DNA from: Myroides sp. JBRI-B21084
GTDB lineage: Bacteria > Bacteroidota > Bacteroidia > Flavobacteriales > Flavobacteriaceae
NCBI RefSeq assembly: GCF_030545015.1
Contig: NZ_CP120653.1
Span: 620,001 to 684,000 of the forward strand
Direction of reading: 5' to 3'
Length of the DNA stretch: 64,000 nucleotides
A model generated the notes under the pieces. The model made no database searches, was not told the DNA's origin, and saw nothing but the letters and a program-made list of their open reading frames with translations. This document shows, piece after piece, positions 1 to 64,000 of this stretch; position 1 is the stretch's first letter; every line of letters begins with the position of its first letter. The position numbers and the translations under genes are program-made.

Positions 1-20
1 TTTAATTGTAAGGTTTAAAA

Positions 21-119
21 TTAGCGCATTATTTTTTTATACATTTTGTAAGCAAAATACGCTAAAAAAAGTAATACTACTGTTGCGATAAGTGGCAAAA
101 TTGCTAAAAGTACCTGCAT
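21..119 (-). CDS. small single-pass membrane protein (32 aa), hypothetical
   Basis: A 32-residue reading frame: MQVLLAILPLIATVV, a continuous hydrophobic stretch to about residue 24, then a short basic tail ending KKIMR. It would form one membrane helix with a positively charged inner end. An A-rich tract directly upstream of the ATG on the minus strand fits a Bacteroidota leader. It is divergent from the DUF423 gene. I do not recognise a family. The uninterrupted helix and clean basic tail favour a real gene, but at this length chance cannot be excluded. Confidence 0.35.
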   Translation of the reverse strand: MQVLLAILPLIATVVLLFLAYFAYKMYKKIMR

Positions 120-252
120 TGTTTTTTTTTTTTAGATTGATGTTTTTTTGCTTAAAAAAGCATCGTGTTATTGTATAAAATTACAAAAAATAGGTTTAGT
201 TAGTTAAAATGCTTTAAAATAATTTTTAAAGTGGTTTTTAATGAAAGATTTG

Positions 253-260
253 TACATTTG
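253..260 (+). promoter_or_regulatory. promoter -7 element TACATTTG for the DUF423 gene
   Basis: An exact match to the Bacteroidota -7 consensus TAnnTTTG, 13 bases before the ATG at 274. No clear -33 TTTG is seen at the usual spacing. Confidence 0.5.
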
Positions 261-273
261 AAAAAAATACAAA

Positions 274-666
274 ATGACTAAAAAGTTAGTAACGCTTGCC
301 GCTTTTTTTGGCTTTATAGCTATAATTTTAGGTGCTTTTGGTGCGCATGGTTTAAAAAAAGTGCTAACCGAAGCACAGTTAATAAGCTTTGAAACTGGGG
401 TGAAATACCAAATGTATCATGCATTGTTTTTATTGTTAATTGCACAATTAAGCATTTTAACCGATAAAAATAAACGTACCATAGGCATATTAACAACCGT
501 AGGCGTTTTTTTATTTTCAGGGTCGATATATTTATTGGCTACACAAGCGTTAACAGGTATCAATTTTAAATTTTTAGGTCCAATTACTCCAGTAGGTGGC
601 ATGTTTTTAATTACAAGTTGGTTTTTTACCGCTTTTTATTCAATGAAACAAAAAAACAATAAATAA
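274..666 (+). CDS. DUF423 family inner-membrane protein
   Basis: A 130-residue protein with four hydrophobic segments. It has the family hallmarks: GAFGAHGL near residue 21, YQMYHAL near residue 45, a glycine-rich FSGSIYLLA helix, and LGPITPVGG near residue 101. This is the DUF423 (YwdK-like) family, a widespread small membrane protein of unknown function. Length is normal. It is a single gene upstream of pckA, with its own TACATTTG promoter element. Identification is firm; function is unknown. Confidence 0.85.
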   Translation: MTKKLVTLAAFFGFIAIILGAFGAHGLKKVLTEAQLISFETGVKYQMYHALFLLLIAQLSILTDKNKRTIGILTTVGVFLFSGSIYLLATQALTGINFKFLGPITPVGGMFLITSWFFTAFYSMKQKNNK

Positions 667-687
667 AAAAAATAATAAATTTATTAG

Positions 688-695
688 TAAGTTTG
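688..695 (+). promoter_or_regulatory. promoter -7 element TAAGTTTG for pckA
   Basis: Matches TAnnTTTG, 35 bases before the pckA ATG, giving a leader of roughly 30 bases. No good -33 element was found. Confidence 0.45.
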
Positions 696-730
696 TAAGC
701 AAATTATTAATACAACACACAATTTAAGAT

Positions 731-2344
731 ATGGAAGTTTCAAAGGCAATCTCTTTGGATAAATATGGGATACAAAATGTAAGTGAAGTAATTTACAATC
801 CTTCGTATGATGAATTATTTAAAGCAGAAACAGATCAAAATTTAGAAGGTTTTGAACGCGGGCAAGTTTCAGAACTTGGTGCTGTAAATGTAATGACAGG
901 AGATTTTACAGGACGTTCTCCTAAAGATAAATATATAGTTAAAGACGCTGTTACAGAAAATACTATTTGGTGGACATCTGACAAAGCGAAAAACGATAAT
1001 AAACCAATTTCACAAGATACTTGGGAAGCGTTAAAGCAAAATGCTGCAGCTCAGTTATCTGGAAAAAAATTATATGTAATTGATGCTTTTTGTGGCGCAA
1101 ACGAAGATACGCGTTTAAAAGTGCGTTTTATTATGGAGGTGGCTTGGCAAGCACATTTTGTGAAAAATATGTTTATACGCCCTACCGAAGCAGAATTAGA
1201 TAACTTTGGTGAACCAGATTTTGTGGTGATTAACGCATCAAAAACATCTTTTACAGATTATAAAGCACATAACTTAAATTCAGAAGTTTACGTTGCTTTT
1301 AATTTAACTGAAAAAATGCAATTAATTGGCGGTACATGGTACGGCGGTGAAATGAAAAAGGGAATGTTTTCAATGATGAACTACTACTTGCCATTACAAG
1401 GAATTGCATCAATGCACTGTTCTGCAAACAAAGGTAAAGAAGGTGATGTTGCTGTTTTCTTTGGTTTGTCGGGTACAGGAAAAACAACTTTATCTACCGA
1501 TCCTAAACGCGAATTAATTGGCGATGATGAACACGGTTGGGATAACGATGGTGTGTTTAACTTTGAAGGTGGATGTTATGCTAAAACTATTGATTTAAGC
1601 AAAGAACACGAACCAGAAATTTTTGCAGCTATTAAACGCGATGCTTTATTAGAAAACGTTACATTAGATGCAAATGGTGTAATTGATTTTAAAGACGGTT
1701 CGGTTACACAAAACACACGTGTTTCTTACCCAATTGATCATATTGAAAACATTGTAAAACCGGTTTCAAAAGCAGGTCATGCTAAAAAAGTAATCTTTTT
1801 AACTGCCGATGCTTTTGGTGTAATGCCACCCGTTTCTAAATTAACACCCGAACAAACTAAATACTACTTTTTATCTGGCTTTACAGCAAAATTAGCAGGT
1901 ACAGAACGCGGAGTAACTCAGCCTGAACCTACTTTTTCTGCATGTTTTGGAAAAGCGTTTTTAAGCTTGCACCCAACAAAATACGGAGAAGAGTTAGTTA
2001 AAAAAATGGAAGAGCACCAAGCAACTGCCTATATGGTAAATACAGGTTGGAATGGTACTGGTAAACGTATTTCTATTAAAGATACACGCGCAATTATCGA
2101 TAGAATTTTAGATGGTTCTATTGAAAACGCAGAAACAAGTATTGTTCCAATATTTAATTTAGCAGTTCCAACAGCTTTAGAAGGTGTAGATACTAATATT
2201 TTAGATCCTCGTAACACCTACACAGATGCTGCAGAATGGCAAACAAAAGCTACAGATTTAGCAAAATTATTTGTAGAAAACTTTGTACAATATACCGATA
2301 ATGAAGAAGGAAAATCATTAGTTGCAGCAGGTCCGCAATTATAA
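731..2344 (+). CDS. pckA: phosphoenolpyruvate carboxykinase (ATP)
   Basis: Catalyses oxaloacetate + ATP to phosphoenolpyruvate + CO2 + ADP, the entry step of gluconeogenesis, in the cytosol. The 537 residues match the normal family length. Visible motifs: [11 protein letters not shown] near residue 58, the P-loop [11 protein letters not shown] at about 245-255, IGDDEHGW just after it (metal/ATP site), and the Arg-rich [10 protein letters not shown] segment. It is followed by a strong hairpin terminator and appears monocistronic. Nothing unusual. Confidence 0.97.
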
Positions 2345-2363
2345 TATTTCTTTAAATATAACA

Positions 2364-2397
2364 CAAAAGCACGGTGAAAAGCCGTGCTTTTGTTTTT
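2364..2397 (+). terminator. rho-independent terminator of pckA
   Basis: Stem CAAAAGCACGG / CCGTGCTTTTG (2364-2374 with 2382-2392), loop TGAAAAG, then a T-rich run. Its 3' arm overlaps the proposed -33 element of the speD promoter. Confidence 0.8.
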
Positions 2398-2418
2398 AAT
2401 TTACTTTTTTTATATTTG
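2389..2418 (+). promoter_or_regulatory. promoter of the speD-led operon
   Basis: TTTG at 2389-2392 and TATATTTG at 2411-2418, separated by 18 bases, close to the Bacteroidota pattern TTTG-N19-21-TAnnTTTG. Transcription would start near 2424, which rules out an in-frame start at 2384 for speD and supports the ATG at 2447. Confidence 0.6.
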
Positions 2419-2446
2419 TAAAAAAACACTTAGGTTTTACGCACAT

Positions 2447-2803
2447 ATGCCAAACTACAATCCGGGTTTACACAAATTATTAACGCTGCAAGTAGCTGCG
2501 AACGAACTGTTAACCTCAACTCAAAAATTTATCGATTTTGCTAAACAAACTATTCAAAATTTTAATTTAGAAATAGTAGGTATATCACACCATACTTTTG
2601 ACCAAGGGGGGTATACAGTAGCAATTTGTTTAAAAGAATCGCACATTTGCATACATACGTGGCCCGAATTTAAACAACTTACGTTAGATATTTATTTGTG
2701 TAATTATTTAAACGATAATTCGCAAAAAGTAGAAGATTTAGGTGCTGTTTTTAAAGATTTTTTTAAAGCCGAAGTTCTTAACGAAACCAATGTACGTCGC
2801 TAA
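2447..2803 (+). CDS. speD: S-adenosylmethionine decarboxylase proenzyme
   Basis: Decarboxylates S-adenosylmethionine to the aminopropyl donor used for polyamine synthesis. It is a 118-residue short bacterial-type enzyme. The self-processing site ESH-x-x-IHTWPE is present: Ser65 would become the pyruvoyl cofactor, and His70 and Cys85 sit exactly where the Thermotoga enzyme has His68 and Cys83. The start at 2447 is chosen because the promoter lies inside the longer in-frame ORF. The stop shares a base with the next start (TAATG), so translation is probably coupled. It is the first gene of a six-gene operon with an aminopropyltransferase, which fits its role. Confidence 0.93.
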   Translation: MPNYNPGLHKLLTLQVAANELLTSTQKFIDFAKQTIQNFNLEIVGISHHTFDQGGYTVAICLKESHICIHTWPEFKQLTLDIYLCNYLNDNSQKVEDLGAVFKDFFKAEVLNETNVRR

Positions 2804-4203
2804 TGAAAACTACTTATCAATGCAGTGATTGTTTAAATACAACCGAATTAGCATATACTAAACTAAAACCCCAAACATTTGTTTGTCCCGATTGTTGCAG
2901 CGTATCTTTTATTAATGAAAGTACAACCGAATATGCAGGTAAATTAAACGGAAAATTTAAAAACGTTTATGCTGAGCTTAACGAAAGTATTGTTTATAAA
3001 GGGAAGACCTACTATATAGTTGGTATTTGTACCAAAACCGAAAAAGGAAGTTATGTAGATTGGAACGAATATATTTTAAGCGATTACGACGGAAATTTAA
3101 TTTTTTTAGCACACGGTAGTGATTTTAATTCTTTTTTGGAAGAAGTGGAGCTAACACCTGCTATGCAAGAACAATTAAAAGTTGGCGGAACCATTAATTA
3201 CAAAACATCGGGTTACGATTTTGATTTTGCGCAATACGCCCAAACTGTCGCTGCAAAAGGGATATTCTTTAATAAAATTTTTGAAGAATCGTACAACCGT
3301 ACTTTTCAAAATACATATTACGATACTAAATTTTTATCGGTAGAAAAATACAAAGATGTTACCGAAGTTTTTCATGGCGAATATTTAAACAAAACCAGTT
3401 TTAGAAAATTATTTGTAAAAGAACGCGAAGTGTTGTATAATAACAACAGTGTGCTTAAAAATTTAGCGTTGTTTTTTGCATTAATTTCATTAGTAATGGG
3501 CTTGCTTCATTTTATTTTAAATTATAATAATATTGATAGTTTTACTTATAAAAACAGCATTGTAAAATCAAACACAACAGTTTCACAGTTTATAAGTAGC
3601 CCTTTTAAAGTTGTTGGAAACGATAAAAAAGTGAAGTTGTCTTTTATTTCCGAAGTACAAAACGATAATGTTACATTAGATGTTTCGCTAGTGAATGAAA
3701 AAACCAATGCCACTTACGTAACCGAAACTTTTAAGCATTTTGCAAACATACAAAACCACGCTTCGGGTAACGAAATTACTTTTTGCGGTGTTGGTCAAGG
3801 AACATATCACTTAGCGTTTCATTACAGCGCGCCTACAAATATGTTAGCCACAAATTATGATGTGGACTATACAGTGAAAATAGGCGGTGTAAGCAATGCA
3901 TGGCTTTATATAGCAGTAATTTTAACTTTTTTGGTTGGTTATTTGTACTATACAAGTATTGTTAACCGTAACCATATTAACAACGTTATAAATTTTAATG
4001 ATTTGTTGCGTTATAATAATCACGAAATTTTTAAATATGCAATTGGTGTTATTGTAGTTTACATGCTAGGTAACTTTTTGTTTATATCTAATTATACATG
4101 TAATTCTTCAAAAGTTAATACCGAATTAGAAAACGCCTCGTATACAGGTAACAGAACACATTTTGTATCACGTACATATTCATCGGGAGCTTCCCATAAA
4201 TAA
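2803..4203 (+). CDS. zinc-ribbon plus DUF4178 membrane protein
   Basis: 466 residues of unknown function. The N-terminus has a zinc-ribbon pattern, Cys7-x2-Cys10 and Cys28-x2-Cys31. It is followed by a soluble DUF4178-like region (YKGKTYYIVGIC, WNEYILSD, then a glycine/Phe-rich strand pattern, roughly residues 60-130). After a large soluble part come about three membrane helices (about 222-240, 366-386, 410-430), with a predicted extracytoplasmic beta-rich stretch between the first two. The gene overlaps speD by one base and ends 6 bases before the DUF350 gene. DUF4178 proteins are known neighbours of DUF350 and polyamine genes in bacteria. A partner or scaffold role is inference. Confidence 0.72.
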   Translation: MKTTYQCSDCLNTTELAYTKLKPQTFVCPDCCSVSFINESTTEYAGKLNGKFKNVYAELNESIVYKGKTYYIVGICTKTEKGSYVDWNEYILSDYDGNLIFLAHGSDFNSFLEEVELTPAMQEQLKVGGTINYKTSGYDFDFAQYAQTVAAKGIFFNKIFEESYNRTFQNTYYDTKFLSVEKYKDVTEVFHGEYLNKTSFRKLFVKEREVLYNNNSVLKNLALFFALISLVMGLLHFILNYNNIDSFTYKNSIVKSNTTVSQFISSPFKVVGNDKKVKLSFISEVQNDNVTLDVSLVNEKTNATYVTETFKHFANIQNHASGNEITFCGVGQGTYHLAFHYSAPTNMLATNYDVDYTVKIGGVSNAWLYIAVILTFLVGYLYYTSIVNRNHINNVINFNDLLRYNNHEIFKYAIGVIVVYMLGNFLFISNYTCNSSKVNTELENASYTGNRTHFVSRTYSSGASHK

Positions 4204-4209
4204 AAAATT

Positions 4210-4422
4210 ATGCAACAAATTTTAAACGGAATAACAAACTCGGTAATCTATTCAATAGTAGGAATCGTAATTTTATTAATTGCGTACTTAATTGTAGAAA
4301 AATTAACGCCCGAAAATTCATGGAAAGAAATAGTTCAAAATAAAAACATAGCACTTGCTATTGTTTTTGCAGCATTTATTATAGGTATTGCCTTAATTAT
4401 AAGTGCGTCTTTACATGGATAA
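4210..4422 (+). CDS. DUF350 family small membrane protein
   Basis: 70 residues with two hydrophobic helices (about 13-30 and 46-66) joined by a charged loop. The C-terminal signature is NIALAIVFAAFIIGIALIISAS, typical of DUF350/UPF0719 proteins, here in a half-size form with one repeat instead of two. In E. coli a DUF350 protein (YjfL) lies in a cluster with a PspA-like protein and a glutathionylspermidine synthase-like protein, so a link with polyamines and the membrane recurs. Its last 8 bases overlap the next gene. Biochemical function is unknown. Confidence 0.82.
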   Translation: MQQILNGITNSVIYSIVGIVILLIAYLIVEKLTPENSWKEIVQNKNIALAIVFAAFIIGIALIISASLHG

Positions 4423-5929
4423 AAACAAAAGGTTTCAGCTTTTTTTACTTGTTTCGGTATTCATTGTATCAACCTGTGGCTTAATTTACGAATTAGTAGC
4501 CGGTGCATTGGCAAGTTATTTATTAGGCGATTCTGTTAAACAATTTTCATTTATTATTGGCACCTATTTGTTTTCTATGGGTGTTGGATCTTTTTTAGCC
4601 AAATACATAAAAAGAAATTTAATAGATCGATTTATAGAAATTGAACTTTTAATTGGGATTATTGGCGGATTAAGCTCGGTAATTTTATTTGTGCTTTTTC
4701 AAAAAATATCTCATTTTCAGTTCATACTGTATTTTTTTGTTTTTTTAACGGGATGTTTATCAGGTATGGAAATTCCTATACTTATGAACATTTTAAAAAA
4801 CCGTGTAACCTTTCGTGAACTGGTTTCAGATGTTTTTACGTTTGATTATATAGGCGCATTAATAGCATCGGTTTTGTTTCCAACCCTTCTAATTCCGTAT
4901 TTAGGCGTAATGGGTACGTCGTTAGTGTTTGGTATTGTTAATATTTTAGTAGCTATAACCTTATGTGTTTTTTTACGAAACGAAATTTTTAACCTGCGTG
5001 CCTTGCAAGTTAAAGCAGGTTTTTGCTTGGTTGTATTAATTACAACTTTTGCATACTCTAACAAACTATTGCAATATACCGAAAGTAATTTGTATCAAAA
5101 CAATATTATTTACAAACACAGTACACCTTATCAACGTATTATTTTAACCGAAAGCAACGGCAACTATCAATTGTTTTTAAATAACAATTTACAGTTTAAT
5201 ACAAAAGATGAATACCGATACCACGAAGTATTGGTACATCCGGCAATGGCTGCAGCAAAATCGGTTTCAAAAGTATTGGTTTTAGGTGGCGGCGATGGTT
5301 TAGCTGTACGCGAAGTTTTAAAATATAAAGATGTTAAAAAAGTTACTTTAGTAGATTTAGACGCAGGAATGACCAATTTGTTTAAAACAAACGAAATTCT
5401 TACAAAGCATAATAAAAATTCATTAAATAACTCTAAAGTTACTGTTTATAACGCCGATGCTTTTATTTGGTTGCAACAAAATAAAGAAAAATACGATGTA
5501 GTTATTATCGATTTTCCAGATCCTTCAAATTATAGTTTAGGTAAACTGTACACCACTTATTTTTATAAAACATTACACAACAGTTTAACTGCCAATAGTG
5601 TGGTTACGGTACAAACAACTTCGCCTTATTATGCGCCTAAATCGTACTGGTGTGTACATGAAACCATAGCATCAGTGTATCCCAACGTGTTAGGGTACCA
5701 CACCTATGTACCGTCGTTTGGGGAATGGGGGTTTGCACTATTTTCACCCAATAATTTGGTTCGATTAGAAAAAGTAAATCGCAAATTAAATCAACTTAAA
5801 TTTTACAATTACAATTTAAAACAATACACTATTTTTTCTGAAGATATGAAAGCAGAAAAAGTAGAAGTTAATCGTTTAGATAACCAATCGTTAGTAAGGT
5901 ATTTTGATGAAGAATGGAGCAAAATTTAA
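4415..5929 (+). CDS. membrane-anchored aminopropyltransferase (spermidine synthase-like)
   Basis: Predicted to transfer an aminopropyl group from decarboxylated AdoMet (made by the neighbouring speD product) to an amine. Residues 1-215 form about seven membrane helices; residues 225-500 are a spermidine-synthase Rossmann domain. Active-site signatures are visible: Gln260 and DEYRYHE (265-271), GGGDG (291-295), and the catalytic Asp366 in IIDFPDP. The usual Glu of vEID in the nucleoside pocket is Asp314 (VDLD). The start at 4415 is chosen over one 12 bases upstream because it gives the normal 8-base overlap. Substrate amine and membrane topology are not deducible; soluble SpeE is about 280-300 aa, so the membrane half is an addition. 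Confidence 0.85.
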   Translation: MDKNKRFQLFLLVSVFIVSTCGLIYELVAGALASYLLGDSVKQFSFIIGTYLFSMGVGSFLAKYIKRNLIDRFIEIELLIGIIGGLSSVILFVLFQKISHFQFILYFFVFLTGCLSGMEIPILMNILKNRVTFRELVSDVFTFDYIGALIASVLFPTLLIPYLGVMGTSLVFGIVNILVAITLCVFLRNEIFNLRALQVKAGFCLVVLITTFAYSNKLLQYTESNLYQNNIIYKHSTPYQRIILTESNGNYQLFLNNNLQFNTKDEYRYHEVLVHPAMAAAKSVSKVLVLGGGDGLAVREVLKYKDVKKVTLVDLDAGMTNLFKTNEILTKHNKNSLNNSKVTVYNADAFIWLQQNKEKYDVVIIDFPDPSNYSLGKLYTTYFYKTLHNSLTANSVVTVQTTSPYYAPKSYWCVHETIASVYPNVLGYHTYVPSFGEWGFALFSPNNLVRLEKVNRKLNQLKFYNYNLKQYTIFSEDMKAEKVEVNRLDNQSLVRYFDEEWSKI

Positions 5930-7520
5930 CGGCAATCGCAGGCAATTCTTTAAAACCACTTTATTCGCAATTGCTGCGCTTCCGTTTATTCAATCGTGTG
6001 AAAAAACAGTTGTAAAATTAATTTTTAAAATTACAGGTACTAATCATATTTTAGGACATAAATTACGCACGAACGATTTCCCTAAACCAACCGAAACCAT
6101 TCACGAAGATATTTTAATAATTGGTGGAGGTATTTCGGGCTTGTCGGCCGCACGTTGGTTAACCAAAAATAATGTTACAAATTTTAAATTAATAGAATTA
6201 GAAGATGATTTAGGAGGAAATTCGTTAGGTAAACAAAACGCTGTAAGTGAATATCCAGTGGCAGCACATTATTTGCCATTACCAAACCTAACTAATAAAG
6301 ATTTGCTTGATTTTTTGTATGAAAGTAACGTGATTACTCATTTTTCTGATAATGGATCACCTGTTTACAACGAATCGTATCTTTGTTTTTCGCCTCAAGA
6401 ACGTTTGTTTATTCATAATTATTGGCAAGATGGGTTGGTGCCTACTTATGGAATCACTAAAGAAGCAACCGAAGCCTTTGAATCATTCGAAAAAAAAATG
6501 CAATTTTATAAAAGTGCTGTTGGTACCGACGGAGCTTTTGCTTTTGATATCCCTTTAAATGCCTCTTCAACCGATAAAGAGTTTACTCAATTAGATACAT
6601 TTACGTTTAAAGAATGGTTAATTAAAAATGAATTAAATAACGAAACCCTTTTTGTGTACTTAAATTATTGTTGTAAAGACGATTATGGTATTGGTATAGA
6701 TAAAGTTTCGGCATGGGCTGGTATTCATTATTTTTGTTCAAGAAAAAACAGCAACCATAACGTATTAACGTGGCCTGAGGGCAACCACTTTTTATCTAAA
6801 AAGTTTAATCCTTATGTAAAAAATAAGGTTCAAAAAAACAGTTTGGTTTATAGCGTAAAAATTAAAAACAAACAAGCCGTAGTTTGTGTTTACAATAGTA
6901 TTTCTAAAAAATCTACTCAAATCATAGCTAAAAAAATAATACTTGCTACACCGCAATTTGTAAATGCTTATTTGTTAGAAAACAGAAGTAAACTTACCAC
7001 AAAGTTTCAATACGCACCATGGATAACAGCCACATTAACAGTTAAAAAGTTTCCGGTGGGCGAGGGGGCATCGCTTTCGTGGGATAATGTAATTCACAAC
7101 GGTTTTGGATTAGGGTATATTTACAACCAGCATCAAACCTTAAATCAGTACCATCCGCCTTTTTCAATAACATATTACGCAGCGTTATGTGCAAACGATT
7201 TAAAAACAGAACGTAGAAATTTGTTAACAAATAGTGATTATTATTGGAGAAATATTGTTTTAAACGATTTAGAAAAAGCGCATTATGGCATATCAAACGA
7301 AGTTTTAGAAATGGAAATTCACAAAAAGGGACATGGAATGATTAGTCCTTTTCCTAATTTTATTTTTTCAGAAGAAATTAAAACTGCCGCGCACCCAATC
7401 AATCAAACCATTTACTTTGCGCATTCAGATTTAAGTGGTATTTCAATTTTTGAAGAAGCATTTTATCAAGGAATTAAAGCAGCTAAACAATTGTTACATG
7501 ACTCAACCTTGGATACATAA
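5907..7520 (+). CDS. Tat-exported FAD-dependent amine oxidase-like oxidoreductase
   Basis: 537 residues. The N-terminus carries a twin-arginine motif, NRRQFFK (Arg11, Arg12), a hydrophobic stretch and LPFIQSC, where Cys31 could be a lipobox cysteine, so a folded flavoprotein attached outside the cytosol is likely. The FAD-binding motif DILIIGGGISGLSAARW (about 68-84) and a downstream ELEDDLGGNS segment place it in the NAD(P)/FAD amine-oxidase superfamily. The TTG three bases upstream is a possible start, but ATG 5907 is preferred. It overlaps the aminopropyltransferase by 23 bases, suggesting it acts on that product or a related amine; this is inference. Confidence 0.78.
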   Translation: MKNGAKFNGNRRQFFKTTLFAIAALPFIQSCEKTVVKLIFKITGTNHILGHKLRTNDFPKPTETIHEDILIIGGGISGLSAARWLTKNNVTNFKLIELEDDLGGNSLGKQNAVSEYPVAAHYLPLPNLTNKDLLDFLYESNVITHFSDNGSPVYNESYLCFSPQERLFIHNYWQDGLVPTYGITKEATEAFESFEKKMQFYKSAVGTDGAFAFDIPLNASSTDKEFTQLDTFTFKEWLIKNELNNETLFVYLNYCCKDDYGIGIDKVSAWAGIHYFCSRKNSNHNVLTWPEGNHFLSKKFNPYVKNKVQKNSLVYSVKIKNKQAVVCVYNSISKKSTQIIAKKIILATPQFVNAYLLENRSKLTTKFQYAPWITATLTVKKFPVGEGASLSWDNVIHNGFGLGYIYNQHQTLNQYHPPFSITYYAALCANDLKTERRNLLTNSDYYWRNIVLNDLEKAHYGISNEVLEMEIHKKGHGMISPFPNFIFSEEIKTAAHPINQTIYFAHSDLSGISIFEEAFYQGIKAAKQLLHDSTLDT

Positions 7521-8511
7521 AAAACAAACCGATTTGCTTTTCATTATTGCGCCACCTTTTTTGGTTGCATTATTGGTGTGTATGTTTCACAGCCAGTTTA
7601 CAGTAATTCAGCAAAAATTTTCGTTTATAACGTGGTTGTTTTTTATTGTTTTTATTGATGTTGCTCACGTTTACGCATCGCTTTTTAAAACCTACTTGAG
7701 TAAAACCGAACTAAAAAAACACAAAAAATTGTTTACGTGGGTACCTATTTTAAGTTTATTTGTGGGCAGTTTGTGCTATTTAGTTAGCGCTTCTTTTTTT
7801 TGGGTTGTGTTGGCTTATATTGCTGTTTTTCATTTTATTAGACAACAATATGGTTTTATGCGTATTTATAGTAGAGCCGAAGTTAAAACTAGAAAAAAGC
7901 TTTTGTTTGATAAAATAGTAATTTACAATGCAACAATTTATCCAATGATGTTTTGGTTTTTAAACCCAAACCGAAACTTTAATTGGTTTATGCCTAATGA
8001 GTTTCTACAAATAAATAGCCCTTTAATTAGCCAAATACTTTTTATAGTTTATTTGATTGTTTTTTTTGTGTATTTAATAAATTTAATATGGGTTTATAAA
8101 ACATGCAAGTACTTTAATTTGCCTAAAACGTTATTAATTTTAGGTACGTATTTATCATGGTATTTAGGAATTGTACATTACAATAACGAACTTATTTTTA
8201 CGGCTTTTAACGTGGTTTCTCATGGTGTGCCTTATATGGCGTTAATTTATTTTACACAATCTGCTCAAAATAGTGGTTTTAAATTTATAAAAGAAAAATG
8301 GGCGTTGCCTTTTTTATTTGTGATTGTTTTATTGATTTTAGCTTTTGTTGAAGAGTTTATTTGGGAAGTTACCGTTTGGCAAGAACATATTTATGTAGAC
8401 GATACTTGGTATATGCCGCAATTTCTTCATTTTATTTGGATTCCTTTATTAGCTTTGCCTCAAATTACTCATTATGTTTTAGATGGATTTATTTGGAAAT
8501 CGAAAAAATAA
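7498..8511 (+). CDS. polytopic membrane protein with conserved-looking His motifs, unknown
   Basis: 337 residues and about eight hydrophobic helices. Polar motifs sit in or next to helices: IDVAHVYASLFKTYL, FHFIRQQYGFMRIY, NVVSHGVPYMALIY and ITHYVLDGFIWK. His residues next to Asp, Arg, Gln and Tyr at membrane faces look like metal or cofactor ligands rather than plain helix packing, as in membrane oxidases and hydroxylases; this is inference. The start at 7498 overlaps the FAD gene by 23 bases; the longer in-frame start would overlap it by 86. It ends the operon. I do not recognise a named family. Confidence 0.7.
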   Translation: MTQPWIHKKQTDLLFIIAPPFLVALLVCMFHSQFTVIQQKFSFITWLFFIVFIDVAHVYASLFKTYLSKTELKKHKKLFTWVPILSLFVGSLCYLVSASFFWVVLAYIAVFHFIRQQYGFMRIYSRAEVKTRKKLLFDKIVIYNATIYPMMFWFLNPNRNFNWFMPNEFLQINSPLISQILFIVYLIVFFVYLINLIWVYKTCKYFNLPKTLLILGTYLSWYLGIVHYNNELIFTAFNVVSHGVPYMALIYFTQSAQNSGFKFIKEKWALPFLFVIVLLILAFVEEFIWEVTVWQEHIYVDDTWYMPQFLHFIWIPLLALPQITHYVLDGFIWKSKK

Positions 8512-8551
8512 ATTCTTAATCTACATTAATTTTTATTTGATTTTCATGTTT

Positions 8552-8559
8552 TAAATTTG
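8552..8559 (+). promoter_or_regulatory. promoter -7 element TAAATTTG for the YceI gene
   Basis: Exact TAnnTTTG match 22 bases before the ATG. It suggests yceI has its own promoter although no terminator separates it from the operon upstream. Confidence 0.5.
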
Positions 8560-8581
8560 TTTCAACATAAATATAAATAAA

Positions 8582-9154
8582 ATGAAAAAGATATTACTTT
8601 TAATGGTTGCAACAATGTTTTCGGTTGCAACATTTGCCCAAACAAAGTATAGTGTTGATACTTACCATTCGTTTTTAAACTTTTCTGTAGGTCATATGGG
8701 TATTTCTTTTGTTGATGGTAGAATGGATAAATACCAAGGTACTTTAGAGTTGACAAATGAAGATATTACTACAGCTAAGTTTAATTTTACAATTGATGCA
8801 AATTCTGTAAATACTGGTATCGACGCACGTGATAAACATTTACGTTCAGCTGATTTTTTTGAAACTGAAAAATACAACGATATTAAATTTGTATCAACAG
8901 CAGTTAAAAAAGAGGGTAAAAATTATAAATTACATGGAAATTTAACCATTAAAAATGTAACAAAGCCTGTTGTTTTTGATTTAGTTTATGGCGGATTGTT
9001 AAAAGACGACGGTAGAGGTAATCAAAAAGTAGGTTTTCAGGCAAAAACAACTATTGATAGAACTGCTTTTAATATTAACTACGATCCAACAGGTATGGGT
9101 GTAGCAAAGGATGTTACTTTCAATGTTAATTTAGAATTCACGAAAGCTAAATAA
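8582..9154 (+). CDS. YceI family periplasmic protein
   Basis: 190 residues: signal peptide ending ATFAQ (cleavage near residue 20), then a lipocalin-like YceI barrel. Family features seen: YSVDTYHSFLNFSVGHMGIS, GRMDKYQGTLEL, DARDKHLRSADFFE, FVSTAVKKEGKNYKLHGNLTI-type strands, and a C-terminal DRTAFNINYDP. YceI proteins bind long isoprenoid or amide lipids in their cavity; the ligand here is unknown. Length is normal. Confidence 0.92.
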   Translation: MKKILLLMVATMFSVATFAQTKYSVDTYHSFLNFSVGHMGISFVDGRMDKYQGTLELTNEDITTAKFNFTIDANSVNTGIDARDKHLRSADFFETEKYNDIKFVSTAVKKEGKNYKLHGNLTIKNVTKPVVFDLVYGGLLKDDGRGNQKVGFQAKTTIDRTAFNINYDPTGMGVAKDVTFNVNLEFTKAK

Positions 9155-9194
9155 TTTTTTCATAATAAGTTAAGTAAACAACAAACAACAACCA

Positions 9195-9226
9195 AAAAAG
9201 CGTATCAATTTCTTGATACGCTTTTT
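9195..9226. terminator. bidirectional terminator between yceI and der
   Basis: Near-perfect inverted repeat AAAAAGCGTATCAA / TTGATACGCTTTTT with loop TTTC; A and T tracts on both sides serve both convergent genes. Confidence 0.8.
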
Positions 9227-9245
9227 ATTTTTGATTACTTTATTT

Positions 9246-10556
9246 TTATTTCTGACGGAAATAAATTTCAATAGGTACTCCTTCAAAATTATAAATTTCA
9301 CGTAATTTATTTTCTACGTAGCGTTTGTACGGATCTTTAATGTATTGCGGTAAGTTTGCAAAAAATACAAATTGCGGTACAGGTGTAGGCAACTGCATAC
9401 AATACTTAATTTTAATGTATTTACCTTTAATTGCTGGCGGTGGATTGTGTTCAATTATAGGTAACATGGTTTCGTTAAGTTTAGATGTAGCAATGCGTTG
9501 TTTACGGTTTTCATAAACTTGTACAGCAGCTTCTAAAGCTTTTAGTAAACGTTGTTTTGTTAATGCCGATACAAATAAGATTGGCACATCGGTAAACGGT
9601 GCAATTTCTTCACGAATTCGTTTTTCGTAATCCTTAGCTGTCATGGTGTCTTTTTCAACCAAATCCCATTTGTTTACTAAAATCACTACTCCTTTACGGT
9701 TTTTTTCTGCCAACCAAAAAATGTTTTGATCCTGACCTTCAAAACCGCGTGTTGCATCAATAACTAAAATACAAACATCGGCATGTTCAATAGCACGTAC
9801 CGAACGCATTACCGAGTAAAATTCTAAATCTTCTTTAACTTTTGCTTTTCTGCGGATACCAGCAGTATCAACTAAGTTAAATTCAAAACCAAAACGGTTG
9901 TATTTAGTATCTATAGCATCACGTGTGGTACCTGCTATATCAGTTACCACAAATCGATCCTCACCAATTAAAGCGTTAATAAAACTTGATTTGCCAGCGT
10001 TTGGTCTACCAACAACAGCAAATCTAGGTAGTTCATCAGTAACCTCTTCAACTTCTGGTAATTCAGGTAAAATTTCAACAATTTTATCTAATACTTCGCC
10101 CGTTCCTGATCCACTCATTCCAGACATGGTAATGTATTCACCTAAACCTAAGTTATAAAACTCAAAAGCGTCTTGTTCGCGTTTTGCGTTATCAACTTTA
10201 TTAACTACTAATAAAACAGGTTTAGTAATTTTTCGAAGTAATTTAGAAACTTCTTCATCCATTGGGGTAATGCCTTCTTCAACATCAACCAAAAACACAA
10301 TAGCATCGGCTTCGTCTATAGCTAACTCAACTTGCTTGCGGATTTCGCCTTCAAAAATATCGTCAGACCCTTTAATATATCCACCTGTATCAATAACAGA
10401 GAATTCTTTTCCATTCCATTCCGATTTTCCATAATTCCGATCTCTGGTAACACCACTAACCGAATCTACTATGGCTTCGCGTCTTTGAATAAGACGGTTA
10501 AAAAAGGTTGACTTTCCTACGTTGGGTCTACCTACAATTGCTACAATATTACTCAT
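9246..10556 (-). CDS. der: ribosome assembly GTPase Der (EngA)
   Basis: Essential double GTPase acting in 50S subunit maturation. 436 residues with two G domains: first P-loop GRPNVGKS near residue 9, with DTGG and NKVD; second GRPNAGKSS near residue 180, with DTAG and NKWD; then a KH-like C-terminal domain ending EIYFRQK. I chose the start [11 protein letters not shown] at 10556; an in-frame ATG 81 bases upstream would add residues not found in Der proteins and overlap era. It lies 29 bases after era on the same strand, probably one operon. Confidence 0.96.
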
Positions 10557-10585
10557 ATAACATGCACTTTTAAAAAGTGTGATTT

Positions 10586-11470
10586 TTATTTTTGTTGATA
10601 TCCAAATCGGCGTAATTGGTATTGATTGTTTCGCCAATCTTTATTTACTTTAACAAATAGTTCAATGTGTACTTGTTTGTCAAAAAACTTTTCCATTTCG
10701 GCACGTGCTTCCATGCCTACTTTTTTTAACGCAGCTCCCTTATGCCCAATGATAATGCCTTTTTGACTATCGCGTTCAACCATTATTACTGCTTTAATGT
10801 GTATGATTTTTTCTTCTTCTTTAAACTCTTCAGTTTCAATTTCAACAGCGTAAGGAATTTCTTTTTGATAGTTTAAAAGAATTTTTTCGCGAATAATTTC
10901 ATTTACAAAAAAACGTTCTGGTTTATCGGTTAACGCGTCTTTAGGGTAATAAGGTGGTGATTGGGGTAATAATTCTAAAATACGGTTAAAAACAGTATCT
11001 ACATTAAAATTATTAAGTGCTGATATTGGATAAATTTCTGCATTAGGCACTTGTTCTTTCCATAAAGAAACTTGTTCTTCTAAATGTTCTTGGTTTGATT
11101 TGTCTATTTTGTTTAATAGTAACAAAACTGGAACTTTAGCATTGGTGATTTTTTTAAAAAAAGCTTCGTCTTTTAATTCACGTTCACCCACTTCAACCAT
11201 ATATAAAAGAATGTCTGCATCTTCAAATGCCGATTTTACAAAATCCATCATAGATGTTTGTAATTCATAAGCAGGTTTTATGATACCTGGTGTATCTGAA
11301 AAAACCATTTGAAAATCATCGCCGTTCACAATTCCAAAAATGCGATGACGTGTTGTTTGTGCTTTTGAAGTGATGATTGATAGACGTTCACCAATAAAAG
11401 CATTCATTAAGGTTGATTTACCTACATTTGGATTTCCAATAATATTTATAAAACCAGCTTTGTGCACCAT
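10586..11470 (-). CDS. era: GTPase Era
   Basis: Binds the 3' end of 16S rRNA and the membrane and takes part in 30S maturation. 294 residues: N-terminal G domain with [10 protein letters not shown] (about 12-21), the Era-typical [12 protein letters not shown] switch region, DTPG and NKID; then a KH domain with [14 protein letters not shown] near residue 245. Normal length. It is upstream of der on the same strand, so two ribosome-assembly GTPases are co-transcribed. Confidence 0.96.
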
Positions 11471-11542
11471 AATTTATTTAATAATTTGCAAAGTTAGTCA
11501 ATATTCGTGAAACAGACTAATTTTATAATTTTTGAAAAAAAG

Positions 11543-11574
11543 TTTGGGTATTCCAAAAAGTCGTCTTACATTTG
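11543..11574 (+). promoter_or_regulatory. consensus promoter for the initiator tRNA genes
   Basis: TTTG at 11543-11546 and TACATTTG at 11567-11574 with a 20-base spacer, an exact fit to the Bacteroidota pattern, 11 bases before the first tRNA. Confidence 0.75.
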
Positions 11575-11585
11575 CACCACAATAG

Positions 11586-11658
<73 letters not shown>

Positions 11659-11735
11659 CTAAGACTAAAAGTCCTTTTAAAAAAGTTTAGAATTTTATTT
11701 TTTTAATCGTAGTAAAAATTCAATGTAACGCACAG

Positions 11736-11808
<73 letters not shown>

Positions 11809-11813
11809 CTAAG

Positions 11814-11842
11814 AAACCCTTTCAGAAATGAAAGGGTTTTTT
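11814..11842 (+). terminator. terminator after the initiator tRNA pair
   Basis: Stem AAACCCTTTCA / TGAAAGGGTTT with a GAAA loop, followed by T residues. Confidence 0.8.
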
Positions 11843-11898
11843 GTTGTTTAAAGAAAAAAAACAGTTAAATAAATTATTTAACTGTTTTTGTATAAAGT

Positions 11899-12702
11899 TT
11901 ACCAACTGCCACCGGCACCTCCACCAGAGAATCCGCCGCCGCCAAAGCCGCCACCGAATCCTCCACCAAAGCCACCACCCGACGAACCGCCGCCAAAGCC
12001 GCCACCAAAAAAGCCACCATTACCACCACGCCCCATTCGGCTTAGAATAATAATGTCTGATAAATCGGGACCGTTGCTGCCACGGTTGTTTCCTTTACCG
12101 CCTGATTTACTAGCAATAATAAATACAATTATAATTGTAATTAATGCCAAAAAAATAAAAAAGCCACCACCGCTTTCATCGGATACTTGTCTGTTTTCTT
12201 GATAAGTACCCGAAAAAAGTTCCATTAATTTAGTAGTTCCAATATCTAGTCCAGCGTAGTAATCACCTTTTTTAAATTCTGGTATAATGTAGTTTCTAGT
12301 AATTTCACCATTTATACCGGCAGTTAAAAGGTGTTCTAAACCGTAACCTGGAGCTATCCAAATTTTTCGTTCTTTTTCGGCTAATAAAATAAATACACCG
12401 TTGTCTTTATCGGCTTGGCCAATTCTCCATTTATGTGCCCATTTAGGAGCAAGTGTACCTTCGTATTCACCATTTAAACTAGGGATAATTGCTATTACAA
12501 TTTGTGTAGATGTGGTATCGGCATATTTTATTAGTTTCTGTTCTAATAATTGTTTTTCGTTAGCGGGTAGTAAATTAGCGTAATCATATACACTTGTTTG
12601 TTTTGTAGTGCTTGAAGGTTTTTCGGGAATGTTGAATTGTGCCCAAACCCAAAAAGGCATGCATAAAACAAAAAGTGTGAATATTTTTTTAAAAGTACTC
12701 AT
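11899..12702 (-). CDS. exported TPM-domain protein with Gly-rich C-terminus (YgcG family)
   Basis: 267 residues: signal peptide ending VWAQ, then a TPM domain (about 35-165; VYDYANLLPANEKQLLEQKL, DNGVFILLAEKERKIWIAPG), one membrane helix (about 180-197) and a tail of GGG/FGG repeats ending GGAGGSW. TPM domains are often called phosphatases but their role in LemA clusters is unsettled. It begins inside the stop of the upstream TPM gene (TAATG), so translation is coupled. The Gly-rich tail creates long proline-rich ORFs on the opposite strand, which are not genes. Confidence 0.88.
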   Translation of the reverse strand: MSTFKKIFTLFVLCMPFWVWAQFNIPEKPSSTTKQTSVYDYANLLPANEKQLLEQKLIKYADTTSTQIVIAIIPSLNGEYEGTLAPKWAHKWRIGQADKDNGVFILLAEKERKIWIAPGYGLEHLLTAGINGEITRNYIIPEFKKGDYYAGLDIGTTKLMELFSGTYQENRQVSDESGGGFFIFLALITIIIVFIIASKSGGKGNNRGSNGPDLSDIIILSRMGRGGNGGFFGGGFGGGSSGGGFGGGFGGGFGGGGFSGGGAGGSW

Positions 12703-13142
12703 TAACCTCGTGAAATTTCGTTAGGTAATTCGTTAATATCGTTTGCGCCTTGGTACGGAAAAAAGTATTTTAATTGTTTGCCTGTATGTAAAATTCCGGC
12801 AATTAAACCTTGTTTGTATTGGTTTGTTTTAAAATGATCTAAAACTTTTTTCTTTGTAGCTTCCCAAAAATCATAAGGTACAACTGCGTCTATACCATTG
12901 TCGCCAATTATTGCAAAATGTCTGTCTTTAACACCAACATAAAACAAAACGCCGTTTCGGGCGCTTGTTTTGTGCATATTTAACATTTTAAAAACTTGTT
13001 GTGCGCGTTCTAATACAGGTAAATTTGAATGGTCTTCAATGTGTACGCGAATCTCGCCCGATGTTTCTTTTTCGGCTAAAACAATAGCAGCAACAATTTC
13101 TTGTTCTTCAGTGGTACTTAAAAAATCTTCGGTTATTGACAT
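12702..13142 (-). CDS. TPM-domain protein, soluble form
   Basis: 146 residues from MSITEDFLSTTEEQ. It has no signal peptide; a TPM-type domain fills most of the protein (AIVLAEKETSGEIRVHIED, GVLFYVGVKDRHFAIIGDNGID). A start 15 bases upstream is possible but would overlap lemA; 13142 leaves one base after the lemA stop. It lies between lemA and the Gly-rich TPM gene, and this four-gene order recurs in Bacteroidota. The topology suggests a cytosolic partner to the membrane-bound TPM protein (inference). Confidence 0.85.
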   Translation of the reverse strand: MSITEDFLSTTEEQEIVAAIVLAEKETSGEIRVHIEDHSNLPVLERAQQVFKMLNMHKTSARNGVLFYVGVKDRHFAIIGDNGIDAVVPYDFWEATKKKVLDHFKTNQYKQGLIAGILHTGKQLKYFFPYQGANDINELPNEISRG

Positions 13143-13143
13143 T

Positions 13144-13731
13144 TTATTTGAAATCAAAATTTACTTCAGGAGCATTTTCTGCACCTTCTTTAGATTTAAA
13201 ATATGGTTTTTCGCCAAAACCAAATAATTTAGCAGTAATAACTGTAGGAAATGTTCTTACTTTATTGTTGTAAGGTGTAACTACTTCGTTAAAACGTGTA
13301 CGTGCTGTTAAAATTTGGTTTTCGGTTGAAGCTAACTCATCTTGTAATTTCAAGAAGTTTTGGTTTGCTTTTAATTCAGGATAACGTTCAACAGTAACCA
13401 ATAATCTACTTAACGCACTAGAAACACCTGTTTGTGCTTGTTGAAATTCAGCTAATTTTTCAGGTGTAATATTAGCGGGATCAATTGTTGTTTGCGTTGC
13501 TTTAGCACGTGCTGCCATAACAGCTTCTAACGTAGATTTTTCAAATTCGGCAGCGCCTTGAACTGTTTTTACCAAGTTAGGTATTAATTCTGATCTTCTT
13601 TGATAAGCTGTTTCCACATCGCCCCATGTTCTTTTAACATCTTCTTCACTACGTACTAAACCGTTATAAGGCGAAACAAATAAGATTAATAATCCAATAA
13701 TTACTGCGCCAATAATAAGCCATTTTTTCAT
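13144..13731 (-). CDS. LemA family protein
   Basis: 195 residues. A single N-terminal membrane helix (about 4-20) is followed by YNGLVRSEEDVKRTWGDVETAYQRRSELIPNLV-type sequence, the LemA signature, and a long helical bundle. The role is unknown, perhaps envelope-stress related. It is followed by the TPM genes with a one-base gap and preceded by a MerR-type regulator 11 bases upstream. Length is normal. Confidence 0.92.
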   Translation of the reverse strand: MKKWLIIGAVIIGLLILFVSPYNGLVRSEEDVKRTWGDVETAYQRRSELIPNLVKTVQGAAEFEKSTLEAVMAARAKATQTTIDPANITPEKLAEFQQAQTGVSSALSRLLVTVERYPELKANQNFLKLQDELASTENQILTARTRFNEVVTPYNNKVRTFPTVITAKLFGFGEKPYFKSKEGAENAPEVNFDFK

Positions 13732-13742
13732 AAATTTCTAAA

Positions 13743-14072
13743 TTAAAGTTCGTTTTTAATATTTATTAATTGTTTTTTTATAAGCTGTAATTTTTCAATA
13801 ATTTCAACTGTGTTTAGTGAAGGTTTTTTGCTGTTTTTTAAAAAATCTTTGGCACCTTCTAGTGTAAACCCTTTTTCTTTAACCAAATGATAAATAGTTT
13901 TTAGGTTTTTTAAATCTTCGGGTGTAAACATTCGGTTGCCTTTAGCGTTTTTTTTAGGCTTTAAAACATCAAATTCTTTTTCCCAAAAACGTATCAACGA
14001 GGCGTTTACGCCAAATGCTTTTGCAATTTCGCCTATGCTGTAATATCTTTTTTCAGGTAACTCAATCTGCAT
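13743..14072 (-). CDS. MerR family transcriptional regulator
   Basis: 109 residues from MQIELPEKRYYSIGEIA. The N-terminal winged helix-turn-helix has the MerR features YSIGEIAKAFGV, LIRFWEKEFDVLKP and GNRMFTPEDLKNLKTIYHLV; the C-terminal helix is short, with no effector domain and no cysteine cluster. The start at 14072 is chosen because it matches the usual MerR beginning. Being first in the lemA-TPM-TPM cluster, it may regulate that cluster (inference). It is divergent from alaS. Confidence 0.85.
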   Translation of the reverse strand: MQIELPEKRYYSIGEIAKAFGVNASLIRFWEKEFDVLKPKKNAKGNRMFTPEDLKNLKTIYHLVKEKGFTLEGAKDFLKNSKKPSLNTVEIIEKLQLIKKQLINIKNEL

Positions 14073-14173
14073 TATCTTCAAATTTTGCTTTATGCTAATA
14101 TACAATTTTTTAAAATTAAACTACAAGTGCTTTAATAATATCTTACAAATGCAAAATATCTAACAAAAATCAT

Positions 14174-14181
14174 TAATTTTG
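14174..14181 (+). promoter_or_regulatory. probable promoter -7 element TAATTTTG for alaS
   Basis: TAnnTTTG match 59 bases before the alaS ATG, in the divergent region with the MerR gene; no good -33 element. Confidence 0.4.
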
Positions 14182-14240
14182 CCCCTTAAATCACTTTTTT
14201 AAAGTGTTAGTTTTGAACGATTCATAATTATATATATCGA

Positions 14241-16853
14241 ATGAAATCACAAGATATTAGAAAGAAATTTCTTGATTTTTTTGAAAGTAAAGGGCATTTA
14301 ATTGTTCCTTCGGCACCAATTGTTTTAAAAGACGATCCAACCCTAATGTTTAACAATTCGGGTATGGCCCAGTTTAAAGAGTATTTTTTAGGCAATGGTA
14401 CTCCAAAAAGCCAACGTATTGCCGATACTCAAAAATGTTTGCGTGTATCGGGTAAACACAACGATTTAGAAGATGTAGGTTTTGATACCTATCACCACAC
14501 CATGTTTGAAATGTTGGGTAACTGGTCGTTTGGCGATTATTTTAAGAAAGAAGCACTAGCTTGGGCTTGGGAATTTTTAACAGAGGTTTTAAAAATTGAT
14601 AAAGACCGTTTGTACGTGTCCGTTTTTGAAGGAAACGATGCAGAAAATGTGCCTTTTGACCAAGAAGCATTTGATATTTGGAAACAATTTGTAAGCGAAG
14701 ACCGAATTATTTTAGGTAATAAAAAAGATAATTTTTGGGAAATGGGAGATCAAGGTCCTTGTGGTCCTTGTTCTGAAATTCATGTTGATTTACGTACAAA
14801 TGAGGAACGTGAAAAAGTTTCGGGTAGAGAGTTAGTAAACGCAGATCACCCACAAGTTGTTGAAATTTGGAACAACGTATTTATGGAATTTAACCGTAAA
14901 GCCGATGGTTCTTTAGAAAAATTACCTGCACAACATGTTGATACTGGAATGGGGTTTGAGCGCCTTTGTATGGCTATGCAAGGAGTAACATCAAACTACG
15001 ATACCGATGTGTTTACACCATTAATTCGCGAGGTTGAAACCATTGCAAACGTAAAATACGGTGCCAATGAAAAAACCGATATTGCCATTCGTGTAATTGT
15101 AGATCACGTACGTGCGGTTGCCTTTGCTATTGCCGATGGTCAACTGCCATCGAACACTGGTGCTGGTTATGTGATTCGTAGAATTTTACGAAGAGCAATT
15201 CGTTACGGATTTACCTTTTTAGATAGAAAAGAACCGTTTATTTACAAATTGGTTGAAGTTTTAAGTAACCAAATGGGCGAGTTTTTCCCAGAAATTAAAT
15301 CGCAACAAAATTTAGTAACACAAGTTATTAAAGAAGAAGAAGCGTCGTTTTTGCGTACTTTAGAACAAGGTTTGGTTTTGTTAGATACCATAATTGCATC
15401 AACCACAAATAAAGAAGTTTCTGGAAAAAAAGCATTTGAATTATACGATACTTTTGGGTTTCCTATTGATTTAACAGCTTTAATTTTACGCGAAAAAGGA
15501 TATACTTTAAACGAGGCTGATTTTGAAGCTGAATTGCAAAAACAAAAAGAACGTTCTAGAGCAGCATCCAAAGTTACTACTGGCGATTGGGAGGTTTTAT
15601 ATGACGATGCAGTTGAGGAATTTGTTGGTTATGATGTTACAACTGCTAAAGTAAAAATTACTCGTTACCGTAAAGTTGAAAATCAAAAGCTAGGCGAAAT
15701 GTATCAATTGGTTTTTAATTTAACTCCTTTCTATCCTGAAGGTGGTGGTGAAATTGGCGATCAAGGTTTTATTGAAGCTTCAAACGGTGAGGTTGTTTAT
15801 ATTGAAGATACTAAGAAAGAAAACAACGTAATTATTCACTTTACTAAAACATTGCCAAGAAAGCTAGATGATACTTTTACTGCAGTTGTAAGTCAAGATT
15901 TTAGAAAAAATGTATCAAGTAACCACTCTGCAACACACTTGTTACACCAAGCTTTGCGCGCAGTTTTAGGTACACATGTTGAACAAAAAGGATCGTTAGT
16001 TAGCAATACTTATTTACGTTTTGATTTTTCGCATTTTGCAAAAGTTACCGAAGATGAACTACAGCAAGTTGAAGATTTTGTAAACGCGCGCATACAGGAT
16101 GCATTGCCATTAGTTGAACGCAGAAACATTCCTTTTCAACAAGCGTTAGACGAAGGTGCAATGGCTTTATTTGGCGAAAAATATGGCGATACCGTTCGTG
16201 CCATTAAATTTGGTAAAAGTATGGAGCTTTGTGGTGGTATTCACGTGCAAAATACCAAAGATATTTGGCATTTTATGATTACATCAGAAAGTGCTGTAGC
16301 TGCCGGAGTTCGTAGGATTGAAGCTATTACAGGTGAGTTTGCAAAACAGTTTTTAATGGATCAGAACCAGTTGTTACACAACGTAAAAGGACTGTTGAAA
16401 AATCCGCAAGATGTTTTAAAATCGGTTACATCGTTACAAGACGAAAATACCAAGCTTAAAAAGCAAGTAGAGCAATTGTTAAAAGATAAAGCTAAAAACT
16501 TAAAAGGCGAATTGCTTGCCGAATTTACCGAAATTAATGGCGTACAGTTTTTGGCGAAGCAAGTAGATTTAGATGCTAATGGTGCTAAAGATTTAGTACA
16601 CGAATTAGGTCAAAATAAAACCAATTTATTTGTAGTTTTAGCAACAGTAAACGATGATAAACCAATGTTAACTTGTTATATTTCTAAAGAATTAGTAGCA
16701 GAAAAAGGTTTAAACGCAGGACAAATAGTTCGCGAATTAGGTAAACACATTCAAGGCGGCGGCGGCGGACAAGCGTTTTTTGCTACAGCAGGTGGTAAAA
16801 ATACTGCAGGTGTAAATGATGCCATTGCAAACGCTGTAAATTTTATTAAATAA
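14241..16853 (+). CDS. alaS: alanine--tRNA ligase
   Basis: Charges tRNA-Ala. The 870 residues match the full-length bacterial enzyme. Domains in order: class II catalytic core beginning [14 protein letters not shown], with NSGMAQFK and [13 protein letters not shown]; editing domain with zinc-type motif [14 protein letters not shown] (about 570) and CGGIHV; C-terminal domain with a Gly-rich [19 protein letters not shown]. It lies alone between a divergent MerR gene and a strong terminator. Confidence 0.97.
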
Positions 16854-16874
16854 TAGTTTTATATTTAAATACTT

Positions 16875-16906
16875 AAAAGAGGAAAGTTTTGCTTTCCTCT
16901 TTTGCA
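16875..16906 (+). terminator. terminator of alaS
   Basis: Stem AAAAGAGGAAAG / CTTTCCTCTTTT with loop TTTTG. Confidence 0.75.
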
Positions 16907-16947
16907 TTTTACAACAAATTCGTAACTTTAAAATAAAAATTGTAGTT

Positions 16948-17307
16948 ATGAGATACGTTGTAATAGTTGCTTATCGTGTTTTTCCAGACAAGCGCGAAGA
17001 TTTTTTTAATTTAGTAAGAAACGAAGCCGATGCTTTGGTGCAAAACGAATTGGGTACTTTGCATGTAACCAATATGATGGATCAAGTGGATCCAAATAAA
17101 TTTTTAAACTTGAAAATATTTGAATCGAAAGCTGCTTATGCCGAACATTTACAAGGCGCAATTTTAAAAGCGTTTTTGCAAGCTGCAGATGCTTTTATAA
17201 TGGAAGGTCCAACGGTTATTTTTGAAGGTGTACACATGTATTCGTGCGATGATTATACCTTAGAACAAAAAAGTGGCGAAGATATGACCGCCTATTTTAA
17301 AAGATAG
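16948..17307 (+). CDS. antibiotic biosynthesis monooxygenase-like (ABM fold) protein
   Basis: 119 residues with a ferredoxin-like alpha/beta pattern: YVVIVAYRVFPDKREDFFNLVRNE, GTLHVTNMMDQVDPNKFLNLKIFES, and AYAEHLQGAILKAF. This is the pattern of ABM/dimeric alpha-beta barrel proteins. The tail (YSCDDYTLEQKSGEDMTAYFKR) is an extension. Substrate is unknown. It is followed 22 bases later by the GSCFA gene and may be co-transcribed. Confidence 0.65.
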   Translation: MRYVVIVAYRVFPDKREDFFNLVRNEADALVQNELGTLHVTNMMDQVDPNKFLNLKIFESKAAYAEHLQGAILKAFLQAADAFIMEGPTVIFEGVHMYSCDDYTLEQKSGEDMTAYFKR

Positions 17308-17329
17308 TTCTTAATTTTACATTAAAAAA

Positions 17330-18280
17330 ATGCAGTTACAAACTATAGTGCCTATTAACCAACTGACAAATAAAATAAATTATCATTCAAAAATTGTTAG
17401 TGTGGGTAGTTGTTTTGCGGTTAACATAGCACAAAAATTAACGCAATTTCAATTTCAAAATTCTGTAAATCCATGGGGTATTTTGTTTCATCCAGTTGCT
17501 ATAGAAAAGCTGATACATGCAGCTTTTAACGATACCGTTTTTACAACAGAAGATGTTTTTTGCGTAAACGAAATTTGGAGTTGTTTTGATACACATTCTG
17601 ATTTAAATGCTTTAGATGCAGAATCGATTGTAGAAGATATCAACAAAAAAACAGCGATTTTTAAACAAAATTTGCAACAAGCATCACATTTTGTAATTAC
17701 CTTAGGAACAGCATGGGTGTATCGTTTTAATAAAACCAATAAAATTGTGGCAAATTGCCATAAAATTCCTCAAGCTAACTTTACAAAACAGTTGCTTTCG
17801 GTTCAAGATTGTGTAAGCGCTTTGCAAAATATAACACAAAATATTAAACAAATAAATCCAAACATTCAGTTAATTTACACCGTTTCTCCGGTTAGGCATA
17901 TCAAAGATGGTTTTGTAGAAAATCAACGCAGTAAAGCGCATTTAATTACGGCATTACATGAGTATTTGTGTCAAAATAATCAAGCGTATTACTTTCCTTC
18001 TTATGAAATTATGATGGATGAATTGCGTGATTATCGCTTTTATAATACCGATTTATTGCATCCAAATCAAATGGCAATCGATTATATCTGGGAACGATTT
18101 ACCGAGAATTGTATTCACCCAGAAATGTATCAAACCATGAAAAAAGTTGATGAGGTGCAAAAGGGCTTGGCGCATAAACCATTTAATCCGTATGCCTATG
18201 CACATCAGCTTTTTTTAGATAAATTAGCATTAAAATTAGATGATTTGCTAGAACAATATCCATTTATGAATTTTAGATAA
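17330..18280 (+). CDS. GSCFA domain-containing protein
   Basis: 316 residues with the name-giving motif VSVGSCFA (GSCFA at 26-30), followed by FQNSVNPWGILFHP and a late DLLHPNQMAIDYIW segment carrying a conserved Asp/His pair, as in SGNH/GDSL hydrolases. The family is common in Bacteroidota and its substrate is unknown. No signal peptide is seen, so it is probably cytosolic. It is spaced by 1 base from the next gene (DUF4230). Confidence 0.9.
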   Translation: MQLQTIVPINQLTNKINYHSKIVSVGSCFAVNIAQKLTQFQFQNSVNPWGILFHPVAIEKLIHAAFNDTVFTTEDVFCVNEIWSCFDTHSDLNALDAESIVEDINKKTAIFKQNLQQASHFVITLGTAWVYRFNKTNKIVANCHKIPQANFTKQLLSVQDCVSALQNITQNIKQINPNIQLIYTVSPVRHIKDGFVENQRSKAHLITALHEYLCQNNQAYYFPSYEIMMDELRDYRFYNTDLLHPNQMAIDYIWERFTENCIHPEMYQTMKKVDEVQKGLAHKPFNPYAYAHQLFLDKLALKLDDLLEQYPFMNFR

Positions 18281-18281
18281 T

Positions 18282-18902
18282 ATGACAAAACGTTCCTTAC
18301 TATTTGCTTTTGTTTGTATGCTATTTGGGGGTGTACTTACTTTTTATATAATGCGAAAGGTTGATAAAGAAAACGAAGTAGTACCTGATACCGAATTAAT
18401 TCAGCAACAAATGAAAAACGTAAGTAAATTGGTAGTAAACGAAGCTAAAATAGCTCAGATTTACAACTATAAAGATCAAAAATCGTTTATGAATTTAATG
18501 AGTTTTGATAAAAAAGCTTTAGTTGTTGTTAATGCCGATGTACAAATAGTGTACGATTTATCAAAGTTAGAATACACAATAGACGCAGCAAATAAAATTG
18601 TAAAAATAACACACATACCTACCGAAGAAATAAAAATTTGGCCCGATGTTAAAATTTACGATGTAGAAGAATCGCGCTTTAATACTTTTGAAGGTGCCGA
18701 TTATAATGCAATACAAGAAAATGTAAAAAAACAATTTAAAGCCAAAATTTTAAAATCGAACATTCAAGCAAATGCAAAAAATAGATTGATTAGTGAACTA
18801 AGTAAATTTTTAGTTGTTACCAAATCGTTAGGATGGTCGTTGCGATATCAAGATAAGAACATCAACCAAACGTCAGATTTTACAAGTGCTTTGCCATTGT
18901 AA
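18282..18902 (+). CDS. DUF4230 domain-containing membrane-anchored protein
   Basis: 206 residues. An N-terminal helix (about 5-25) anchors it in the inner membrane; the rest matches DUF4230 (VSKLVVNEAKIAQIYNYKD, KKALVVVNADVQIVYDLSKLEY, KIWPDVKIYDVEES). It starts one base after the GSCFA stop, so the two are co-transcribed. Function unknown. Confidence 0.85.
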   Translation: MTKRSLLFAFVCMLFGGVLTFYIMRKVDKENEVVPDTELIQQQMKNVSKLVVNEAKIAQIYNYKDQKSFMNLMSFDKKALVVVNADVQIVYDLSKLEYTIDAANKIVKITHIPTEEIKIWPDVKIYDVEESRFNTFEGADYNAIQENVKKQFKAKILKSNIQANAKNRLISELSKFLVVTKSLGWSLRYQDKNINQTSDFTSALPL

Positions 18903-19065
18903 TACATTTAAAATTGCAATGTAATAACTTTTTTACAAGTTTATAACTAATAGTTTTGAAGAAAAATTGTGAATAAAATGAAAAATAATGTGTTAATTTT
19001 TTAACAGCAATGATTTTTTTTTATACTTTAGAGTTTTAATTAGAAAACTTAAACATCTAGTATTT

Positions 19066-20043
19066 ATGAAAATTAATAAACTACTCTTTTTTCTATTAGC
19101 GATGATAAGCTTAAATTCGTGTGTAGAATATGTAGACAATGGTGCAGGTACAAAATTACCAGAAACACCAGAACAACAAGTTTTTAAGGCAGAACATACA
19201 AATCCAGACGATGCTAAATACGTTGGTGATGTGTTTACTTTTAAAGCTACATTAAATGGTGTAGACGTAACATCAACCACTAAATTTAAAGTGAATGGTA
19301 CTTTAATTCCAGGTAGTACTTATACACCAGTTAAAACAGGTAGCCATTCTGTTATTGCTACTATGGATAATTTTACAGCTAATTTTAAATTTACTGTATT
19401 AGAAGAAGAAGTGCCAGTTCCAGAAGGAAATAGAATTGAATACAACAACGCATCTTATCCTGTTTCTGAAACTGAATGGTATATGAATGTTGATTCGTCA
19501 ACGGGTAATCCAAAAGCTTATAATGTAAGTGGTGTTACTTGTACATTATGGGCAATGGTTTCATCAGAGTATGATGCTGCAGATGAGGTTGTTAATCAAT
19601 TCTTAACTTTTACAATGGTACCTTTACTTAATTCTACTACTGTTGCTTTTCCGAACCAAGCTCCTTCAGCAATTATTGACGCTGGTGTTGGTGGTAAAGT
19701 AACTATAAATGGTACTGCTGTTTTTAATATAACAGGTTCTAATTATACTTTTGCATCAACAGGAAATACAGTTCCTTCTGGTTGGATGAGTCAACAGCCG
19801 CCATGGTTAGGTACTGCTAACTTTACTGCAACAGGTACAGGTGCTAGTAGTGGTAATTCTGCAATGTTATATTGGGAAGGAAACTATACAGCAAGTATTG
19901 CAGCTTTTGCTAAGCCAGCTTCAAAAACTGCTACAATAAAAGCTGTTGATTTTAACGAATTTAAAGACTTTAGTGCTAAACAAATTCAACAAATAAAAGC
20001 TTTAGATAAATATAAAGTAGAAGGTTTAAAACTTTCAAAATAA
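19066..20043 (+). CDS. surface or periplasmic lipoprotein with Ig-like N-terminal domain, unknown
   Basis: 325 residues. A lipoprotein signal ends SLNSC, with the lipid-carrying Cys near residue 19. Residues about 40-110 look like the Ig-like fold common before Omp28-type domains (GDVFTFKATLNGVDV, FKVNGTLIPGSTYTPVKTG). The rest is rich in Ser/Thr/Gly beta strands with a Lys-rich end, and I do not recognise it. It stands alone, with a bidirectional terminator after it. Confidence 0.7.
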   Translation: MKINKLLFFLLAMISLNSCVEYVDNGAGTKLPETPEQQVFKAEHTNPDDAKYVGDVFTFKATLNGVDVTSTTKFKVNGTLIPGSTYTPVKTGSHSVIATMDNFTANFKFTVLEEEVPVPEGNRIEYNNASYPVSETEWYMNVDSSTGNPKAYNVSGVTCTLWAMVSSEYDAADEVVNQFLTFTMVPLLNSTTVAFPNQAPSAIIDAGVGGKVTINGTAVFNITGSNYTFASTGNTVPSGWMSQQPPWLGTANFTATGTGASSGNSAMLYWEGNYTASIAAFAKPASKTATIKAVDFNEFKDFSAKQIQQIKALDKYKVEGLKLSK

Positions 20044-20057
20044 TATATTGAATTGAT

Positions 20058-20090
20058 AAAAAAAAGCTGCTTTTTAAGCAGCTTTTTTTA
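20058..20090. terminator. bidirectional terminator
   Basis: Stem AAAAAAAGCTGCTT / AAGCAGCTTTTTTT between convergent genes. Confidence 0.8.
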
Positions 20091-20100
20091 TGCAATAATA

Positions 20101-21081
20101 TTAATAAACCATTAAATTACAACCACGTATGTCAGAATTATCAAACCTGCCTAATACTTCAAACGAAAAATCGGGGTGTTTTTTGCCTAAATCTTGAGTT
20201 GCTATAAACGCACAAGAATTTATATTTGCTAAATCAATTACGTTAATACCGCCTGTTTTTCCATCTTCAACAATAGTTAGCGGGTCTTCGGTATCGCGAA
20301 TTAAAACATCCATCCAAGGGGGGCATTCAAATATCCCATCGCCAAAAGAATAACCTTGCGAAAGTAATTCGGTCATGCCGTATTCCGAATGAATTTTTTC
20401 AACTCCAAAACCGTTAGTTAGTAGTCCGTGTAATTCTTCACGAATCATTTCTTTACGTTTACCTTTCATGCCACCCGTTTCCATAATAATGGTGTTTTTT
20501 AATTGAAAAGGCTGCAGTTCTATTAAATCAAGCAAAGCATAAGTAACACCTATTAATAATACATTTTCACCGTTTTTATCTAATTCGGTTATTATTTGCG
20601 CTAATTCGTTGTAGTTGTTTAAATAGAATCCCGATTTGGGGTGATTAGAGCCTTCTATGAAGTCTTTAGCCATATAAATTAACGACGAGCCTTCGCGTTC
20701 TAAATACGACGGCAACAGCGCTAAAACAACGTAATCTTCTATATTGCCATAAAATTTTGAAAAGGCACTTCTAAAACTATATTCGTAAAAATCTAAATCG
20801 GTAACGTGGTGTTTAGATGTAATAGCTCCAGTAGTACCACTGCTTGTAAAAGTAGCTTGTATACTTTGAGTTGAACTTAAAATATTTTGCGTTTTAAAAA
20901 ATTCAATTGGTAAAAAAGGAATTTGGTGTATTTGCTTTACATTTTCAGGACTTTTTTTTAACAACAAACAGTATTTTTGATAAATAGGGTTGTGCTGAAA
21001 TTGGTAACGAAATACCTTTAGTGCCACTTTTTGAAATTCTTTTGTGGTTTGTATGGAAATAATGTCTTGAGGTGTAAACAC
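20101..21081 (-). CDS. LuxE/PaaK-like acyl-protein synthetase family protein
   Basis: 326 residues of the adenylate-forming LuxE type. It has the phosphate-binding motif FTSSGTTGAITSKH near residue 78 and SEYGMTELLSQGYS near residue 220, with a C-terminal NSCAFIATQDLG segment. Family members activate carboxylic acids as acyl-AMP or transfer acyl groups; the natural substrate in non-luminous Bacteroidota is unknown. Monocistronic; its promoter region is short. Confidence 0.8.
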   Translation of the reverse strand: MFTPQDIISIQTTKEFQKVALKVFRYQFQHNPIYQKYCLLLKKSPENVKQIHQIPFLPIEFFKTQNILSSTQSIQATFTSSGTTGAITSKHHVTDLDFYEYSFRSAFSKFYGNIEDYVVLALLPSYLEREGSSLIYMAKDFIEGSNHPKSGFYLNNYNELAQIITELDKNGENVLLIGVTYALLDLIELQPFQLKNTIIMETGGMKGKRKEMIREELHGLLTNGFGVEKIHSEYGMTELLSQGYSFGDGIFECPPWMDVLIRDTEDPLTIVEDGKTGGINVIDLANINSCAFIATQDLGKKHPDFSFEVLGRFDNSDIRGCNLMVY

Positions 21082-21115
21082 AATTTTTGTTTTTTAAAGT
21101 ACAAAATTACAAAAT

Positions 21116-21146
21116 AAAAAAGCATCTCGGTTAAGAGATGCTTTTT
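21116..21146 (-). terminator. terminator of the T9SS cargo gene
   Basis: Stem AAAAAGCATCTC / GAGATGCTTTTT, loop GGTTAA, just beyond the stop at 21165. Confidence 0.75.
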
Positions 21147-21164
21147 GTTGTATGTTGAAGTAAA

Positions 21165-22160
21165 TTATTTAATAATTACTTTACGTGTTGCAGTTTTACC
21201 AGCTTCGTTGATTTTTGCTACATAAATACCCGCTTTTAATGTAGAAACGTTTATTTGTGAAACTGTTGTTACATCTAAAACTTTTTTACCAGTTAAATCA
21301 AATAATTGTACGTTTTTCTCAGCAGTACTGTTTGATGTAATGTTTAACACATCGTTTGCTGGGTTAGGGAAAATGTTTAAACCTTCAATGCTGTTTTCTT
21401 TTGTTGAAGCTGAATTGTCAATAGGAGTAACATCAGCCCAAGAAGTACCAATTCTTAATTCATCAATATCTAAATCAGGTGTTTCGGCAGGTGAATCTTG
21501 TCTTAAAAAGAAATGTAAAATTTGTGATAAATCTCCGTTTGCTGTCCATTGATCTTCAATTGTAGCAGTTGGTTCTGTAGTTGTACCTAAAGTAGGGTTA
21601 ATCCATAATTTAGCAACATCATTATCTGCACCAGCAACAAAAGTATAAGAACCAACTACTAAATAGGTTTCACCTACGTTGTAATCGCTAGTTGTCCAAG
21701 TAGTTCCAGCTGCAGTAGCTGTTCTAACTTCTGAACCAAATTTAAACGTGTTATCATCTACTCTTTTTGTCCAAACAGTAGCTCCAAATGCAGTTGTAGA
21801 ATCACCAAAACCTCCAAAATATCCACCATTTGCATCGGTTGCAGCACTAATGTTGTTTACTTTAACTAAAAATGAATAATAAATTGTATTAGAATTTGTA
21901 AGGGTAATGTCGTATTTAGTATCGATACCAGAACCTGCAAAATTTACTTTATTGCCCGTAGAAGCAGGTAGGTTAGTGTAAGTTAAGTTTCCAGCAACTA
22001 TAGCAACATCGTCACCAGAGTTCATTGCAGTATAACCAGTTTGTGTTTGTAAAGCACCTGGTGCAGTATAGTTATATGGTTCGTAAACTGGTAAAGTAGC
22101 TTGTGCATTAGCTACTAATGTTGCTGCCACAAGTGTAATTAAAGTGTAAATTTTTTTCAT
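21165..22160 (-). CDS. secreted protein with T9SS type A sorting domain
   Basis: 331 residues: signal peptide ending VANAQ, a beta-rich region (about 25-245), and a C-terminal type IX sorting domain (LNIFPNPANDVLNITS, LFDLTGKKVLDV, LKAGIYVAKINEAGKTATRKVIIK). It would be exported through Sec, carried across the outer membrane by T9SS and attached or released after tail cleavage. The N-terminal region lacks a recognisable enzyme motif and may be lectin-like. It is in the same strand block as the receptor genes upstream. Confidence 0.88.
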   Translation of the reverse strand: MKKIYTLITLVAATLVANAQATLPVYEPYNYTAPGALQTQTGYTAMNSGDDVAIVAGNLTYTNLPASTGNKVNFAGSGIDTKYDITLTNSNTIYYSFLVKVNNISAATDANGGYFGGFGDSTTAFGATVWTKRVDDNTFKFGSEVRTATAAGTTWTTSDYNVGETYLVVGSYTFVAGADNDVAKLWINPTLGTTTEPTATIEDQWTANGDLSQILHFFLRQDSPAETPDLDIDELRIGTSWADVTPIDNSASTKENSIEGLNIFPNPANDVLNITSNSTAEKNVQLFDLTGKKVLDVTTVSQINVSTLKAGIYVAKINEAGKTATRKVIIK

Positions 22161-22250
22161 ATCTAATTGATTTTAAATTTTATGCTACAAATTTACATTA
22201 ATTTTTTTTAGTAAAAAAAAACCTATGTTAATAAATTGTTGTTTCATAAA

Positions 22251-22273
22251 AAAGCCCGTAAAAATTACGAGCT
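22251..22273 (-). terminator. probable terminator of the small T9SS gene
   Basis: Imperfect stem AGCTCGTAA / TTACGGGCT (one wobble pair) followed on the minus strand by a T tract. Confidence 0.55.
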
Positions 22274-22278
22274 AGTTT

Positions 22279-22629
22279 TTATTTAATGATTACTTTACGG
22301 GTAATGCTGTTATTTTTTTCGGTGATTTTTAAAATATAAACCCCCGTTTTTAGGTTGTTTACATTTAATTCTTTTTGAAAACCACTCATATCGGTAATAA
22401 AAATGCGTTTTCCAAGCATATCGTACATTTCAATAACCTTTGTTGTATTGGTTTCGGTTGCAATATAAATTTTACCGCCCGTTACAGGGTTAGGGTATAT
22501 TTGTACTTTTTCTAGCGAGTTTTCGCTTTTATTTGGCTCTGCTACCACATTGTTTTTTACTGTTTGTGCATTTGCGCCTAAACTTGTAACAATAAACAAC
22601 AGTAGTATATATAAGTATTTGTATTTCAT
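22279..22629 (-). CDS. stand-alone T9SS type A sorting-domain protein
   Basis: 116 residues. The signal peptide ends GANAQ; a 20-residue linker (VKNNVVAEPNKSENSLEK) follows; then an entire type IX sorting domain: VQIYPNPVTGGKIYI, EMYDMLGKRIFI, LKTGVYILKITEKNNSITRKVIIK. There is no room for a cargo domain. The start at 22629 is chosen over one 66 bases upstream because it gives a standard signal peptide. It lies between the beta-helix lipoprotein and a larger T9SS protein. Confidence 0.85.
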   Translation of the reverse strand: MKYKYLYILLLFIVTSLGANAQTVKNNVVAEPNKSENSLEKVQIYPNPVTGGKIYIATETNTTKVIEMYDMLGKRIFITDMSGFQKELNVNNLKTGVYILKITEKNNSITRKVIIK

Positions 22630-22679
22630 AGTATTTAATTGAATATGTAAATATATAAAATAAATAACAAATAAAATAC

Positions 22680-22715
22680 CAAAAAATAACCACAAAAGTA
22701 ATTTTGTGGTTATTT
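22680..22715 (-). terminator. terminator of the beta-helix lipoprotein gene
   Basis: Stem AAATAACCACAAAA / TTTTGTGGTTATTT with a 4-base loop; T-rich on the minus strand. Confidence 0.7.
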
Positions 22716-22787
22716 AGGTTTTTTTTAACTGATTTTATGGTTTTAAAACACCTTAACAGCGCTTGGTAAGACAGTTTGTGGATTTTT

Positions 22788-23987
22788 TTATAAACCAGTT
22801 GTCCAACCCATTGCCCAAGTTGGGGTAGCTGTACCATTACCTGCACCTTTTGCAGATGTATCTTCAGTAAAAATAGCACTTACGTCTGCAGCAGTAGCAT
22901 CGGTTTTTTTACCTTTTGATTTTGTTGTAACGTTGTCAAATTTTACATTGGTAGCTTTTAACGTTCCGTTTAAAACATAACTAATGCTTTCATCGTGTTC
23001 AACATCAAAGCCAGTACCAAAGTTGCTAATAACAACATTTTCAAAAATAGCTTTAGTACCTACTCTTAATTTTATAGCTTGATTTTCGCCGCCCCCATTG
23101 TTACCAATTAACGTAAGGTTTTTTATAGAAGGATTAGCAATAGGTGTTGCCATGTGGTTGTTAGAGTTGTTGTCGGCTTCAATACCACGGTTACCGCCAT
23201 TTGTACGCTTACCGTACCAGTTTTCGTTTGTACCGCTCCAACCTTCTGTCCAATCAAATAAATCATCACCCACTTCGTTTGCAAAATTGGTAACAATTAA
23301 ATTTTTGGTATTTACAGTTCCACCAAAAAATTCAAAACCATCATCAGATCCATCGTGAACTTGTACGTTTTCAATAGTTGTTCCTTTACCAACACCAAAT
23401 AATGAAAGTCCGTTAAATTCTTTATCAGCATTGTAAGCGTATCCAGAATATTCTACACGTAAAAAGTTAATAGAACCAGAATTGTCGTTAGTTTCAGTAC
23501 CACCATAGGTTAATTCTGATACTTCGGCAGTAGCAGTTGTACCTTTGTTAATAGGCGCTTTACCACAAATTACTAAACCACCCCACGAACCTGGTTTTTT
23601 ATTTTCGGCTGTCATAATTACAGGGTTTGTAGCAGTTCCTTCAACAAAAATTTGACCACCTTGTGCAACAGCAATATATCTTACAGCATCAAACTGCCCT
23701 GCTGTTAATTGCGTAGCTTCAATAGTAACGCCTGCTTTAATGGTTAATTTTGCACCAGCACCTACAATTAATTTTCCTGTTAATTTGTAAGTTCCATCAG
23801 TTAAAACAACATGACCTTTAGTAATTTCACCAGTTAAAGCATTTCTATCTACTTTAAATTCTGTTGGGTCTGGTGTTGGCTCTTCAGTTATAGGTGTGCT
23901 GTCATCGTTAGAACATGAAATTGTTGTTGCTGCTAACGTTAACGTTAAAAATGCGATGCTAAATAGTTTTACAATTGGTTTTTTCAT
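22788..23987 (-). CDS. right-handed beta-helix lipoprotein
   Basis: 399 residues. Lipoprotein signal with Cys near residue 25 (TTISCSNDD), an acidic/Pro linker, then parallel beta-helix rungs (LTIKAGVTIEATQL, GGQIFVEGTATNPVIMTAENKKPGSWGGLVICG, TTIENVQVHDGSDDGFEFFGG, IENLTLIGNNGG-like turns). Such proteins often accompany TonB-dependent receptors in Bacteroidota, and this one follows the receptor gene by 80 bases. It may bind the imported ligand or a surface polysaccharide; no catalytic motif is seen. Confidence 0.83.
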   Translation of the reverse strand: MKKPIVKLFSIAFLTLTLAATTISCSNDDSTPITEEPTPDPTEFKVDRNALTGEITKGHVVLTDGTYKLTGKLIVGAGAKLTIKAGVTIEATQLTAGQFDAVRYIAVAQGGQIFVEGTATNPVIMTAENKKPGSWGGLVICGKAPINKGTTATAEVSELTYGGTETNDNSGSINFLRVEYSGYAYNADKEFNGLSLFGVGKGTTIENVQVHDGSDDGFEFFGGTVNTKNLIVTNFANEVGDDLFDWTEGWSGTNENWYGKRTNGGNRGIEADNNSNNHMATPIANPSIKNLTLIGNNGGGENQAIKLRVGTKAIFENVVISNFGTGFDVEHDESISYVLNGTLKATNVKFDNVTTKSKGKKTDATAADVSAIFTEDTSAKGAGNGTATPTWAMGWTTGL

Positions 23988-24067
23988 TTTTAATACTAAT
24001 TATTTGTTTGTACAAAGTTGATTTTTAATTGTTTAATATGTGTTAAGCTTATGTAATGCTTATGTTG

Positions 24068-26803
24068 TTAAAATGTATATTTTGCGCCCAAGCTAAAAAA
24101 CGCACCACGTTTATAAGTAATTGCATTTATTTGGCCCGATGCATTATCTTGTATTCTGCGGAATTCTGGGTTTAAAATATTACGTGCGGCAAAGTTGATT
24201 GCAACTTTTTTATGAAGATTTGTTTTAAGGATAAAATCTAATGATCCCATACCTTTATCAACCAAATTTCCTTTTTGTTCAACACCTAATGCGTATAAAC
24301 GATCAGAGTAGTGTGTGTAGGCAACAGTTGCAGTTAAGGCTTTATCATTGTTCCAATTTTTTACATAAGAAATGTCTGCATTTAATAATAAATCAGATGC
24401 GCCTGTAAATGATGAACGGTCAAAATTGAAATTGGTGTTAATTAAACCGTTCGTTTCCTTTTGAATTTTTTCACGATTTATTTCTTGATCTGTTTTCATG
24501 TACGATACATTTAAACCAGCAAATAGATTGTTTTTGTTTGCGCCACCAAAATCAATTATCTGTTTTTTAATTTCAAATTCGGCACCGTACACATAGCCTT
24601 TATCGCCAATGTTTACCCAAGTGATATCGTTTGTAGAAGAAGCCATGGTAATTTCGTTAATAGGATCTAAAATATATTTACCAAACGCTGCTACCGAAAC
24701 TACTTCATCGGAGTTAGGGAATAATTCCCACTTTAAATCTAAGTTGTAATTTTGTGATGGATACAAATACGGGTTACCTACTTTAATTTCGGTTACATCT
24801 TCATAAATAAAGCGTGCACGTTCTTTAAACTGTGGTAAAGTATATGTTTTACTTGCAGCTAAGCGTAAATTTTGAACAGTGTTTATTGCATATTTAAACG
24901 ATAAATTTGGTAAAAATTCATTGCGGTTAAATTCATTGTTTTTTTCTTGTGCATCTAATTGTGTTCTCCATTTAACTGTTTGGTTAATTTTTTCGTAACG
25001 CATACCAACAACAGCACTTAATTTGTCGGTTAAACGGTATTCAACATTTGCAAAACCTGCATGTATGTTTTGTTCGCCGTTGTAAGTTTGTGGAGTTTCA
25101 CCTGCAAAAGCTTCTATGTTAAATAAACCGTTGTCATAATTTTGTTGGTTAAAAAAGGTGTCTAAGTTATTTGGGTTTACTGTGCTATTTAATGCGTTTC
25201 CAGAAATACGAAAGTTAAATTGTATGGCTTCAAAATCTCTGTTTTTAACTCGGCCATTGTATCCTAATGTAAGTTTACCTTTTTCGCTACCGTTTTCTGT
25301 AGATCCAAATTTGTAGTTTAATGCTAAGTTTGCTGCAATTTCATCTTCTTTAAGATTTTGAAAATAGCGGTGATTATCGGTAATAGTGCGTTGAGCTATA
25401 GTGTAATTGTTGGTATCTTTCCAATAAAACATTTTATTTTGAGTTCTATCGGGCATATCGCTTTTAATAGTGTTGTATGAAACAGCCCAGTCAAAACCTA
25501 ATTTGTTGTTAAAGGTATGGTTACCAAGTAATTGATTGATTAATACTGTATTTTGAATAAATGTACCACGTTGTACTAATAAAGCGTCGTGGTCGCCTTC
25601 AAAATCGCGATCGGTACCTGTGTACGTGTCTCTAGATAAATCAGATGAATTTATATAAAGCAAGTTGTAACCAACGCGGTTTTTGTCGTTTATATGATAG
25701 TTGGCATTAAACATGCCCGTTGTATTAGTAGTTTGAGAAAATTTTTCTTGGTTAAAAGATTTTAATTTTGCGCCTTGTGCACTTGCACTTTGGTTTATAC
25801 CTTCTTTAAACGTAAAAGCATTGTCAAAACTTGCGGTTGCAAATAAATTAAGTTTACCTGTGTTGCCAATTAAAAACGATTTACCTGCGCGTACACCAAA
25901 ATTTCCACCAATTGGACCTGCAGTTTGTGGTTGCAAGCTGTTGGTGAAATGATAACCTGATAAAGGTTTGTTAGGTACTCCGTAATTTGCATAACCTAAT
26001 TTACTTGGTCCCTGTGGTAATAAAAATTCAGCGCCTTTTGATGTTGCATTGGTGTTTATTTTTGTACCTAATTCTACTTCAAATAAACTATTATCTTTAA
26101 AATCTTTCGATAAAATATCAACATTACCTCCACCAAAGTCACCAGTGTTTTTAGAGCTAAATGTTTTATCAATAGAAATGTATTCTACAATATCAGTAGA
26201 GAATAATTCTAAGTTAATATTCTTTTTTTCAGGATCGTTAGAAGGTACAGGTAAACCGTTTAAAGTTGTAGAATTGTATCTGTCGCCCAAACCACGTACG
26301 TACACATTGTTACTGCCTTCTTGTTTTGAAATACCAGTGGTTTTTGCAACTGCTGCAGCTACATCGCCAACACCTTTTCTAGAAAGTTCCTGTGCTCCAA
26401 TTTGCTGTTTTATTTCTAACGATTTGCGTTGTTCGTTTAATAAAGCTGTTTCGGTAGATTTCTTTTTATCAATAGTAATTACAATTTCATCTAACGAATC
26501 GGATTCAGGAATAAGATTAATAGTTACCTCATTTGTTTTGTCTGTTTCGTAAGGTAGGGTGTAAGTTTGGTAACCTAAGTACGACGCTTCTAATAAGTAA
26601 GTTCCCTTAGGGCAAGCAATTTCAAAATATCCGTTTTCATCGGCTTCTGCACCAAATTCTGTATTCTGTAACATAACGGTAGCGTAAGCTAAAGGTTCGT
26701 TATTATTTGCTGCATCGTAAATATGGCCTTTAATCGTTTTTGTATCTTGCGCATAAGTAGCCACTCCAATTAATAACGCTGTTGCCAAAAAATTTAATTT
26801 CAT
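24068..26803 (-). CDS. TonB-dependent outer-membrane receptor with carboxypeptidase-regulatory domain
   Basis: 911 residues: signal peptide ending ATYAQ, an N-terminal carboxypeptidase D-like regulatory domain (TIKGHIYDAANNNEPLAYATV, about 22-110), a plug with LEIKQQIGAQELSRKGVGDVAAA and VYVRGLGDRYNSTTLNGLPVP, then a large outer-membrane barrel ending in aromatic LGAKYTF. It imports a ligand using the proton motive force via TonB-ExbBD (encoded elsewhere). No SusD-type partner is present. It lies divergent from a two-component system, which may regulate it. Ligand unknown. Confidence 0.93.
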   Translation of the reverse strand: MKLNFLATALLIGVATYAQDTKTIKGHIYDAANNNEPLAYATVMLQNTEFGAEADENGYFEIACPKGTYLLEASYLGYQTYTLPYETDKTNEVTINLIPESDSLDEIVITIDKKKSTETALLNEQRKSLEIKQQIGAQELSRKGVGDVAAAVAKTTGISKQEGSNNVYVRGLGDRYNSTTLNGLPVPSNDPEKKNINLELFSTDIVEYISIDKTFSSKNTGDFGGGNVDILSKDFKDNSLFEVELGTKINTNATSKGAEFLLPQGPSKLGYANYGVPNKPLSGYHFTNSLQPQTAGPIGGNFGVRAGKSFLIGNTGKLNLFATASFDNAFTFKEGINQSASAQGAKLKSFNQEKFSQTTNTTGMFNANYHINDKNRVGYNLLYINSSDLSRDTYTGTDRDFEGDHDALLVQRGTFIQNTVLINQLLGNHTFNNKLGFDWAVSYNTIKSDMPDRTQNKMFYWKDTNNYTIAQRTITDNHRYFQNLKEDEIAANLALNYKFGSTENGSEKGKLTLGYNGRVKNRDFEAIQFNFRISGNALNSTVNPNNLDTFFNQQNYDNGLFNIEAFAGETPQTYNGEQNIHAGFANVEYRLTDKLSAVVGMRYEKINQTVKWRTQLDAQEKNNEFNRNEFLPNLSFKYAINTVQNLRLAASKTYTLPQFKERARFIYEDVTEIKVGNPYLYPSQNYNLDLKWELFPNSDEVVSVAAFGKYILDPINEITMASSTNDITWVNIGDKGYVYGAEFEIKKQIIDFGGANKNNLFAGLNVSYMKTDQEINREKIQKETNGLINTNFNFDRSSFTGASDLLLNADISYVKNWNNDKALTATVAYTHYSDRLYALGVEQKGNLVDKGMGSLDFILKTNLHKKVAINFAARNILNPEFRRIQDNASGQINAITYKRGAFFSLGAKYTF

Positions 26804-26985
26804 TTTGTTTTGTGTTGTAAATTTTCATTGCAAAGAAATTATCTAAAAGTTACAGAAAGGTTATACAGGCTTTATGAATAAGTTGGCTAATGGTAAATAA
26901 ATTGTTACTACATTAAATAATTGTTAAGCGGTTGTTTGTTTTTTAATTATCCTTAATTTTACAGCATAAACAACATAGAAAACAA

Positions 26986-27669
26986 ATGAGAAATAAGGAT
27001 ATTAAGATCTTATTGGTTGATGACGATGCAGATATTTTAGAAATAGTAGGTTTTAACTTAGAAGCAGAAAATTACCAAGTTTACACCGCTAAAAATGGTA
27101 AAGAAGCCTTAAAAATTGCCAAAACAGAAGTTCCTAATTTAGTGATTTTAGATGTGATGATGCCCGAAATGGACGGTATTGAAACTTGTGAAAACATGCG
27201 TAAAATACCCGAACTTAACAACACTATAATTACTTTTTTAACCGCACGTGGCGAAGATTATTCACAAGTAGCTGGTTTTGATGTAGGGGCCGATGATTAC
27301 ATTACCAAACCCATAAAACCCAAATTATTGGTTACAAAAGTAAAAGCTTTATTAAGAAGGGTTAAAGAAGATTCTGCAACGAACGATGTTCTTAAAATTG
27401 GTACTATTGAGATTAACAGAGAAGAATATAAAATTATAAAAGACAATACCGAATTTGTTTTGCCTAGAAAAGAATTTGAATTGTTTTATTTACTTGCTTC
27501 AAAACCAGGAAAAGTTTTTAAACGCGAAGAAATTTTAGACAAAGTTTGGGGAAACGAAGTTATTGTTGGAGGCCGAACCATTGATGTTCACATACGTAAA
27601 TTACGCGAAAAAATTGGCGACGATTTATTTAAAACCATTAAAGGGGTAGGCTATAAAATAGAAATTTAA
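26986..27669 (+). CDS. response regulator, OmpR/PhoB family
   Basis: 227 residues: N-terminal receiver with acidic pocket DDD near residue 12-14, phospho-acceptor Asp56 in LVILDVMMPEMDG and Lys in DYITKPIKP; C-terminal winged-helix DNA-binding domain (VFKREEILDKVWG, VIVGGRTIDVHIRKLREKIG, IKGVGYKIEI). The stop overlaps the kinase start (TAATG). Divergent from the TonB receptor gene, its plausible target (inference). Confidence 0.95.
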   Translation: MRNKDIKILLVDDDADILEIVGFNLEAENYQVYTAKNGKEALKIAKTEVPNLVILDVMMPEMDGIETCENMRKIPELNNTIITFLTARGEDYSQVAGFDVGADDYITKPIKPKLLVTKVKALLRRVKEDSATNDVLKIGTIEINREEYKIIKDNTEFVLPRKEFELFYLLASKPGKVFKREEILDKVWGNEVIVGGRTIDVHIRKLREKIGDDLFKTIKGVGYKIEI

Positions 27670-28718
27670 TGGGTGTAAAATATCGTAAATCGTATAAATT
27701 TGCGGCAAAATCGGCCGCAGTTATTTCCCTATTTGCAATGTTACTTTTGGTAATGTTGCAATATTTTTATTTTAACATAAATGTACTTTTTACAGCAATT
27801 TTTGTACTTGTGTTTTTTTGCTTTAGCTTTTTTGTTTTGCAATACCGTGTAGAGCGTTTTATTTACCGCCGTATTCAAAAAATTTATAAAGAAGTAAGTA
27901 TTTTAGACGAGTCGGTTTTGCGCAACCAACCCATTACTACAGATATGCAAACACTTATGTATGAAGTAAATAAGTTTGCTAGCGAAAAAAAAATTGAAAT
28001 TGAATTACTAAAAGTTCAAGAAGAATACCGTCGCGAGTTTATTGGAAATGTGGCCCACGAACTTAAAACGCCATTGTTTACTGTACAAGGATATATTTCT
28101 ACTTTGTTAGAAGGCGGTGTTAAAGACAAAACCATCCGAAAAAAATATTTAGACCGTGCCGATAAAGGAATTGATCGATTAATTGATATCGTAAACGATT
28201 TAGATATGATTACTAAGTTAGAAACCAATGAGTTAAAGCTTAATGTTCAAGTGTTTGATATTGTGGCGCTTTTTCAAAGTGTTTTTGATTTATTAGAAAT
28301 GAAAGCCGATAAAAAAGACATTACCTTAATGTTTGATAAAGATCATTACAGGTCTATTTATGTAAAAGGCGATCGTGAGAAAATTAATCAAGTAATCTTA
28401 AATTTAATTGATAATTCCATAAAATACGGAAAAGAAAACGGAACTACAGAAGTTTCAATAAAAAATTTAACCGATAAAAAATTACTAATCCGCATAACCG
28501 ATAATGGTTTTGGTATCGAAAAAAAACATATCAACCGTTTGTTTGAACGTTTTTATAGAACCGATAGCAGTCGTTCTCGCGATATTGGAGGATCGGGCTT
28601 AGGACTTTCAATTGTGAAGCATATAATTGAAGCGCATAACGAACATATTTATGTAGAAAGTAATTTAGGCGTAGGTTCAGAATTTTCGTTTACTATTGAA
28701 AAAGCCGATAAAAAATAA
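27669..28718 (+). CDS. sensor histidine kinase, PhoR-like
   Basis: 349 residues. Two closely spaced membrane helices (about 15-31 and 38-57) leave hardly any periplasmic loop. Then a dimerisation domain with the phospho-accepting His130 in GNVAHELKTP, and a HATPase domain with N box NLIDNSIKYG, G1 ITDNGFGIEKKHINRLFERFYR and G2 GGSGLGLSIVKH. Without an extracytoplasmic sensor domain, it probably reads a membrane or partner-protein signal, as PhoR does. The signal itself is unknown. Confidence 0.93.
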   Translation: MGVKYRKSYKFAAKSAAVISLFAMLLLVMLQYFYFNINVLFTAIFVLVFFCFSFFVLQYRVERFIYRRIQKIYKEVSILDESVLRNQPITTDMQTLMYEVNKFASEKKIEIELLKVQEEYRREFIGNVAHELKTPLFTVQGYISTLLEGGVKDKTIRKKYLDRADKGIDRLIDIVNDLDMITKLETNELKLNVQVFDIVALFQSVFDLLEMKADKKDITLMFDKDHYRSIYVKGDREKINQVILNLIDNSIKYGKENGTTEVSIKNLTDKKLLIRITDNGFGIEKKHINRLFERFYRTDSSRSRDIGGSGLGLSIVKHIIEAHNEHIYVESNLGVGSEFSFTIEKADKK

Positions 28719-28761
28719 TTGAATTTAATTAGTTGTAATTTAAACAACCAAGCAATTATTG

Positions 28762-28769
28762 TATTTTTG
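28762..28769 (+). promoter_or_regulatory. promoter -7 element TATTTTTG for trmB
   Basis: Exact TAnnTTTG match, 16 bases before the GTG start of trmB. Confidence 0.5.
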
Positions 28770-28785
28770 TAAAAAAATATGAATC

Positions 28786-29460
28786 GTGGGAAGTAAAAAT
28801 AAACTAAAACGTTTTAAAGAAAACGAAACTTTTTCTAATGTACATCAACCTAATCGTGAAGAACTTACAAACAATACATTTGCTTTAAAAGGCAACTGGA
28901 ACAGTGAAGTTTTTAAAAATAACAACCCTATTGTATTAGAATTAGGTTGCGGTAAAGGCGAATATTCAGTTGAATTAGCACGTCGTTTTCCTAATAAAAA
29001 CTTTATTGGTGTTGATATAAAAGGATCGCGTTTTTGGCGAGGTGCTAAAACAGCTGTCGAAGAAAATTTAAATAACGTTGCCTTTTTACGTACCCAAATT
29101 GAATTGATTGAGCATTGTTTTGCAGCTAATGAAGTTGATGAAATTTGGATTACTTTCCCTGATCCGCAAATTAAATACAAACGCACCAAGCACCGTTTAA
29201 CTAATCAAGAATTTTTAACTAGATATAAAAATATTTTAAAACCAAATGGTGTAGTAAACCTTAAAACCGATAGTGAATTTATGCACGGTTACACACTTGG
29301 TTTATTACATGGTGCAGGACATACGGTTTTGTATGCTAATCATAACGTTTATAAAAACGAAGGTGCACCTGAAGTAGTTACTGCTATACAAACATTTTAC
29401 GAGTCGCAGTATTTAGAACAAAACAAACCTATAACCTATATTCAATTTCAAATAAAGTAA
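28786..29460 (+). CDS. trmB: tRNA (guanine-N7)-methyltransferase
   Basis: Makes m7G46 in tRNA using AdoMet. 224 residues: AdoMet site VLELGCGKGEYSVELARRFPN (positions 50-70), then NFIGVDIKGSR, FPDPQIKYKRTKHRL (the TrmB signature), and the C-terminal YESQYLEQNKPITYIQF. The start is a GTG; the reading MGSKNKLKRFKENETF agrees with the usual N-terminus. The next gene starts immediately after the stop, so they form an operon with LysE and ATL genes. Confidence 0.95.
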   Translation: MGSKNKLKRFKENETFSNVHQPNREELTNNTFALKGNWNSEVFKNNNPIVLELGCGKGEYSVELARRFPNKNFIGVDIKGSRFWRGAKTAVEENLNNVAFLRTQIELIEHCFAANEVDEIWITFPDPQIKYKRTKHRLTNQEFLTRYKNILKPNGVVNLKTDSEFMHGYTLGLLHGAGHTVLYANHNVYKNEGAPEVVTAIQTFYESQYLEQNKPITYIQFQIK

Positions 29461-30093
29461 ATGAATTATTTTTTACCTTTTTTTACAGGGTTAGGTGCCG
29501 CTGTATTTGGAACGTTACTGCCTGGTATTTTAAATGCCACAGTGGTTAAAATTTCAAAAAAAGAAGGTATGAAACACGCTTACAGTTTTATGGCTGGTAC
29601 GTTTGTAATTATTGCTTTACAAACGTATTTAGCCGTTTTTTTTGCAAAAATTATTGATAGTAGCGTTTTTATAAATAATATTTTACACGAAATTGGTTTG
29701 GTGATTTTTTTTGTGCTAACAATTTACTTTTTTTTAGCATCACCTAAAAATCATAGCCACAAGCATACTGCAAACAACACTAAAAAACGAAAACGATTTA
29801 GCCAAGGTGTTTTTTTTGCTTTGTTAAACGTTTTTCCTGTTTTTTATTATGCTTTTATAAGTATTAGTGCTGTAAATAATAAATGGTATAGTATAAATTA
29901 CACCAATAATTTATTGTTAACTATTGGGGTTTTATTAGGTACTTTTTTCAGTTTTATGTTTTACATACAAGTATTTAAAAAGGCAGTTGTTGAAGAAAGT
30001 TTTATTTTAAAGAATATAAATAAAATTTTAGGGTGTATTACTGGGGTTATTACTCTAATAAATTTGTATAAATTTTTTATACATGAGTACTAA
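29461..30093 (+). CDS. LysE-family amino-acid exporter-like membrane protein
   Basis: 210 residues and six predicted helices. The first has PGILNATVVKISKKEG (the LysE-type Gly/Pro/Asn motif), and the centre a His-rich cytosolic loop (KNHSHKHTANNTKKRKR). A late FALLNVFPVFYY helix follows the repeat symmetry of the family. Substrate cannot be told; the His-rich loop could bind metal. No gap from trmB; it overlaps the next gene by 11 bases. Confidence 0.75.
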   Translation: MNYFLPFFTGLGAAVFGTLLPGILNATVVKISKKEGMKHAYSFMAGTFVIIALQTYLAVFFAKIIDSSVFINNILHEIGLVIFFVLTIYFFLASPKNHSHKHTANNTKKRKRFSQGVFFALLNVFPVFYYAFISISAVNNKWYSINYTNNLLLTIGVLLGTFFSFMFYIQVFKKAVVEESFILKNINKILGCITGVITLINLYKFFIHEY

Positions 30094-30397
30094 CGATTTT
30101 TATGCAAAAGTGTATCAAGTAGTGCTACAAATACCTTATGGAAAAATTACTACATACGGTGCAATAGCAAAAAAAATTGGGGCACCAAAATCGGCACGTA
30201 TGGTTGGGTATGCCTTAAACGCTTCGCATATAAACCAAGATATTCCCGCACACCGCGTAGTAAACCGTAAAGGGTTGCTTACAGGTAAACATCATTTTCA
30301 AGGAACCAATTTAATGCAGCAATTATTGGAAAATGAAGGTATTGTTGTAAAAGATAATACCGTTCAAAATTTTAAAGAACATTTTTGGGAGCCATAA
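30083..30397 (+). CDS. alkyltransferase-like (ATL) DNA-binding protein, MGMT family without catalytic Cys
   Basis: 104 residues, a C-terminal-domain-only MGMT. It has VYQVVLQIPYGKITTYGAIA, the arginine-finger helix SARMVGYALNAS and a C-terminal tail. In place of the catalytic PCHRV it reads PAHRV (Ala56), so it cannot remove alkyl groups but can bind O6-alkylguanine and flag it for excision repair, as known for ATL proteins. It overlaps the LysE-like gene. Confidence 0.88.
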   Translation: MSTNDFYAKVYQVVLQIPYGKITTYGAIAKKIGAPKSARMVGYALNASHINQDIPAHRVVNRKGLLTGKHHFQGTNLMQQLLENEGIVVKDNTVQNFKEHFWEP

Positions 30398-30433
30398 AAA
30401 AACGTCCAAAGTTTAAACTTTGGACGTTTTTTA
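30396..30433. terminator. bidirectional terminator
   Basis: A long perfect palindrome centred on GTTTAAAC (AAACGTCCAAAG / CTTTGGACGTTT) with A/T runs at both ends, between convergent genes. Confidence 0.8.
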
Positions 30434-30443
30434 TTATTCAAAA

Positions 30444-30944
30444 TTACTTCAACGCATTAATTGCATGGCTGTAATCGGGTTCTTGCGTGATTTCTGGAAC
30501 TAACTCGGTATAAACCACATTGCCTTCTGGGTTTATAACCACAACCGCTCTACTCATTAAACCGTTTAAAGGACCATCGGTCATTTTTACTCCATATGCA
30601 TTTGTAAAATCATCGTTTTTAAAATCCGATAAAGTTTCAACATTATTTAAACCTTCTGCAGCGCAAAAACGGTTCATTGCAAAAGGTAAATCTTTAGAAA
30701 TACATAAAACAACCGTATTTTCAACAGCCGATACTTCTTTATTAAACGTACGTACCGATTGTGCGCAAACGCCTGTGTCAACACTTGGAAAAATATTTAA
30801 AACAACATTTTTACCTTTGTAATTGTTTAAGGTTTTATCAGATAAATCGCTAGCTGTAAGCGTAAAATTAGGTGCTGTTGTACCTACTTCAGGTAAATTG
30901 CCTAAAGTGTTTATAGGGTTGCCTTTAAAAGTTATTTGTGCCAT
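30444..30944 (-). CDS. tpx: thiol peroxidase
   Basis: Atypical 2-Cys peroxiredoxin that reduces peroxides with thioredoxin. 166 residues with the peroxidatic Cys60 in [14 protein letters not shown] and the resolving Cys94 in NRFCAAEG, as in Tpx enzymes. Length is normal. Monocistronic, divergent from the mrp gene, with a TACTTTTG promoter element. Confidence 0.96.
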
Positions 30945-30965
30945 GTTATAAGTTTTTGTTTAAAT

Positions 30966-30973
30966 CAAAAGTA
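30966..30973 (-). promoter_or_regulatory. promoter -7 element for tpx (TACTTTTG on minus)
   Basis: Reads CAAAAGTA on plus, TACTTTTG on minus, 21 bases before the start of tpx; matches TAnnTTTG. Confidence 0.4.
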
Positions 30974-31079
30974 CTTCTAAAATTATAAAACAAACAGGCG
31001 TTCTACAAAACTTTAGAATTAATTAACATATTTCAATAATTTATTAAATCATTAACTTTATAGTGTAACAATTTCGTAT

Positions 31080-31087
31080 TATCTTTG
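31080..31087 (+). promoter_or_regulatory. promoter -7 element TATCTTTG for mrp/apbC
   Basis: TAnnTTTG match giving a leader of about 65 bases; supports the start at 31157 over the one at 31112 only weakly. Confidence 0.4.
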
Positions 31088-31156
31088 TAATTTAAAATAA
31101 TTCTACATAAGTTGTTTACCAACAGTTTGTTAAATAACTTTTTTTATAATACAGAA

Positions 31157-32284
31157 ATGAAGTTAGATAGAAAAGAAATACTTACCGCATTAGAAACAAT
31201 TACGGTAGCCGGTGAAGGCAAAAACATGGTAGAAAGTGGTGCAGTACAAAATGTAATGACTTTTGGCGATGAAGTGGTGGTTGATGTTACTTTGAACACA
31301 CCTGCTTTGCATATTAAAAAACGCGTTGAGGTGGATATCATGAAAGTGATTCATGAAAAAATTTACGAAAAAGCAAAAATTAAAGTAAACGTAAAGGTTG
31401 AAACGCCAGAAAAACCAGAAATTAAAGGAAAATCAATACCAGGTATCAGTAACATTATAGCCGTATCTTCAGGTAAAGGTGGTGTAGGTAAATCTACAAT
31501 TACTGCAAATTTAGCGGTAACTTTAGCTACTATGGGCTTTAAAGTAGGTGTTTTAGATGCCGATATTTACGGACCATCGATGCCCATTATGTTCGATGTT
31601 GAAAAATCAAAACCTATTTCTGTTGATGTTAACGGAAAATCAAAAATGAAACCTATTATTAGTTATGGTGTTGAATTGTTGTCTATAGGTTTTTTTACAA
31701 GTCCAGATCAAGCAGTAATTTGGCGCGGACCTATGGCTGCAAAAGCTTTAAATCAAATGATTTTTGATGCTGATTGGGGCGAACTTGATTTCTTATTGTT
31801 AGATTTACCTCCAGGTACAGGTGATATTCACTTATCTTTAATGCAATCGTTGCCAATTACAGGGGCAGTGGTTGTAAGTACGCCACAGGCAGTTGCTTTG
31901 GCCGATGCTAAAAAAGGGGTATCAATGTTTATGGCTGAAAGTATTAATGTACCCGTTTTAGGTATTATTGAAAATATGGCTTATTTTACACCTGAAGAAT
32001 TACCAGAAAATAAATATTACATTTTTGGACAAGAAGGTGCTAAAAATTTAGCAACCGATTTAGAGGTTCCTTTCTTAGGCGAAGTGCCAATTGTACAAAG
32101 TATTCGCGAAGCTGGTGATTATGGCCGACCAGCAGCAATGCAAGAAAATACTATTGTTGCTAATGCGTTTGTAGAAATTGCTAGAAATGTTGTTTCACAA
32201 ACCGTTGCACGTAACGAATCGTTACCGCCAACCGAAGCTGTTAAAATCACTACTATGGCAGGTTGTTCGGCTGTAAAAAAATAA
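31157..32284 (+). CDS. apbC: Mrp/ApbC family Fe-S cluster carrier ATPase
   Basis: Moves Fe-S clusters to apo-proteins. 375 residues: N-terminal MIP18/DUF59 domain (about 1-85), then a deviant Walker A SSGKGGVGKSTITANLA, LDADIYGPSMPIMF and LLLDLPPGTGDIHLSL. The start MKLDRKEI at 31157 is chosen because the longer ORF adds unusual residues. It is followed 36 bases later by a NifU-like gene and then a ferredoxin-NADP reductase, so this is an Fe-S/redox group. Confidence 0.93.
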   Translation: MKLDRKEILTALETITVAGEGKNMVESGAVQNVMTFGDEVVVDVTLNTPALHIKKRVEVDIMKVIHEKIYEKAKIKVNVKVETPEKPEIKGKSIPGISNIIAVSSGKGGVGKSTITANLAVTLATMGFKVGVLDADIYGPSMPIMFDVEKSKPISVDVNGKSKMKPIISYGVELLSIGFFTSPDQAVIWRGPMAAKALNQMIFDADWGELDFLLLDLPPGTGDIHLSLMQSLPITGAVVVSTPQAVALADAKKGVSMFMAESINVPVLGIIENMAYFTPEELPENKYYIFGQEGAKNLATDLEVPFLGEVPIVQSIREAGDYGRPAAMQENTIVANAFVEIARNVVSQTVARNESLPPTEAVKITTMAGCSAVKK

Positions 32285-32320
32285 ATTAATTATCGTTTGT
32301 TCGATACCAATAATAAAAAT

Positions 32321-32569
32321 ATGGCTTCAGAAACTATAAAACAAAATGTAGAAAAAGCGCTAGATGAAATCCGTCCGTTTTTAAAATCAGATGGTGGTGA
32401 CATTACCTTGGTTGCTATTGAAAACGATAAACACGTGAAAGTGCGTCTTGAAGGGGCTTGTACATCGTGTAAAATTAATCAAATGACGTTGAAAGCTGGT
32501 GTAGAAACTACCATTAAAAAATATGCACCCGAAATTGAAACAGTAGAAAATTTACCCGCCGAATTATAA
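32321..32569 (+). CDS. NifU C-terminal-domain Fe-S scaffold protein
   Basis: 82 residues: VEKALDEIRPFLKSDGGDITLV and the cluster-binding Cys47-x2-Cys50 in GACTSCKINQMTLKAGVE. It is a NfuA/NifU-C type scaffold that carries a [4Fe-4S] cluster. The start at 32321 follows A-rich sequence. Right after apbC. Confidence 0.93.
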   Translation: MASETIKQNVEKALDEIRPFLKSDGGDITLVAIENDKHVKVRLEGACTSCKINQMTLKAGVETTIKKYAPEIETVENLPAEL

Positions 32570-32658
32570 AATACACAAAACTAAATTAATGGTAAGTAAT
32601 GATATTTATCACTTTTTTTGTGCTGTATGCTTTTTAATTTTATATAAAATTTACTTTT

Positions 32659-33717
32659 ATGATTGAAACTGATATATTAATAATTGGCGCCGGACCAACA
32701 GGCCTTTTTGCTGTGTTTGAAGCTGGATTATTAAAATTACGCTGTCATATAATAGACGGTTTACCGCAACCCGGCGGACAATTAACTGAATTATATCCTA
32801 AAAAACCTATTTTTGATATTCCTGGTTATCCTTCTGTAGGCGCTGCCGAATTAATAGATAACTTAATGGAACAAATTAAACAATTTGAACCTGGTTTTAC
32901 ATTAAACGAAGTTGCCGAAACTATTGATAAACTTGAAGATGGTACTTTTGTTGTTACTACCAATAAAGGTACAAAACACCACGCCAAAGCTGTTGCAATT
33001 GCGGGTGGTTTAGGTAGCTTTGAACCTAGAAAACCTATTATTGAAGGGTTGAATTTTTACGAAGATAAAGGGGTGGAATATTTTATTAAAAACCCTGAAC
33101 AATTCCGTAATAAAGATGTAGTGATTAGCGGTGGTGGCGATTCTGCATTGGATTGGAGTATCTTTTTAACCGATGTAGCTAAAAGTGTTACCTTAGTTCA
33201 CAGAAGAAACGAATTTCGAGGTGCTTTAGATTCGGTTGAAAAAGTACAAGCGTTAAAGCAACAAGGTAAAATTAATTTAATTACCCCTGCCGAAGTTACC
33301 GAAATTCACGGAAACGAACATGTTGACGCTGTAAGTTTATCGTTTGAAGGCGATTTAGCTTCGCGTACCATTAAAACCGATTATTTTATTCCGTTGTTTG
33401 GCTTAACGCCTAAATTGGGGCCTATTGCAAATTGGGGCTTAGATATTGAAAAAAATGCGATTAAAGTAAACAACGCACTTGATTATCAAACAAATATAGA
33501 AGGTATTTACGCTATTGGCGATGTTAACACGTATCCAGGTAAACTAAAATTAATTTTATGCGGATTTCACGAAGCAACTTTAATGTGCCAAAGTGTGTAT
33601 AACCGAATCAATCCAGGTAAAAAATATGTATTGAAATACACTACTGTTTCTGGTGTTGATGGTTTTGATGGAACACGTAAAGAAGCTGAAAAAGCAGTTG
33701 TAAAAGCAATTGATTAA
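32659..33717 (+). CDS. ferredoxin--NADP(+) reductase, thioredoxin reductase-like type
   Basis: 352 residues with two Rossmann folds: FAD motif ILIIGAGPTGLFAVFEA near residue 5, a quinone/FAD region LPQPGGQLTELYPKK, NAD(P) motif VVISGGGDSALDW near residue 155, and the C-terminal FAD contact YAIGDVNTYPGKLKLILCGFHEA. No redox-active CxxC pair, so it is an FNR type 2 (YumC-like) rather than thioredoxin reductase. Its ferredoxin could be the [2Fe-2S] protein at 38129. Confidence 0.9.
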   Translation: MIETDILIIGAGPTGLFAVFEAGLLKLRCHIIDGLPQPGGQLTELYPKKPIFDIPGYPSVGAAELIDNLMEQIKQFEPGFTLNEVAETIDKLEDGTFVVTTNKGTKHHAKAVAIAGGLGSFEPRKPIIEGLNFYEDKGVEYFIKNPEQFRNKDVVISGGGDSALDWSIFLTDVAKSVTLVHRRNEFRGALDSVEKVQALKQQGKINLITPAEVTEIHGNEHVDAVSLSFEGDLASRTIKTDYFIPLFGLTPKLGPIANWGLDIEKNAIKVNNALDYQTNIEGIYAIGDVNTYPGKLKLILCGFHEATLMCQSVYNRINPGKKYVLKYTTVSGVDGFDGTRKEAEKAVVKAID

Positions 33718-33736
33718 TTTTAAATAATTAAGTTTT

Positions 33737-33772
33737 AAAAGAGTATGTTTTAAAAACATACTCTTTTTTTTT
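33737..33772 (+). terminator. terminator of the ferredoxin-NADP reductase gene
   Basis: Stem AAAAGAGTATGTTT / AAACATACTCTTTT followed by a T run. Confidence 0.8.
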
Positions 33773-33815
33773 GTAACATTTCGTTAAAAACAGTACTTAC
33801 TAAACAAAAAACAAT

Positions 33816-35279
33816 ATGATGTTTAAAAAACTTGCCAGCTTAGAATGGAAAGAATCAAAACGTAAAGGCGCATTAACACAACGGGTTTTAATGGCTTTAG
33901 GTAAAGGTTATTTTGGTGCTTGTTACTTAGTAGTAATGGTTAGCATGAGTGCGGGTTTATTTAAATTTGCCGAAGAAGAAGGGTTAGATCCCTTTCAAGG
34001 CTTTTTTAAATACGCTATTTATTTATGGTTGGGCGATTTGGTAATTCGTTACTTTTTTCAACAAATGCCTACAACGTTAGTAAAACCATTGCTTATACAA
34101 AACATTCGTAAAAAAACAATTGTAAATTATTGCTTAACAAAATCGGCATTTTCGTTTTTTAATTTTGTCAACCTTTTTATGGGGATTGCTCTATTTTTAA
34201 TGTTGATTTTTGAATATAAAGTAAATGTTTTAAGTGGATTATTATTTGCTTTATCGTTAAAAATGTTTTTATGGGCCAACAACTTTTTGGTGCAATTATT
34301 AAATCACGTAAACAAATTTGCGTTACCTTTTTTGGTTTCTTTTGCAGGTGTTTTAGCATTAGATTTTTTTAAATACGTAGAAGTTACAGCATATACCAAA
34401 TATGTGTTTGAAGCTATGTATAACTATAAATTTTTATTAATTGTTATTGCGGTATACTTAATTGGTTTAATAATGGCTTGCTACCGTTTTTATTATAAAA
34501 ATTTATCGTTAGACAGTGCTGTTGTTGTAAAAAAAGAAACATATACCTATTACGATTTAAACTTTTTAAACCGTTTTGGAAAGTTGGCTCCGTTCTTAAA
34601 AACCGATATAAAACTACTTACACGTAACAAACGTACACGTACGGTTTTGTTAATGAGCGCAATGTTTTTGTTATACGGATTGTTGTTTTTTACAATGGAT
34701 ATGTACAAAAACAATAGTTTTTTCACCATTTTAGCAGCTATAATGATTACAGGTGGTTTTATGATGCTTTTTGGGCAATATGTACCAAGTTGGGACAGCA
34801 GTTACTATCCTTTAATGATGACACAAAACGTGCCGTATCGCCAATATTTAGAATCTAAATGGTTAATAATGGTTTTGGGTACAGTAGTATCAACTATTTT
34901 AGCAAGTTTTTATTTGTTTTTTGGTTTAAAAACCTATTTAATTATTGTTGCTGTTGGGTGCTATAATATTGGGTGGAACTGTTACATGTCGTTAATTGCA
35001 GGTGCATTTGTTCGCTCTAAAATAGATTTATCAAGTAATAAAAATGCCTTTGGCGATACAAAAGCATTTAGTGCACAAACCTTGTTGTTAAGTATTCCAC
35101 CTATTGCCATTCCTGCTATTTTGTATTGGGGTTTAACCAGTTTATTATCGTTTAATTTAGCAATTGTTATATTTATTTTAATAGGCTTGTTAGGTATTTT
35201 ACTAAAACAACCAATGTTTAATTTAATTGAAAATCTTTACAAATCAAAAAAATACATCACCTTAAAAGCATATAAATAA
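33816..35279 (+). CDS. DUF5687 family ABC transporter permease
   Basis: 487 residues with about twelve hydrophobic helices in two halves separated by a soluble Tyr/Phe-rich stretch (about 245-265). The pattern FGQYVPSWDSSYYPLMMTQNV near residue 321 is typical of DUF5687 membrane proteins. The ATPase follows 3 bases after the stop, so the two form an ABC exporter or membrane-remodelling pump. Substrate unknown. Confidence 0.83.
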   Translation: MMFKKLASLEWKESKRKGALTQRVLMALGKGYFGACYLVVMVSMSAGLFKFAEEEGLDPFQGFFKYAIYLWLGDLVIRYFFQQMPTTLVKPLLIQNIRKKTIVNYCLTKSAFSFFNFVNLFMGIALFLMLIFEYKVNVLSGLLFALSLKMFLWANNFLVQLLNHVNKFALPFLVSFAGVLALDFFKYVEVTAYTKYVFEAMYNYKFLLIVIAVYLIGLIMACYRFYYKNLSLDSAVVVKKETYTYYDLNFLNRFGKLAPFLKTDIKLLTRNKRTRTVLLMSAMFLLYGLLFFTMDMYKNNSFFTILAAIMITGGFMMLFGQYVPSWDSSYYPLMMTQNVPYRQYLESKWLIMVLGTVVSTILASFYLFFGLKTYLIIVAVGCYNIGWNCYMSLIAGAFVRSKIDLSSNKNAFGDTKAFSAQTLLLSIPPIAIPAILYWGLTSLLSFNLAIVIFILIGLLGILLKQPMFNLIENLYKSKKYITLKAYK

Positions 35280-35281
35280 TT

Positions 35282-35983
35282 ATGATACAAGTTACTAATT
35301 TGCAAAAAACATACAACGGTACTACCGTTTTAAATATAAATAATTTAGAAATTCCAGTAGGTCAAAGCTTTGGTTTAGTAGGCAACAACGGCGCAGGTAA
35401 AACTACCTTTTTTAGTTTGTTGTTAGATTTAATTGAACCAACACAAGGCTGTATTAAAAATAATAGTGTAGTGGTTAATAAAAGCGAAGATTGGAAAGCT
35501 TTTACTACTGCTTTTTTAGACGATAGTTTTTTAATTGGATATTTAACCTGCGAGGAATATTTTTATTTTTTGGGCGAACTACGCAATCAAAATAAAGCTC
35601 AAGTGGATGAGTTTTTAAAAACATATGCCGATTTTTTTAACGATGAAATTTTAGGCAAAAACAAATATATTCGTGATTTATCTAAAGGAAATCAAAAGAA
35701 AGTAGGTATAATTGGTACTTTAATTGGCAATCCTAAAGTTATTATTTTAGATGAACCTTTTGCTAATTTAGATCCAACAACTCAAATTCGTTTAAAAAAG
35801 ATTTTACGAAATATTGCCGATACTAAACAAACAACTTTATTGGTTTCTAGCCACGATTTAAATCATACTTTTGAAATTTCTGATAGAATTGTGTGCTTTG
35901 ATCGCGGTAGTATTATTAAAGATATAGACACAAAACAATATTCGTTTGAAGAGTTAACGTCTTTTTTCGATGTTGTTGTTTAA
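35282..35983 (+). CDS. ABC transporter ATP-binding protein
   Basis: 233 residues with all ATPase motifs: Walker A GNNGAGKTTFF (about 34-44), signature LSKGNQKKV, Walker B VIILDEPFANLD and switch His SSHDLNHT. It pairs with the DUF5687 permease just upstream. A bidirectional terminator follows. Confidence 0.93.
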   Translation: MIQVTNLQKTYNGTTVLNINNLEIPVGQSFGLVGNNGAGKTTFFSLLLDLIEPTQGCIKNNSVVVNKSEDWKAFTTAFLDDSFLIGYLTCEEYFYFLGELRNQNKAQVDEFLKTYADFFNDEILGKNKYIRDLSKGNQKKVGIIGTLIGNPKVIILDEPFANLDPTTQIRLKKILRNIADTKQTTLLVSSHDLNHTFEISDRIVCFDRGSIIKDIDTKQYSFEELTSFFDVVV

Positions 35984-35989
35984 AAGATA

Positions 35990-36028
35990 AAAAAACGAGC
36001 TTCAAAACAAATGAAGCTCGTTTTTTTA
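35990..36028. terminator. bidirectional terminator
   Basis: Stem AAAAACGAGCTTCA / TGAAGCTCGTTTTT with loop AAACAAA, between convergent genes. Confidence 0.8.
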
Positions 36029-36032
36029 TGCC

Positions 36033-37112
36033 TTAATTATTTTTTGGCTGATACAATTTCATGTTTAAATCGTAAAAAGAATATTTAGAATTTTGTATGT
36101 AGATATAAGTATTCTTTCTGTTTTTTTTAATCATTTCAATAGGTATTGTAATTTTTGAATTGTACGAATATTCATCTTTATCATAATTTATAGCCAATGG
36201 CTTTAATGATGCGTAATTTAGATACCAAAAATCATTGTTTTTTGCAGGTTTAATTTTCCATTCCAAATTTGTAAGATCAAGAATGCCTTTTCCTTCTTTT
36301 GTTTGCATAATAGCATATCCAATAGTTTGAGCAAAATTTTGCCAATTATCGGTGTTTACAAAATTGTCTTTAAATGGCGTACCTTTAAACAACGATTTTA
36401 AAATATAATGATTTTTATTGGTTTCTATTAAAAACCAAACATCTTTTTCATGACTATAAATTTGTTTGTGATGCGGGTAATTACTCAATTTTTCAAAACC
36501 AGAAAAAGTTTCTCCCTTTTGGTTTATGATGCTAAAAAAAGTTTCGTTGTTTATTCGGTTTTTAACAATTGCAAAATATAAGTTTTTAAACGGTACAATA
36601 TTATAAATAGTAGGTTCGTCTTTTTCGACGTTATAATACTTAGGGTTAAACGCAACCAAATTTCCATAAGCATCAACCTCAAAGCCACTAATTTCGTCTT
36701 TTACTTTATCTTTATTACTTCTTTTAGGCATATTTGGCATTGCGCCACTTGCTTCATAAATAATATATCCACTATTTTGAATATCGGCAATTCTGTAATT
36801 TTCTTCGCTACCCATTATTTTGCCATTGCAACCATTTTCTTGACCATTTGTTTCTAAACCGTAATATAAATTTATGTGCGGATGAAAGAAAGCAGCATCA
36901 CGTAAAACAGGTTCTGTAAGTATTTTTTTTGTTTTTCTATCAAAAAATCCCCATCTATCATTTTTTTCAGAATAATATGGGATTAATTGGTCCGATGGGT
37001 ATTTTTTAATTTTACTAATCAGCATCGTATTTGCTTTTTCATTACAAGATGTATTTTGTGCGTACATAGTAACCGTAAAAAAGCAACTTAGCCCTAAAAA
37101 GTATTTTTTCAT
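36033..37112 (-). CDS. exported protein with WG-like repeats, hypothetical
   Basis: 359 residues; signal peptide ending TMYAQ. It contains weak WG-type repeats (NDRWGFFDRKTKKILTEPV near residue 50, EGKGILDLTNLEWKIKPA near 275, SKYSFYDLNMKLYQP at the end). The rest is rich in Tyr, Lys and Asn. WG repeats form beta structures with unknown partners. Stands alone. Confidence 0.65.
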   Translation of the reverse strand: MKKYFLGLSCFFTVTMYAQNTSCNEKANTMLISKIKKYPSDQLIPYYSEKNDRWGFFDRKTKKILTEPVLRDAAFFHPHINLYYGLETNGQENGCNGKIMGSEENYRIADIQNSGYIIYEASGAMPNMPKRSNKDKVKDEISGFEVDAYGNLVAFNPKYYNVEKDEPTIYNIVPFKNLYFAIVKNRINNETFFSIINQKGETFSGFEKLSNYPHHKQIYSHEKDVWFLIETNKNHYILKSLFKGTPFKDNFVNTDNWQNFAQTIGYAIMQTKEGKGILDLTNLEWKIKPAKNNDFWYLNYASLKPLAINYDKDEYSYNSKITIPIEMIKKNRKNTYIYIQNSKYSFYDLNMKLYQPKNN

Positions 37113-37236
37113 AATTAATGGTATTCAACAATTTTTGTAAAGATATAGTTCTTATTTATTTTACCCAAAATGTTAAATGAAAGTTGTTTTTATAAACAAA
37201 TACAAATAAAAAATTCAGCATAAAGCTGAATTTTAA

Positions 37237-38031
37237 TTAATTATCTCCATCAAGTAATCTGCCTAAACCGCCTAATAAACTGCCTTCACCTTGCGATTTG
37301 CCACCTGCACTAGGTGCGTGTGCAATAATTCTATCGGCTAATCTACTAAACGGTAACGATTGTACATAAACCGTTCCAGGGCCTTGTAAAGTTGCAAAAA
37401 ACAAACCTTCACCACCAAAAATACTGTTCTTAATGCCACCTACAAATTGTATATCGTAATTTACAGTGCTTGTAAAACCAACGATACAGCCTGTATCAAC
37501 TTTTAGCACTTCACCTGGCTGTAATTCTTTTTTGTGCAACGTACCACCTGCGTGTATAAAAGCCAAACCATCGCCTTCAAGTTTTTGCATAATAAAACCT
37601 TCGCCACCAAAAAGTCCGGTACCTATTTTTCGGTTAAATTCAATACCAACAGCAACTCCTTTAGCAGCACATAAAAAAGCATCTTTTTGGCAAATAAATC
37701 TACCGTTCATTTGGCGTAAATCTAATGCAACTATTTTACCTGGGTAAGGCGATGCAAATGATACCTTTTTTTTGCCGTAATTAATATTTGTAAAGGTAGT
37801 CATAAACAAACCTTCGCCAGTAATCCAACGTTTACCTGCGTTAAGAACTTTGCCAAACAAACCACCTTGTTGTTGGCTTCCATCGCCAAAAATGGTTTCC
37901 ATTTTAATACCGTCGTCCATCATCATAAAACTTCCCGATTCTGCAATAACGGTTTCTTGTGGGTCTAGTTCAATTTCAACAAATTGCATTTCTTCCCCAT
38001 AAATGGTGTAATCTATTTCGTGAGCATTCAT
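37237..38031 (-). CDS. TIGR00266/AIM24 family protein
   Basis: 264 residues: [51 protein letters not shown], repeated Gly-rich [16 protein letters not shown] and [31 protein letters not shown]. This is the double-beta-barrel AIM24 family; function is unknown. No signal peptide. Stands alone. Confidence 0.92.
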
Positions 38032-38106
38032 AATTTTAATTTTACAATTAGTATGTTTTTTAGCTTATATGTTACAAGTTACATATTTTAAAAAAAACTT
38101 AATTAG

Positions 38107-38114
38107 TATATTTG
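38107..38114 (+). promoter_or_regulatory. promoter -7 element TATATTTG for the ferredoxin gene
   Basis: Exact TAnnTTTG. It lies only 15 bases before the preferred ATG (38129), so the leader is very short, or the mRNA is leaderless if translation starts at 38120. Confidence 0.55.
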
Positions 38115-38128
38115 TAAAAATGCATTTT

Positions 38129-38464
38129 ATGAGCGATATTAAAATTACGATAATTGATAGAGAAGGGGTAGAACATATTGTTGATGCACCTACCGATATG
38201 AATATGAATATAATGGAATTGGTGCGTGCTTACGAACTTGCCGAAGAAGGAACCATTGGTATTTGTGGTGGTATGGCTATGTGCGCATCGTGCCAATGTT
38301 ATGTTTTAAATGAAGAAGATGTTAACTTGCCAGAGAAAAACCCTGACGAAGAAGCTATGCTTTGGGAGGCTTTTAATGTAAAAGAAAATAGTAGATTGGG
38401 ATGCCAAATTGCTATTAAACCTGAAATTGAGGGTTTAAAAATACAATTGGCACCAGAGTATTAG
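38129..38464 (+). CDS. [2Fe-2S] ferredoxin, adrenodoxin type
   Basis: 111 residues with cluster ligands Cys46-x5-Cys52-x2-Cys55 (ICGGMAMCASC) and Cys92 (RLGCQI). The adrenodoxin-type loop fits electron transfer to a monooxygenase, Fe-S assembly or a reductase such as the one at 32659. The start MSDIKITIIDREG is chosen from the family pattern; an ATG nine bases upstream is in frame. Confidence 0.92.
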   Translation: MSDIKITIIDREGVEHIVDAPTDMNMNIMELVRAYELAEEGTIGICGGMAMCASCQCYVLNEEDVNLPEKNPDEEAMLWEAFNVKENSRLGCQIAIKPEIEGLKIQLAPEY

Positions 38465-38553
38465 TAAAATAATTTTGTTTTTTTTGTTTTTTTAACCAAA
38501 AAAATGTTAACTTTAGAAAGCAAATAGAATTATTTTATTGGATTATTTTAAGT

Positions 38554-38590
38554 GAAAAACGAAGTTAATTCTTCGTTTTTCTTTTTTACA
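38554..38590 (+). terminator. terminator in the gap after the ferredoxin gene
   Basis: Stem GAAAAACGAAG / CTTCGTTTTTC, loop TTAATT, then T-rich sequence. It sits 90 bases after the ferredoxin stop; nothing else is recognised in this gap. Confidence 0.65.
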
Positions 38591-38661
38591 AACAATTTTT
38601 TAACCTTCTGTTTTTTTAATTGATTATTTACTTAATTTTGATCGTTTTTTAATTGTTTGCA

Positions 38662-38988
38662 ATGAATAAATTGTTTAAAGTTATTAAGTGGTTGTTAGTA
38701 GTGTTAACCATTTTACTTGTAGCATATATTTTGGGTTTTGTAATGTTTCACGATACCGTTTTCTTTTTGAATGAAAAGTATAAAATATATGTGGTTTTTC
38801 AGCTTATGCACGTAGCTGCAACCTTAGCTGTTTTGTTTGTAATTTGGAGCAGGCAGTTGTTTGATACCTGGAAAAAAATAGATCAAACACTTTTAGTGGT
38901 GTTTCTTTCAATTTTTGGGTTATGGTTTTGGTATTTAAAATACAGTGATAAATACCTTAAAAGTGAAAATTTAGACGAAATTAACTAA
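38662..38988 (+). CDS. small membrane protein (108 aa), hypothetical
   Basis: Three hydrophobic helices (about 7-25, 40-60, 72-90) and charged ends. The ATG at 38662 is preferred over an upstream TTG. No family recognised; helix pattern and length look like a real conserved protein. A bidirectional terminator follows. Confidence 0.6.
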   Translation: MNKLFKVIKWLLVVLTILLVAYILGFVMFHDTVFFLNEKYKIYVVFQLMHVAATLAVLFVIWSRQLFDTWKKIDQTLLVVFLSIFGLWFWYLKYSDKYLKSENLDEIN

Positions 38989-38990
38989 TA

Positions 38991-39024
38991 ACAAAAATCC
39001 CGAAGTACACTTCGGGATTTTTGT
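38991..39024. terminator. bidirectional terminator
   Basis: Stem ACAAAAATCCCGAAG / CTTCGGGATTTTTGT between convergent genes. Confidence 0.85.
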
Positions 39025-39040
39025 TATATGTAAAATATTT

Positions 39041-40219
39041 TTATTTAAATGCTGAAAAACCAGTAACATCCATACCGGTAATTAATAAATGAATGTCGTG
39101 CGTACCTTCATAAGTTACTACCGATTCTAAATTCATCATATGTCGCATTATAGAGTATTCACCAGTAATACCCATACCACCTAACATTTGACGTGCATTA
39201 CGGGCAATAGTTAATGCCATATCTACATTGTTTCGCTTTGCCATTGATATTTGTGCTGATGTTGCTCTGCCTTCATTACGTAAAACGCCTAAACGCCATG
39301 TTAAAAGTTGTGCTTTGGTAATTTCGGTAATCATTTCGGCTAATTTTTTTTGTTGTAATTGAAAAGCACCAATAGGTTTATCAAACTGAATGCGTTCTTT
39401 TGAGTATCTTAATGCCGTATCGTAACAATCCATCGCAGCACCAATAGCACCCCAAGCAATTCCGTAACGAGCCGAATCTAAGCAACCAAGTGGCGCCCCT
39501 AAGCCCGATTTGTTTGGTAAAAGATTTTCTTTTGGAACTTTTACATTATCAAAAATTAATTCGCCAGTTGCCGATGCACGTAACGACCATTTGTTGTGTG
39601 TTTCTGGGGTTGTAAATCCTTCCATACCGCGTTCAACAATTAAACCGTGAATGCGTCCGCTTTCGTCTTTGGCCCAAACAACTGCAATGTCTGCAAACGG
39701 AGCGTTCGAAATCCACATTTTTGCTCCATTTAATAAGTAATGATCGCCTTTATCTTTAAAGTTGGTAACCATCCCACCTGGATTCGATCCAAAATCGGGT
39801 TCAGTTAATCCAAAGCAACCAATCATTTCGCCAGTTGCTAATTTTGGCAGGTATTTCATGCGTTGTTCTTCGTTTCCGTATTTCCAAATAGGATACATTA
39901 CCAACGATGATTGAACCGATGAGGTTGAACGTACCCCTGAATCGCCACGTTCAATTTCTTGCATAATTAATCCGTACGAAATTTGATCTAATCCTGCCCC
40001 GCCATATTCTACAGGAATATAAGGTCCAAAACCGCCAATTTCGCCCAAACCTTTTACAATCTGTGTAGGGAATTCAGCGCGTTGTGCATATTCTTCAATT
40101 ATGGGTGAAACTTCTTTCTTTACCCAAGCACGTGCAGCATCGCGTACTAATTTATGTTCTTCTGTAAGTAAATCGTCTAATAAATAATAATCTGGTGCCT
40201 GAAATAAATCTGGTTTCAT
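39041..40219 (-). CDS. acyl-CoA dehydrogenase, glutaryl-CoA dehydrogenase type
   Basis: 392 residues with the acyl-CoA dehydrogenase folds: FGLTEPDFGSNPGGM, GAKMWISNAPFADI, RIQFDKPIGAFQLQQKKLAEM, QMLGGMGITGEY. The catalytic base region reads VVTYEGTHDIHLLITGMDVTG, which matches glutaryl-CoA dehydrogenases (Glu of TYEGTHDIH). It would oxidise and decarboxylate glutaryl-CoA to crotonyl-CoA in lysine/tryptophan breakdown. Substrate from motif only; other acyl-CoA substrates are possible. Monocistronic. Confidence 0.82.
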   Translation of the reverse strand: MKPDLFQAPDYYLLDDLLTEEHKLVRDAARAWVKKEVSPIIEEYAQRAEFPTQIVKGLGEIGGFGPYIPVEYGGAGLDQISYGLIMQEIERGDSGVRSTSSVQSSLVMYPIWKYGNEEQRMKYLPKLATGEMIGCFGLTEPDFGSNPGGMVTNFKDKGDHYLLNGAKMWISNAPFADIAVVWAKDESGRIHGLIVERGMEGFTTPETHNKWSLRASATGELIFDNVKVPKENLLPNKSGLGAPLGCLDSARYGIAWGAIGAAMDCYDTALRYSKERIQFDKPIGAFQLQQKKLAEMITEITKAQLLTWRLGVLRNEGRATSAQISMAKRNNVDMALTIARNARQMLGGMGITGEYSIMRHMMNLESVVTYEGTHDIHLLITGMDVTGFSAFK

Positions 40220-40353
40220 ATCTACAATTGTTTAACTGTAACAAAAATAAACTTTTTATTAAAAGAATAGTGAAATATTTATGATTGAATTTGTAGAATA
40301 AAAGTAGTAACTTGCTGTTAGTTATTGATAAATGAAGATAAAGCGGTTGTAAT

Positions 40354-41118
40354 ATGATAAATAATGATGTAAATAATCAGATAAAAGTAAACGGACTACT
40401 TGGTCTTTACAGATACGTTGCGGTTGTTTTTGGAATAATTTTTCTTTCTACTTGGACTGTAAAATCAGCATCTCTGGCAAATTCGACTGAACAAGTGCTA
40501 CAGCAAAATCTTTATAAAGAAATTACAGGTATTGTTAAAACCGAAAAAGGAGATCCAATTTCGGGCGTTGTTACAAAGTTAGCAGGAACAAATATAGAAA
40601 TAGTAACAGATGCTGAAGGAAGATATAAGTTTAATGCCAAAAAAGGCGATAGAATTCAGTTTATTTATAGAGGATATAAAACAAGTATGACGACTGTTCG
40701 TAGAAGTAATATTTTGAATGTTAAAATGATGAAAGATGATGCTGACTTGCCTGATATAATAATTTCTTTCAATTATCATTCAGTAATAGGATGTACTATT
40801 GATACAGTTGGTGTTAAAAAAACAGAGCTTTATAAAAATCATATTGTAGATGTTGCATTCCCATTGGTTTTTAATGTCGATATGAGACCGTCAGAAGTTT
40901 ACAGAAATCCCGAAACCATTTTAAAAGATGCAGAAGCTTTAACACGAAATGGGAATTATACTTATATTATAGATGGTGTGCGTGTTAGCGAAGAAACATT
41001 TCGTTCGTTAAATCAGAACGATGTTGAAAGCGTGGATATTTATAAACATACCGATGTTTACACTGCACGTTTTGGAAACAAAGAGAATCAAAGCAGAATA
41101 TCATTAGAAGCTAGATAG
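40354..41118 (+). CDS. carboxypeptidase-regulatory-like domain plus TonB-plug-like tail, no barrel
   Basis: 254 residues. An N-terminal helix (about 22-40) could be an anchor or uncleaved signal. Residues about 55-125 are a carboxypeptidase D-like regulatory domain (ITGIVKTEKGDPISGVVTKLAGT, DAEGRYKFNAKKGDRIQFIYRGYKT). The C-terminus (NGNYTYIIDGVRVSEETFRSL, DVESVDIYKHTDVYTARFG) resembles the plug of SusC-type receptors but no outer-membrane barrel follows. This pairing without a barrel is also seen in Bacteroidota next to BlaR-type peptidases; none is nearby. Function unknown. Confidence 0.7.
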   Translation: MINNDVNNQIKVNGLLGLYRYVAVVFGIIFLSTWTVKSASLANSTEQVLQQNLYKEITGIVKTEKGDPISGVVTKLAGTNIEIVTDAEGRYKFNAKKGDRIQFIYRGYKTSMTTVRRSNILNVKMMKDDADLPDIIISFNYHSVIGCTIDTVGVKKTELYKNHIVDVAFPLVFNVDMRPSEVYRNPETILKDAEALTRNGNYTYIIDGVRVSEETFRSLNQNDVESVDIYKHTDVYTARFGNKENQSRISLEAR

Positions 41119-41158
41119 ACTTTTGTTCTGCAAGATTTTTAAAATCTTCTAGGTTTTA

Positions 41159-42211
41159 TTAAAACAACCGCAATTGTTCGCCTTTGGTTCCATCAAATAA
41201 ATCAGTTGCTAAGGCAGGAAATTTTGATTGACTGAAATATTTTTTTCTGCCAATTTCAAACGATTTATGAATCATATCGGCAAAATTTCCGTTGCCAGCA
41301 TTTCGTTTGGCTATATTTTTTTCTGCCAAATTTCCTTTGTGTAGCGATGCTATTTGATTTAAAACCTTTTCTTTTCGGTCAGGATAATGCGTTTCCAACC
41401 AATCTTTAAAAACAGGTTCCACTTCATCGTTCAAACCAACCAGCGTGTAGCCAAAGGAATGTGCTCCGTTTTCTGAAGTGGTTTTTAATATTGGAAGAAT
41501 TTCCATACTGTTTAATCCAGGGATTATTGGTGCAACCATTACGTGTGCGGGAATTTTGTTTGCTGATAAAGTTTGCAGTGCCTTCAGTTTTGTTTTTACC
41601 GATGACGTTCTGGGCTCTAAAACCCTGCGTAATTCCTCGTTTATAGTTGGAATACTTAAGCATATATTTACCAATTTTTTAGCAGCCAATTGTTTTAAAA
41701 TATCCAAATCGCGCAATATTAAGGCGTTTTTTGTAATAATACTTACAGGATGACGATAATCTAAACAAAGTTGCAATATTTTCCGAGTGATTTCTAATTT
41801 GCGTTCTAAAGGTTGGTAACAATCGGTATTGCCTGATAATTGAATGGTTGATGCTTTGTAACCACGTTTTAAAAAGAATTGTTCTAAAAGTTCGGATGCG
41901 TTTTTCTTTACCAAAATTACTCGTTCAAAATCTATACCTGCGCTAAATCCCCAATATTGATGCGTGGGTCGGGCATAGCAATACGCGCAACCATGTTCGC
42001 AGCCTTGATACGGATTTACTGAATACACAAAAGGTAAGTTGTTGCCTTTTATTTTGTTAACTATTGTTTTTGGGAAAACTTCTAATATTTGAGTTTTAGC
42101 AATTTCATCTTCATAATCATCTTGATAAATAGAAGTTTCATATCTATTTTTAAAAAATTTATTATGAATATTGGTTACCGCACCTTGACCTTTTGTAAAA
42201 TCTTTTTTCAT
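41159..42211 (-). CDS. PA0069 family radical SAM protein
   Basis: 350 residues. The [4Fe-4S] motif is CEHGCAYC (Cys-x3-Cys-x2-Cys) in NPYQGCEHGCAYCYARPTH, preceded by FPKTIVNKIKGNNLPFVYS as in the SplB-like PA0069 family. ALQTLSANKIPAHVMVAPIIPGLN and later strands complete a radical SAM barrel. Substrate unknown. Stands alone. Confidence 0.93.
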   Translation of the reverse strand: MKKDFTKGQGAVTNIHNKFFKNRYETSIYQDDYEDEIAKTQILEVFPKTIVNKIKGNNLPFVYSVNPYQGCEHGCAYCYARPTHQYWGFSAGIDFERVILVKKNASELLEQFFLKRGYKASTIQLSGNTDCYQPLERKLEITRKILQLCLDYRHPVSIITKNALILRDLDILKQLAAKKLVNICLSIPTINEELRRVLEPRTSSVKTKLKALQTLSANKIPAHVMVAPIIPGLNSMEILPILKTTSENGAHSFGYTLVGLNDEVEPVFKDWLETHYPDRKEKVLNQIASLHKGNLAEKNIAKRNAGNGNFADMIHKSFEIGRKKYFSQSKFPALATDLFDGTKGEQLRLF

Positions 42212-42273
42212 TAAATGGTTCTATTTTAAAGGTAAATTTAGGTTTTAGGTAAGACATAAAATGTCATTTAAAT

Positions 42274-42307
42274 AAAAAAGGCTACTGTTAACAACAATAG
42301 CCTTAAA
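42274..42307 (-). terminator. terminator of the choice-of-anchor J gene
   Basis: Stem AAGGCTA / TAGCCTT extended by TGTT / AACA with one mismatch, then T tract on the minus strand. Confidence 0.6.
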
Positions 42308-42325
42308 ATAAAATGATTTTATTTA

Positions 42326-43153
42326 TTATTTTTTAATGAATTTAGACGACGCTTTACCGTTATCTGTAGTAATATCAATTAAATAAGTGCCACTTGCTAA
42401 GCCAGACACGTTGATGTTTGAAACATTACCTTCTGATTTTACCACTCTACCAGCTAAATCAGTAATAGTAATTGTGTTAATAGCTACATTGTTTTTAGAT
42501 GTAATGTTTAACACATCGTTTACTGGATTAGGGTATATGTTGAAATTTTCTGTAAAGAATTGTTCGTTTGAAGCAGTTCCAGAAACAATTTCAATATCGT
42601 CAATCTCAATTGTAAATTGGTCAGTAGATTCATAATGTCTTATAGCAAAGTATACCGATGACTGTCCAGCAAAAGCAGAAATATCTAAGGTTCTTTGTGT
42701 TAATGTGTTAACGCCACTCAAAGTTTCTGAAAACTTAGTTGCAGAAGCTAACATTGCCGTTGTTGTATTAGCGTTACTAACATATACTGCGTATTTTTCT
42801 GTATCCCAATCAGCATCTACCGCAGAAGCTTTCCACTTTAATGTAATGGTTTGGCCTGCGTATGCAGATAAATTTATAACTGGAGAAAAAATCCAATTGT
42901 TTGGTGTAAGTGGAGCTTGAGTTGTTGCATCCCACGATGCCGAACGTAACAAAGCTGTTGGAAATGCAGGTATAGGGTTGCCGTTGCTGTCTTTAAGTTG
43001 CATTACTGCCCAATTTTTACCGTCACCATCAGCGTCGTTAAGTGTCCAGCCTGATGGCATTGTGTTAGAGTTGAAATTCTCTGAGAAAATTTGTGCATTT
43101 CCGTTAAATGACATTGCGCAAATGAATGTTAAAGAAAGTAATAATTTTTTCAT
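42326..43153 (-). CDS. secreted choice-of-anchor J protein with T9SS sorting domain
   Basis: 275 residues: signal peptide ending NGNAQ; a choice-of-anchor J/cleaved-adhesin-type jelly roll (FSENFNSNTMPSGWTLNDADGDGKNW, SPVINLSAYAGQTITLKWKAS, about 22-190); C-terminal T9SS sorting domain (FNIYPNPVNDVLNITS, TITDLAGRVVKS, LASGTYLIDITTDNGKASSKFIKK). It probably acts as surface or secreted adhesin-like cargo. Monocistronic. Confidence 0.9.
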   Translation of the reverse strand: MKKLLLSLTFICAMSFNGNAQIFSENFNSNTMPSGWTLNDADGDGKNWAVMQLKDSNGNPIPAFPTALLRSASWDATTQAPLTPNNWIFSPVINLSAYAGQTITLKWKASAVDADWDTEKYAVYVSNANTTTAMLASATKFSETLSGVNTLTQRTLDISAFAGQSSVYFAIRHYESTDQFTIEIDDIEIVSGTASNEQFFTENFNIYPNPVNDVLNITSKNNVAINTITITDLAGRVVKSEGNVSNINVSGLASGTYLIDITTDNGKASSKFIKK

Positions 43154-43275
43154 GGTTGTATTTTTAAAATTAGTGTTATAAAGTTAATTAAAAATACATT
43201 ATTTGCAAATTATTTTTAAAATAATTGTATTTATTAGTTTGTTTTTGTAGAAATGTAGTTGTGTTTTTATTAAAA

Positions 43276-43989
43276 TTACATTTTTAAATAAAAGGGTTTT
43301 GTAAGGACTATATACGCCTCGGTGTACGCATGGCGGGCTGTTTCAATGATTAATTCGTCAATTAAAGGGTTTTGTTCAAAACGTGAAAAAGCCAATAAGC
43401 TACGTTTAATTTCAGATGATGGGTTTCCTTTAACACGAGTTATTTTTAAAGGAAATAAACCAACTGATTGAGCTAATTCTATAAAATTTTCTTCTTCTTT
43501 ATGTGGAATAATAACAGCAAATATTCCATTATCTGAAAGTAAAGCTTGTGCCGACTCTATTAATTCGTTAAAGGGTAAAGCTTCTTGAAAACGAGCTTGA
43601 TCTCTTTTGTCGTTACCAGATGAGTAGTTTTCTGCATAAAAAGGAGGATTTGATACAATTAGATCGTACTCTTCTTCCTCTTCAAAAAATTCTTCAGTTA
43701 ATTCATCAATCGATGCGTGGTAGCAAAACAAACGATCGTTCCAATTGCTTTGTTCAAAATTTTCAACACATTGTTCGTATGCGTTTTCATCAATTTCAAC
43801 TGCGTCAATTTGTTGGGCGTTGCTTCGTTGGGCAAGCATTAAAGCAATCAAGCCAGTTCCTGCGCCAATATCTAATATATTAAAAGGATTGTTAATAAGT
43901 GGTGCCCAAGCGCCTAATAAAACACCATCGGTGCCAACTTTCATGGCGCAACGATCTTGTTGAATGGTAAATTGTTTAAATTGGAACAT
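43276..43989 (-). CDS. trmN6: tRNA1(Val) (adenine(37)-N6)-methyltransferase
   Basis: 237 residues with MKVGTDGVLLGAWA (the TrmN6/YfiC start motif), AdoMet-binding ILDIGAGTGLIALMLAQR, VEIDENAYEQC and the base-flipping catalytic motif SNPPFYAENY. It methylates A37 of tRNA-Val. It lies 49 bases downstream of rimM on the same strand and is probably the last gene of the rpsP-rimM unit. Confidence 0.9.
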   Translation of the reverse strand: MFQFKQFTIQQDRCAMKVGTDGVLLGAWAPLINNPFNILDIGAGTGLIALMLAQRSNAQQIDAVEIDENAYEQCVENFEQSNWNDRLFCYHASIDELTEEFFEEEEEYDLIVSNPPFYAENYSSGNDKRDQARFQEALPFNELIESAQALLSDNGIFAVIIPHKEEENFIELAQSVGLFPLKITRVKGNPSSEIKRSLLAFSRFEQNPLIDELIIETARHAYTEAYIVLTKPFYLKM

Positions 43990-44038
43990 TTTGAAGTTAA
44001 TTAATCTTCAAAAGTACTATTTTTAAGGCAAATTTTGC

Positions 44039-44563
44039 TTATAAATACAAATCAATTAAACCTTGAGGTGTATTAAAAAGGATTGATTTGTTTGTGCGAT
44101 TTACTTCAATAATAAATTCGTCAATTAAAGGAATCAGTATCACGGCATCATCTTTTTGAACTTCAAATAATGCTTGCACGCCATTGTCGCTAATTCTTAA
44201 AATAGTGCCGAAATTGCCTAAACGTTGGTCAATGGCATCAAAACCAACAACTTCGTGGTAGTAAAATTTATTTCCTTCTAAAGTAGGAAGCATAGTAAGT
44301 GGTAAGTAAACATCTTTGCCAACAATATCATCTGCGGCATCTTCGCTGTCTACATCTTCAAATTGTGTGCGCAGAAATTTTTCTTTGTGAAGCGATGCTT
44401 TATCAATGAAAAAAGGAACCAAATGTCCGTTTATTTCAACGAACATTGATTCCAATTCTGTGTACAATTCAGGCTCGTCGGTATCTAAATAAACCAAAAC
44501 TTCGCCTTTGAAACTAAATTTCTTTGCGATTTTTCCTAAATAAAAACAATCTTTTTTACGCAT
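44039..44563 (-). CDS. rimM: ribosome maturation factor RimM
   Basis: Helps 30S assembly by binding S19. 174 residues: N-terminal RimM domain (FYLGKIAKKFSFKGEVLVYLDTD) and C-terminal PRC-type barrel (FYYHEVVGFDAIDQRLGNFGTIL, ILIPLIDEFIIEVNRTNKSI). It follows rpsP with an 18-base gap, a classic order. Confidence 0.94.
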   Translation of the reverse strand: MRKKDCFYLGKIAKKFSFKGEVLVYLDTDEPELYTELESMFVEINGHLVPFFIDKASLHKEKFLRTQFEDVDSEDAADDIVGKDVYLPLTMLPTLEGNKFYYHEVVGFDAIDQRLGNFGTILRISDNGVQALFEVQKDDAVILIPLIDEFIIEVNRTNKSILFNTPQGLIDLYL

Positions 44564-44581
44564 TAAAAATCGCTGTTAAAA

Positions 44582-45109
44582 TTAAGCTTCTGTTTCTTGT
44601 GTATTTTCTTCTGCTTCAGGTGTAGCTTCTTCTGCAGTTGTAGCTTCAGCAGCAGCTTTAGCTTCTTGTGCAGCAGCAATACGTTTAGCGTTTACTTCTT
44701 GTTCAGCTTTTAAAGCAGCAGCTTTAGCAGCAGCTTTGTTATCTGCTAAACCAGTAACTTTAGCGTTTACTTTGTTTGCTTTCTCGTCTAACCAAGCAGC
44801 AAATTTAGCGTCAGCTTGCTCTTGCGTTAAAGCACCTTTGCGAACACCACCGTTTAAATGGTGTTTTAATAAAGCACCTTTGTACGATAAAATAGCGCGA
44901 GCTGTATCCGTAGGTTGTGCACCATTAAATAACCATTGTGCAGCAGCATCAACATTTAAGTCAATAGTTGCAGGGTTAGTGTTTGGGTTGTAAGTTCCTA
45001 ATTTTTCTAAGAATTTACCATCTCTTTTTGCGCGTGCATCAGCAGCTACTACCCAATAAAAAGGTTTCCCTTTTTTACCGTGTCTTTGTAATCTAATTTT
45101 TACAGACAT
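44582..45109 (-). CDS. rpsP: 30S ribosomal protein S16 with long C-terminal extension
   Basis: 175 residues, twice the usual 80-90. Residues 1-85 are S16 (SVKIRLQRHGKKGKPFYWVVAADARAKRDGKFLEKLGTYNP). The rest is an Ala/Lys/Glu-rich helical tail ending TPEAEENTQETEA, as is common in Bacteroidota S16. A hairpin in the leader (45128-45142) may matter for regulation. Confidence 0.95.
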   Translation of the reverse strand: MSVKIRLQRHGKKGKPFYWVVAADARAKRDGKFLEKLGTYNPNTNPATIDLNVDAAAQWLFNGAQPTDTARAILSYKGALLKHHLNGGVRKGALTQEQADAKFAAWLDEKANKVNAKVTGLADNKAAAKAAALKAEQEVNAKRIAAAQEAKAAAEATTAEEATPEAEENTQETEA

Positions 45110-45127
45110 AATCTTTTTGATTTAAGT

Positions 45128-45142
45128 GAGGTTCCCGACCTC
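45128..45142 (-). promoter_or_regulatory. leader stem-loop upstream of rpsP
   Basis: On minus: GAGGT CGGGA ACCTC, a 5-bp hairpin 19 bases before the rpsP start. Could be a binding site or a remnant; no larger leader structure was seen. Confidence 0.35.
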
Positions 45143-45285
45143 TTGTTATTAATTTCAATGTGCAAAATTAGATATTTTTTTTTAATTAGTTCTTTTTTGT
45201 ACATAAAAATATACGTTGATATGTTAAAATTTCAAAAAAGTTAAATAAATATTAAAAAAAGTAATTGGCTGTAAAGAAAAAATTC

Positions 45286-45293
45286 TATTTTTG
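45286..45293 (+). promoter_or_regulatory. promoter -7 element TATTTTTG for the DUF6252 gene
   Basis: TAnnTTTG match 35 bases before the ATG. Confidence 0.45.
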
Positions 45294-45327
45294 TTTGTAA
45301 ACATTTGAATTCAGAATCTAAATAAAT

Positions 45328-45828
45328 ATGAAAAAATATTTTTTACTAGCATTATTGGCAGTTTCATTCGTGTCTTGCGAAGAAGAACTAAGTGTTAACG
45401 AGCCTACCATGGAAGCTATGAACGGTTATAATTTTTGGCGTGCGTCAAGTTTTGTTGCTAACGTTACCGATGGCGATTTAGTAATAGTTGGTGCTAACGG
45501 ATCTGAAAATGTAACTTTGTATATTGATAATTATCTTTCGGGTACAGAATATCCTTTAGGTGTTTCTAATTATAACGTTGCAACTTATTCTAAAACTGTT
45601 AACGATAAAATGTATTTATATAGTACATCTTCTTCAACTGGTAAAGGGTATATAAAGTTAGATCCAGAAGAAAAACAAGTGCCTGGTACTATTTCTGGTA
45701 CGTTTATGGCCGAAATGGTTCCAACCGATCCAAATATGGTTCTTTCAGAAGCTCCTGTAGTTAATTTTAATAAAGGAGTGTTTTTTAGAATTCCTATTAA
45801 ATATGCACAAACAACTCCTACAGAATAA
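45328..45828 (+). CDS. DUF6252 family lipoprotein
   Basis: 166 residues: lipoprotein signal ending SFVSC (Cys near 18), then AMNGYNFWRASSFVANV, GSENVTLYIDNYLSGTEYPLG and VVNFNKGVFFRIPIKY, the pattern of DUF6252 proteins of Bacteroidota. Function unknown. Followed by a terminator. Confidence 0.78.
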   Translation: MKKYFLLALLAVSFVSCEEELSVNEPTMEAMNGYNFWRASSFVANVTDGDLVIVGANGSENVTLYIDNYLSGTEYPLGVSNYNVATYSKTVNDKMYLYSTSSSTGKGYIKLDPEEKQVPGTISGTFMAEMVPTDPNMVLSEAPVVNFNKGVFFRIPIKYAQTTPTE

Positions 45829-45867
45829 GGGCTATAAACTATAGTTAAATTTCTTTAACACATACTT

Positions 45868-45899
45868 AAGTCGTTCTTTTTTAAGAGCGACTTTTTTTT
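45868..45899 (+). terminator. terminator of the DUF6252 gene
   Basis: Stem AAGTCGTTCTT / AAGAGCGACTT (one wobble) with T run. Confidence 0.7.
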
Positions 45900-45903
45900 G
45901 TTG

Positions 45904-45911
45904 TAACTTTG
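45904..45911 (+). promoter_or_regulatory. probable promoter -7 element TAACTTTG for dnaE
   Basis: TAnnTTTG match 25 bases before the dnaE ATG, directly after the preceding terminator. Confidence 0.5.
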
Positions 45912-45936
45912 TATAAATTAACTTTTCTTTACTAAA

Positions 45937-48900
45937 ATGTATATAATTTTTGATACTGAAACTACCGGTTTACCTAAAAATTGGAATGCACCTATAACTG
46001 ATGTTGACAATTGGCCTAGATGTATACAAATTGCTTGGCAATTACACGATGGAATGGGTAATGTAATTGAATGCGACGATTATTTAATTAAACCCAATGG
46101 TTTTGATATACCTTATGATTCAGAGCGAATTCACGGAATTTCTACATTGTTAGCAACACAAAAAGGAGTTGATTTAAACGTTGTTCTTCATAAATTTAAT
46201 ACAGCGTTGGCTAAAGCAAATTTTGTAGTTGGCCAAAACGTAGGTTTCGATTTAAATATAATGGGTGCCGAATTCCATCGTGCCGAAATTCCTACAAACT
46301 TAAATAAAATGCATGTTTTAGATACATGTACCGAAGTTACAGCAGAATTACTTAAACTACCTGGTGGGCGTGGGGGTAAATTTAAATTGCCCACTTTAAC
46401 AGAATTGCATCAATATTTATTTGGCGAACCTTTTGGCGAAGCACATAATGCAACTGCCGATGTTGAAGCTACAACAAGATGTTTTTTTGAATTGATACGA
46501 AAAAATGTATTTACCGAAAGCGAATTAAAACAACCAGCCGGATATTTACAACAATTTAAAGAGGTTAACCCAAACCCATTTAAGTTAATTGGTTTACAAC
46601 ATATAAATCTAAAGCAGGCATCCGAAGATATTCGTTTGCAGTTAGAAGCTTCAGGGGTTATAAAAGGCGCTGAAAAACAAAAAATATCTACCGAAGTAAA
46701 AGCAGCATTTCAAGAGGCTGTTTTTGCACATTTGCACAATCATACTCAATTTTCGGTATTGCAATCTACCATTGATATTGGTGCAATGATTAAAAAAACG
46801 GCAAGCGAAAACATGTCGGCAATTGCTATGACCGATCACGGCAATATGATGGGAGCTTTTAAATTTGTAAGTGCAATTTTAGATCATAATAAAACAGTAA
46901 AAAAAGCAAACGAAGCAGCTATTGAAAATGGCGAAGAACCTATATTATCAGAAATAAAACCAATTGTTGGATGTGAGTTTTTTGTTTGTGAAAATTTAAC
47001 CGATAAAAGTAAAAAAGACAACGGTTATCAAATCGTTTTACTTGCAAAAAATAAAAAAGGATATCACAATTTAGCTAAGTTAGCATCTATCGCATCAATC
47101 GAAGGGTTTTATTACGTTCCAAGAATTGATAAACAAGCGTTACTAAAGTATAAAGATGATATAATTGTGCTTTCTGGTAACTTGTACGGTGAAGTGCCAA
47201 ATAAAATTTTAAACTTAGGTGAAAAGCAAGCCGAAGAAGCTTTACTTTGGTGGAAAGAGCATTTTAAAGAAGATTTTTACCTTGAAATCATGCGTCATAA
47301 TCAAGAGGATGAAGACCGTGTAAATAAAACTTTAATTGCTTTTGCACAAAAGCACAGTATAAAATTAGTAGCCACTAACAATACCTATTATTTAGAAAAA
47401 ACCGATGCCAACGCACACGATATTTTGTTATGTGTAAAAGATGGCGAAAAACAAGCTACTCCAATTGGTCGTGGTCGTGGGTATCGTTATGGTTTACCAA
47501 ATCAAGAATATTACTACAAAACGCAGGCAGAAATGAAAAAGCTTTTTGCCGATTTACCTGATGCAATTATTAATATTCAAGAAATTGTTGATAAAATTGA
47601 AGTGTATTCCCTTTACCGAGATATTTTATTACCCAAATTTGATATTCCTGCAGAATTTATCAACCCTGAAGATGAAAAAGATGGAGGGAAACGCGGAGAA
47701 AATGCCTATTTGCGCTTTTTAACTTATGAGGGTGCTAAACGCCGATATAAGGAAATTGACCAAACCATAACCGAACGCTTAGATTTTGAACTAAAAACAG
47801 TTGAAAATTCAGGTTACCCAGGTTATTTTTTAATTGTGCAAGATTTTATTGCAGCAGCTAGGCAAATGGGTGTTTCTGTTGGTCCTGGGCGTGGTTCAGC
47901 AGCTGGTTCGGCGGTGGCATATTGTTTAGGAATTACCAATTTAGATCCTATAAAATACGACTTGCTTTTTGAACGTTTTTTAAATCCAGATCGTGTTTCA
48001 ATGCCCGATATTGATATTGATTTTGACGATGAAGGTCGTGGTCGGGTTATGGATTACGTTATAAATAAATACGGTGCAAATCAAGTTGCTCAAATTATTA
48101 CATACGGAAAAATGGCAACAAAATCGGCCATTAAAGATGCTGCTAGAGTGTTGGATTTACCTTTGTATGAATCGGAACGTATAGCCAAAATGGTGCCTAC
48201 TATGATGCCAAGTAAGTGGAATTTACGTAGGTTTTTATCAGAACCTGAAGACGAAATTAAAAAAGTTTTACGTTCTGAAGAGTTTGATGCGGTTAAAGAA
48301 TTAATAAGCGTTGCAAACCAAAACGATTTACTTTCTGAAACCATTCAGCAAGCAAAAATTATCGAAGGTTCTATGCGCAACACAGGTATTCACGCTTGTG
48401 GGGTTATTATTACACCTGATGATATTACCAACTTTGTACCTGTGCAAACGGCCAAAGATTCAGAATTATACGTTACACAATTTGACAACTCTGTTGCCGA
48501 AAGCGCCGGTTTGCTAAAAATGGACTTCCTTGGTTTAAAAACGCTTACCTTAATTAAAGATACTATTGCTATTATAAAGCAACGAACAGGATTAGAAATC
48601 GATCCGGAAGAAATTCCTATAGACGATGCTAAAACCTATGAATTGTTTCAACGTGGTGAAACTGTAGGGGTTTTTCAATACGAATCGCCTGGAATGCAAA
48701 AATACATGCGCGATTTAAAACCAAACGTTTTTGGCGATTTAATTGCCATGAATGCATTGTATCGCCCAGGGCCGTTAGAATATATACCTTCTTTTGTAAA
48801 ACGTAAAAATGGTGAAGAACCAATTACATACGATTTAGATGCATGCGAAGAATATTTAAAAGAAACTTATGGAATTACAGTTTATCAAGAACAAGTAATG

Positions 48901-50463
48901 CTTCTGTCGCAAAAATTAGCCGATTTCACCAAAGGTGAAGCTGATGTTTTGCGTAAAGCAATGGGTAAAAAGCAAAAAGATGTGCTTGATAAAATGAAAC
49001 CTAAATTTGTAGAACAAGCTGCTGCAAAAGGTCACGATCCTAAAACATTAGAAAAAATTTGGAAAGATTGGGAAGCCTTTGCAAGTTACGCGTTTAATAA
49101 ATCACACTCAACTTGTTATGCATGGGTAGCGTATCAAACCGCTTATCTAAAGGCTCATTACCCTGCAGAGTACATGGCTGCGGTGCTATCAAACAACATG
49201 AACGATATTAAATCGGTTACTTTTTTTATGGAAGAATGCCGCCGTATGGGCTTAGATGTTCTTGGGCCCGATGTAAATGAATCACATTACAAATTTGCGG
49301 TAAACGAAAATTACCAAATACGTTTTGGTATGGGAGCTATAAAAGGAGTAGGTGAAGGAGCTGTAAATACCATTATAGAACATCGTAAAAACGGTAGTTA
49401 TAAGTCGATTTTTGATTTAGCAAAGCGAATTGATTTAAGAGCAGCAAATAAAAAAGCATTTGAAAATTTAGCTTTAGCAGGTGGTTTTGACTGTTTTACT
49501 GATACCCACCGTGCCCAGTATTTTTATACCGAAGGCGATGGAGTTACCTTTTTAGAAAAAGCGATGAAATACGGGGCTAAATTTCAAGAAAACGAAAACT
49601 CTGCTCAAGTAAGTTTGTTTGGCGAAAGCAGCGAGGTGCAAATTCCAGAACCAGTGATTCCAAATTGTGACGAATGGACAACTATGGAAAAACTTGCTAA
49701 AGAAAAAGATGTAGTTGGAATTTATATATCAGGCCATCCGTTAGACGATTTTAAGTTTGAACTTAAATATTTTTGCAATGTAAATTTAGAGCAAATTAAA
49801 AATTTAGAACCTTTAGTGGGTAGAACTGTAAGTTTTGGCGGTATGATTGCCAATGTGCAATTTAAAACATCATCTAAAGGCAAAGATTGGGCTATTTTTA
49901 CTATTGAAGGTTACGATGAAAGTATTGAAATGCGCATGTTTAATGAAGATTATCTTAAATACCGCCATTTTTTATTAAACAATACTTTTGTATATTTTAA
50001 AGTGTATATTAAAGAAGGCTGGATTAAAAAAGATACCAACGAACGATCGGAACCAAGATTGCAATTTGTAGAACTAAAACTTTTAAACGAAGTGATACCT
50101 GCTTATGCAAAAAAAATCATCATTCAAATTGACGTGAAAGAACTAAAAGAAATGCAGGTAGAAAAAATTAGAATGTTGTTAGATCAAAACCCAGGAAACA
50201 AATCGGTAGTTTTTGAGGTTTTTGAACTAGAAGAAATTCAAAACAGAATTCAAACCGAAGAAATAGCTAAACTTTTACCCGATAACACCGAAGAAGAAGC
50301 GGTAGATAGTGTAGAAGAAAAGCCAGCCGAAATTTTGTTGCACGAAGTACAGTACGTTAAGAAAAACCTTTTAGAAATGCCAAGTAAAAGCAAGCGAATT
50401 GAAATTTCGGCCGAATTGTTAGAAGAACTAGAGCGTTTGCAAGTAATGTTTCGTTTAAATTAA
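45937..50463 (+). CDS. dnaE: DNA polymerase III alpha subunit with N-terminal proofreading exonuclease
   Basis: 1508 residues, about 350 more than E. coli DnaE. Residues 1-190 are a DnaQ-type 3'-5' exonuclease with all motifs: Asp6/Glu8 in DTETTG, Asp105 in NVGFDLNIM, His170 and Asp175 in HNATADVEA. Then a PHP domain from about 267 (HLHNHTQFSVLQS, AMTDHGNMMGAFKF), the polymerase core with catalytic acids Asp691, Asp693 and Asp695 (PDIDIDFDD), a helix-hairpin-helix region (IKGVGEGAVNTIIEHRKNGSY) and a C-terminal OB fold (VSFGGMIANVQFKTSSKGKDW). Replicates the chromosome and may proofread in cis. This form is typical of Flavobacteriia. Confidence 0.96.
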   Translation: MYIIFDTETTGLPKNWNAPITDVDNWPRCIQIAWQLHDGMGNVIECDDYLIKPNGFDIPYDSERIHGISTLLATQKGVDLNVVLHKFNTALAKANFVVGQNVGFDLNIMGAEFHRAEIPTNLNKMHVLDTCTEVTAELLKLPGGRGGKFKLPTLTELHQYLFGEPFGEAHNATADVEATTRCFFELIRKNVFTESELKQPAGYLQQFKEVNPNPFKLIGLQHINLKQASEDIRLQLEASGVIKGAEKQKISTEVKAAFQEAVFAHLHNHTQFSVLQSTIDIGAMIKKTASENMSAIAMTDHGNMMGAFKFVSAILDHNKTVKKANEAAIENGEEPILSEIKPIVGCEFFVCENLTDKSKKDNGYQIVLLAKNKKGYHNLAKLASIASIEGFYYVPRIDKQALLKYKDDIIVLSGNLYGEVPNKILNLGEKQAEEALLWWKEHFKEDFYLEIMRHNQEDEDRVNKTLIAFAQKHSIKLVATNNTYYLEKTDANAHDILLCVKDGEKQATPIGRGRGYRYGLPNQEYYYKTQAEMKKLFADLPDAIINIQEIVDKIEVYSLYRDILLPKFDIPAEFINPEDEKDGGKRGENAYLRFLTYEGAKRRYKEIDQTITERLDFELKTVENSGYPGYFLIVQDFIAAARQMGVSVGPGRGSAAGSAVAYCLGITNLDPIKYDLLFERFLNPDRVSMPDIDIDFDDEGRGRVMDYVINKYGANQVAQIITYGKMATKSAIKDAARVLDLPLYESERIAKMVPTMMPSKWNLRRFLSEPEDEIKKVLRSEEFDAVKELISVANQNDLLSETIQQAKIIEGSMRNTGIHACGVIITPDDITNFVPVQTAKDSELYVTQFDNSVAESAGLLKMDFLGLKTLTLIKDTIAIIKQRTGLEIDPEEIPIDDAKTYELFQRGETVGVFQYESPGMQKYMRDLKPNVFGDLIAMNALYRPGPLEYIPSFVKRKNGEEPITYDLDACEEYLKETYGITVYQEQVMLLSQKLADFTKGEADVLRKAMGKKQKDVLDKMKPKFVEQAAAKGHDPKTLEKIWKDWEAFASYAFNKSHSTCYAWVAYQTAYLKAHYPAEYMAAVLSNNMNDIKSVTFFMEECRRMGLDVLGPDVNESHYKFAVNENYQIRFGMGAIKGVGEGAVNTIIEHRKNGSYKSIFDLAKRIDLRAANKKAFENLALAGGFDCFTDTHRAQYFYTEGDGVTFLEKAMKYGAKFQENENSAQVSLFGESSEVQIPEPVIPNCDEWTTMEKLAKEKDVVGIYISGHPLDDFKFELKYFCNVNLEQIKNLEPLVGRTVSFGGMIANVQFKTSSKGKDWAIFTIEGYDESIEMRMFNEDYLKYRHFLLNNTFVYFKVYIKEGWIKKDTNERSEPRLQFVELKLLNEVIPAYAKKIIIQIDVKELKEMQVEKIRMLLDQNPGNKSVVFEVFELEEIQNRIQTEEIAKLLPDNTEEEAVDSVEEKPAEILLHEVQYVKKNLLEMPSKSKRIEISAELLEELERLQVMFRLN

Positions 50464-50504
50464 TAAAAACTATTAAATCATAGACATAAGTTATAACACC
50501 CGCC

Positions 50505-50534
50505 TTGTGGCTATAAAAAAAATAACTAAATTTG
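50505..50534 (+). promoter_or_regulatory. promoter of trxA
   Basis: TTG at 50505-50507 and TAAATTTG at 50527-50534 with a 19-base spacer, near the full Bacteroidota consensus; leader about 20 bases. Confidence 0.65.
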
Positions 50535-50560
50535 TACAACATAGAATAAAAAAATAAAAT

Positions 50561-50878
50561 ATGGCTTTAGAAATAACAGATGCTACATTTGACGAAGTAG
50601 TATTAAAATCAGACAAACCAGTAGTAGTAGATTTTTGGGCAGAATGGTGTGGTCCTTGTAAAATGTTAGGTCCAACTATTGAAGAATTAGCTGGCGATTA
50701 CAACGGTAAAGTAGTAGTAGGCAAGGTAGATGTAGACGCAAATCAAGATTTTGCATCGCAGTTCGGTGTACGTAACATACCAACAGTTTTAATTTTTCAA
50801 AACGGAGAAGTGGTAGGTCGCCAAGTAGGTGTAGCACCAAAACAAACATATGTAGATGCTATAAGCAAGCTTTTATAA
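50561..50878 (+). CDS. trxA: thioredoxin
   Basis: 105 residues with the canonical active site WAEWCGPCK (Cys30, Cys33), cis-Pro in RNIPTVLIFQNG and a complete thioredoxin fold. Cytosolic disulphide reductant for e.g. the thiol peroxidase at 30444. A strong terminator follows. Confidence 0.97.
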   Translation: MALEITDATFDEVVLKSDKPVVVDFWAEWCGPCKMLGPTIEELAGDYNGKVVVGKVDVDANQDFASQFGVRNIPTVLIFQNGEVVGRQVGVAPKQTYVDAISKLL

Positions 50879-50895
50879 GCATTTAACGCTAAAAA

Positions 50896-50930
50896 TAAAA
50901 AAATACCGAAATTTATTTCGGTATTTTTTT
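50896..50930 (+). terminator. terminator of trxA
   Basis: Long stem AAAAATACCGAAAT / ATTTCGGTATTTTT with a 2-base centre. Confidence 0.8.
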
Positions 50931-51000
50931 ATGTAAATAATTGATAAATAACTGTATGAAAAAAATATTTAAAATACAGGTGTAATTTTTTAAAAAAATG

Positions 51001-51031
51001 TTTGCAGCATTGGTAAATGGTCGTATATTTG
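51001..51031 (+). promoter_or_regulatory. consensus promoter for the tRNA-Asp genes
   Basis: TTTG at 51001-51004 and TATATTTG at 51024-51031 with a 19-base spacer, a full match, 39 bases before the first tRNA-Asp. Confidence 0.75.
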
Positions 51032-51069
51032 CACCGTTGAATTAATGAAGCGCCATTAAATAAAACAAT

Positions 51070-51143
51070 GGTTTGGTAGTTCAGTTGGTTAGAATACATG
51101 CCTGTCACGCATGGGGTCGCGGGTTCGAGTCCCGTCCAGACCG
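51070..51143 (+). tRNA. tRNA-Asp (GTC), copy 1
   Basis: 74 bases; acceptor GGTTTGG with CCAGACC (one G-T pair), anticodon loop CTGTCAC (anticodon GTC) on a CATGC/GCATG stem, T arm GCGGG TTCGAGT CCCGT, discriminator G. CCA not encoded. Confidence 0.95.
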
Positions 51144-51212
51144 CAACATTAAAGCACACGTTCTTTAGATTTTTGCGCAAGTAAAATTTCTATAACATAA
51201 AAACATTATCTT

Positions 51213-51286
51213 GGTTTGGTAGTTCAGTTGGTTAGAATACATGCCTGTCACGCATGGGGTCGCGGGTTCGAGTCCCGTCCAGACCG
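51213..51286 (+). tRNA. tRNA-Asp (GTC), copy 2
   Basis: Identical to copy 1. It is the only copy followed by CCA (51287-51289), which may be chance or a true encoded 3' end. Confidence 0.95.
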
Positions 51287-51298
51287 CCAAGATACAAT

Positions 51299-51325
51299 AG
51301 CCCTTCGGTTTCGAGGGGCTTTTGT
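51299..51325 (+). terminator. hairpin between tRNA-Asp copies 2 and 3
   Basis: Stem AGCCCTTCG / CGAGGGGCT (one G-T pair) followed by TTTTG. It could terminate, pause or serve as a processing signal; the third copy has no obvious promoter of its own. Confidence 0.5.
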
Positions 51326-51340
51326 GCCCTAAAATGTTTT

Positions 51341-51414
51341 GGTTTGGTAGTTCAGTTGGTTAGAATACATGCCTGTCACGCATGGGGTCGCGGGTTCGAG
51401 TCCCGTCCAGACCG
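51341..51414 (+). tRNA. tRNA-Asp (GTC), copy 3
   Basis: Identical to copies 1 and 2. No encoded CCA (followed by CGAGA). Confidence 0.95.
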
Positions 51415-51470
51415 CGAGATTCTCGCTTTAGAATCAAAAATAGTTGTGTTGTTTAGGTACGCAAGTACCT

Positions 51471-51488
51471 GGTTTAGTAGTTAGACCA
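51471..51488 (+). pseudogene. possible 5' remnant of a fourth tRNA-Asp
   Basis: GGTTTAGTAGTTAGACC resembles the tRNA-Asp beginning GGTTTGGTAGTTCAG. It starts 130 bases after copy 3, in register with the 128-base step between copies 2 and 3. Short, so chance is possible. Confidence 0.35.
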
Positions 51489-51491
51489 ATG

Positions 51492-51522
51492 AAAAGCTTT
51501 CCAGAATTTGGAGGGCTTTTTT
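51492..51522 (+). terminator. terminator after the tRNA-Asp array
   Basis: Stem AAAGCTTTCCA / TTGGAGGGCTTT with G-T pairs, followed by T-rich sequence. Confidence 0.65.
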
Positions 51523-51548
51523 GATTTTTTTCCTTCGTATTAAAAGCG

Positions 51549-51556
51549 TATTTTTG
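51549..51556 (+). promoter_or_regulatory. promoter -7 element TATTTTTG for the gene at 51577
   Basis: TAnnTTTG match 20 bases before the ATG. Confidence 0.5.
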
Positions 51557-51576
51557 TGTTTTAACAAAACATTATC

Positions 51577-52446
51577 ATGCAAAAAATACTTTCGTTAGTT
51601 TTTATATTATTAATCAATTGTTTTTCGGTATTAGCTCAAGATCAAGTTCACGGTTTTGTTCAGCAAAAAGCTCGTCCTAAGGAAGGTGTACAGGTTTTTA
51701 TGAAACAATTTATGCAAGAATTTAATATAAATAACGGCTCGGCAGTTCCTAAATCAGTTCAACAAATAAGTTTTAGAGTAAAGTTTATTGTAGAAAAAGA
51801 CGGTAGTTTTAGCAATATACAAGTAGTTGATGATGTGTATCATTTTGAACGTGAAATAAAACGTGTTTTTAACTTAATGCCTTTTTGGGATCCAGCAATG
51901 CACGATGGTAATTTAGTGCGTTCATCGTTTACTTTACCGGTTAAAATTAACTATGATTCTTCAAATACTTCCACAGAAATGATCATGTTTGCTAATGAAA
52001 ATCAAATTAACAGTTATTTACAATCGTTAAACGAACAAAAAATTGAAACCGATTATTTTACTTTAACTTGTAATTGTTCAATTGTGAAAAGTGCTGCAAA
52101 TGACGAGTTAAAAACGGAGGAGTATTTTATAGCATCGCAAGATGATAAAGTTTTGTATAACATTGTTTTTAAAGATTTACCGCAAAATATTGCTATTGAA
52201 GAAGTGCAAAAAGTAAAAGCCGAAGCGCAAGCGCGCCAAGCCGAATTTAAAGAAATTACCTATTTAGGATATAACGCTTTAGTTGTTGCGTTTAAATCAC
52301 AAACAAATGAAGGTGAAAGTGAGTTTCAAACAATGTTTATACCAACCGAAAAACACTTGGTAGCAGTGGCTTTACAAACAACAAACAAGCAATTAACAAG
52401 GTTAACTTTTAATCACTTGCTAAAGAATTTTAAATTGAAAAATTAA
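51577..52446 (+). CDS. exported protein with TonB-C-terminal-like domain
   Basis: 289 residues; signal peptide ending VLAQ. Residues about 30-128 show the TonB C-terminal pattern seen in Bacteroidota: VQQISFRVKFIVEKDGSFSNIQVVDDV, EIKRVFNLMPFWDPAMHDGNLVRSSFTLPV. The second half (about 135-289) is unfamiliar. There is no membrane helix plus proline linker, so it is unlikely to energise receptors. It is 9 bases from the next gene, a relative. Confidence 0.72.
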   Translation: MQKILSLVFILLINCFSVLAQDQVHGFVQQKARPKEGVQVFMKQFMQEFNINNGSAVPKSVQQISFRVKFIVEKDGSFSNIQVVDDVYHFEREIKRVFNLMPFWDPAMHDGNLVRSSFTLPVKINYDSSNTSTEMIMFANENQINSYLQSLNEQKIETDYFTLTCNCSIVKSAANDELKTEEYFIASQDDKVLYNIVFKDLPQNIAIEEVQKVKAEAQARQAEFKEITYLGYNALVVAFKSQTNEGESEFQTMFIPTEKHLVAVALQTTNKQLTRLTFNHLLKNFKLKN

Positions 52447-52455
52447 ATCAACCCC

Positions 52456-53157
52456 ATGAAAAAAATACTTATACTAATATTGCTTTTTTTATTATACTTT
52501 GATGGGAATGCGCAAGAAGCTAATTTAGAAACTGATAAAGTGTACAGTTTTGTTCAAGAAAAAGCGTCGCCAGCAAATGGAATGCTTGATTTTTACCAAA
52601 CATTTGCAAATGAGTTTAATTTAAATGCGGCTCCTTTAACACAACCCGATTTACAATTAAGTGTTAAGTTTGTGGTTGAAAAAGACGGCTCTATTACAAA
52701 TATAGAATCAGTAGGTGACGAAACAGGTTTTTTAAATGAAGTTACCCGCGTTTTAAATACTTTACCTAATTGGATTCCTGCAAAACATAACGGACAAACC
52801 GTTCGTTCTAGATTTATTTTACCAATTAAATTGAAAAAACCAAAAGAAATAGTTAGTACAGAAACAAGAAAAGCCGAGCCAAAGGAGGGTTTTCAGATGT
52901 TTTTTCATGACTTTGCTAGACAATTTAAATACGATAAAAAAGCAATTGGTAAAACCAATGAATTAAGTTTTAGGTTGCTTTTTTCTATTGAAAAAGATGG
53001 TACTTTGTCTGGTATTCGTGTGGTTGAAGATGAATATAATGTTGGGCAAGAAGCCGTGCGTGTAATGCAATTAATGCCAAAATGGAATCCGGCAATGCAC
53101 AATGGGGTAATTGTTCGATCGACATTTAAATTGCCAATAAAAATAAAAGTTAATTAA
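52456..53157 (+). CDS. exported protein with two TonB-C-terminal-like domains
   Basis: 233 residues; signal peptide ending GNAQ. Two repeats of about 95 residues: LSVKFVVEKDGSITNIESVGD with LPNWIPAKHNGQTVRSRFILPI, and LSFRLLFSIEKDGTLSGIRV with MPKWNPAMHNGVIVRSTFKLPI. A probable duplicate of the upstream gene's first domain. No TonB-type anchor or linker. The stop overlaps the stop of the convergent DUF456 gene. Confidence 0.75.
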   Translation: MKKILILILLFLLYFDGNAQEANLETDKVYSFVQEKASPANGMLDFYQTFANEFNLNAAPLTQPDLQLSVKFVVEKDGSITNIESVGDETGFLNEVTRVLNTLPNWIPAKHNGQTVRSRFILPIKLKKPKEIVSTETRKAEPKEGFQMFFHDFARQFKYDKKAIGKTNELSFRLLFSIEKDGTLSGIRVVEDEYNVGQEAVRVMQLMPKWNPAMHNGVIVRSTFKLPIKIKVN

Positions 53158-53651
53158 AACCAAATACTCCAATTGGTATAAACCGTATGTATATAAATTC
53201 CTAATAAAATTACGCTAAATACAAATTTCATAAAGGTTGAAGCTAAAAAACCTATAAATGAACCTGTTGCTGCTTTAAATGCACGGTTTATATTGTTTTG
53301 GTCAAACAATAATTCGCCCACAAAAGCACCCACAAACGGGCCAATAATGAATCCAAAAGGAGGAAAAAATAAACCTACCAATAATCCTAAATTAGTACCC
53401 CAAATACCATATTTACTGCCGCCAAAACGTTTGGTACCTTGAGCAGGTATTACATAATCTAGCACAACAATAACAATTGTGGCTAATAAAGTTAACCCCA
53501 GTAACCAATAATTAAAAGCGATACCTTTTGTGGTGTACAAAACTAATAAACCTACCCAACAAAGTGGTGGACCAGGTAATGCGGGTAAAAAGCTTCCAAC
53601 AACACCTACTAAAACTAATAGTAAACTTATAATAAGTATTAAAAATTCCAT
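53154..53651 (-). CDS. DUF456 family membrane protein
   Basis: 165 residues and four to five hydrophobic helices. The family pattern LPALPGPPLCWVGLLVL at the N-terminus and the glycine-rich FGFIIGPFVGAFVGELL later identify DUF456. Function unknown. Its stop codon shares bases with that of the convergent gene upstream. Confidence 0.9.
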   Translation of the reverse strand: MEFLILIISLLLVLVGVVGSFLPALPGPPLCWVGLLVLYTTKGIAFNYWLLGLTLLATIVIVVLDYVIPAQGTKRFGGSKYGIWGTNLGLLVGLFFPPFGFIIGPFVGAFVGELLFDQNNINRAFKAATGSFIGFLASTFMKFVFSVILLGIYIHTVYTNWSIWF

Positions 53652-53664
53652 GAATTATTTTTTG

Positions 53665-53672
53665 TATTTTTG
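53665..53672 (+). promoter_or_regulatory. promoter -7 element TATTTTTG for the lipoprotein at 53697
   Basis: TAnnTTTG match 24 bases before the ATG. Confidence 0.45.
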
Positions 53673-53696
53673 TTTAAATTTACGATTTAATTTTTC

Positions 53697-54176
53697 ATGA
53701 AAAATTATTGGGCATTTGTTTTTGTAACAACTTTACTTACTTCTTGCAATTATGTACAGAAAGAATTACCCAATTCTCAAGAATTATTTCGACGTGAACT
53801 ACATATGATAGATTGGAGTAAAGTAGATACTTACCCAACTTACGAGGATTGTGATAAATTAAAAACCAATGATGAGCTTAAAGCGTGTTTTTTTGATAAA
53901 TTATATTTAGAAGTAATTCATGTTTTAAAAACCGATTCATTAGTGCGAATTTCTACGATAGATTCGGTACAATTTTTAGTTACCATAACTCCTAAAAGTG
54001 AGCTTATTTTTAAAACTCAAAAGGTAAATGAGACTTTACTTCCTAAAACCATGTTAGACAGTGTAATGGAAGCTCACCAAAAAGATTTTACAAAAATACA
54101 ACCAGCAACAAAGCGAGGAATACCAGTACGTACGCAATTTAACTTACCTGTTGTTTTTGAACCCGTTTTGGATTAA
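53697..54176 (+). CDS. small lipoprotein, degenerate TonB-C-like end
   Basis: 159 residues; lipobox LLTSC (Cys near 17). Beginning and middle are unfamiliar (CDKLKTNDELKACFFDKLYLE with two Cys). The end ATKRGIPVRTQFNLPVVFEP resembles the VRS-x-F-x-LP-I strand of its neighbours, so a diverged TonB-C-like fold is possible. Its 3' end overlaps the convergent gene by 38 bases. Confidence 0.62.
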   Translation: MKNYWAFVFVTTLLTSCNYVQKELPNSQELFRRELHMIDWSKVDTYPTYEDCDKLKTNDELKACFFDKLYLEVIHVLKTDSLVRISTIDSVQFLVTITPKSELIFKTQKVNETLLPKTMLDSVMEAHQKDFTKIQPATKRGIPVRTQFNLPVVFEPVLD

Positions 54177-55095
54177 AAAGCAGCAAAAGAATACTGCCTA
54201 AACTTATAGGAATTACCAAGTTTAGCAACCAAATTAAAGCTGCAACTAAAGTAACTACCCAACTATTTACACCAAAAAAACTAAATAAATAAATGGCAAC
54301 ACTACCTTTTAAGGCAAAATCAATTGCTTGAAAATTGGGTAAGCTTGATGCTAATAAATAGATACTTGCTACAACAGCCAAAAGTGTTAAATATGGTATT
54401 TGTACATTAAATAGGGTATACAAAATAAAATATTGATGTACCAAAACCAAATAACGCATTAACGCTAAAAACATGTTTTTACGATGTGTTTTCTTAGGGA
54501 TTTGCTGTAAATTGTTTAAAATAGTTTGTAACGAATAGCCTTTAATGGATAAATTTTTAAACAATCGTAAAAATATAATTAACACAATAAGAACTCCTAA
54601 AAATAAATAAATGTAATTAGATGGAATAAACGGATGAAGAGCATTAACATAAAACGTACCTAAAATACCAAAAGTAACCGCAAAAAGCACCTGAATACCA
54701 TTGCAAACAGCGTTTAAAAACACAATGGTTCCAGCAAATTTTTTGTTGTAAAACCATGCTTTTCCAGCATATTCGCCAATTCCGTTTGGGGTTACAATCC
54801 CAAAGGTAATGCCAATTAAAACTTGTTTGGTACTTTGCCAAATACTTATTTTTTCTACTGTTTTGGCTAAGTTTTGCCATTTTAAAATCTCTAAAAATCT
54901 GTTTAAAAAGGTTAAAATAAGCAATAGTAAAACCAAAAACCAAGCTTTTGGTTTTTGTAAAGTATCTTGAATTAAATTCCAATTAAACTCTTTTGTTGCA
55001 AGTTGGTTTTTAATAAAATAAAAAGCCAAACCAACCACTAATATTTTAAGTAGAAGTACTAAGAATTGTTTAATTTTGGAAGATAAAAATTTCAT
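54139..55095 (-). CDS. lysylphosphatidylglycerol synthase-like transmembrane (flippase) family protein
   Basis: 318 residues and about eight hydrophobic helices: NRFLEILKWQNLAKTV near residue 65, TFGIVTPNGIGEYAGKAWFY near 100, SSLPNFQAIDFALKGSVAIYLF later. This is the UPF0104/LPG synthase transmembrane family, without the soluble synthase domain. The start at 55095 is preferred over one 33 bases upstream. It is divergent from ruvC. Role likely in lipid movement; unproven. Confidence 0.8.
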   Translation of the reverse strand: MKFLSSKIKQFLVLLLKILVVGLAFYFIKNQLATKEFNWNLIQDTLQKPKAWFLVLLLLILTFLNRFLEILKWQNLAKTVEKISIWQSTKQVLIGITFGIVTPNGIGEYAGKAWFYNKKFAGTIVFLNAVCNGIQVLFAVTFGILGTFYVNALHPFIPSNYIYLFLGVLIVLIIFLRLFKNLSIKGYSLQTILNNLQQIPKKTHRKNMFLALMRYLVLVHQYFILYTLFNVQIPYLTLLAVVASIYLLASSLPNFQAIDFALKGSVAIYLFSFFGVNSWVVTLVAALIWLLNLVIPISLGSILLLLFNPKRVQKQQVS

Positions 55096-55155
55096 ACTGC
55101 AAAGGAATGATTTTTTTATGAAAAACAAACATATTAAAAAACAACAGCAAGCATT

Positions 55156-55713
55156 TTGGCTAACGAACGAATTATATTAGGTATTGATCCCGGTACAACA
55201 ATAATGGGATTTGGATTGATTAAAGTTGTAAAAAATTCTATGGAATTTATACAACTTAACGAACTTAATTTAGCAAAACTAACCGATCCTTATTTAAAAT
55301 TGCAACGTATTTTTGAACGAACCATTGAATTGATAGACACACATCATCCCGATGAAATTGCTATCGAAGCACCTTTTTTTGGTAAAAACGTTCAGTCAAT
55401 GTTAAAATTAGGTAGGGCGCAAGGTGTTGCTATGGCTGCAGGTTTATCGCGACAAATTCCAGTTACCGAATATGAGCCAAAAAAAATTAAAATGGCAATT
55501 ACAGGTAATGGAAATGCAAGTAAAGAGCAAGTTGCTAAAATGTTACAACAACTTTTGCAATTAAAAGAATTACCCAAAAACCTTGATTCTACCGATGGTT
55601 TAGCAGCAGCTGTTTGTCATTTTTTTAATTCAGGAAAAAAAATTCAAGGCAAAAGTTATACTGGTTGGGAAGCATTTGTAAATCAAAATTCTAACCGAAT
55701 TGTAAAAAAATAA
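55156..55713 (+). CDS. ruvC: crossover junction endodeoxyribonuclease RuvC
   Basis: Cuts Holliday junctions. 185 residues with acidic catalytic sites: Asp11 in ILGIDPGTT, Glu in AIEAPFFGKN, and Asp residues in DSTDGLAAAVCH. The start is TTG; the reading MANERIILGIDPGTT matches the family, and no ATG is at hand. The stop overlaps the hemW start (TAATGG). Confidence 0.94.
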   Translation: MANERIILGIDPGTTIMGFGLIKVVKNSMEFIQLNELNLAKLTDPYLKLQRIFERTIELIDTHHPDEIAIEAPFFGKNVQSMLKLGRAQGVAMAAGLSRQIPVTEYEPKKIKMAITGNGNASKEQVAKMLQQLLQLKELPKNLDSTDGLAAAVCHFFNSGKKIQGKSYTGWEAFVNQNSNRIVKK

Positions 55714-56837
55714 TGGCGGGTATTTATATACATATTCCTTTTTGTAAACAAGCGTGTTTTTACTGCGATTTTCATTTTTCAACATCGTTAAAAAAGAAAA
55801 ATGAAATGATAACTGCCTTACAAAATGAACTTTTTTTACGGAAAGATGAAATTTTACAGCCAATTGAAACCATTTATTTTGGCGGTGGTACACCAAGTGT
55901 GTTGTTAAACACCGAAATTAATTTATTAATTGATACGGTTTACAAATTGTTTAATGTAGTTGAAAACCCTGAAATTACGCTAGAAGCAAACCCCGACGAC
56001 TTAACTTTTGAACGAATTAAAGCTCTTTCGGAAACTAAAATTAATCGATTAAGTATTGGCATACAATCGTTTTTTGATGAAGATTTAAAAATGATGAATA
56101 GGGCACACAATGCCAACGAAGCTTGGAACTGTTTAATTGAAGCTAAAAAATATTTCAACAACATTTCTATTGATTTAATTTATGGAATACCAAATATGTC
56201 GTTAAATCGTTGGAAACAAAATGTGCAAAAAGCCATTGATTTAAATATTCCACACATATCAAGTTATGCATTAACAGTTGAGGCTAAAACGGCATTAGCC
56301 ACTTTAATAAAAAACGGAAAAATACCTACACCAGATGACGGTTTAGCGCATGAGCATTTTTTAGTTTTGATTGAAATGCTTGAAAATGCTGGATTTATGC
56401 ATTACGAATTATCTAATTTTGGTAAACCAAATTATTTTTCTAAAAACAATTCTGCGTATTGGCTAGGTAAAAAATATTTGGGGATAGGGCCATCGGCACA
56501 TAGTTTTAATGGCGAAAACCGTTCGTGGAATATTGCTAATAATTCATTGTATATTAACACTATTCAACAAAATAAATTACCTAATGAAGTTGAAGTTTTA
56601 ACATTAAATGATAGGTATAATGAATATGTTATGACTGGTTTGCGAACTATTTGGGGGGTATCTTTAGAAAAAATTAAATCTGATTTTGGAACCGATTATC
56701 TAACGTATTTATTAAAAAATGCTGAAGTTTTTCTTACAAATGAAAAGTTAATGATTAAAGACAATATTTTAAAAACAACTTTAAAAGGTAAATTCTTTTG
56801 CGATGGTATTGCAAGTGAATTATTTTGGGTAGATTAG
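55713..56837 (+). CDS. hemW: HemW family radical SAM heme chaperone
   Basis: 374 residues. N-terminal radical SAM motif GIYIHIPFCKQACFYC (Cys11-x3-Cys15-x2-Cys18), then ETIYFGGGTPSVL, SIGIQSFFDEDLKMMNRAHN and ELSNFGKPNYFSKNNSAYW. The extra Cys of CDF distinguishes HemW/CPDH-like; true HemN-type catalysis is unlikely at this length. Overlaps ruvC by one base. Confidence 0.92.
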   Translation: MAGIYIHIPFCKQACFYCDFHFSTSLKKKNEMITALQNELFLRKDEILQPIETIYFGGGTPSVLLNTEINLLIDTVYKLFNVVENPEITLEANPDDLTFERIKALSETKINRLSIGIQSFFDEDLKMMNRAHNANEAWNCLIEAKKYFNNISIDLIYGIPNMSLNRWKQNVQKAIDLNIPHISSYALTVEAKTALATLIKNGKIPTPDDGLAHEHFLVLIEMLENAGFMHYELSNFGKPNYFSKNNSAYWLGKKYLGIGPSAHSFNGENRSWNIANNSLYINTIQQNKLPNEVEVLTLNDRYNEYVMTGLRTIWGVSLEKIKSDFGTDYLTYLLKNAEVFLTNEKLMIKDNILKTTLKGKFFCDGIASELFWVD

Positions 56838-56842
56838 CAGCT

Positions 56843-57139
56843 ATGAAATCTGTTAAAATTGTTGCAATTTGTAATGTTTGCCTATTCGTAGTAGCCTTTG
56901 TGTTAGGTGGATTTTCTAACTATTTAGGACATCTTCATCCCATGAGCAAAGTACTAATTCTATTTTGTCTAGCTATTTTGTCAATAACTCCTGTTGTTTC
57001 ACTCGCAAATTTATTAAATTTATATCAGTATAAAGATGATTTTAAAAGTAAAATACTTTGGTATTTTATTTCCTTTATACCTATTTTATTACCTATATCA
57101 ATACTTGTTTTAATAATTTATACTACATTATTCAAATGA
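56843..57139 (+). CDS. small membrane protein (98 aa), hypothetical
   Basis: Three helices (about 5-23, 31-55, 70-92). The ATG at 56843 is preferred because an upstream TTG overlaps hemW. Its stop overlaps the next start (ATGA). No family recognised. Confidence 0.6.
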   Translation: MKSVKIVAICNVCLFVVAFVLGGFSNYLGHLHPMSKVLILFCLAILSITPVVSLANLLNLYQYKDDFKSKILWYFISFIPILLPISILVLIIYTTLFK

Positions 57140-57903
57140 AAACTACAATTCACCATAACAATAAAACATACGAGATTGATTTATCAAAACCCATTGATAT
57201 TTCGTTGCCTATACAAAATAACAACCAAAACCCTATTGCTTGGTATTTAAATCAACCCGAAATAAATCCGGTTGTTATGGGCGATTTTGTAGGCAGTGTA
57301 GCTTCGGGCAAATCGTCAACAAATTTTAATAATATTTTATTCAACCCGCACGGTCATGGCACACATACCGAATGTTTGGGACATATAACTAAAGATTTTT
57401 ATTCCATTAATCAAACCTTAAAAACCTTTTTTTTTACTGCTGAATTAATTTCTGTTGAACCTGAATTGATTGGAGATGATTTGGTAATCACAAAAAATCA
57501 GATTCAAAACGTATTACAAAATAAATCATCTGAAGCTTTAATTATCAGAACGCTTCCAAATTCAATCGATAAAAAGCATAAAAATTATTCCAATACCAAT
57601 CCGGCTTATTTATCTGAAGAAGCTGCTGTTTTTATCAGAGAAATAGGTGTTGAACACTTATTGATTGATTTGCCAAGTGTGGACAAAGAAGTTGATGAAG
57701 GTAAATTAGTGGCACATAAAGCCTTTTGGAATGTGAAAAATATAAACGTAGTAAATGCCGATGCCCGTTTTAACTGCACCATTACCGAAATGGTTTTTAT
57801 TGACAGTGAAATTGCAGACGGCTTGTACGTTTTAAACCTACAAATTGCTTCGTTTGAAAACGATGCTTCGCCAAGTAAACCAATACTTTACAAAGTTTTA
57901 TAA
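57136..57903 (+). CDS. cyclase/kynurenine formamidase-like metal hydrolase
   Basis: 255 residues. The metal motif HGHGTHTECLGH near residue 75 corresponds to HxGTHxDxxxH of the cyclase family, with Glu in place of the usual Asp. Further matches are YPIDISLP-like start, EALIIRTLPN, NPAYLSEEAAVFIREIGVEHLLIDLPSVD. Substrate unknown; formamidase is only one possibility. Start at 57136 overlaps the upstream stop. Confidence 0.83.
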   Translation: MKTTIHHNNKTYEIDLSKPIDISLPIQNNNQNPIAWYLNQPEINPVVMGDFVGSVASGKSSTNFNNILFNPHGHGTHTECLGHITKDFYSINQTLKTFFFTAELISVEPELIGDDLVITKNQIQNVLQNKSSEALIIRTLPNSIDKKHKNYSNTNPAYLSEEAAVFIREIGVEHLLIDLPSVDKEVDEGKLVAHKAFWNVKNINVVNADARFNCTITEMVFIDSEIADGLYVLNLQIASFENDASPSKPILYKVL

Positions 57904-57934
57904 AAAAAACAACCTCTTTTTTAAGAGGTTGCTT
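57904..57934. terminator. bidirectional terminator
   Basis: Stem CAACCTCTT / AAGAGGTTG with A tract before and T-rich sequence; it overlaps the stop codon of the minus-strand gene. Confidence 0.65.
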
Positions 57935-58640
57935 ATTGTAGAAACTGCTTTTTGTAATAATCTAAATCTTTTTGATTACGAACTTTTATCATAATTGGGA
58001 ATTTAAAATCTGAGCGTACAGGTAATCCGTTTGCTGTAGCTGGTTTCCATTTTGGCATTGTTTTAAGTACACGAATCACTTCGTTATTTAATTTAGGTTC
58101 ATTGCTGCCTAAAATTGCAATGTTACTTATACTGCCGTCTTTTTCAATAATAAACCTTACAAGTATTTTAATTTCATCTTGATTTATTTGGTAGGGCACA
58201 TTAAATTTTTTAATAAATTGCCTGTAAAAATTTTCATTCCCATCAACTGGTTTAGCATTTGTGGTTATATTGTTCTTTGTATCTGGAATAAAAATAGCCA
58301 AATTAAAAGCTTTTAAAGCAGTTATTGCATTGCCATTTTCGGTTTTAGGATTCCATTTAGGTAAGGTTTCAAAAGCTTTTTTTAAGTTTGAAGTTAACTG
58401 TAAAGAATCATTTTTTATACGTGGATTAAAAACCGAACCCTCTTTTGTAATGGTTAATACAATGGTTAGGTTTAAATCAGCATTCGCATATTTTTGTTTG
58501 ATTGAATCTGGAATAATAAATTTCTCGGTGAGTAAATCTACATACTCGTTTGTTGGTATTGTTGGCGTTGCTTCAATAATTTGAGCATTCGTTTTAATTG
58601 CGCAAAAAATAAAAACAACAACTAAAAATAAGTTTTTCAT
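57933..58640 (-). CDS. exported protein with two TonB-C-terminal-like domains
   Basis: 235 residues; signal peptide ending TNAQ. Two domains: LNLTIVLTITKEGSVFNPRIKN with LPKWNPKTENGNAITALKAFNLAI, and ILVRFIIEKDGSISNIAILGSNE with MPKWKPATANGLPVRSDFKFPI. Same architecture as the gene at 52456 but on the other strand and further diverged. No anchor or linker of TonB. Confidence 0.72.
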   Translation of the reverse strand: MKNLFLVVVFIFCAIKTNAQIIEATPTIPTNEYVDLLTEKFIIPDSIKQKYANADLNLTIVLTITKEGSVFNPRIKNDSLQLTSNLKKAFETLPKWNPKTENGNAITALKAFNLAIFIPDTKNNITTNAKPVDGNENFYRQFIKKFNVPYQINQDEIKILVRFIIEKDGSISNIAILGSNEPKLNNEVIRVLKTMPKWKPATANGLPVRSDFKFPIMIKVRNQKDLDYYKKQFLQ

Positions 58641-58651
58641 TATAAATGTTT

Positions 58652-58684
58652 AAAAAAAGACTGTTTGTTTATGCAAACAGTCTT
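58652..58684 (-). terminator. terminator of the DPP III-like gene
   Basis: Stem AAGACTGTTTG / CAAACAGTCTT with T run on the minus strand. Confidence 0.75.
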
Positions 58685-58694
58685 GAAGTATCAA

Positions 58695-60734
58695 TTAATT
58701 TTCTAAAGGTAAAAAGTTGTAATTTTTAGCGTAGTACAGCATTTGCTCAGCAAAAGTTTTAGGGTAAGTTACTACAATATCGGTAATTTCGCCTTTTTCG
58801 TTAGTAACAGGTACTAAAACAGGGTTTACAAAACCACGATAAGGTGCTGTGTTAAATTTTTTGGTACGCGCTAAAACTTCAGTATGTAACTTTTTGTCAA
58901 CTTTTACACCATATGTTTCCACTAAGTTTTTAGCTGCTTTATAATCACCTTCTGATTTTATACGTTGTGTTTCGCGCAATAATTCGCCAAATAGTCCATG
59001 TAAACGTTCGTAATTGTTAATTTTAAAATAGGTTTTGTTATCACGAACCACTTTTTCAATAACATTTTCGCTTTTACCTTTTTCAAACACCCAAGCCGAA
59101 ACCCATTGACGGTTGCGCATATGTGCTTCTTCAATATCGCTACCTGGTTCAATACGCACCAATTGCGTCATTAAACCATTGCGAATGTAATCGTTATAGG
59201 CAGTCATTCCTAATTTTTTATAATCGTCCACCAAGCCTAAATCTTGTATTTTTTTATCGTACAAATAATATAAGGCAACTAAATCTGCCCTGCCTTCTTC
59301 TAAAGTTGATGCGTAGCTTTTTAAGGTTTCTTTAGGTGTTCCAATACCAGAATTTAATTGGCCCGATGCATGTCCAATTACTTCGTGTAAAGCGGTGTGT
59401 AATTTATCGGCTAATTCGCTGTAACGTAATGATAGGTTTATTTCATTTTGGTCAAAAGCAAATTCTTTTAACTTATCGCCACCACCTGCTTTGTTGTATG
59501 CATCTATAATATTTCCTAACGAAATTGATTTAGAACCGTGTTCGGCACGAATCCAATCGGCATTAGGTAAGTTTACACCAATAGGAGTCGCAGGTGAAGT
59601 ATCGCCACTTTCGGCAGCAACTATAACTGTTTTGTACGATACACCAACTACGTTTTTCTTTTTATGTTCAGGCATTAAAGGCGAGCTGTCTTCAAACCAT
59701 TGTGCGCTTTTAGAAATGACTTCCATTTTAGCAGACATGTCAAAGTCTTTTATTTGTACGGTAGATTCATACGATGCTTTATGTCCTAATGGATCGTTAT
59801 ATACTTCAATAAAACCGTTAATATAATCAATGTTGCCTTCGGTTGCTTTTACCCAAGCAACGTTGTAATCGTCCCATTTTTTTAGATCGCCGGTTTTGTA
59901 AAAATCAATTAAAATATTTAAAGCTTCGGCTTGTTCTTTGTTTTCAGATACTTTTACGGCTTTTTCTAACCAAAAAATAATTTTATCAATGGCAGCACCA
60001 TACATACCGCCACTGCGCCAAACGCGTTCTTCAATTTTACCCGATTCTGTTCGAACTAATTTTGAATTTAATCCAAATGATAAAGGACGTAAACTGTCTG
60101 GTTGAGGCATGCTGGCATAAAATTTTTCTACATCGGCAGCATTTAATCCCTTGCCATAAAAATTAACTGCCGAACCTTGCACAAAGCCTTTAGCTTCGTT
60201 TAAATTTACTTTTTTAGCATCAACATCGTTAAACAATATTTCAATAATACTGCTGCTTAAATTGGTTTTAGTTTCTTTAAGTAATTTTTGAAGATAGGTT
60301 TGCGGAAATCCTGGTTTTATTTTATCGTTTGAATAATGATGATGAATGCCGTTTGAAAACCATATGCGCTTTAAATAAATTTCAAATTTTTTCCAATTAT
60401 CTGTGGTTTTATCGCCTTTGTAATTAGTATAGATGTTTTCTAAAGCGGTACGTATTTTTAAATTGTATCTGTAATTTTGATCCCAAAAAATATCGCGCCC
60501 AGAATAACCCGCTTGGGCTAAATAATACACTAATTTTTTTTCTTTAAGGGTAAGTTTTTCCCAACCGGGTATATCGTATTTTAAAACTTGTACATCGGCA
60601 AATTGCTCTGGTACAAATTGTATGTTTTTAAGACTATCAATTCGTTGTGCTTCGTGCTGCATTTTGTTTTCTTTATTGCATGCTGTTAACAAAGCTACTG
60701 TTAATGATATAATTGTAAGTTGACTAAATTTCAT
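58695..60734 (-). CDS. dipeptidyl peptidase III-like (M49) lipoprotein
   Basis: 679 residues from MKFSQLTII. Lipoprotein signal with Cys near residue 19 (LLTACNKEN). Zinc motif HEVIGH (about 450-455), the M49 form HExxGH, followed by ASGQLNSGIG; the third ligand region is EEGRADLV about 25 residues later. M49 enzymes release dipeptides from oligopeptide N-termini. The exported lipoprotein location is typical of Bacteroidota members. An ATG 12 bases upstream is an alternative start. Confidence 0.87.
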   Translation of the reverse strand: MKFSQLTIISLTVALLTACNKENKMQHEAQRIDSLKNIQFVPEQFADVQVLKYDIPGWEKLTLKEKKLVYYLAQAGYSGRDIFWDQNYRYNLKIRTALENIYTNYKGDKTTDNWKKFEIYLKRIWFSNGIHHHYSNDKIKPGFPQTYLQKLLKETKTNLSSSIIEILFNDVDAKKVNLNEAKGFVQGSAVNFYGKGLNAADVEKFYASMPQPDSLRPLSFGLNSKLVRTESGKIEERVWRSGGMYGAAIDKIIFWLEKAVKVSENKEQAEALNILIDFYKTGDLKKWDDYNVAWVKATEGNIDYINGFIEVYNDPLGHKASYESTVQIKDFDMSAKMEVISKSAQWFEDSSPLMPEHKKKNVVGVSYKTVIVAAESGDTSPATPIGVNLPNADWIRAEHGSKSISLGNIIDAYNKAGGGDKLKEFAFDQNEINLSLRYSELADKLHTALHEVIGHASGQLNSGIGTPKETLKSYASTLEEGRADLVALYYLYDKKIQDLGLVDDYKKLGMTAYNDYIRNGLMTQLVRIEPGSDIEEAHMRNRQWVSAWVFEKGKSENVIEKVVRDNKTYFKINNYERLHGLFGELLRETQRIKSEGDYKAAKNLVETYGVKVDKKLHTEVLARTKKFNTAPYRGFVNPVLVPVTNEKGEITDIVVTYPKTFAEQMLYYAKNYNFLPLEN

Positions 60735-60844
60735 ATACAAATGCATGTTAGGGTAAACAAATATATTAATTATTATATGTAATTGTTAATTTAAATACGT
60801 TTTGTAAGTAAAATTTTGCTTGTTTTTTTGAAGTAAATTTTAAA

Positions 60845-60875
60845 TAAAAAAAGCTTTGAAGGGTATCAAAGCTTT
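60845..60875 (-). terminator. terminator overlapping the stop of the gene at 60874
   Basis: Stem AAAAGCTTTGA / TCAAAGCTTT; T tract on the minus strand follows. Confidence 0.6.
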
Positions 60876-61278
60876 AATGTTGTGGTAAAACGTTTTTTAA
60901 AAATTCGTTTAGTTGGTCGTATAAATCTTTTGGACTGCTGTATAGTATATGAAAGTTACTTAACGCAAAAAGTAAATCATTCGTATCTGCTTCGGCTTTT
61001 TGTAAATAAACAACAGGTTTGCGTTTTGCTTTTGCGTAACCCAATTCAATACACGATGTAACGTTTACTTTAGTAGCTTCAATAATTATAAAATTACTGG
61101 TATCAATTTCTTTCATTGCTTTTTGCATTAATTCAGCTTCTTGACCTGCTTCAAATGGGTATTTATCAACAAAAATAAATTGTTCTACGTTTGCTGTACT
61201 CATTGCCATACCTAATGCAATAATTTCTTTACTTAATGTTTTTCTTGTTTCGGAATCAACCGATATATATGCTTTCAT
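60874..61278 (-). CDS. small Rossmann-like protein, nucleoside deoxyribosyltransferase-like
   Basis: 134 residues. Alternating strands and helices: KAYISVDSETRKTLSKEIIALG, IDTSNFIIIEATKVNVTSCIELGYAKAKRKPVVYLQKAE. The D-x-S-x-FIIIEATK followed by ELGYA-x-A-x-x-KPV is the pattern of nucleoside 2-deoxyribosyltransferase-like proteins, in which the Glu of EATK would be catalytic. Whether it hydrolyses nucleotides or senses them is not known. Divergent from nothing close; stands alone. Confidence 0.55.
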   Translation of the reverse strand: MKAYISVDSETRKTLSKEIIALGMAMSTANVEQFIFVDKYPFEAGQEAELMQKAMKEIDTSNFIIIEATKVNVTSCIELGYAKAKRKPVVYLQKAEADTNDLLFALSNFHILYSSPKDLYDQLNEFLKNVLPQH

Positions 61279-61389
61279 TAATTTGGCAAATTTTGGTAAA
61301 GGTACTAAATTAATTGCTTAAAAACCATGTTGTTTTTACATGATTAAACAGCATTTTGCTTTAAAATACATTGTTTTTGTTTGGTTTTT

Positions 61390-62088
61390 TTATAAAAAAG
61401 GAGTTTTAAAGTGTAACTGCTTATAAACATTTGTGAAAACCTGTGAAGGTTTTGCGGTTAAAGTAATAGTTTGCTTTGTGTTTGGATGTTGAAAAGTAAG
61501 TGTGTATGCATGTAAAAGCATGGTTTTCATGTCAAATTTTTCTAACCATAATTTGTTTTGTTTGTTGCAGCCATGAGGTCTGTCGCCAATAATTGGATGT
61601 AAAATATGTGCCATGTGTTTGCGTATTTGGTGCATTCGTCCCGTTAAAGGTTCGGCCTGTATTAAACTGTAACGCGATGTTTGGTGTTTGCCGTGAGGTA
61701 AATCAATTTCAGTCTTTTCCAACGTTTTTATTATGGTAACAGCATCTTGTAAAACACCGTCGTCACGATGTAGCGCATAATCAATAGTTAATTCATCGGC
61801 ACAAAAGCCGCGTACAATTGCCCAATATTTTTTTTGTGTTGATTTATTGGTGAATTGTTCTACTAAATTTCGGTTGGTATCTTTATCTAAAGCAAAAAGT
61901 AAAACGCCCGACGTTTTTCGGTCTAACCGATGTACTGGATATACTTTTTGGTTTATTTGGTCGCGTAAAAGTTGTACAGCAAATTCTTCGGCATTTCGGG
62001 CAATTGGTGATTGATGAACCAATAAATCGTGCGGTTTGTTAATGGCAACCAAATAGTTATCTTGGTAAATTATTTCGAGTGGATTCAT
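61390..62088 (-). CDS. truC: tRNA pseudouridine(65) synthase TruC
   Basis: 232 residues of the RluA-type. The catalytic Asp lies in HRLDRKTSGVLLFAL; the start LEIIYQDNYLVAINKPHDLLVHQS and EEFAVQLLRDQI match TruC. It makes pseudouridine 65 in tRNA-Asp in E. coli; three tRNA-Asp genes happen to be in this window. Divergent from the paralogous pair. Confidence 0.9.
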   Translation of the reverse strand: MNPLEIIYQDNYLVAINKPHDLLVHQSPIARNAEEFAVQLLRDQINQKVYPVHRLDRKTSGVLLFALDKDTNRNLVEQFTNKSTQKKYWAIVRGFCADELTIDYALHRDDGVLQDAVTIIKTLEKTEIDLPHGKHQTSRYSLIQAEPLTGRMHQIRKHMAHILHPIIGDRPHGCNKQNKLWLEKFDMKTMLLHAYTLTFQHPNTKQTITLTAKPSQVFTNVYKQLHFKTPFL

Positions 62089-62129
62089 TTTGTAAAATTA
62101 ATTTTATATTTTTATTGAAAAGAAACAAT

Positions 62130-62741
62130 ATGAAAAAAATACTATTATTACTTACTTTGATTATTCAAGGAACAATTAATGCCCAAACGTATTACGATGC
62201 TAATGCTAATGAAATTAGCAAAAAGGTTTTTGATGAACAGTTACTAAAAAAAGGCTTTTTTGGTGTTACAAATGATTCGCTAAATAAACATAAAATAATG
62301 TTTACATGTGATAGAAGGGAAAATGGTACTTTAGGCGATGCGCCAAATTTATTTAAAGTTTTAACTGAAAAGTTACATTTGCCGTTAGATTACAACAAAC
62401 CATTAATTATTTATTATTACCCAGGTAAAGATCGTTGTAATTCTAGTGGTACAGCAACAAGACAAAGTGAAATGGAATGGCAAGAACAATTAGATAAAAA
62501 AATAAAAAAAAATGCCAAAGTAAATACATTGTACGTATATAAGAACGCGAGAGGAATTAGAACAATAAATGATTTTGATTGGAAAAAAGACCCTAATGGT
62601 TTAATAGAAAATTTATTTTTTAATTATCATTACCCTTGTTCAAGTTTTGTTGTTATAAATAAAGATAAGTATTGTGCATTTTTTGGAGAATACAGCCATG
62701 AAAATGTAGTAAACACTTTAAAAAATGTACTAATCGAATAA
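62130..62741 (+). CDS. exported protein of unknown function, paralogue A
   Basis: 203 residues; signal peptide ending TINAQ. Features shared with the next gene: QTYYDAN.NEISKKVFDE, VTNDSLNKHKI, DAPNLFK, PLIIYYYPGKD.CNSSG, NWKKDPN-like, FNYHY.CSSFVVINKDKY. The strand PLIIYYYPGKD with a following Cys suggests a thioredoxin-like fold without the CxxC pair, but this is a guess. The start at 62130 is preferred over a longer ORF start because it gives the signal peptide. Confidence 0.65.
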   Translation: MKKILLLLTLIIQGTINAQTYYDANANEISKKVFDEQLLKKGFFGVTNDSLNKHKIMFTCDRRENGTLGDAPNLFKVLTEKLHLPLDYNKPLIIYYYPGKDRCNSSGTATRQSEMEWQEQLDKKIKKNAKVNTLYVYKNARGIRTINDFDWKKDPNGLIENLFFNYHYPCSSFVVINKDKYCAFFGEYSHENVVNTLKNVLIE

Positions 62742-62751
62742 AAGAAACAAT

Positions 62752-63366
62752 ATGAAAAAAACATTATTACTACTAGCATTTATTGTTCAAACTATAACTA
62801 ATGCCCAAACGTATTACGATGCTAATGATAATGAAATTAGCAAAAAGGTTTTTGATGAAAAGTTACTTGAATATGGAAATATTAGCGTTACAAATGATTC
62901 GTTAAATAAGCATAAAATATTGTTTGTATATGATAGAATTGAAAAAGGTGTTTTAAGTGATGCACCAAATTTATTTAAAATTTTAAACGAAAAATTACAT
63001 TTACAGTTAGACTATAATAAACCATTGATTATTTATTATTACCCAGGTAAAGATCCTTGTAATTCTAGTGGTGTAGGAGCAAAACGAAGAAAGCAGTTAA
63101 AATGGGATAAAGAATTAAATAAAAAAGTTAGAAAAGTAGCTAATGTAAATGTATTAAGAATTTATAAAAGCAACGAAGGCCTTAAAACGTTAAAAGATTA
63201 CAATTGGAAAAAAGACCCTAATGCATTGATAGAGCATTTATTTTTTAATTATCATTACTCATGTTCAAGTTTTGTTGTTATAAACAAAGATAAGTATTCT
63301 GCTTATTTTGGCGAATATGGTCGTGAGGATGTAGCATCTACTTTAGAAAACATATTAAAAAAATAA
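62752..63366 (+). CDS. exported protein of unknown function, paralogue B
   Basis: 204 residues, clearly homologous to its neighbour along the whole length, with the same leader bases AAAGAAACAATATGAAAAAA. Signal peptide ends TNAQ. Differences cluster in the middle (basic KRRKQLKWDKELNKKVRK). It lies 10 bases downstream, so the pair is one transcript. Function unknown. Confidence 0.65.
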   Translation: MKKTLLLLAFIVQTITNAQTYYDANDNEISKKVFDEKLLEYGNISVTNDSLNKHKILFVYDRIEKGVLSDAPNLFKILNEKLHLQLDYNKPLIIYYYPGKDPCNSSGVGAKRRKQLKWDKELNKKVRKVANVNVLRIYKSNEGLKTLKDYNWKKDPNALIEHLFFNYHYSCSSFVVINKDKYSAYFGEYGREDVASTLENILKK

Positions 63367-63388
63367 AATCGCCCCGAAAGGCGATTTT
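63365..63388. terminator. terminator between the paralogue pair and sod
   Basis: Stem AAAATCGCC / GGCGATTTT, loop CCGAAA. Confidence 0.75.
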
Positions 63389-63407
63389 TCCATTTATAAA
63401 AAGGATA

Positions 63408-64000
63408 TTATTTAGCGTCTGCATATTTTTTAGCAACAGCATCCCAGTTAACAACATTAAAAAATGCGTTAATATAATCGGGTCTGCGGTTTTGGTAGTT
63501 TAAGTAGTACGCGTGTTCCCAAACATCTAAACCTAAAATTGGTGTACCTTCGCAACCAATACCTGGCATTAAAGGATTGTCTTGATTTGCAGTAGCACAA
63601 ACTTCTAATTTGCCATTTTTAACACATAACCATGCCCAGCCCGAACCAAATTGTGTAGCACCAGCTTTAGCAAAAGTGTCTTTAAAAGCGTCAAAGCTTC
63701 CAAAAGCATCGTTAATAGCTGCAGCTAAATCGCCAGTTGGTTGGCCACCAGCATTTGGTGCCATAACTTCCCAAAACAAATTATGGTTGTAAAAACCACC
63801 GCCGTTATTACGAACTGCTTTGTTATTTAAATCTAAGTTTTTTATGATTTCGTCAATCGATTTTCCTGCTAAATCAGTACCTTCAATTGCTGCATTCAAA
63901 TTATTTGTATAAGCTTGGTGGTGTTTAGAGTGGTGAATTTCCATTGTTTTAGCGTCGATATGCGGCTCTAAAGCGTCATAAGAATAAGGTAAATTTGGTA
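63408..64000 (-). CDS. sodA: superoxide dismutase (Mn/Fe), start beyond the window edge
   Basis: The reading frame continues past position 64000: residues [19 protein letters not shown] precede [16 protein letters not shown], so the ATG at 63944 is internal. Metal ligands are seen: His in HHSKHHQAY, His in NHNLFW, Asp and His in [17 protein letters not shown] and NQDNPLMPG (Gln) favour the Mn or cambialistic type over strict Fe. It converts superoxide to peroxide and oxygen. At least 197 residues are visible; a few N-terminal ones are missing. Confidence 0.92.

Follow-up and report, generated by a model that had tools for sequence, protein, structure and literature searches.

Which amine receives the aminopropyl group that a membrane-fused spermidine synthase transfers? 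To our knowledge, the question of this acceptor has been standing since 2019. It is raised again by a six-gene operon in the 64,000-nucleotide stretch of Myroides sp. JBRI-B21084 contig NZ_CP120653.1 that was analysed here (the window). In this operon, speD is followed by genes for a DUF4178 protein, a DUF350 protein, a membrane-fused transferase, a flavoprotein and a His-rich membrane protein.

Layout of the operon

The ORF listing shows that positions 2447-8511 hold six ORFs, all on one strand (Table 1). The number of ORFs, the junction sizes and each coordinate given in an earlier note on this DNA were reproduced: the junctions, in gene order, measure -1, +6, -8, -23 and -23 bases. Base 2803 is shared by speD and the DUF4178 gene, the 6-base gap between the DUF4178 and DUF350 genes lies at 4204-4209, DUF350 and the transferase overlap by 8 bases (4415-4422), and two overlaps of 23 bases join the transferase to the flavoprotein (5907-5929) and the flavoprotein to the last gene (7498-7520). 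Profile scores were 76.9 bits for PF02675 (SpeD; above the cut-off of 25), 33.9 for PF13785, 57.3 for PF03994, 126.1 for PF01564, 640.8 for NF002956 (the transferase; cut-off 472, positions 16-520 of 522 covered) and 32.1 for NAD_binding_8. The claim that four of the products are membrane proteins agrees with the hydrophobic segments, of which DUF4178 has three, DUF350 two, the transferase about seven and the last protein several.

Table 1. Features of the operon and its flanks (window positions)
Feature	Position	Strand	Remarks
Terminator-like hairpin, pckA-speD intergenic	2363..2393	both	13 pairs on +, 12 on -, 6 GC
Bacteroidota-type promoter-like site, TTG-N18-TATATTTG	2390..2418	+	28 bases 5' of the speD ATG
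speD, class 1b S-adenosylmethionine decarboxylase, 118 aa	2447..2803	+	Profile match and residue alignment
DUF4178 membrane protein, 466 aa	2803..4203	+	Hydrophobic segments centred near 223-235, 365-380 and 417-425
Tail, DUF4178 residues 434-466, ending -His-Lys (CAT AAA, 4195-4200)	4102..4200	+	Limits chosen by the authors
DUF350, short form, 70 aa	4210..4422	+	Two hydrophobic segments
7TM-spermidine-synthase fusion (NF002956), 504 aa	4415..5929	+	Membrane part about 1-215
Twin-arginine FAD-type protein, 537 aa	5907..7520	+	
Last gene, membrane protein, 337 aa	7498..8511	+	Conserved D54, H57, H112, H242, H325; without Pfam or NCBIfam family
YceI-family gene, downstream	8582..9154	+	Outside the counted set; present too in the near relative L071

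The promoter-like pattern upstream of speD, which we take to be the Bacteroidota promoter consensus, occurs 6 times in the window where 3.63 matches are expected, a weak excess, and the site could start transcription of the operon. With a 19-base spacer, no site was found at the operon. A scan of the window for sigma-70 patterns was uninformative (31 found, 35.8 expected).

The decarboxylase and other polyamine genes

Decarboxylated AdoMet is the product of the SpeD family. An alignment identified S65, H70 and C85 of the window SpeD as the counterparts of S63, H68 and C83 of the T. maritima enzyme, and the protein also has the proline of an HTWPE motif. Such a proline is said to separate AdoMet decarboxylases from arginine decarboxylases, its equation with the HTWPE proline being our own reading. 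All residues by which a class 1b enzyme is recognized (Ser, His, Cys and the proline) were found, in agreement with the intact active site described earlier. Among 74 relatives, S65, H70 and P73 are invariant, and C85 is not conserved above 0.85. The score against TIGR03330 (68 bits) is below the curated cut-off of 75.65. We regard SpeD as a probable true AdoMet decarboxylase. That it could be a neofunctionalised decarboxylase of ornithine or arginine was considered and rejected, since it has the HTWPE proline and a transferase as partner.

The genome, a single contig of 2.51 Mb, has this sole PF02675 gene; of its PF01564 matches, one is strong and two are weaker, at 43.9 and 22 bits. The SpeY family makes homospermidine, and a PF01916 gene of the SpeY type (134.9 bits) directly follows a gene with an Orn/Arg decarboxylase N-terminal domain, so that a second polyamine route is likely. 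The one PF00278 match over the cut-off looks like lysA. A profile search of the genome for PF03738 ligases gave no match.

The membrane-fused transferase

An Asp pair and a GGGDG motif are catalytic in polyamine aminopropyltransferases, and both are present in the window transferase. D366, D369, Y269, H270 and Q400 are invariant in 93 sequences, and the catalytic residues align with those of E. coli SpeE. The comparison with canonical spermidine synthase thus matched the catalytic residues but not the acceptor loop or the N-terminal hairpin: the acceptor-side loop reads IPTYYGGIMTF in E. coli SpeE and VPSF--GEWGF in the transferase, which has two residues fewer there and a Phe where SpeE has Tyr; the Trp-containing N-terminal stretch of SpeE is without counterpart. 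Taken together, these differences would open the acceptor pocket. The alignments support a membrane-fused enzyme in which the catalytic residues are present.

The Lys and Arg content of successive loops in 93 homologues (1.45, 0.41, 2.35, 0.53, 3.39, 0.69 and 2.58; loop limits set by eye, the second segment weak at 1.48) alternates in a way that puts the N-terminus inside, and the catalytic domain comes after a seventh hydrophobic segment. The positive-inside rule would then place this domain outside. The stretch after the seventh segment, however, contains 2.03 K+R, above the low values of the other outer loops, and 2.47 D+E; a re-entrant segment would reverse the outside placement.

The flavoprotein and the last protein

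The flavoprotein begins with RRQFF, followed by a hydrophobic stretch and C31, features that fit its predicted export as put forward in the earlier note. With this twin-Arg signal in the protein and TatC (218.7 bits) in the genome, both features of a Tat substrate were found. In the 67 full-length flavoproteins from the best 80 of 578 relatives, R[RK]x-hydrophobic occurs near the start in 62 and a Cys behind it in 54; a lipobox-like sequence follows the twin Arg in 15 of the 67, and IQSC of the window protein fits a lipobox. The score against PF01593 (Amino_oxidase) is 14.3 bits, with a cut-off of 19.8; a Novosphingobium relative reaches 47.6. Among sequences of solved structures, amine oxidases and spermidine dehydrogenase were matched with E values of 0.0016-0.1, mostly over the FAD-binding start.

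In the last protein, D54, H57, H112, R115, Q116 and H242 are invariant in 67 sequences, with H325 at 0.99. Its AlphaFold model is all-helical (mean pLDDT 76.6). Searches of Pfam gave no family and those of NCBIfam none that was convincing, as was also the case for its distant relatives in L037 and L039. A metal-dependent oxygenase would be a guess.

A lysine-ended tail

The DUF4178 ORF closes with a conserved -HK (codons at 4195-4200), a seventh element that the earlier note overlooked. The tail in the window ends ...SSGASHK and is immediately preceded by a hydrophobic segment of the DUF4178 protein. It is the counterpart of a separate small tail protein in relatives. The loci named here are the best 80 of 578 relatives, the nearest ones and not a random sample, and 21 of them have short flanks. 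A tail was found in 76 of these best 80: in 73 as a separate protein of 45-83 aa whose gene lies a short way upstream of the transferase, in two (L078 and L079) fused to DUF4178 and in L147 as a 169-aa frame. No Lys tail was found in the other four (L149, L151, L155 and L156). The DUF4178 proteins that carry the tail as their C-terminal end (those of the window, L071, L078, L079 and L046) are 464-478 aa long.

The tails first came to notice when short ORFs were listed that lie between DUF4178 and either DUF350 or the transferase; many of these end -HK, amid unrelated ORFs. When HK-ended ORFs were counted whose end lies from 650 bases before to 40 bases after the start of the transferase frame, one was present in 74 of the best 80 transferase windows against 2 of 629 control windows from the same loci; two further loci have a tail ending -GGK. 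A collection filtered on HK- or GK-like ends comprises 86 tails with at least three loci counted twice; the last residue is K by the filter, and the penultimate one is H in 84 and G in 2. The His codon of the 84 HK tails (some loci counted twice) is CAC in 44 and CAT in 40, and since it varies, selection acts on the residue. The Lys codon is AAA in nearly all tails, including those of high-GC loci, and the conserved end may have a DNA-level component. An artefact at the DNA level, caused by the start of the next gene, was rejected since the His wobble position varies and control windows are without the end.

The stretch after the hydrophobic segment has a median length of 30, is divergent and is rich in S, G, R, T and N. 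In the free-standing tails, hydropathy is at least 1.6 in 66 of 86, K+R within 12 residues is 1.95 on the N side and 1.35 on the C side, and the tail is net positive; the flanking charges were not decisive for the orientation of the tail.

Four divergent transferase loci (L047, L049, L050 and L051) encode a lipoprotein-like protein that ends -FGK. Of 13 plasmid records matching the L049 transferase, the six that were examined have tails ending SGK, RVK, SSGK, HGK, SHK and SHK, with provisional tail starts in L183 and L185. In all ten of these additional loci, which were read by eye, the last residue is thus Lys. One more, L048, departs from this: no Lys tail was found in L048, where SpeD, a ligase and a -GG tail lie on one strand and the transferase on the opposite one. 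Genes of the ligase family PF03738 were found in 17 of 198 genomes, at 19 loci. A tail partner could be picked in 15, and these tails, picked by eye and including the L048 place again, end in G (7), S (6), A (1) or L (1) and never in K. E. coli YjfM and YgiB end -HWGG and -SMGG, and both adjoin genes annotated as peptide-spermidine ligase; the proximity of DUF350 to a polyamine-ligase gene noted earlier is borne out in E. coli, where yjfL adjoins yjfC. An amide ligase needs a carboxylate and an aminopropyltransferase an amine, so that the last tail residue fits the chemistry of the neighbouring enzyme.

Conservation of the gene set

Within the genus (199 genomes), the last gene was found in 40 genomes, the transferase over the cut-off in 42 and SpeD in 45. 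All 40 genomes with the last gene also carry SpeD and the transferase, and in 40 of 40 the transferase lies 1575-1599 bases upstream of the last gene, by match coordinates. In 41 of 42 genomes, SpeD and the transferase are found together on one strand of one contig; the remaining pair is on different contigs. Two genomes (G187 and G341) have the transferase without the last gene and keep the four-gene core; three have SpeD without an over-cut-off transferase, namely G294 (a split copy), G317 and G233. From this distribution, the unit mostly comes and goes whole.

Across 148 genomes of the phylum, the transferase exceeded the cut-off in 8 and the last protein was matched in 11, strongly in 2 (508.8 and 400.2 bits) and weakly in 9 (38-60 bits). 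In the best 80 of 578 relatives, DUF4178 was found in 76 loci, the flavoprotein in 74, DUF350 in 71, SpeD in 66 (L149 doubtful) and the last protein in 60; 52 of these 80 hold all six families on one strand. The lack of conservation beyond close relatives that the earlier note named as refuting evidence was thus not seen. Among the Bacteroidota loci of this set the gene order of the window is the commonest; in L130, L141, L145, L157 and a Novosphingobium plasmid, SpeD is instead placed after the flavoprotein or the last protein. Both the flavoprotein and the last protein occur in L130-L134, L143 and L144, which are labelled Alphaproteobacteria, Leptospiraceae, Acidobacteria, Deltaproteobacteria, FCPU426 or just Bacterium and, as MAGs or bins, may be mislabelled. 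The fixed spacing in 40 of 40 genomes and the recurrence in distant loci make the gene set more than chance. That the six genes behave as a single unit is supported.

Relation to known systems

According to PMC11237479, 7TM-spermine synthase, DUF350, DUF4178 and a lipoprotein form one gene group. All three families of this published 7TM-SpdSyn/DUF350/DUF4178 trio are present in the window operon, so that its core is already partly described and less new than the earlier note supposed; the extension by the flavoprotein and the last protein is conserved beyond close relatives. The CesT/Tir-PspA operons of PMC11237479 share the transferase fusion, DUF350 and DUF4178 with the window operon and have PspA and the Ctha_1186 lipoprotein. 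No PspA or CesT/Tir-like gene was found among the six operon products; the window operon differs in SpeD, the flavoprotein, the His-rich protein, the short DUF350 and the tail fused to DUF4178, which replaces the lipoprotein. L049 and L050, whose lipoprotein-like protein ends -FGK, resemble the CesT/Tir-PspA type by eye.

Variants of a related ligase-type group with AdoMet decarboxylase and polyamine oxidase are also described (PMC11237479); this group resembles the window operon in having SpeD, an oxidase and DUF350 together, and has an ATP-grasp ligase where the latter has the membrane transferase. The yjfIJKLMC and ygiBC genes of E. coli (peptide-spermidine ligases; Pederick et al. 2023) place a flexible-tailed envelope protein beside a polyamine-conjugating enzyme, and yjfL is a DUF350 gene; they have an ATP-grasp ligase and -GG ends, whereas the window operon has an aminopropyltransferase and a Lys end. 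PMC11237479, in which Li et al. 2019 (Biochem J 476:2579) is cited, holds that such systems tie polyamine chemistry to membrane state, a view compatible with aminopropylation of the tail.

The hypusine pathway resembles the proposed one in that an aminoalkyl group is placed on a lysine side chain and an oxidative step comes after; its fold is another, the group is aminobutyl and the target is a soluble translation factor. The work of Li and co-workers in 2019 reportedly linked SpeD to membrane-fused SpdSyn. It is said to have described AdoMet decarboxylase with an MFS-SpdSyn fusion and DUF350, as in the window operon, and to have suggested a substrate other than putrescine; such fusions reportedly fail to replace SpdSyn. 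A literature search of partial coverage, which does not show absence from print, returned nothing on C-terminal lysine tails in such operons or on protein aminopropylation.

Proposed mechanism and alternatives

We tentatively favour, at a little short of an even chance, the reading that the transferase aminopropylates the lysine at the C-terminus of the tail and that the operon serves to modify an envelope protein. SpeD would make decarboxylated AdoMet in the cytoplasm, from which the 7TM-fused transferase would pass a 3-aminopropyl group on to the side-chain amine of the tail lysine, in the window that of the DUF4178 protein end. Putrescine is the usual acceptor, and the aminobutyl side chain of lysine is similar to it; the product would thus have one carbon fewer than deoxyhypusine. 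The simplest placement of the transferase domain, the tail and the flavoprotein would be outside the inner membrane. The amine-oxidase-type flavoprotein and the His-rich membrane protein would oxidise or finish the product, and DUF350 and DUF4178 would assemble the complex. What the sequences show directly is the gene content, order and linkage, the conserved catalytic residues and the conserved -HK; the acceptor, the membrane side, the later steps and the purpose of the operon are inferred from comparison. We know of no enzyme of the spermidine synthase fold that acts on a protein, and an outer catalytic domain would need decarboxylated AdoMet outside, which counts against the tail-lysine reading.

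An aminopropyltransferase with its catalytic residues could also act on a small diffusible amine and give an unusual membrane polyamine, with the -HK tail as a sensor or docking end for the acceptor pocket. The C-terminal lysine could be such an end, and this explanation, unlikely as we judge it, keeps appreciable weight; alone it leaves unexplained why tails end in Lys at transferase loci and in small residues at ligase loci. It stands close to the reading of the earlier note. The aminopropylated compound at the membrane proposed there is upheld as regards a membrane-fused transferase with catalytic residues, and the evidence favours a tail lysine over a small compound. The lysine may also stay unmodified, with -HK as a structural terminus fitting DUF350 or the transferase while the operon acts on something else. 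A conserved end does not prove modification, and the Lys is kept also where the flavoprotein was not found (L109, L111, L063, L064, L137 and L150); the tail end varies by enzyme class as the chemistry predicts, and we hold this explanation to be improbable.

Of similarly low probability is a membrane lipid head group as acceptor, the flavoprotein and His-rich protein then processing the lipid. The membrane fusion of the transferase and the conserved His in predicted helices of the last protein suit this idea, but no sequence feature indicates a lipid. Ordinary spermidine synthesis by speD and a membrane-bound SpeE has in its favour that the genome holds no PF02675 gene and no strong PF01564 gene outside the operon. 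Against it stand the SpeY-type gene beside a decarboxylase gene, the presence of the transferase in just 42 of 199 genus genomes, the pocket differences from E. coli SpeE, the several linked extra genes and the reported failure of such fusions to replace SpdSyn, and it is very improbable.

Implications

A wider form of the tail-lysine reading, which we hold with more doubt, is that in several phyla a tethered aminopropyltransferase fed by SpeD writes extracytoplasmic N-epsilon-(3-aminopropyl)lysine on the tail, and a Tat amine oxidase and the His-rich protein finish it. The near-invariant C-terminal lysine on a partner protein offers a concrete and cheap test of the acceptor, and the flavoprotein and last protein would be two further enzymes of the pathway in many Bacteroidota. 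If the tail-lysine reading is true, the transferase-type and ligase-type gene groups would be joined in one scheme; in the wider form, the transferase-type systems and the ligase-type ones, with their Gly, Ser or Ala ends, would make up one broader class of C-terminal polyamine-type modifications whose chemistry can be read from the last residue. Bacterial envelopes would then carry a hypusine-like mark, and the modification of their proteins would be of a new kind.

Conserved and divergent elements

SpeD ends in Arg118, which was identical in all of the 74 SpeD sequences aligned. The last protein of the operon, a His-rich membrane protein, has weak relatives of about 390-450 aa in L037, L039 and other loci up to L044; those of L037 and L039 retain, as judged by eye, the sequences DxPH and HVVRQHYGF and the C-terminal HHYFxDQxIWK. 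None of the operon genes was recognised when five short loci with such weak relatives were inspected by eye. At L046, a gene with an M48 peptidase domain follows the flavoprotein gene, at the place occupied by the last protein in other loci.

Features of the operon and related loci
Feature	Locus (genome)	Position
SpeD Arg118 codon	window	2798-2800
Orphan speD	L074 (G233)	9468-9818
SpeD, ligase, -GG tail and transferase genes	L048	7120-10846
Ion-channel genes (PF07885 with PF02254; PF00520)	L050; L051	14297-15352; 7008-7802
Split transferase gene	L067 (G294)	2788-4277
M48 peptidase-domain gene	L046 (G002)	4743-6797

Locus variants

The orphan speD of L074 looks as if it was left behind upon loss of DUF4178, DUF350, and the transferase. 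A lipoprotein-like gene lies next to it and, by eye, is similar to the gene adjoining L063, a locus of four genes. At L067, the transferase gene is broken into two frames, perhaps by an assembly error; the assembly is incomplete (76 % complete).

The ion-channel genes adjoin divergent transferases or share operons with them. At L048, one strand encodes SpeD, a PF03738 ligase, and a protein with a -GG tail, and the other strand an adjoining membrane transferase, with both conjugation types at a single site.
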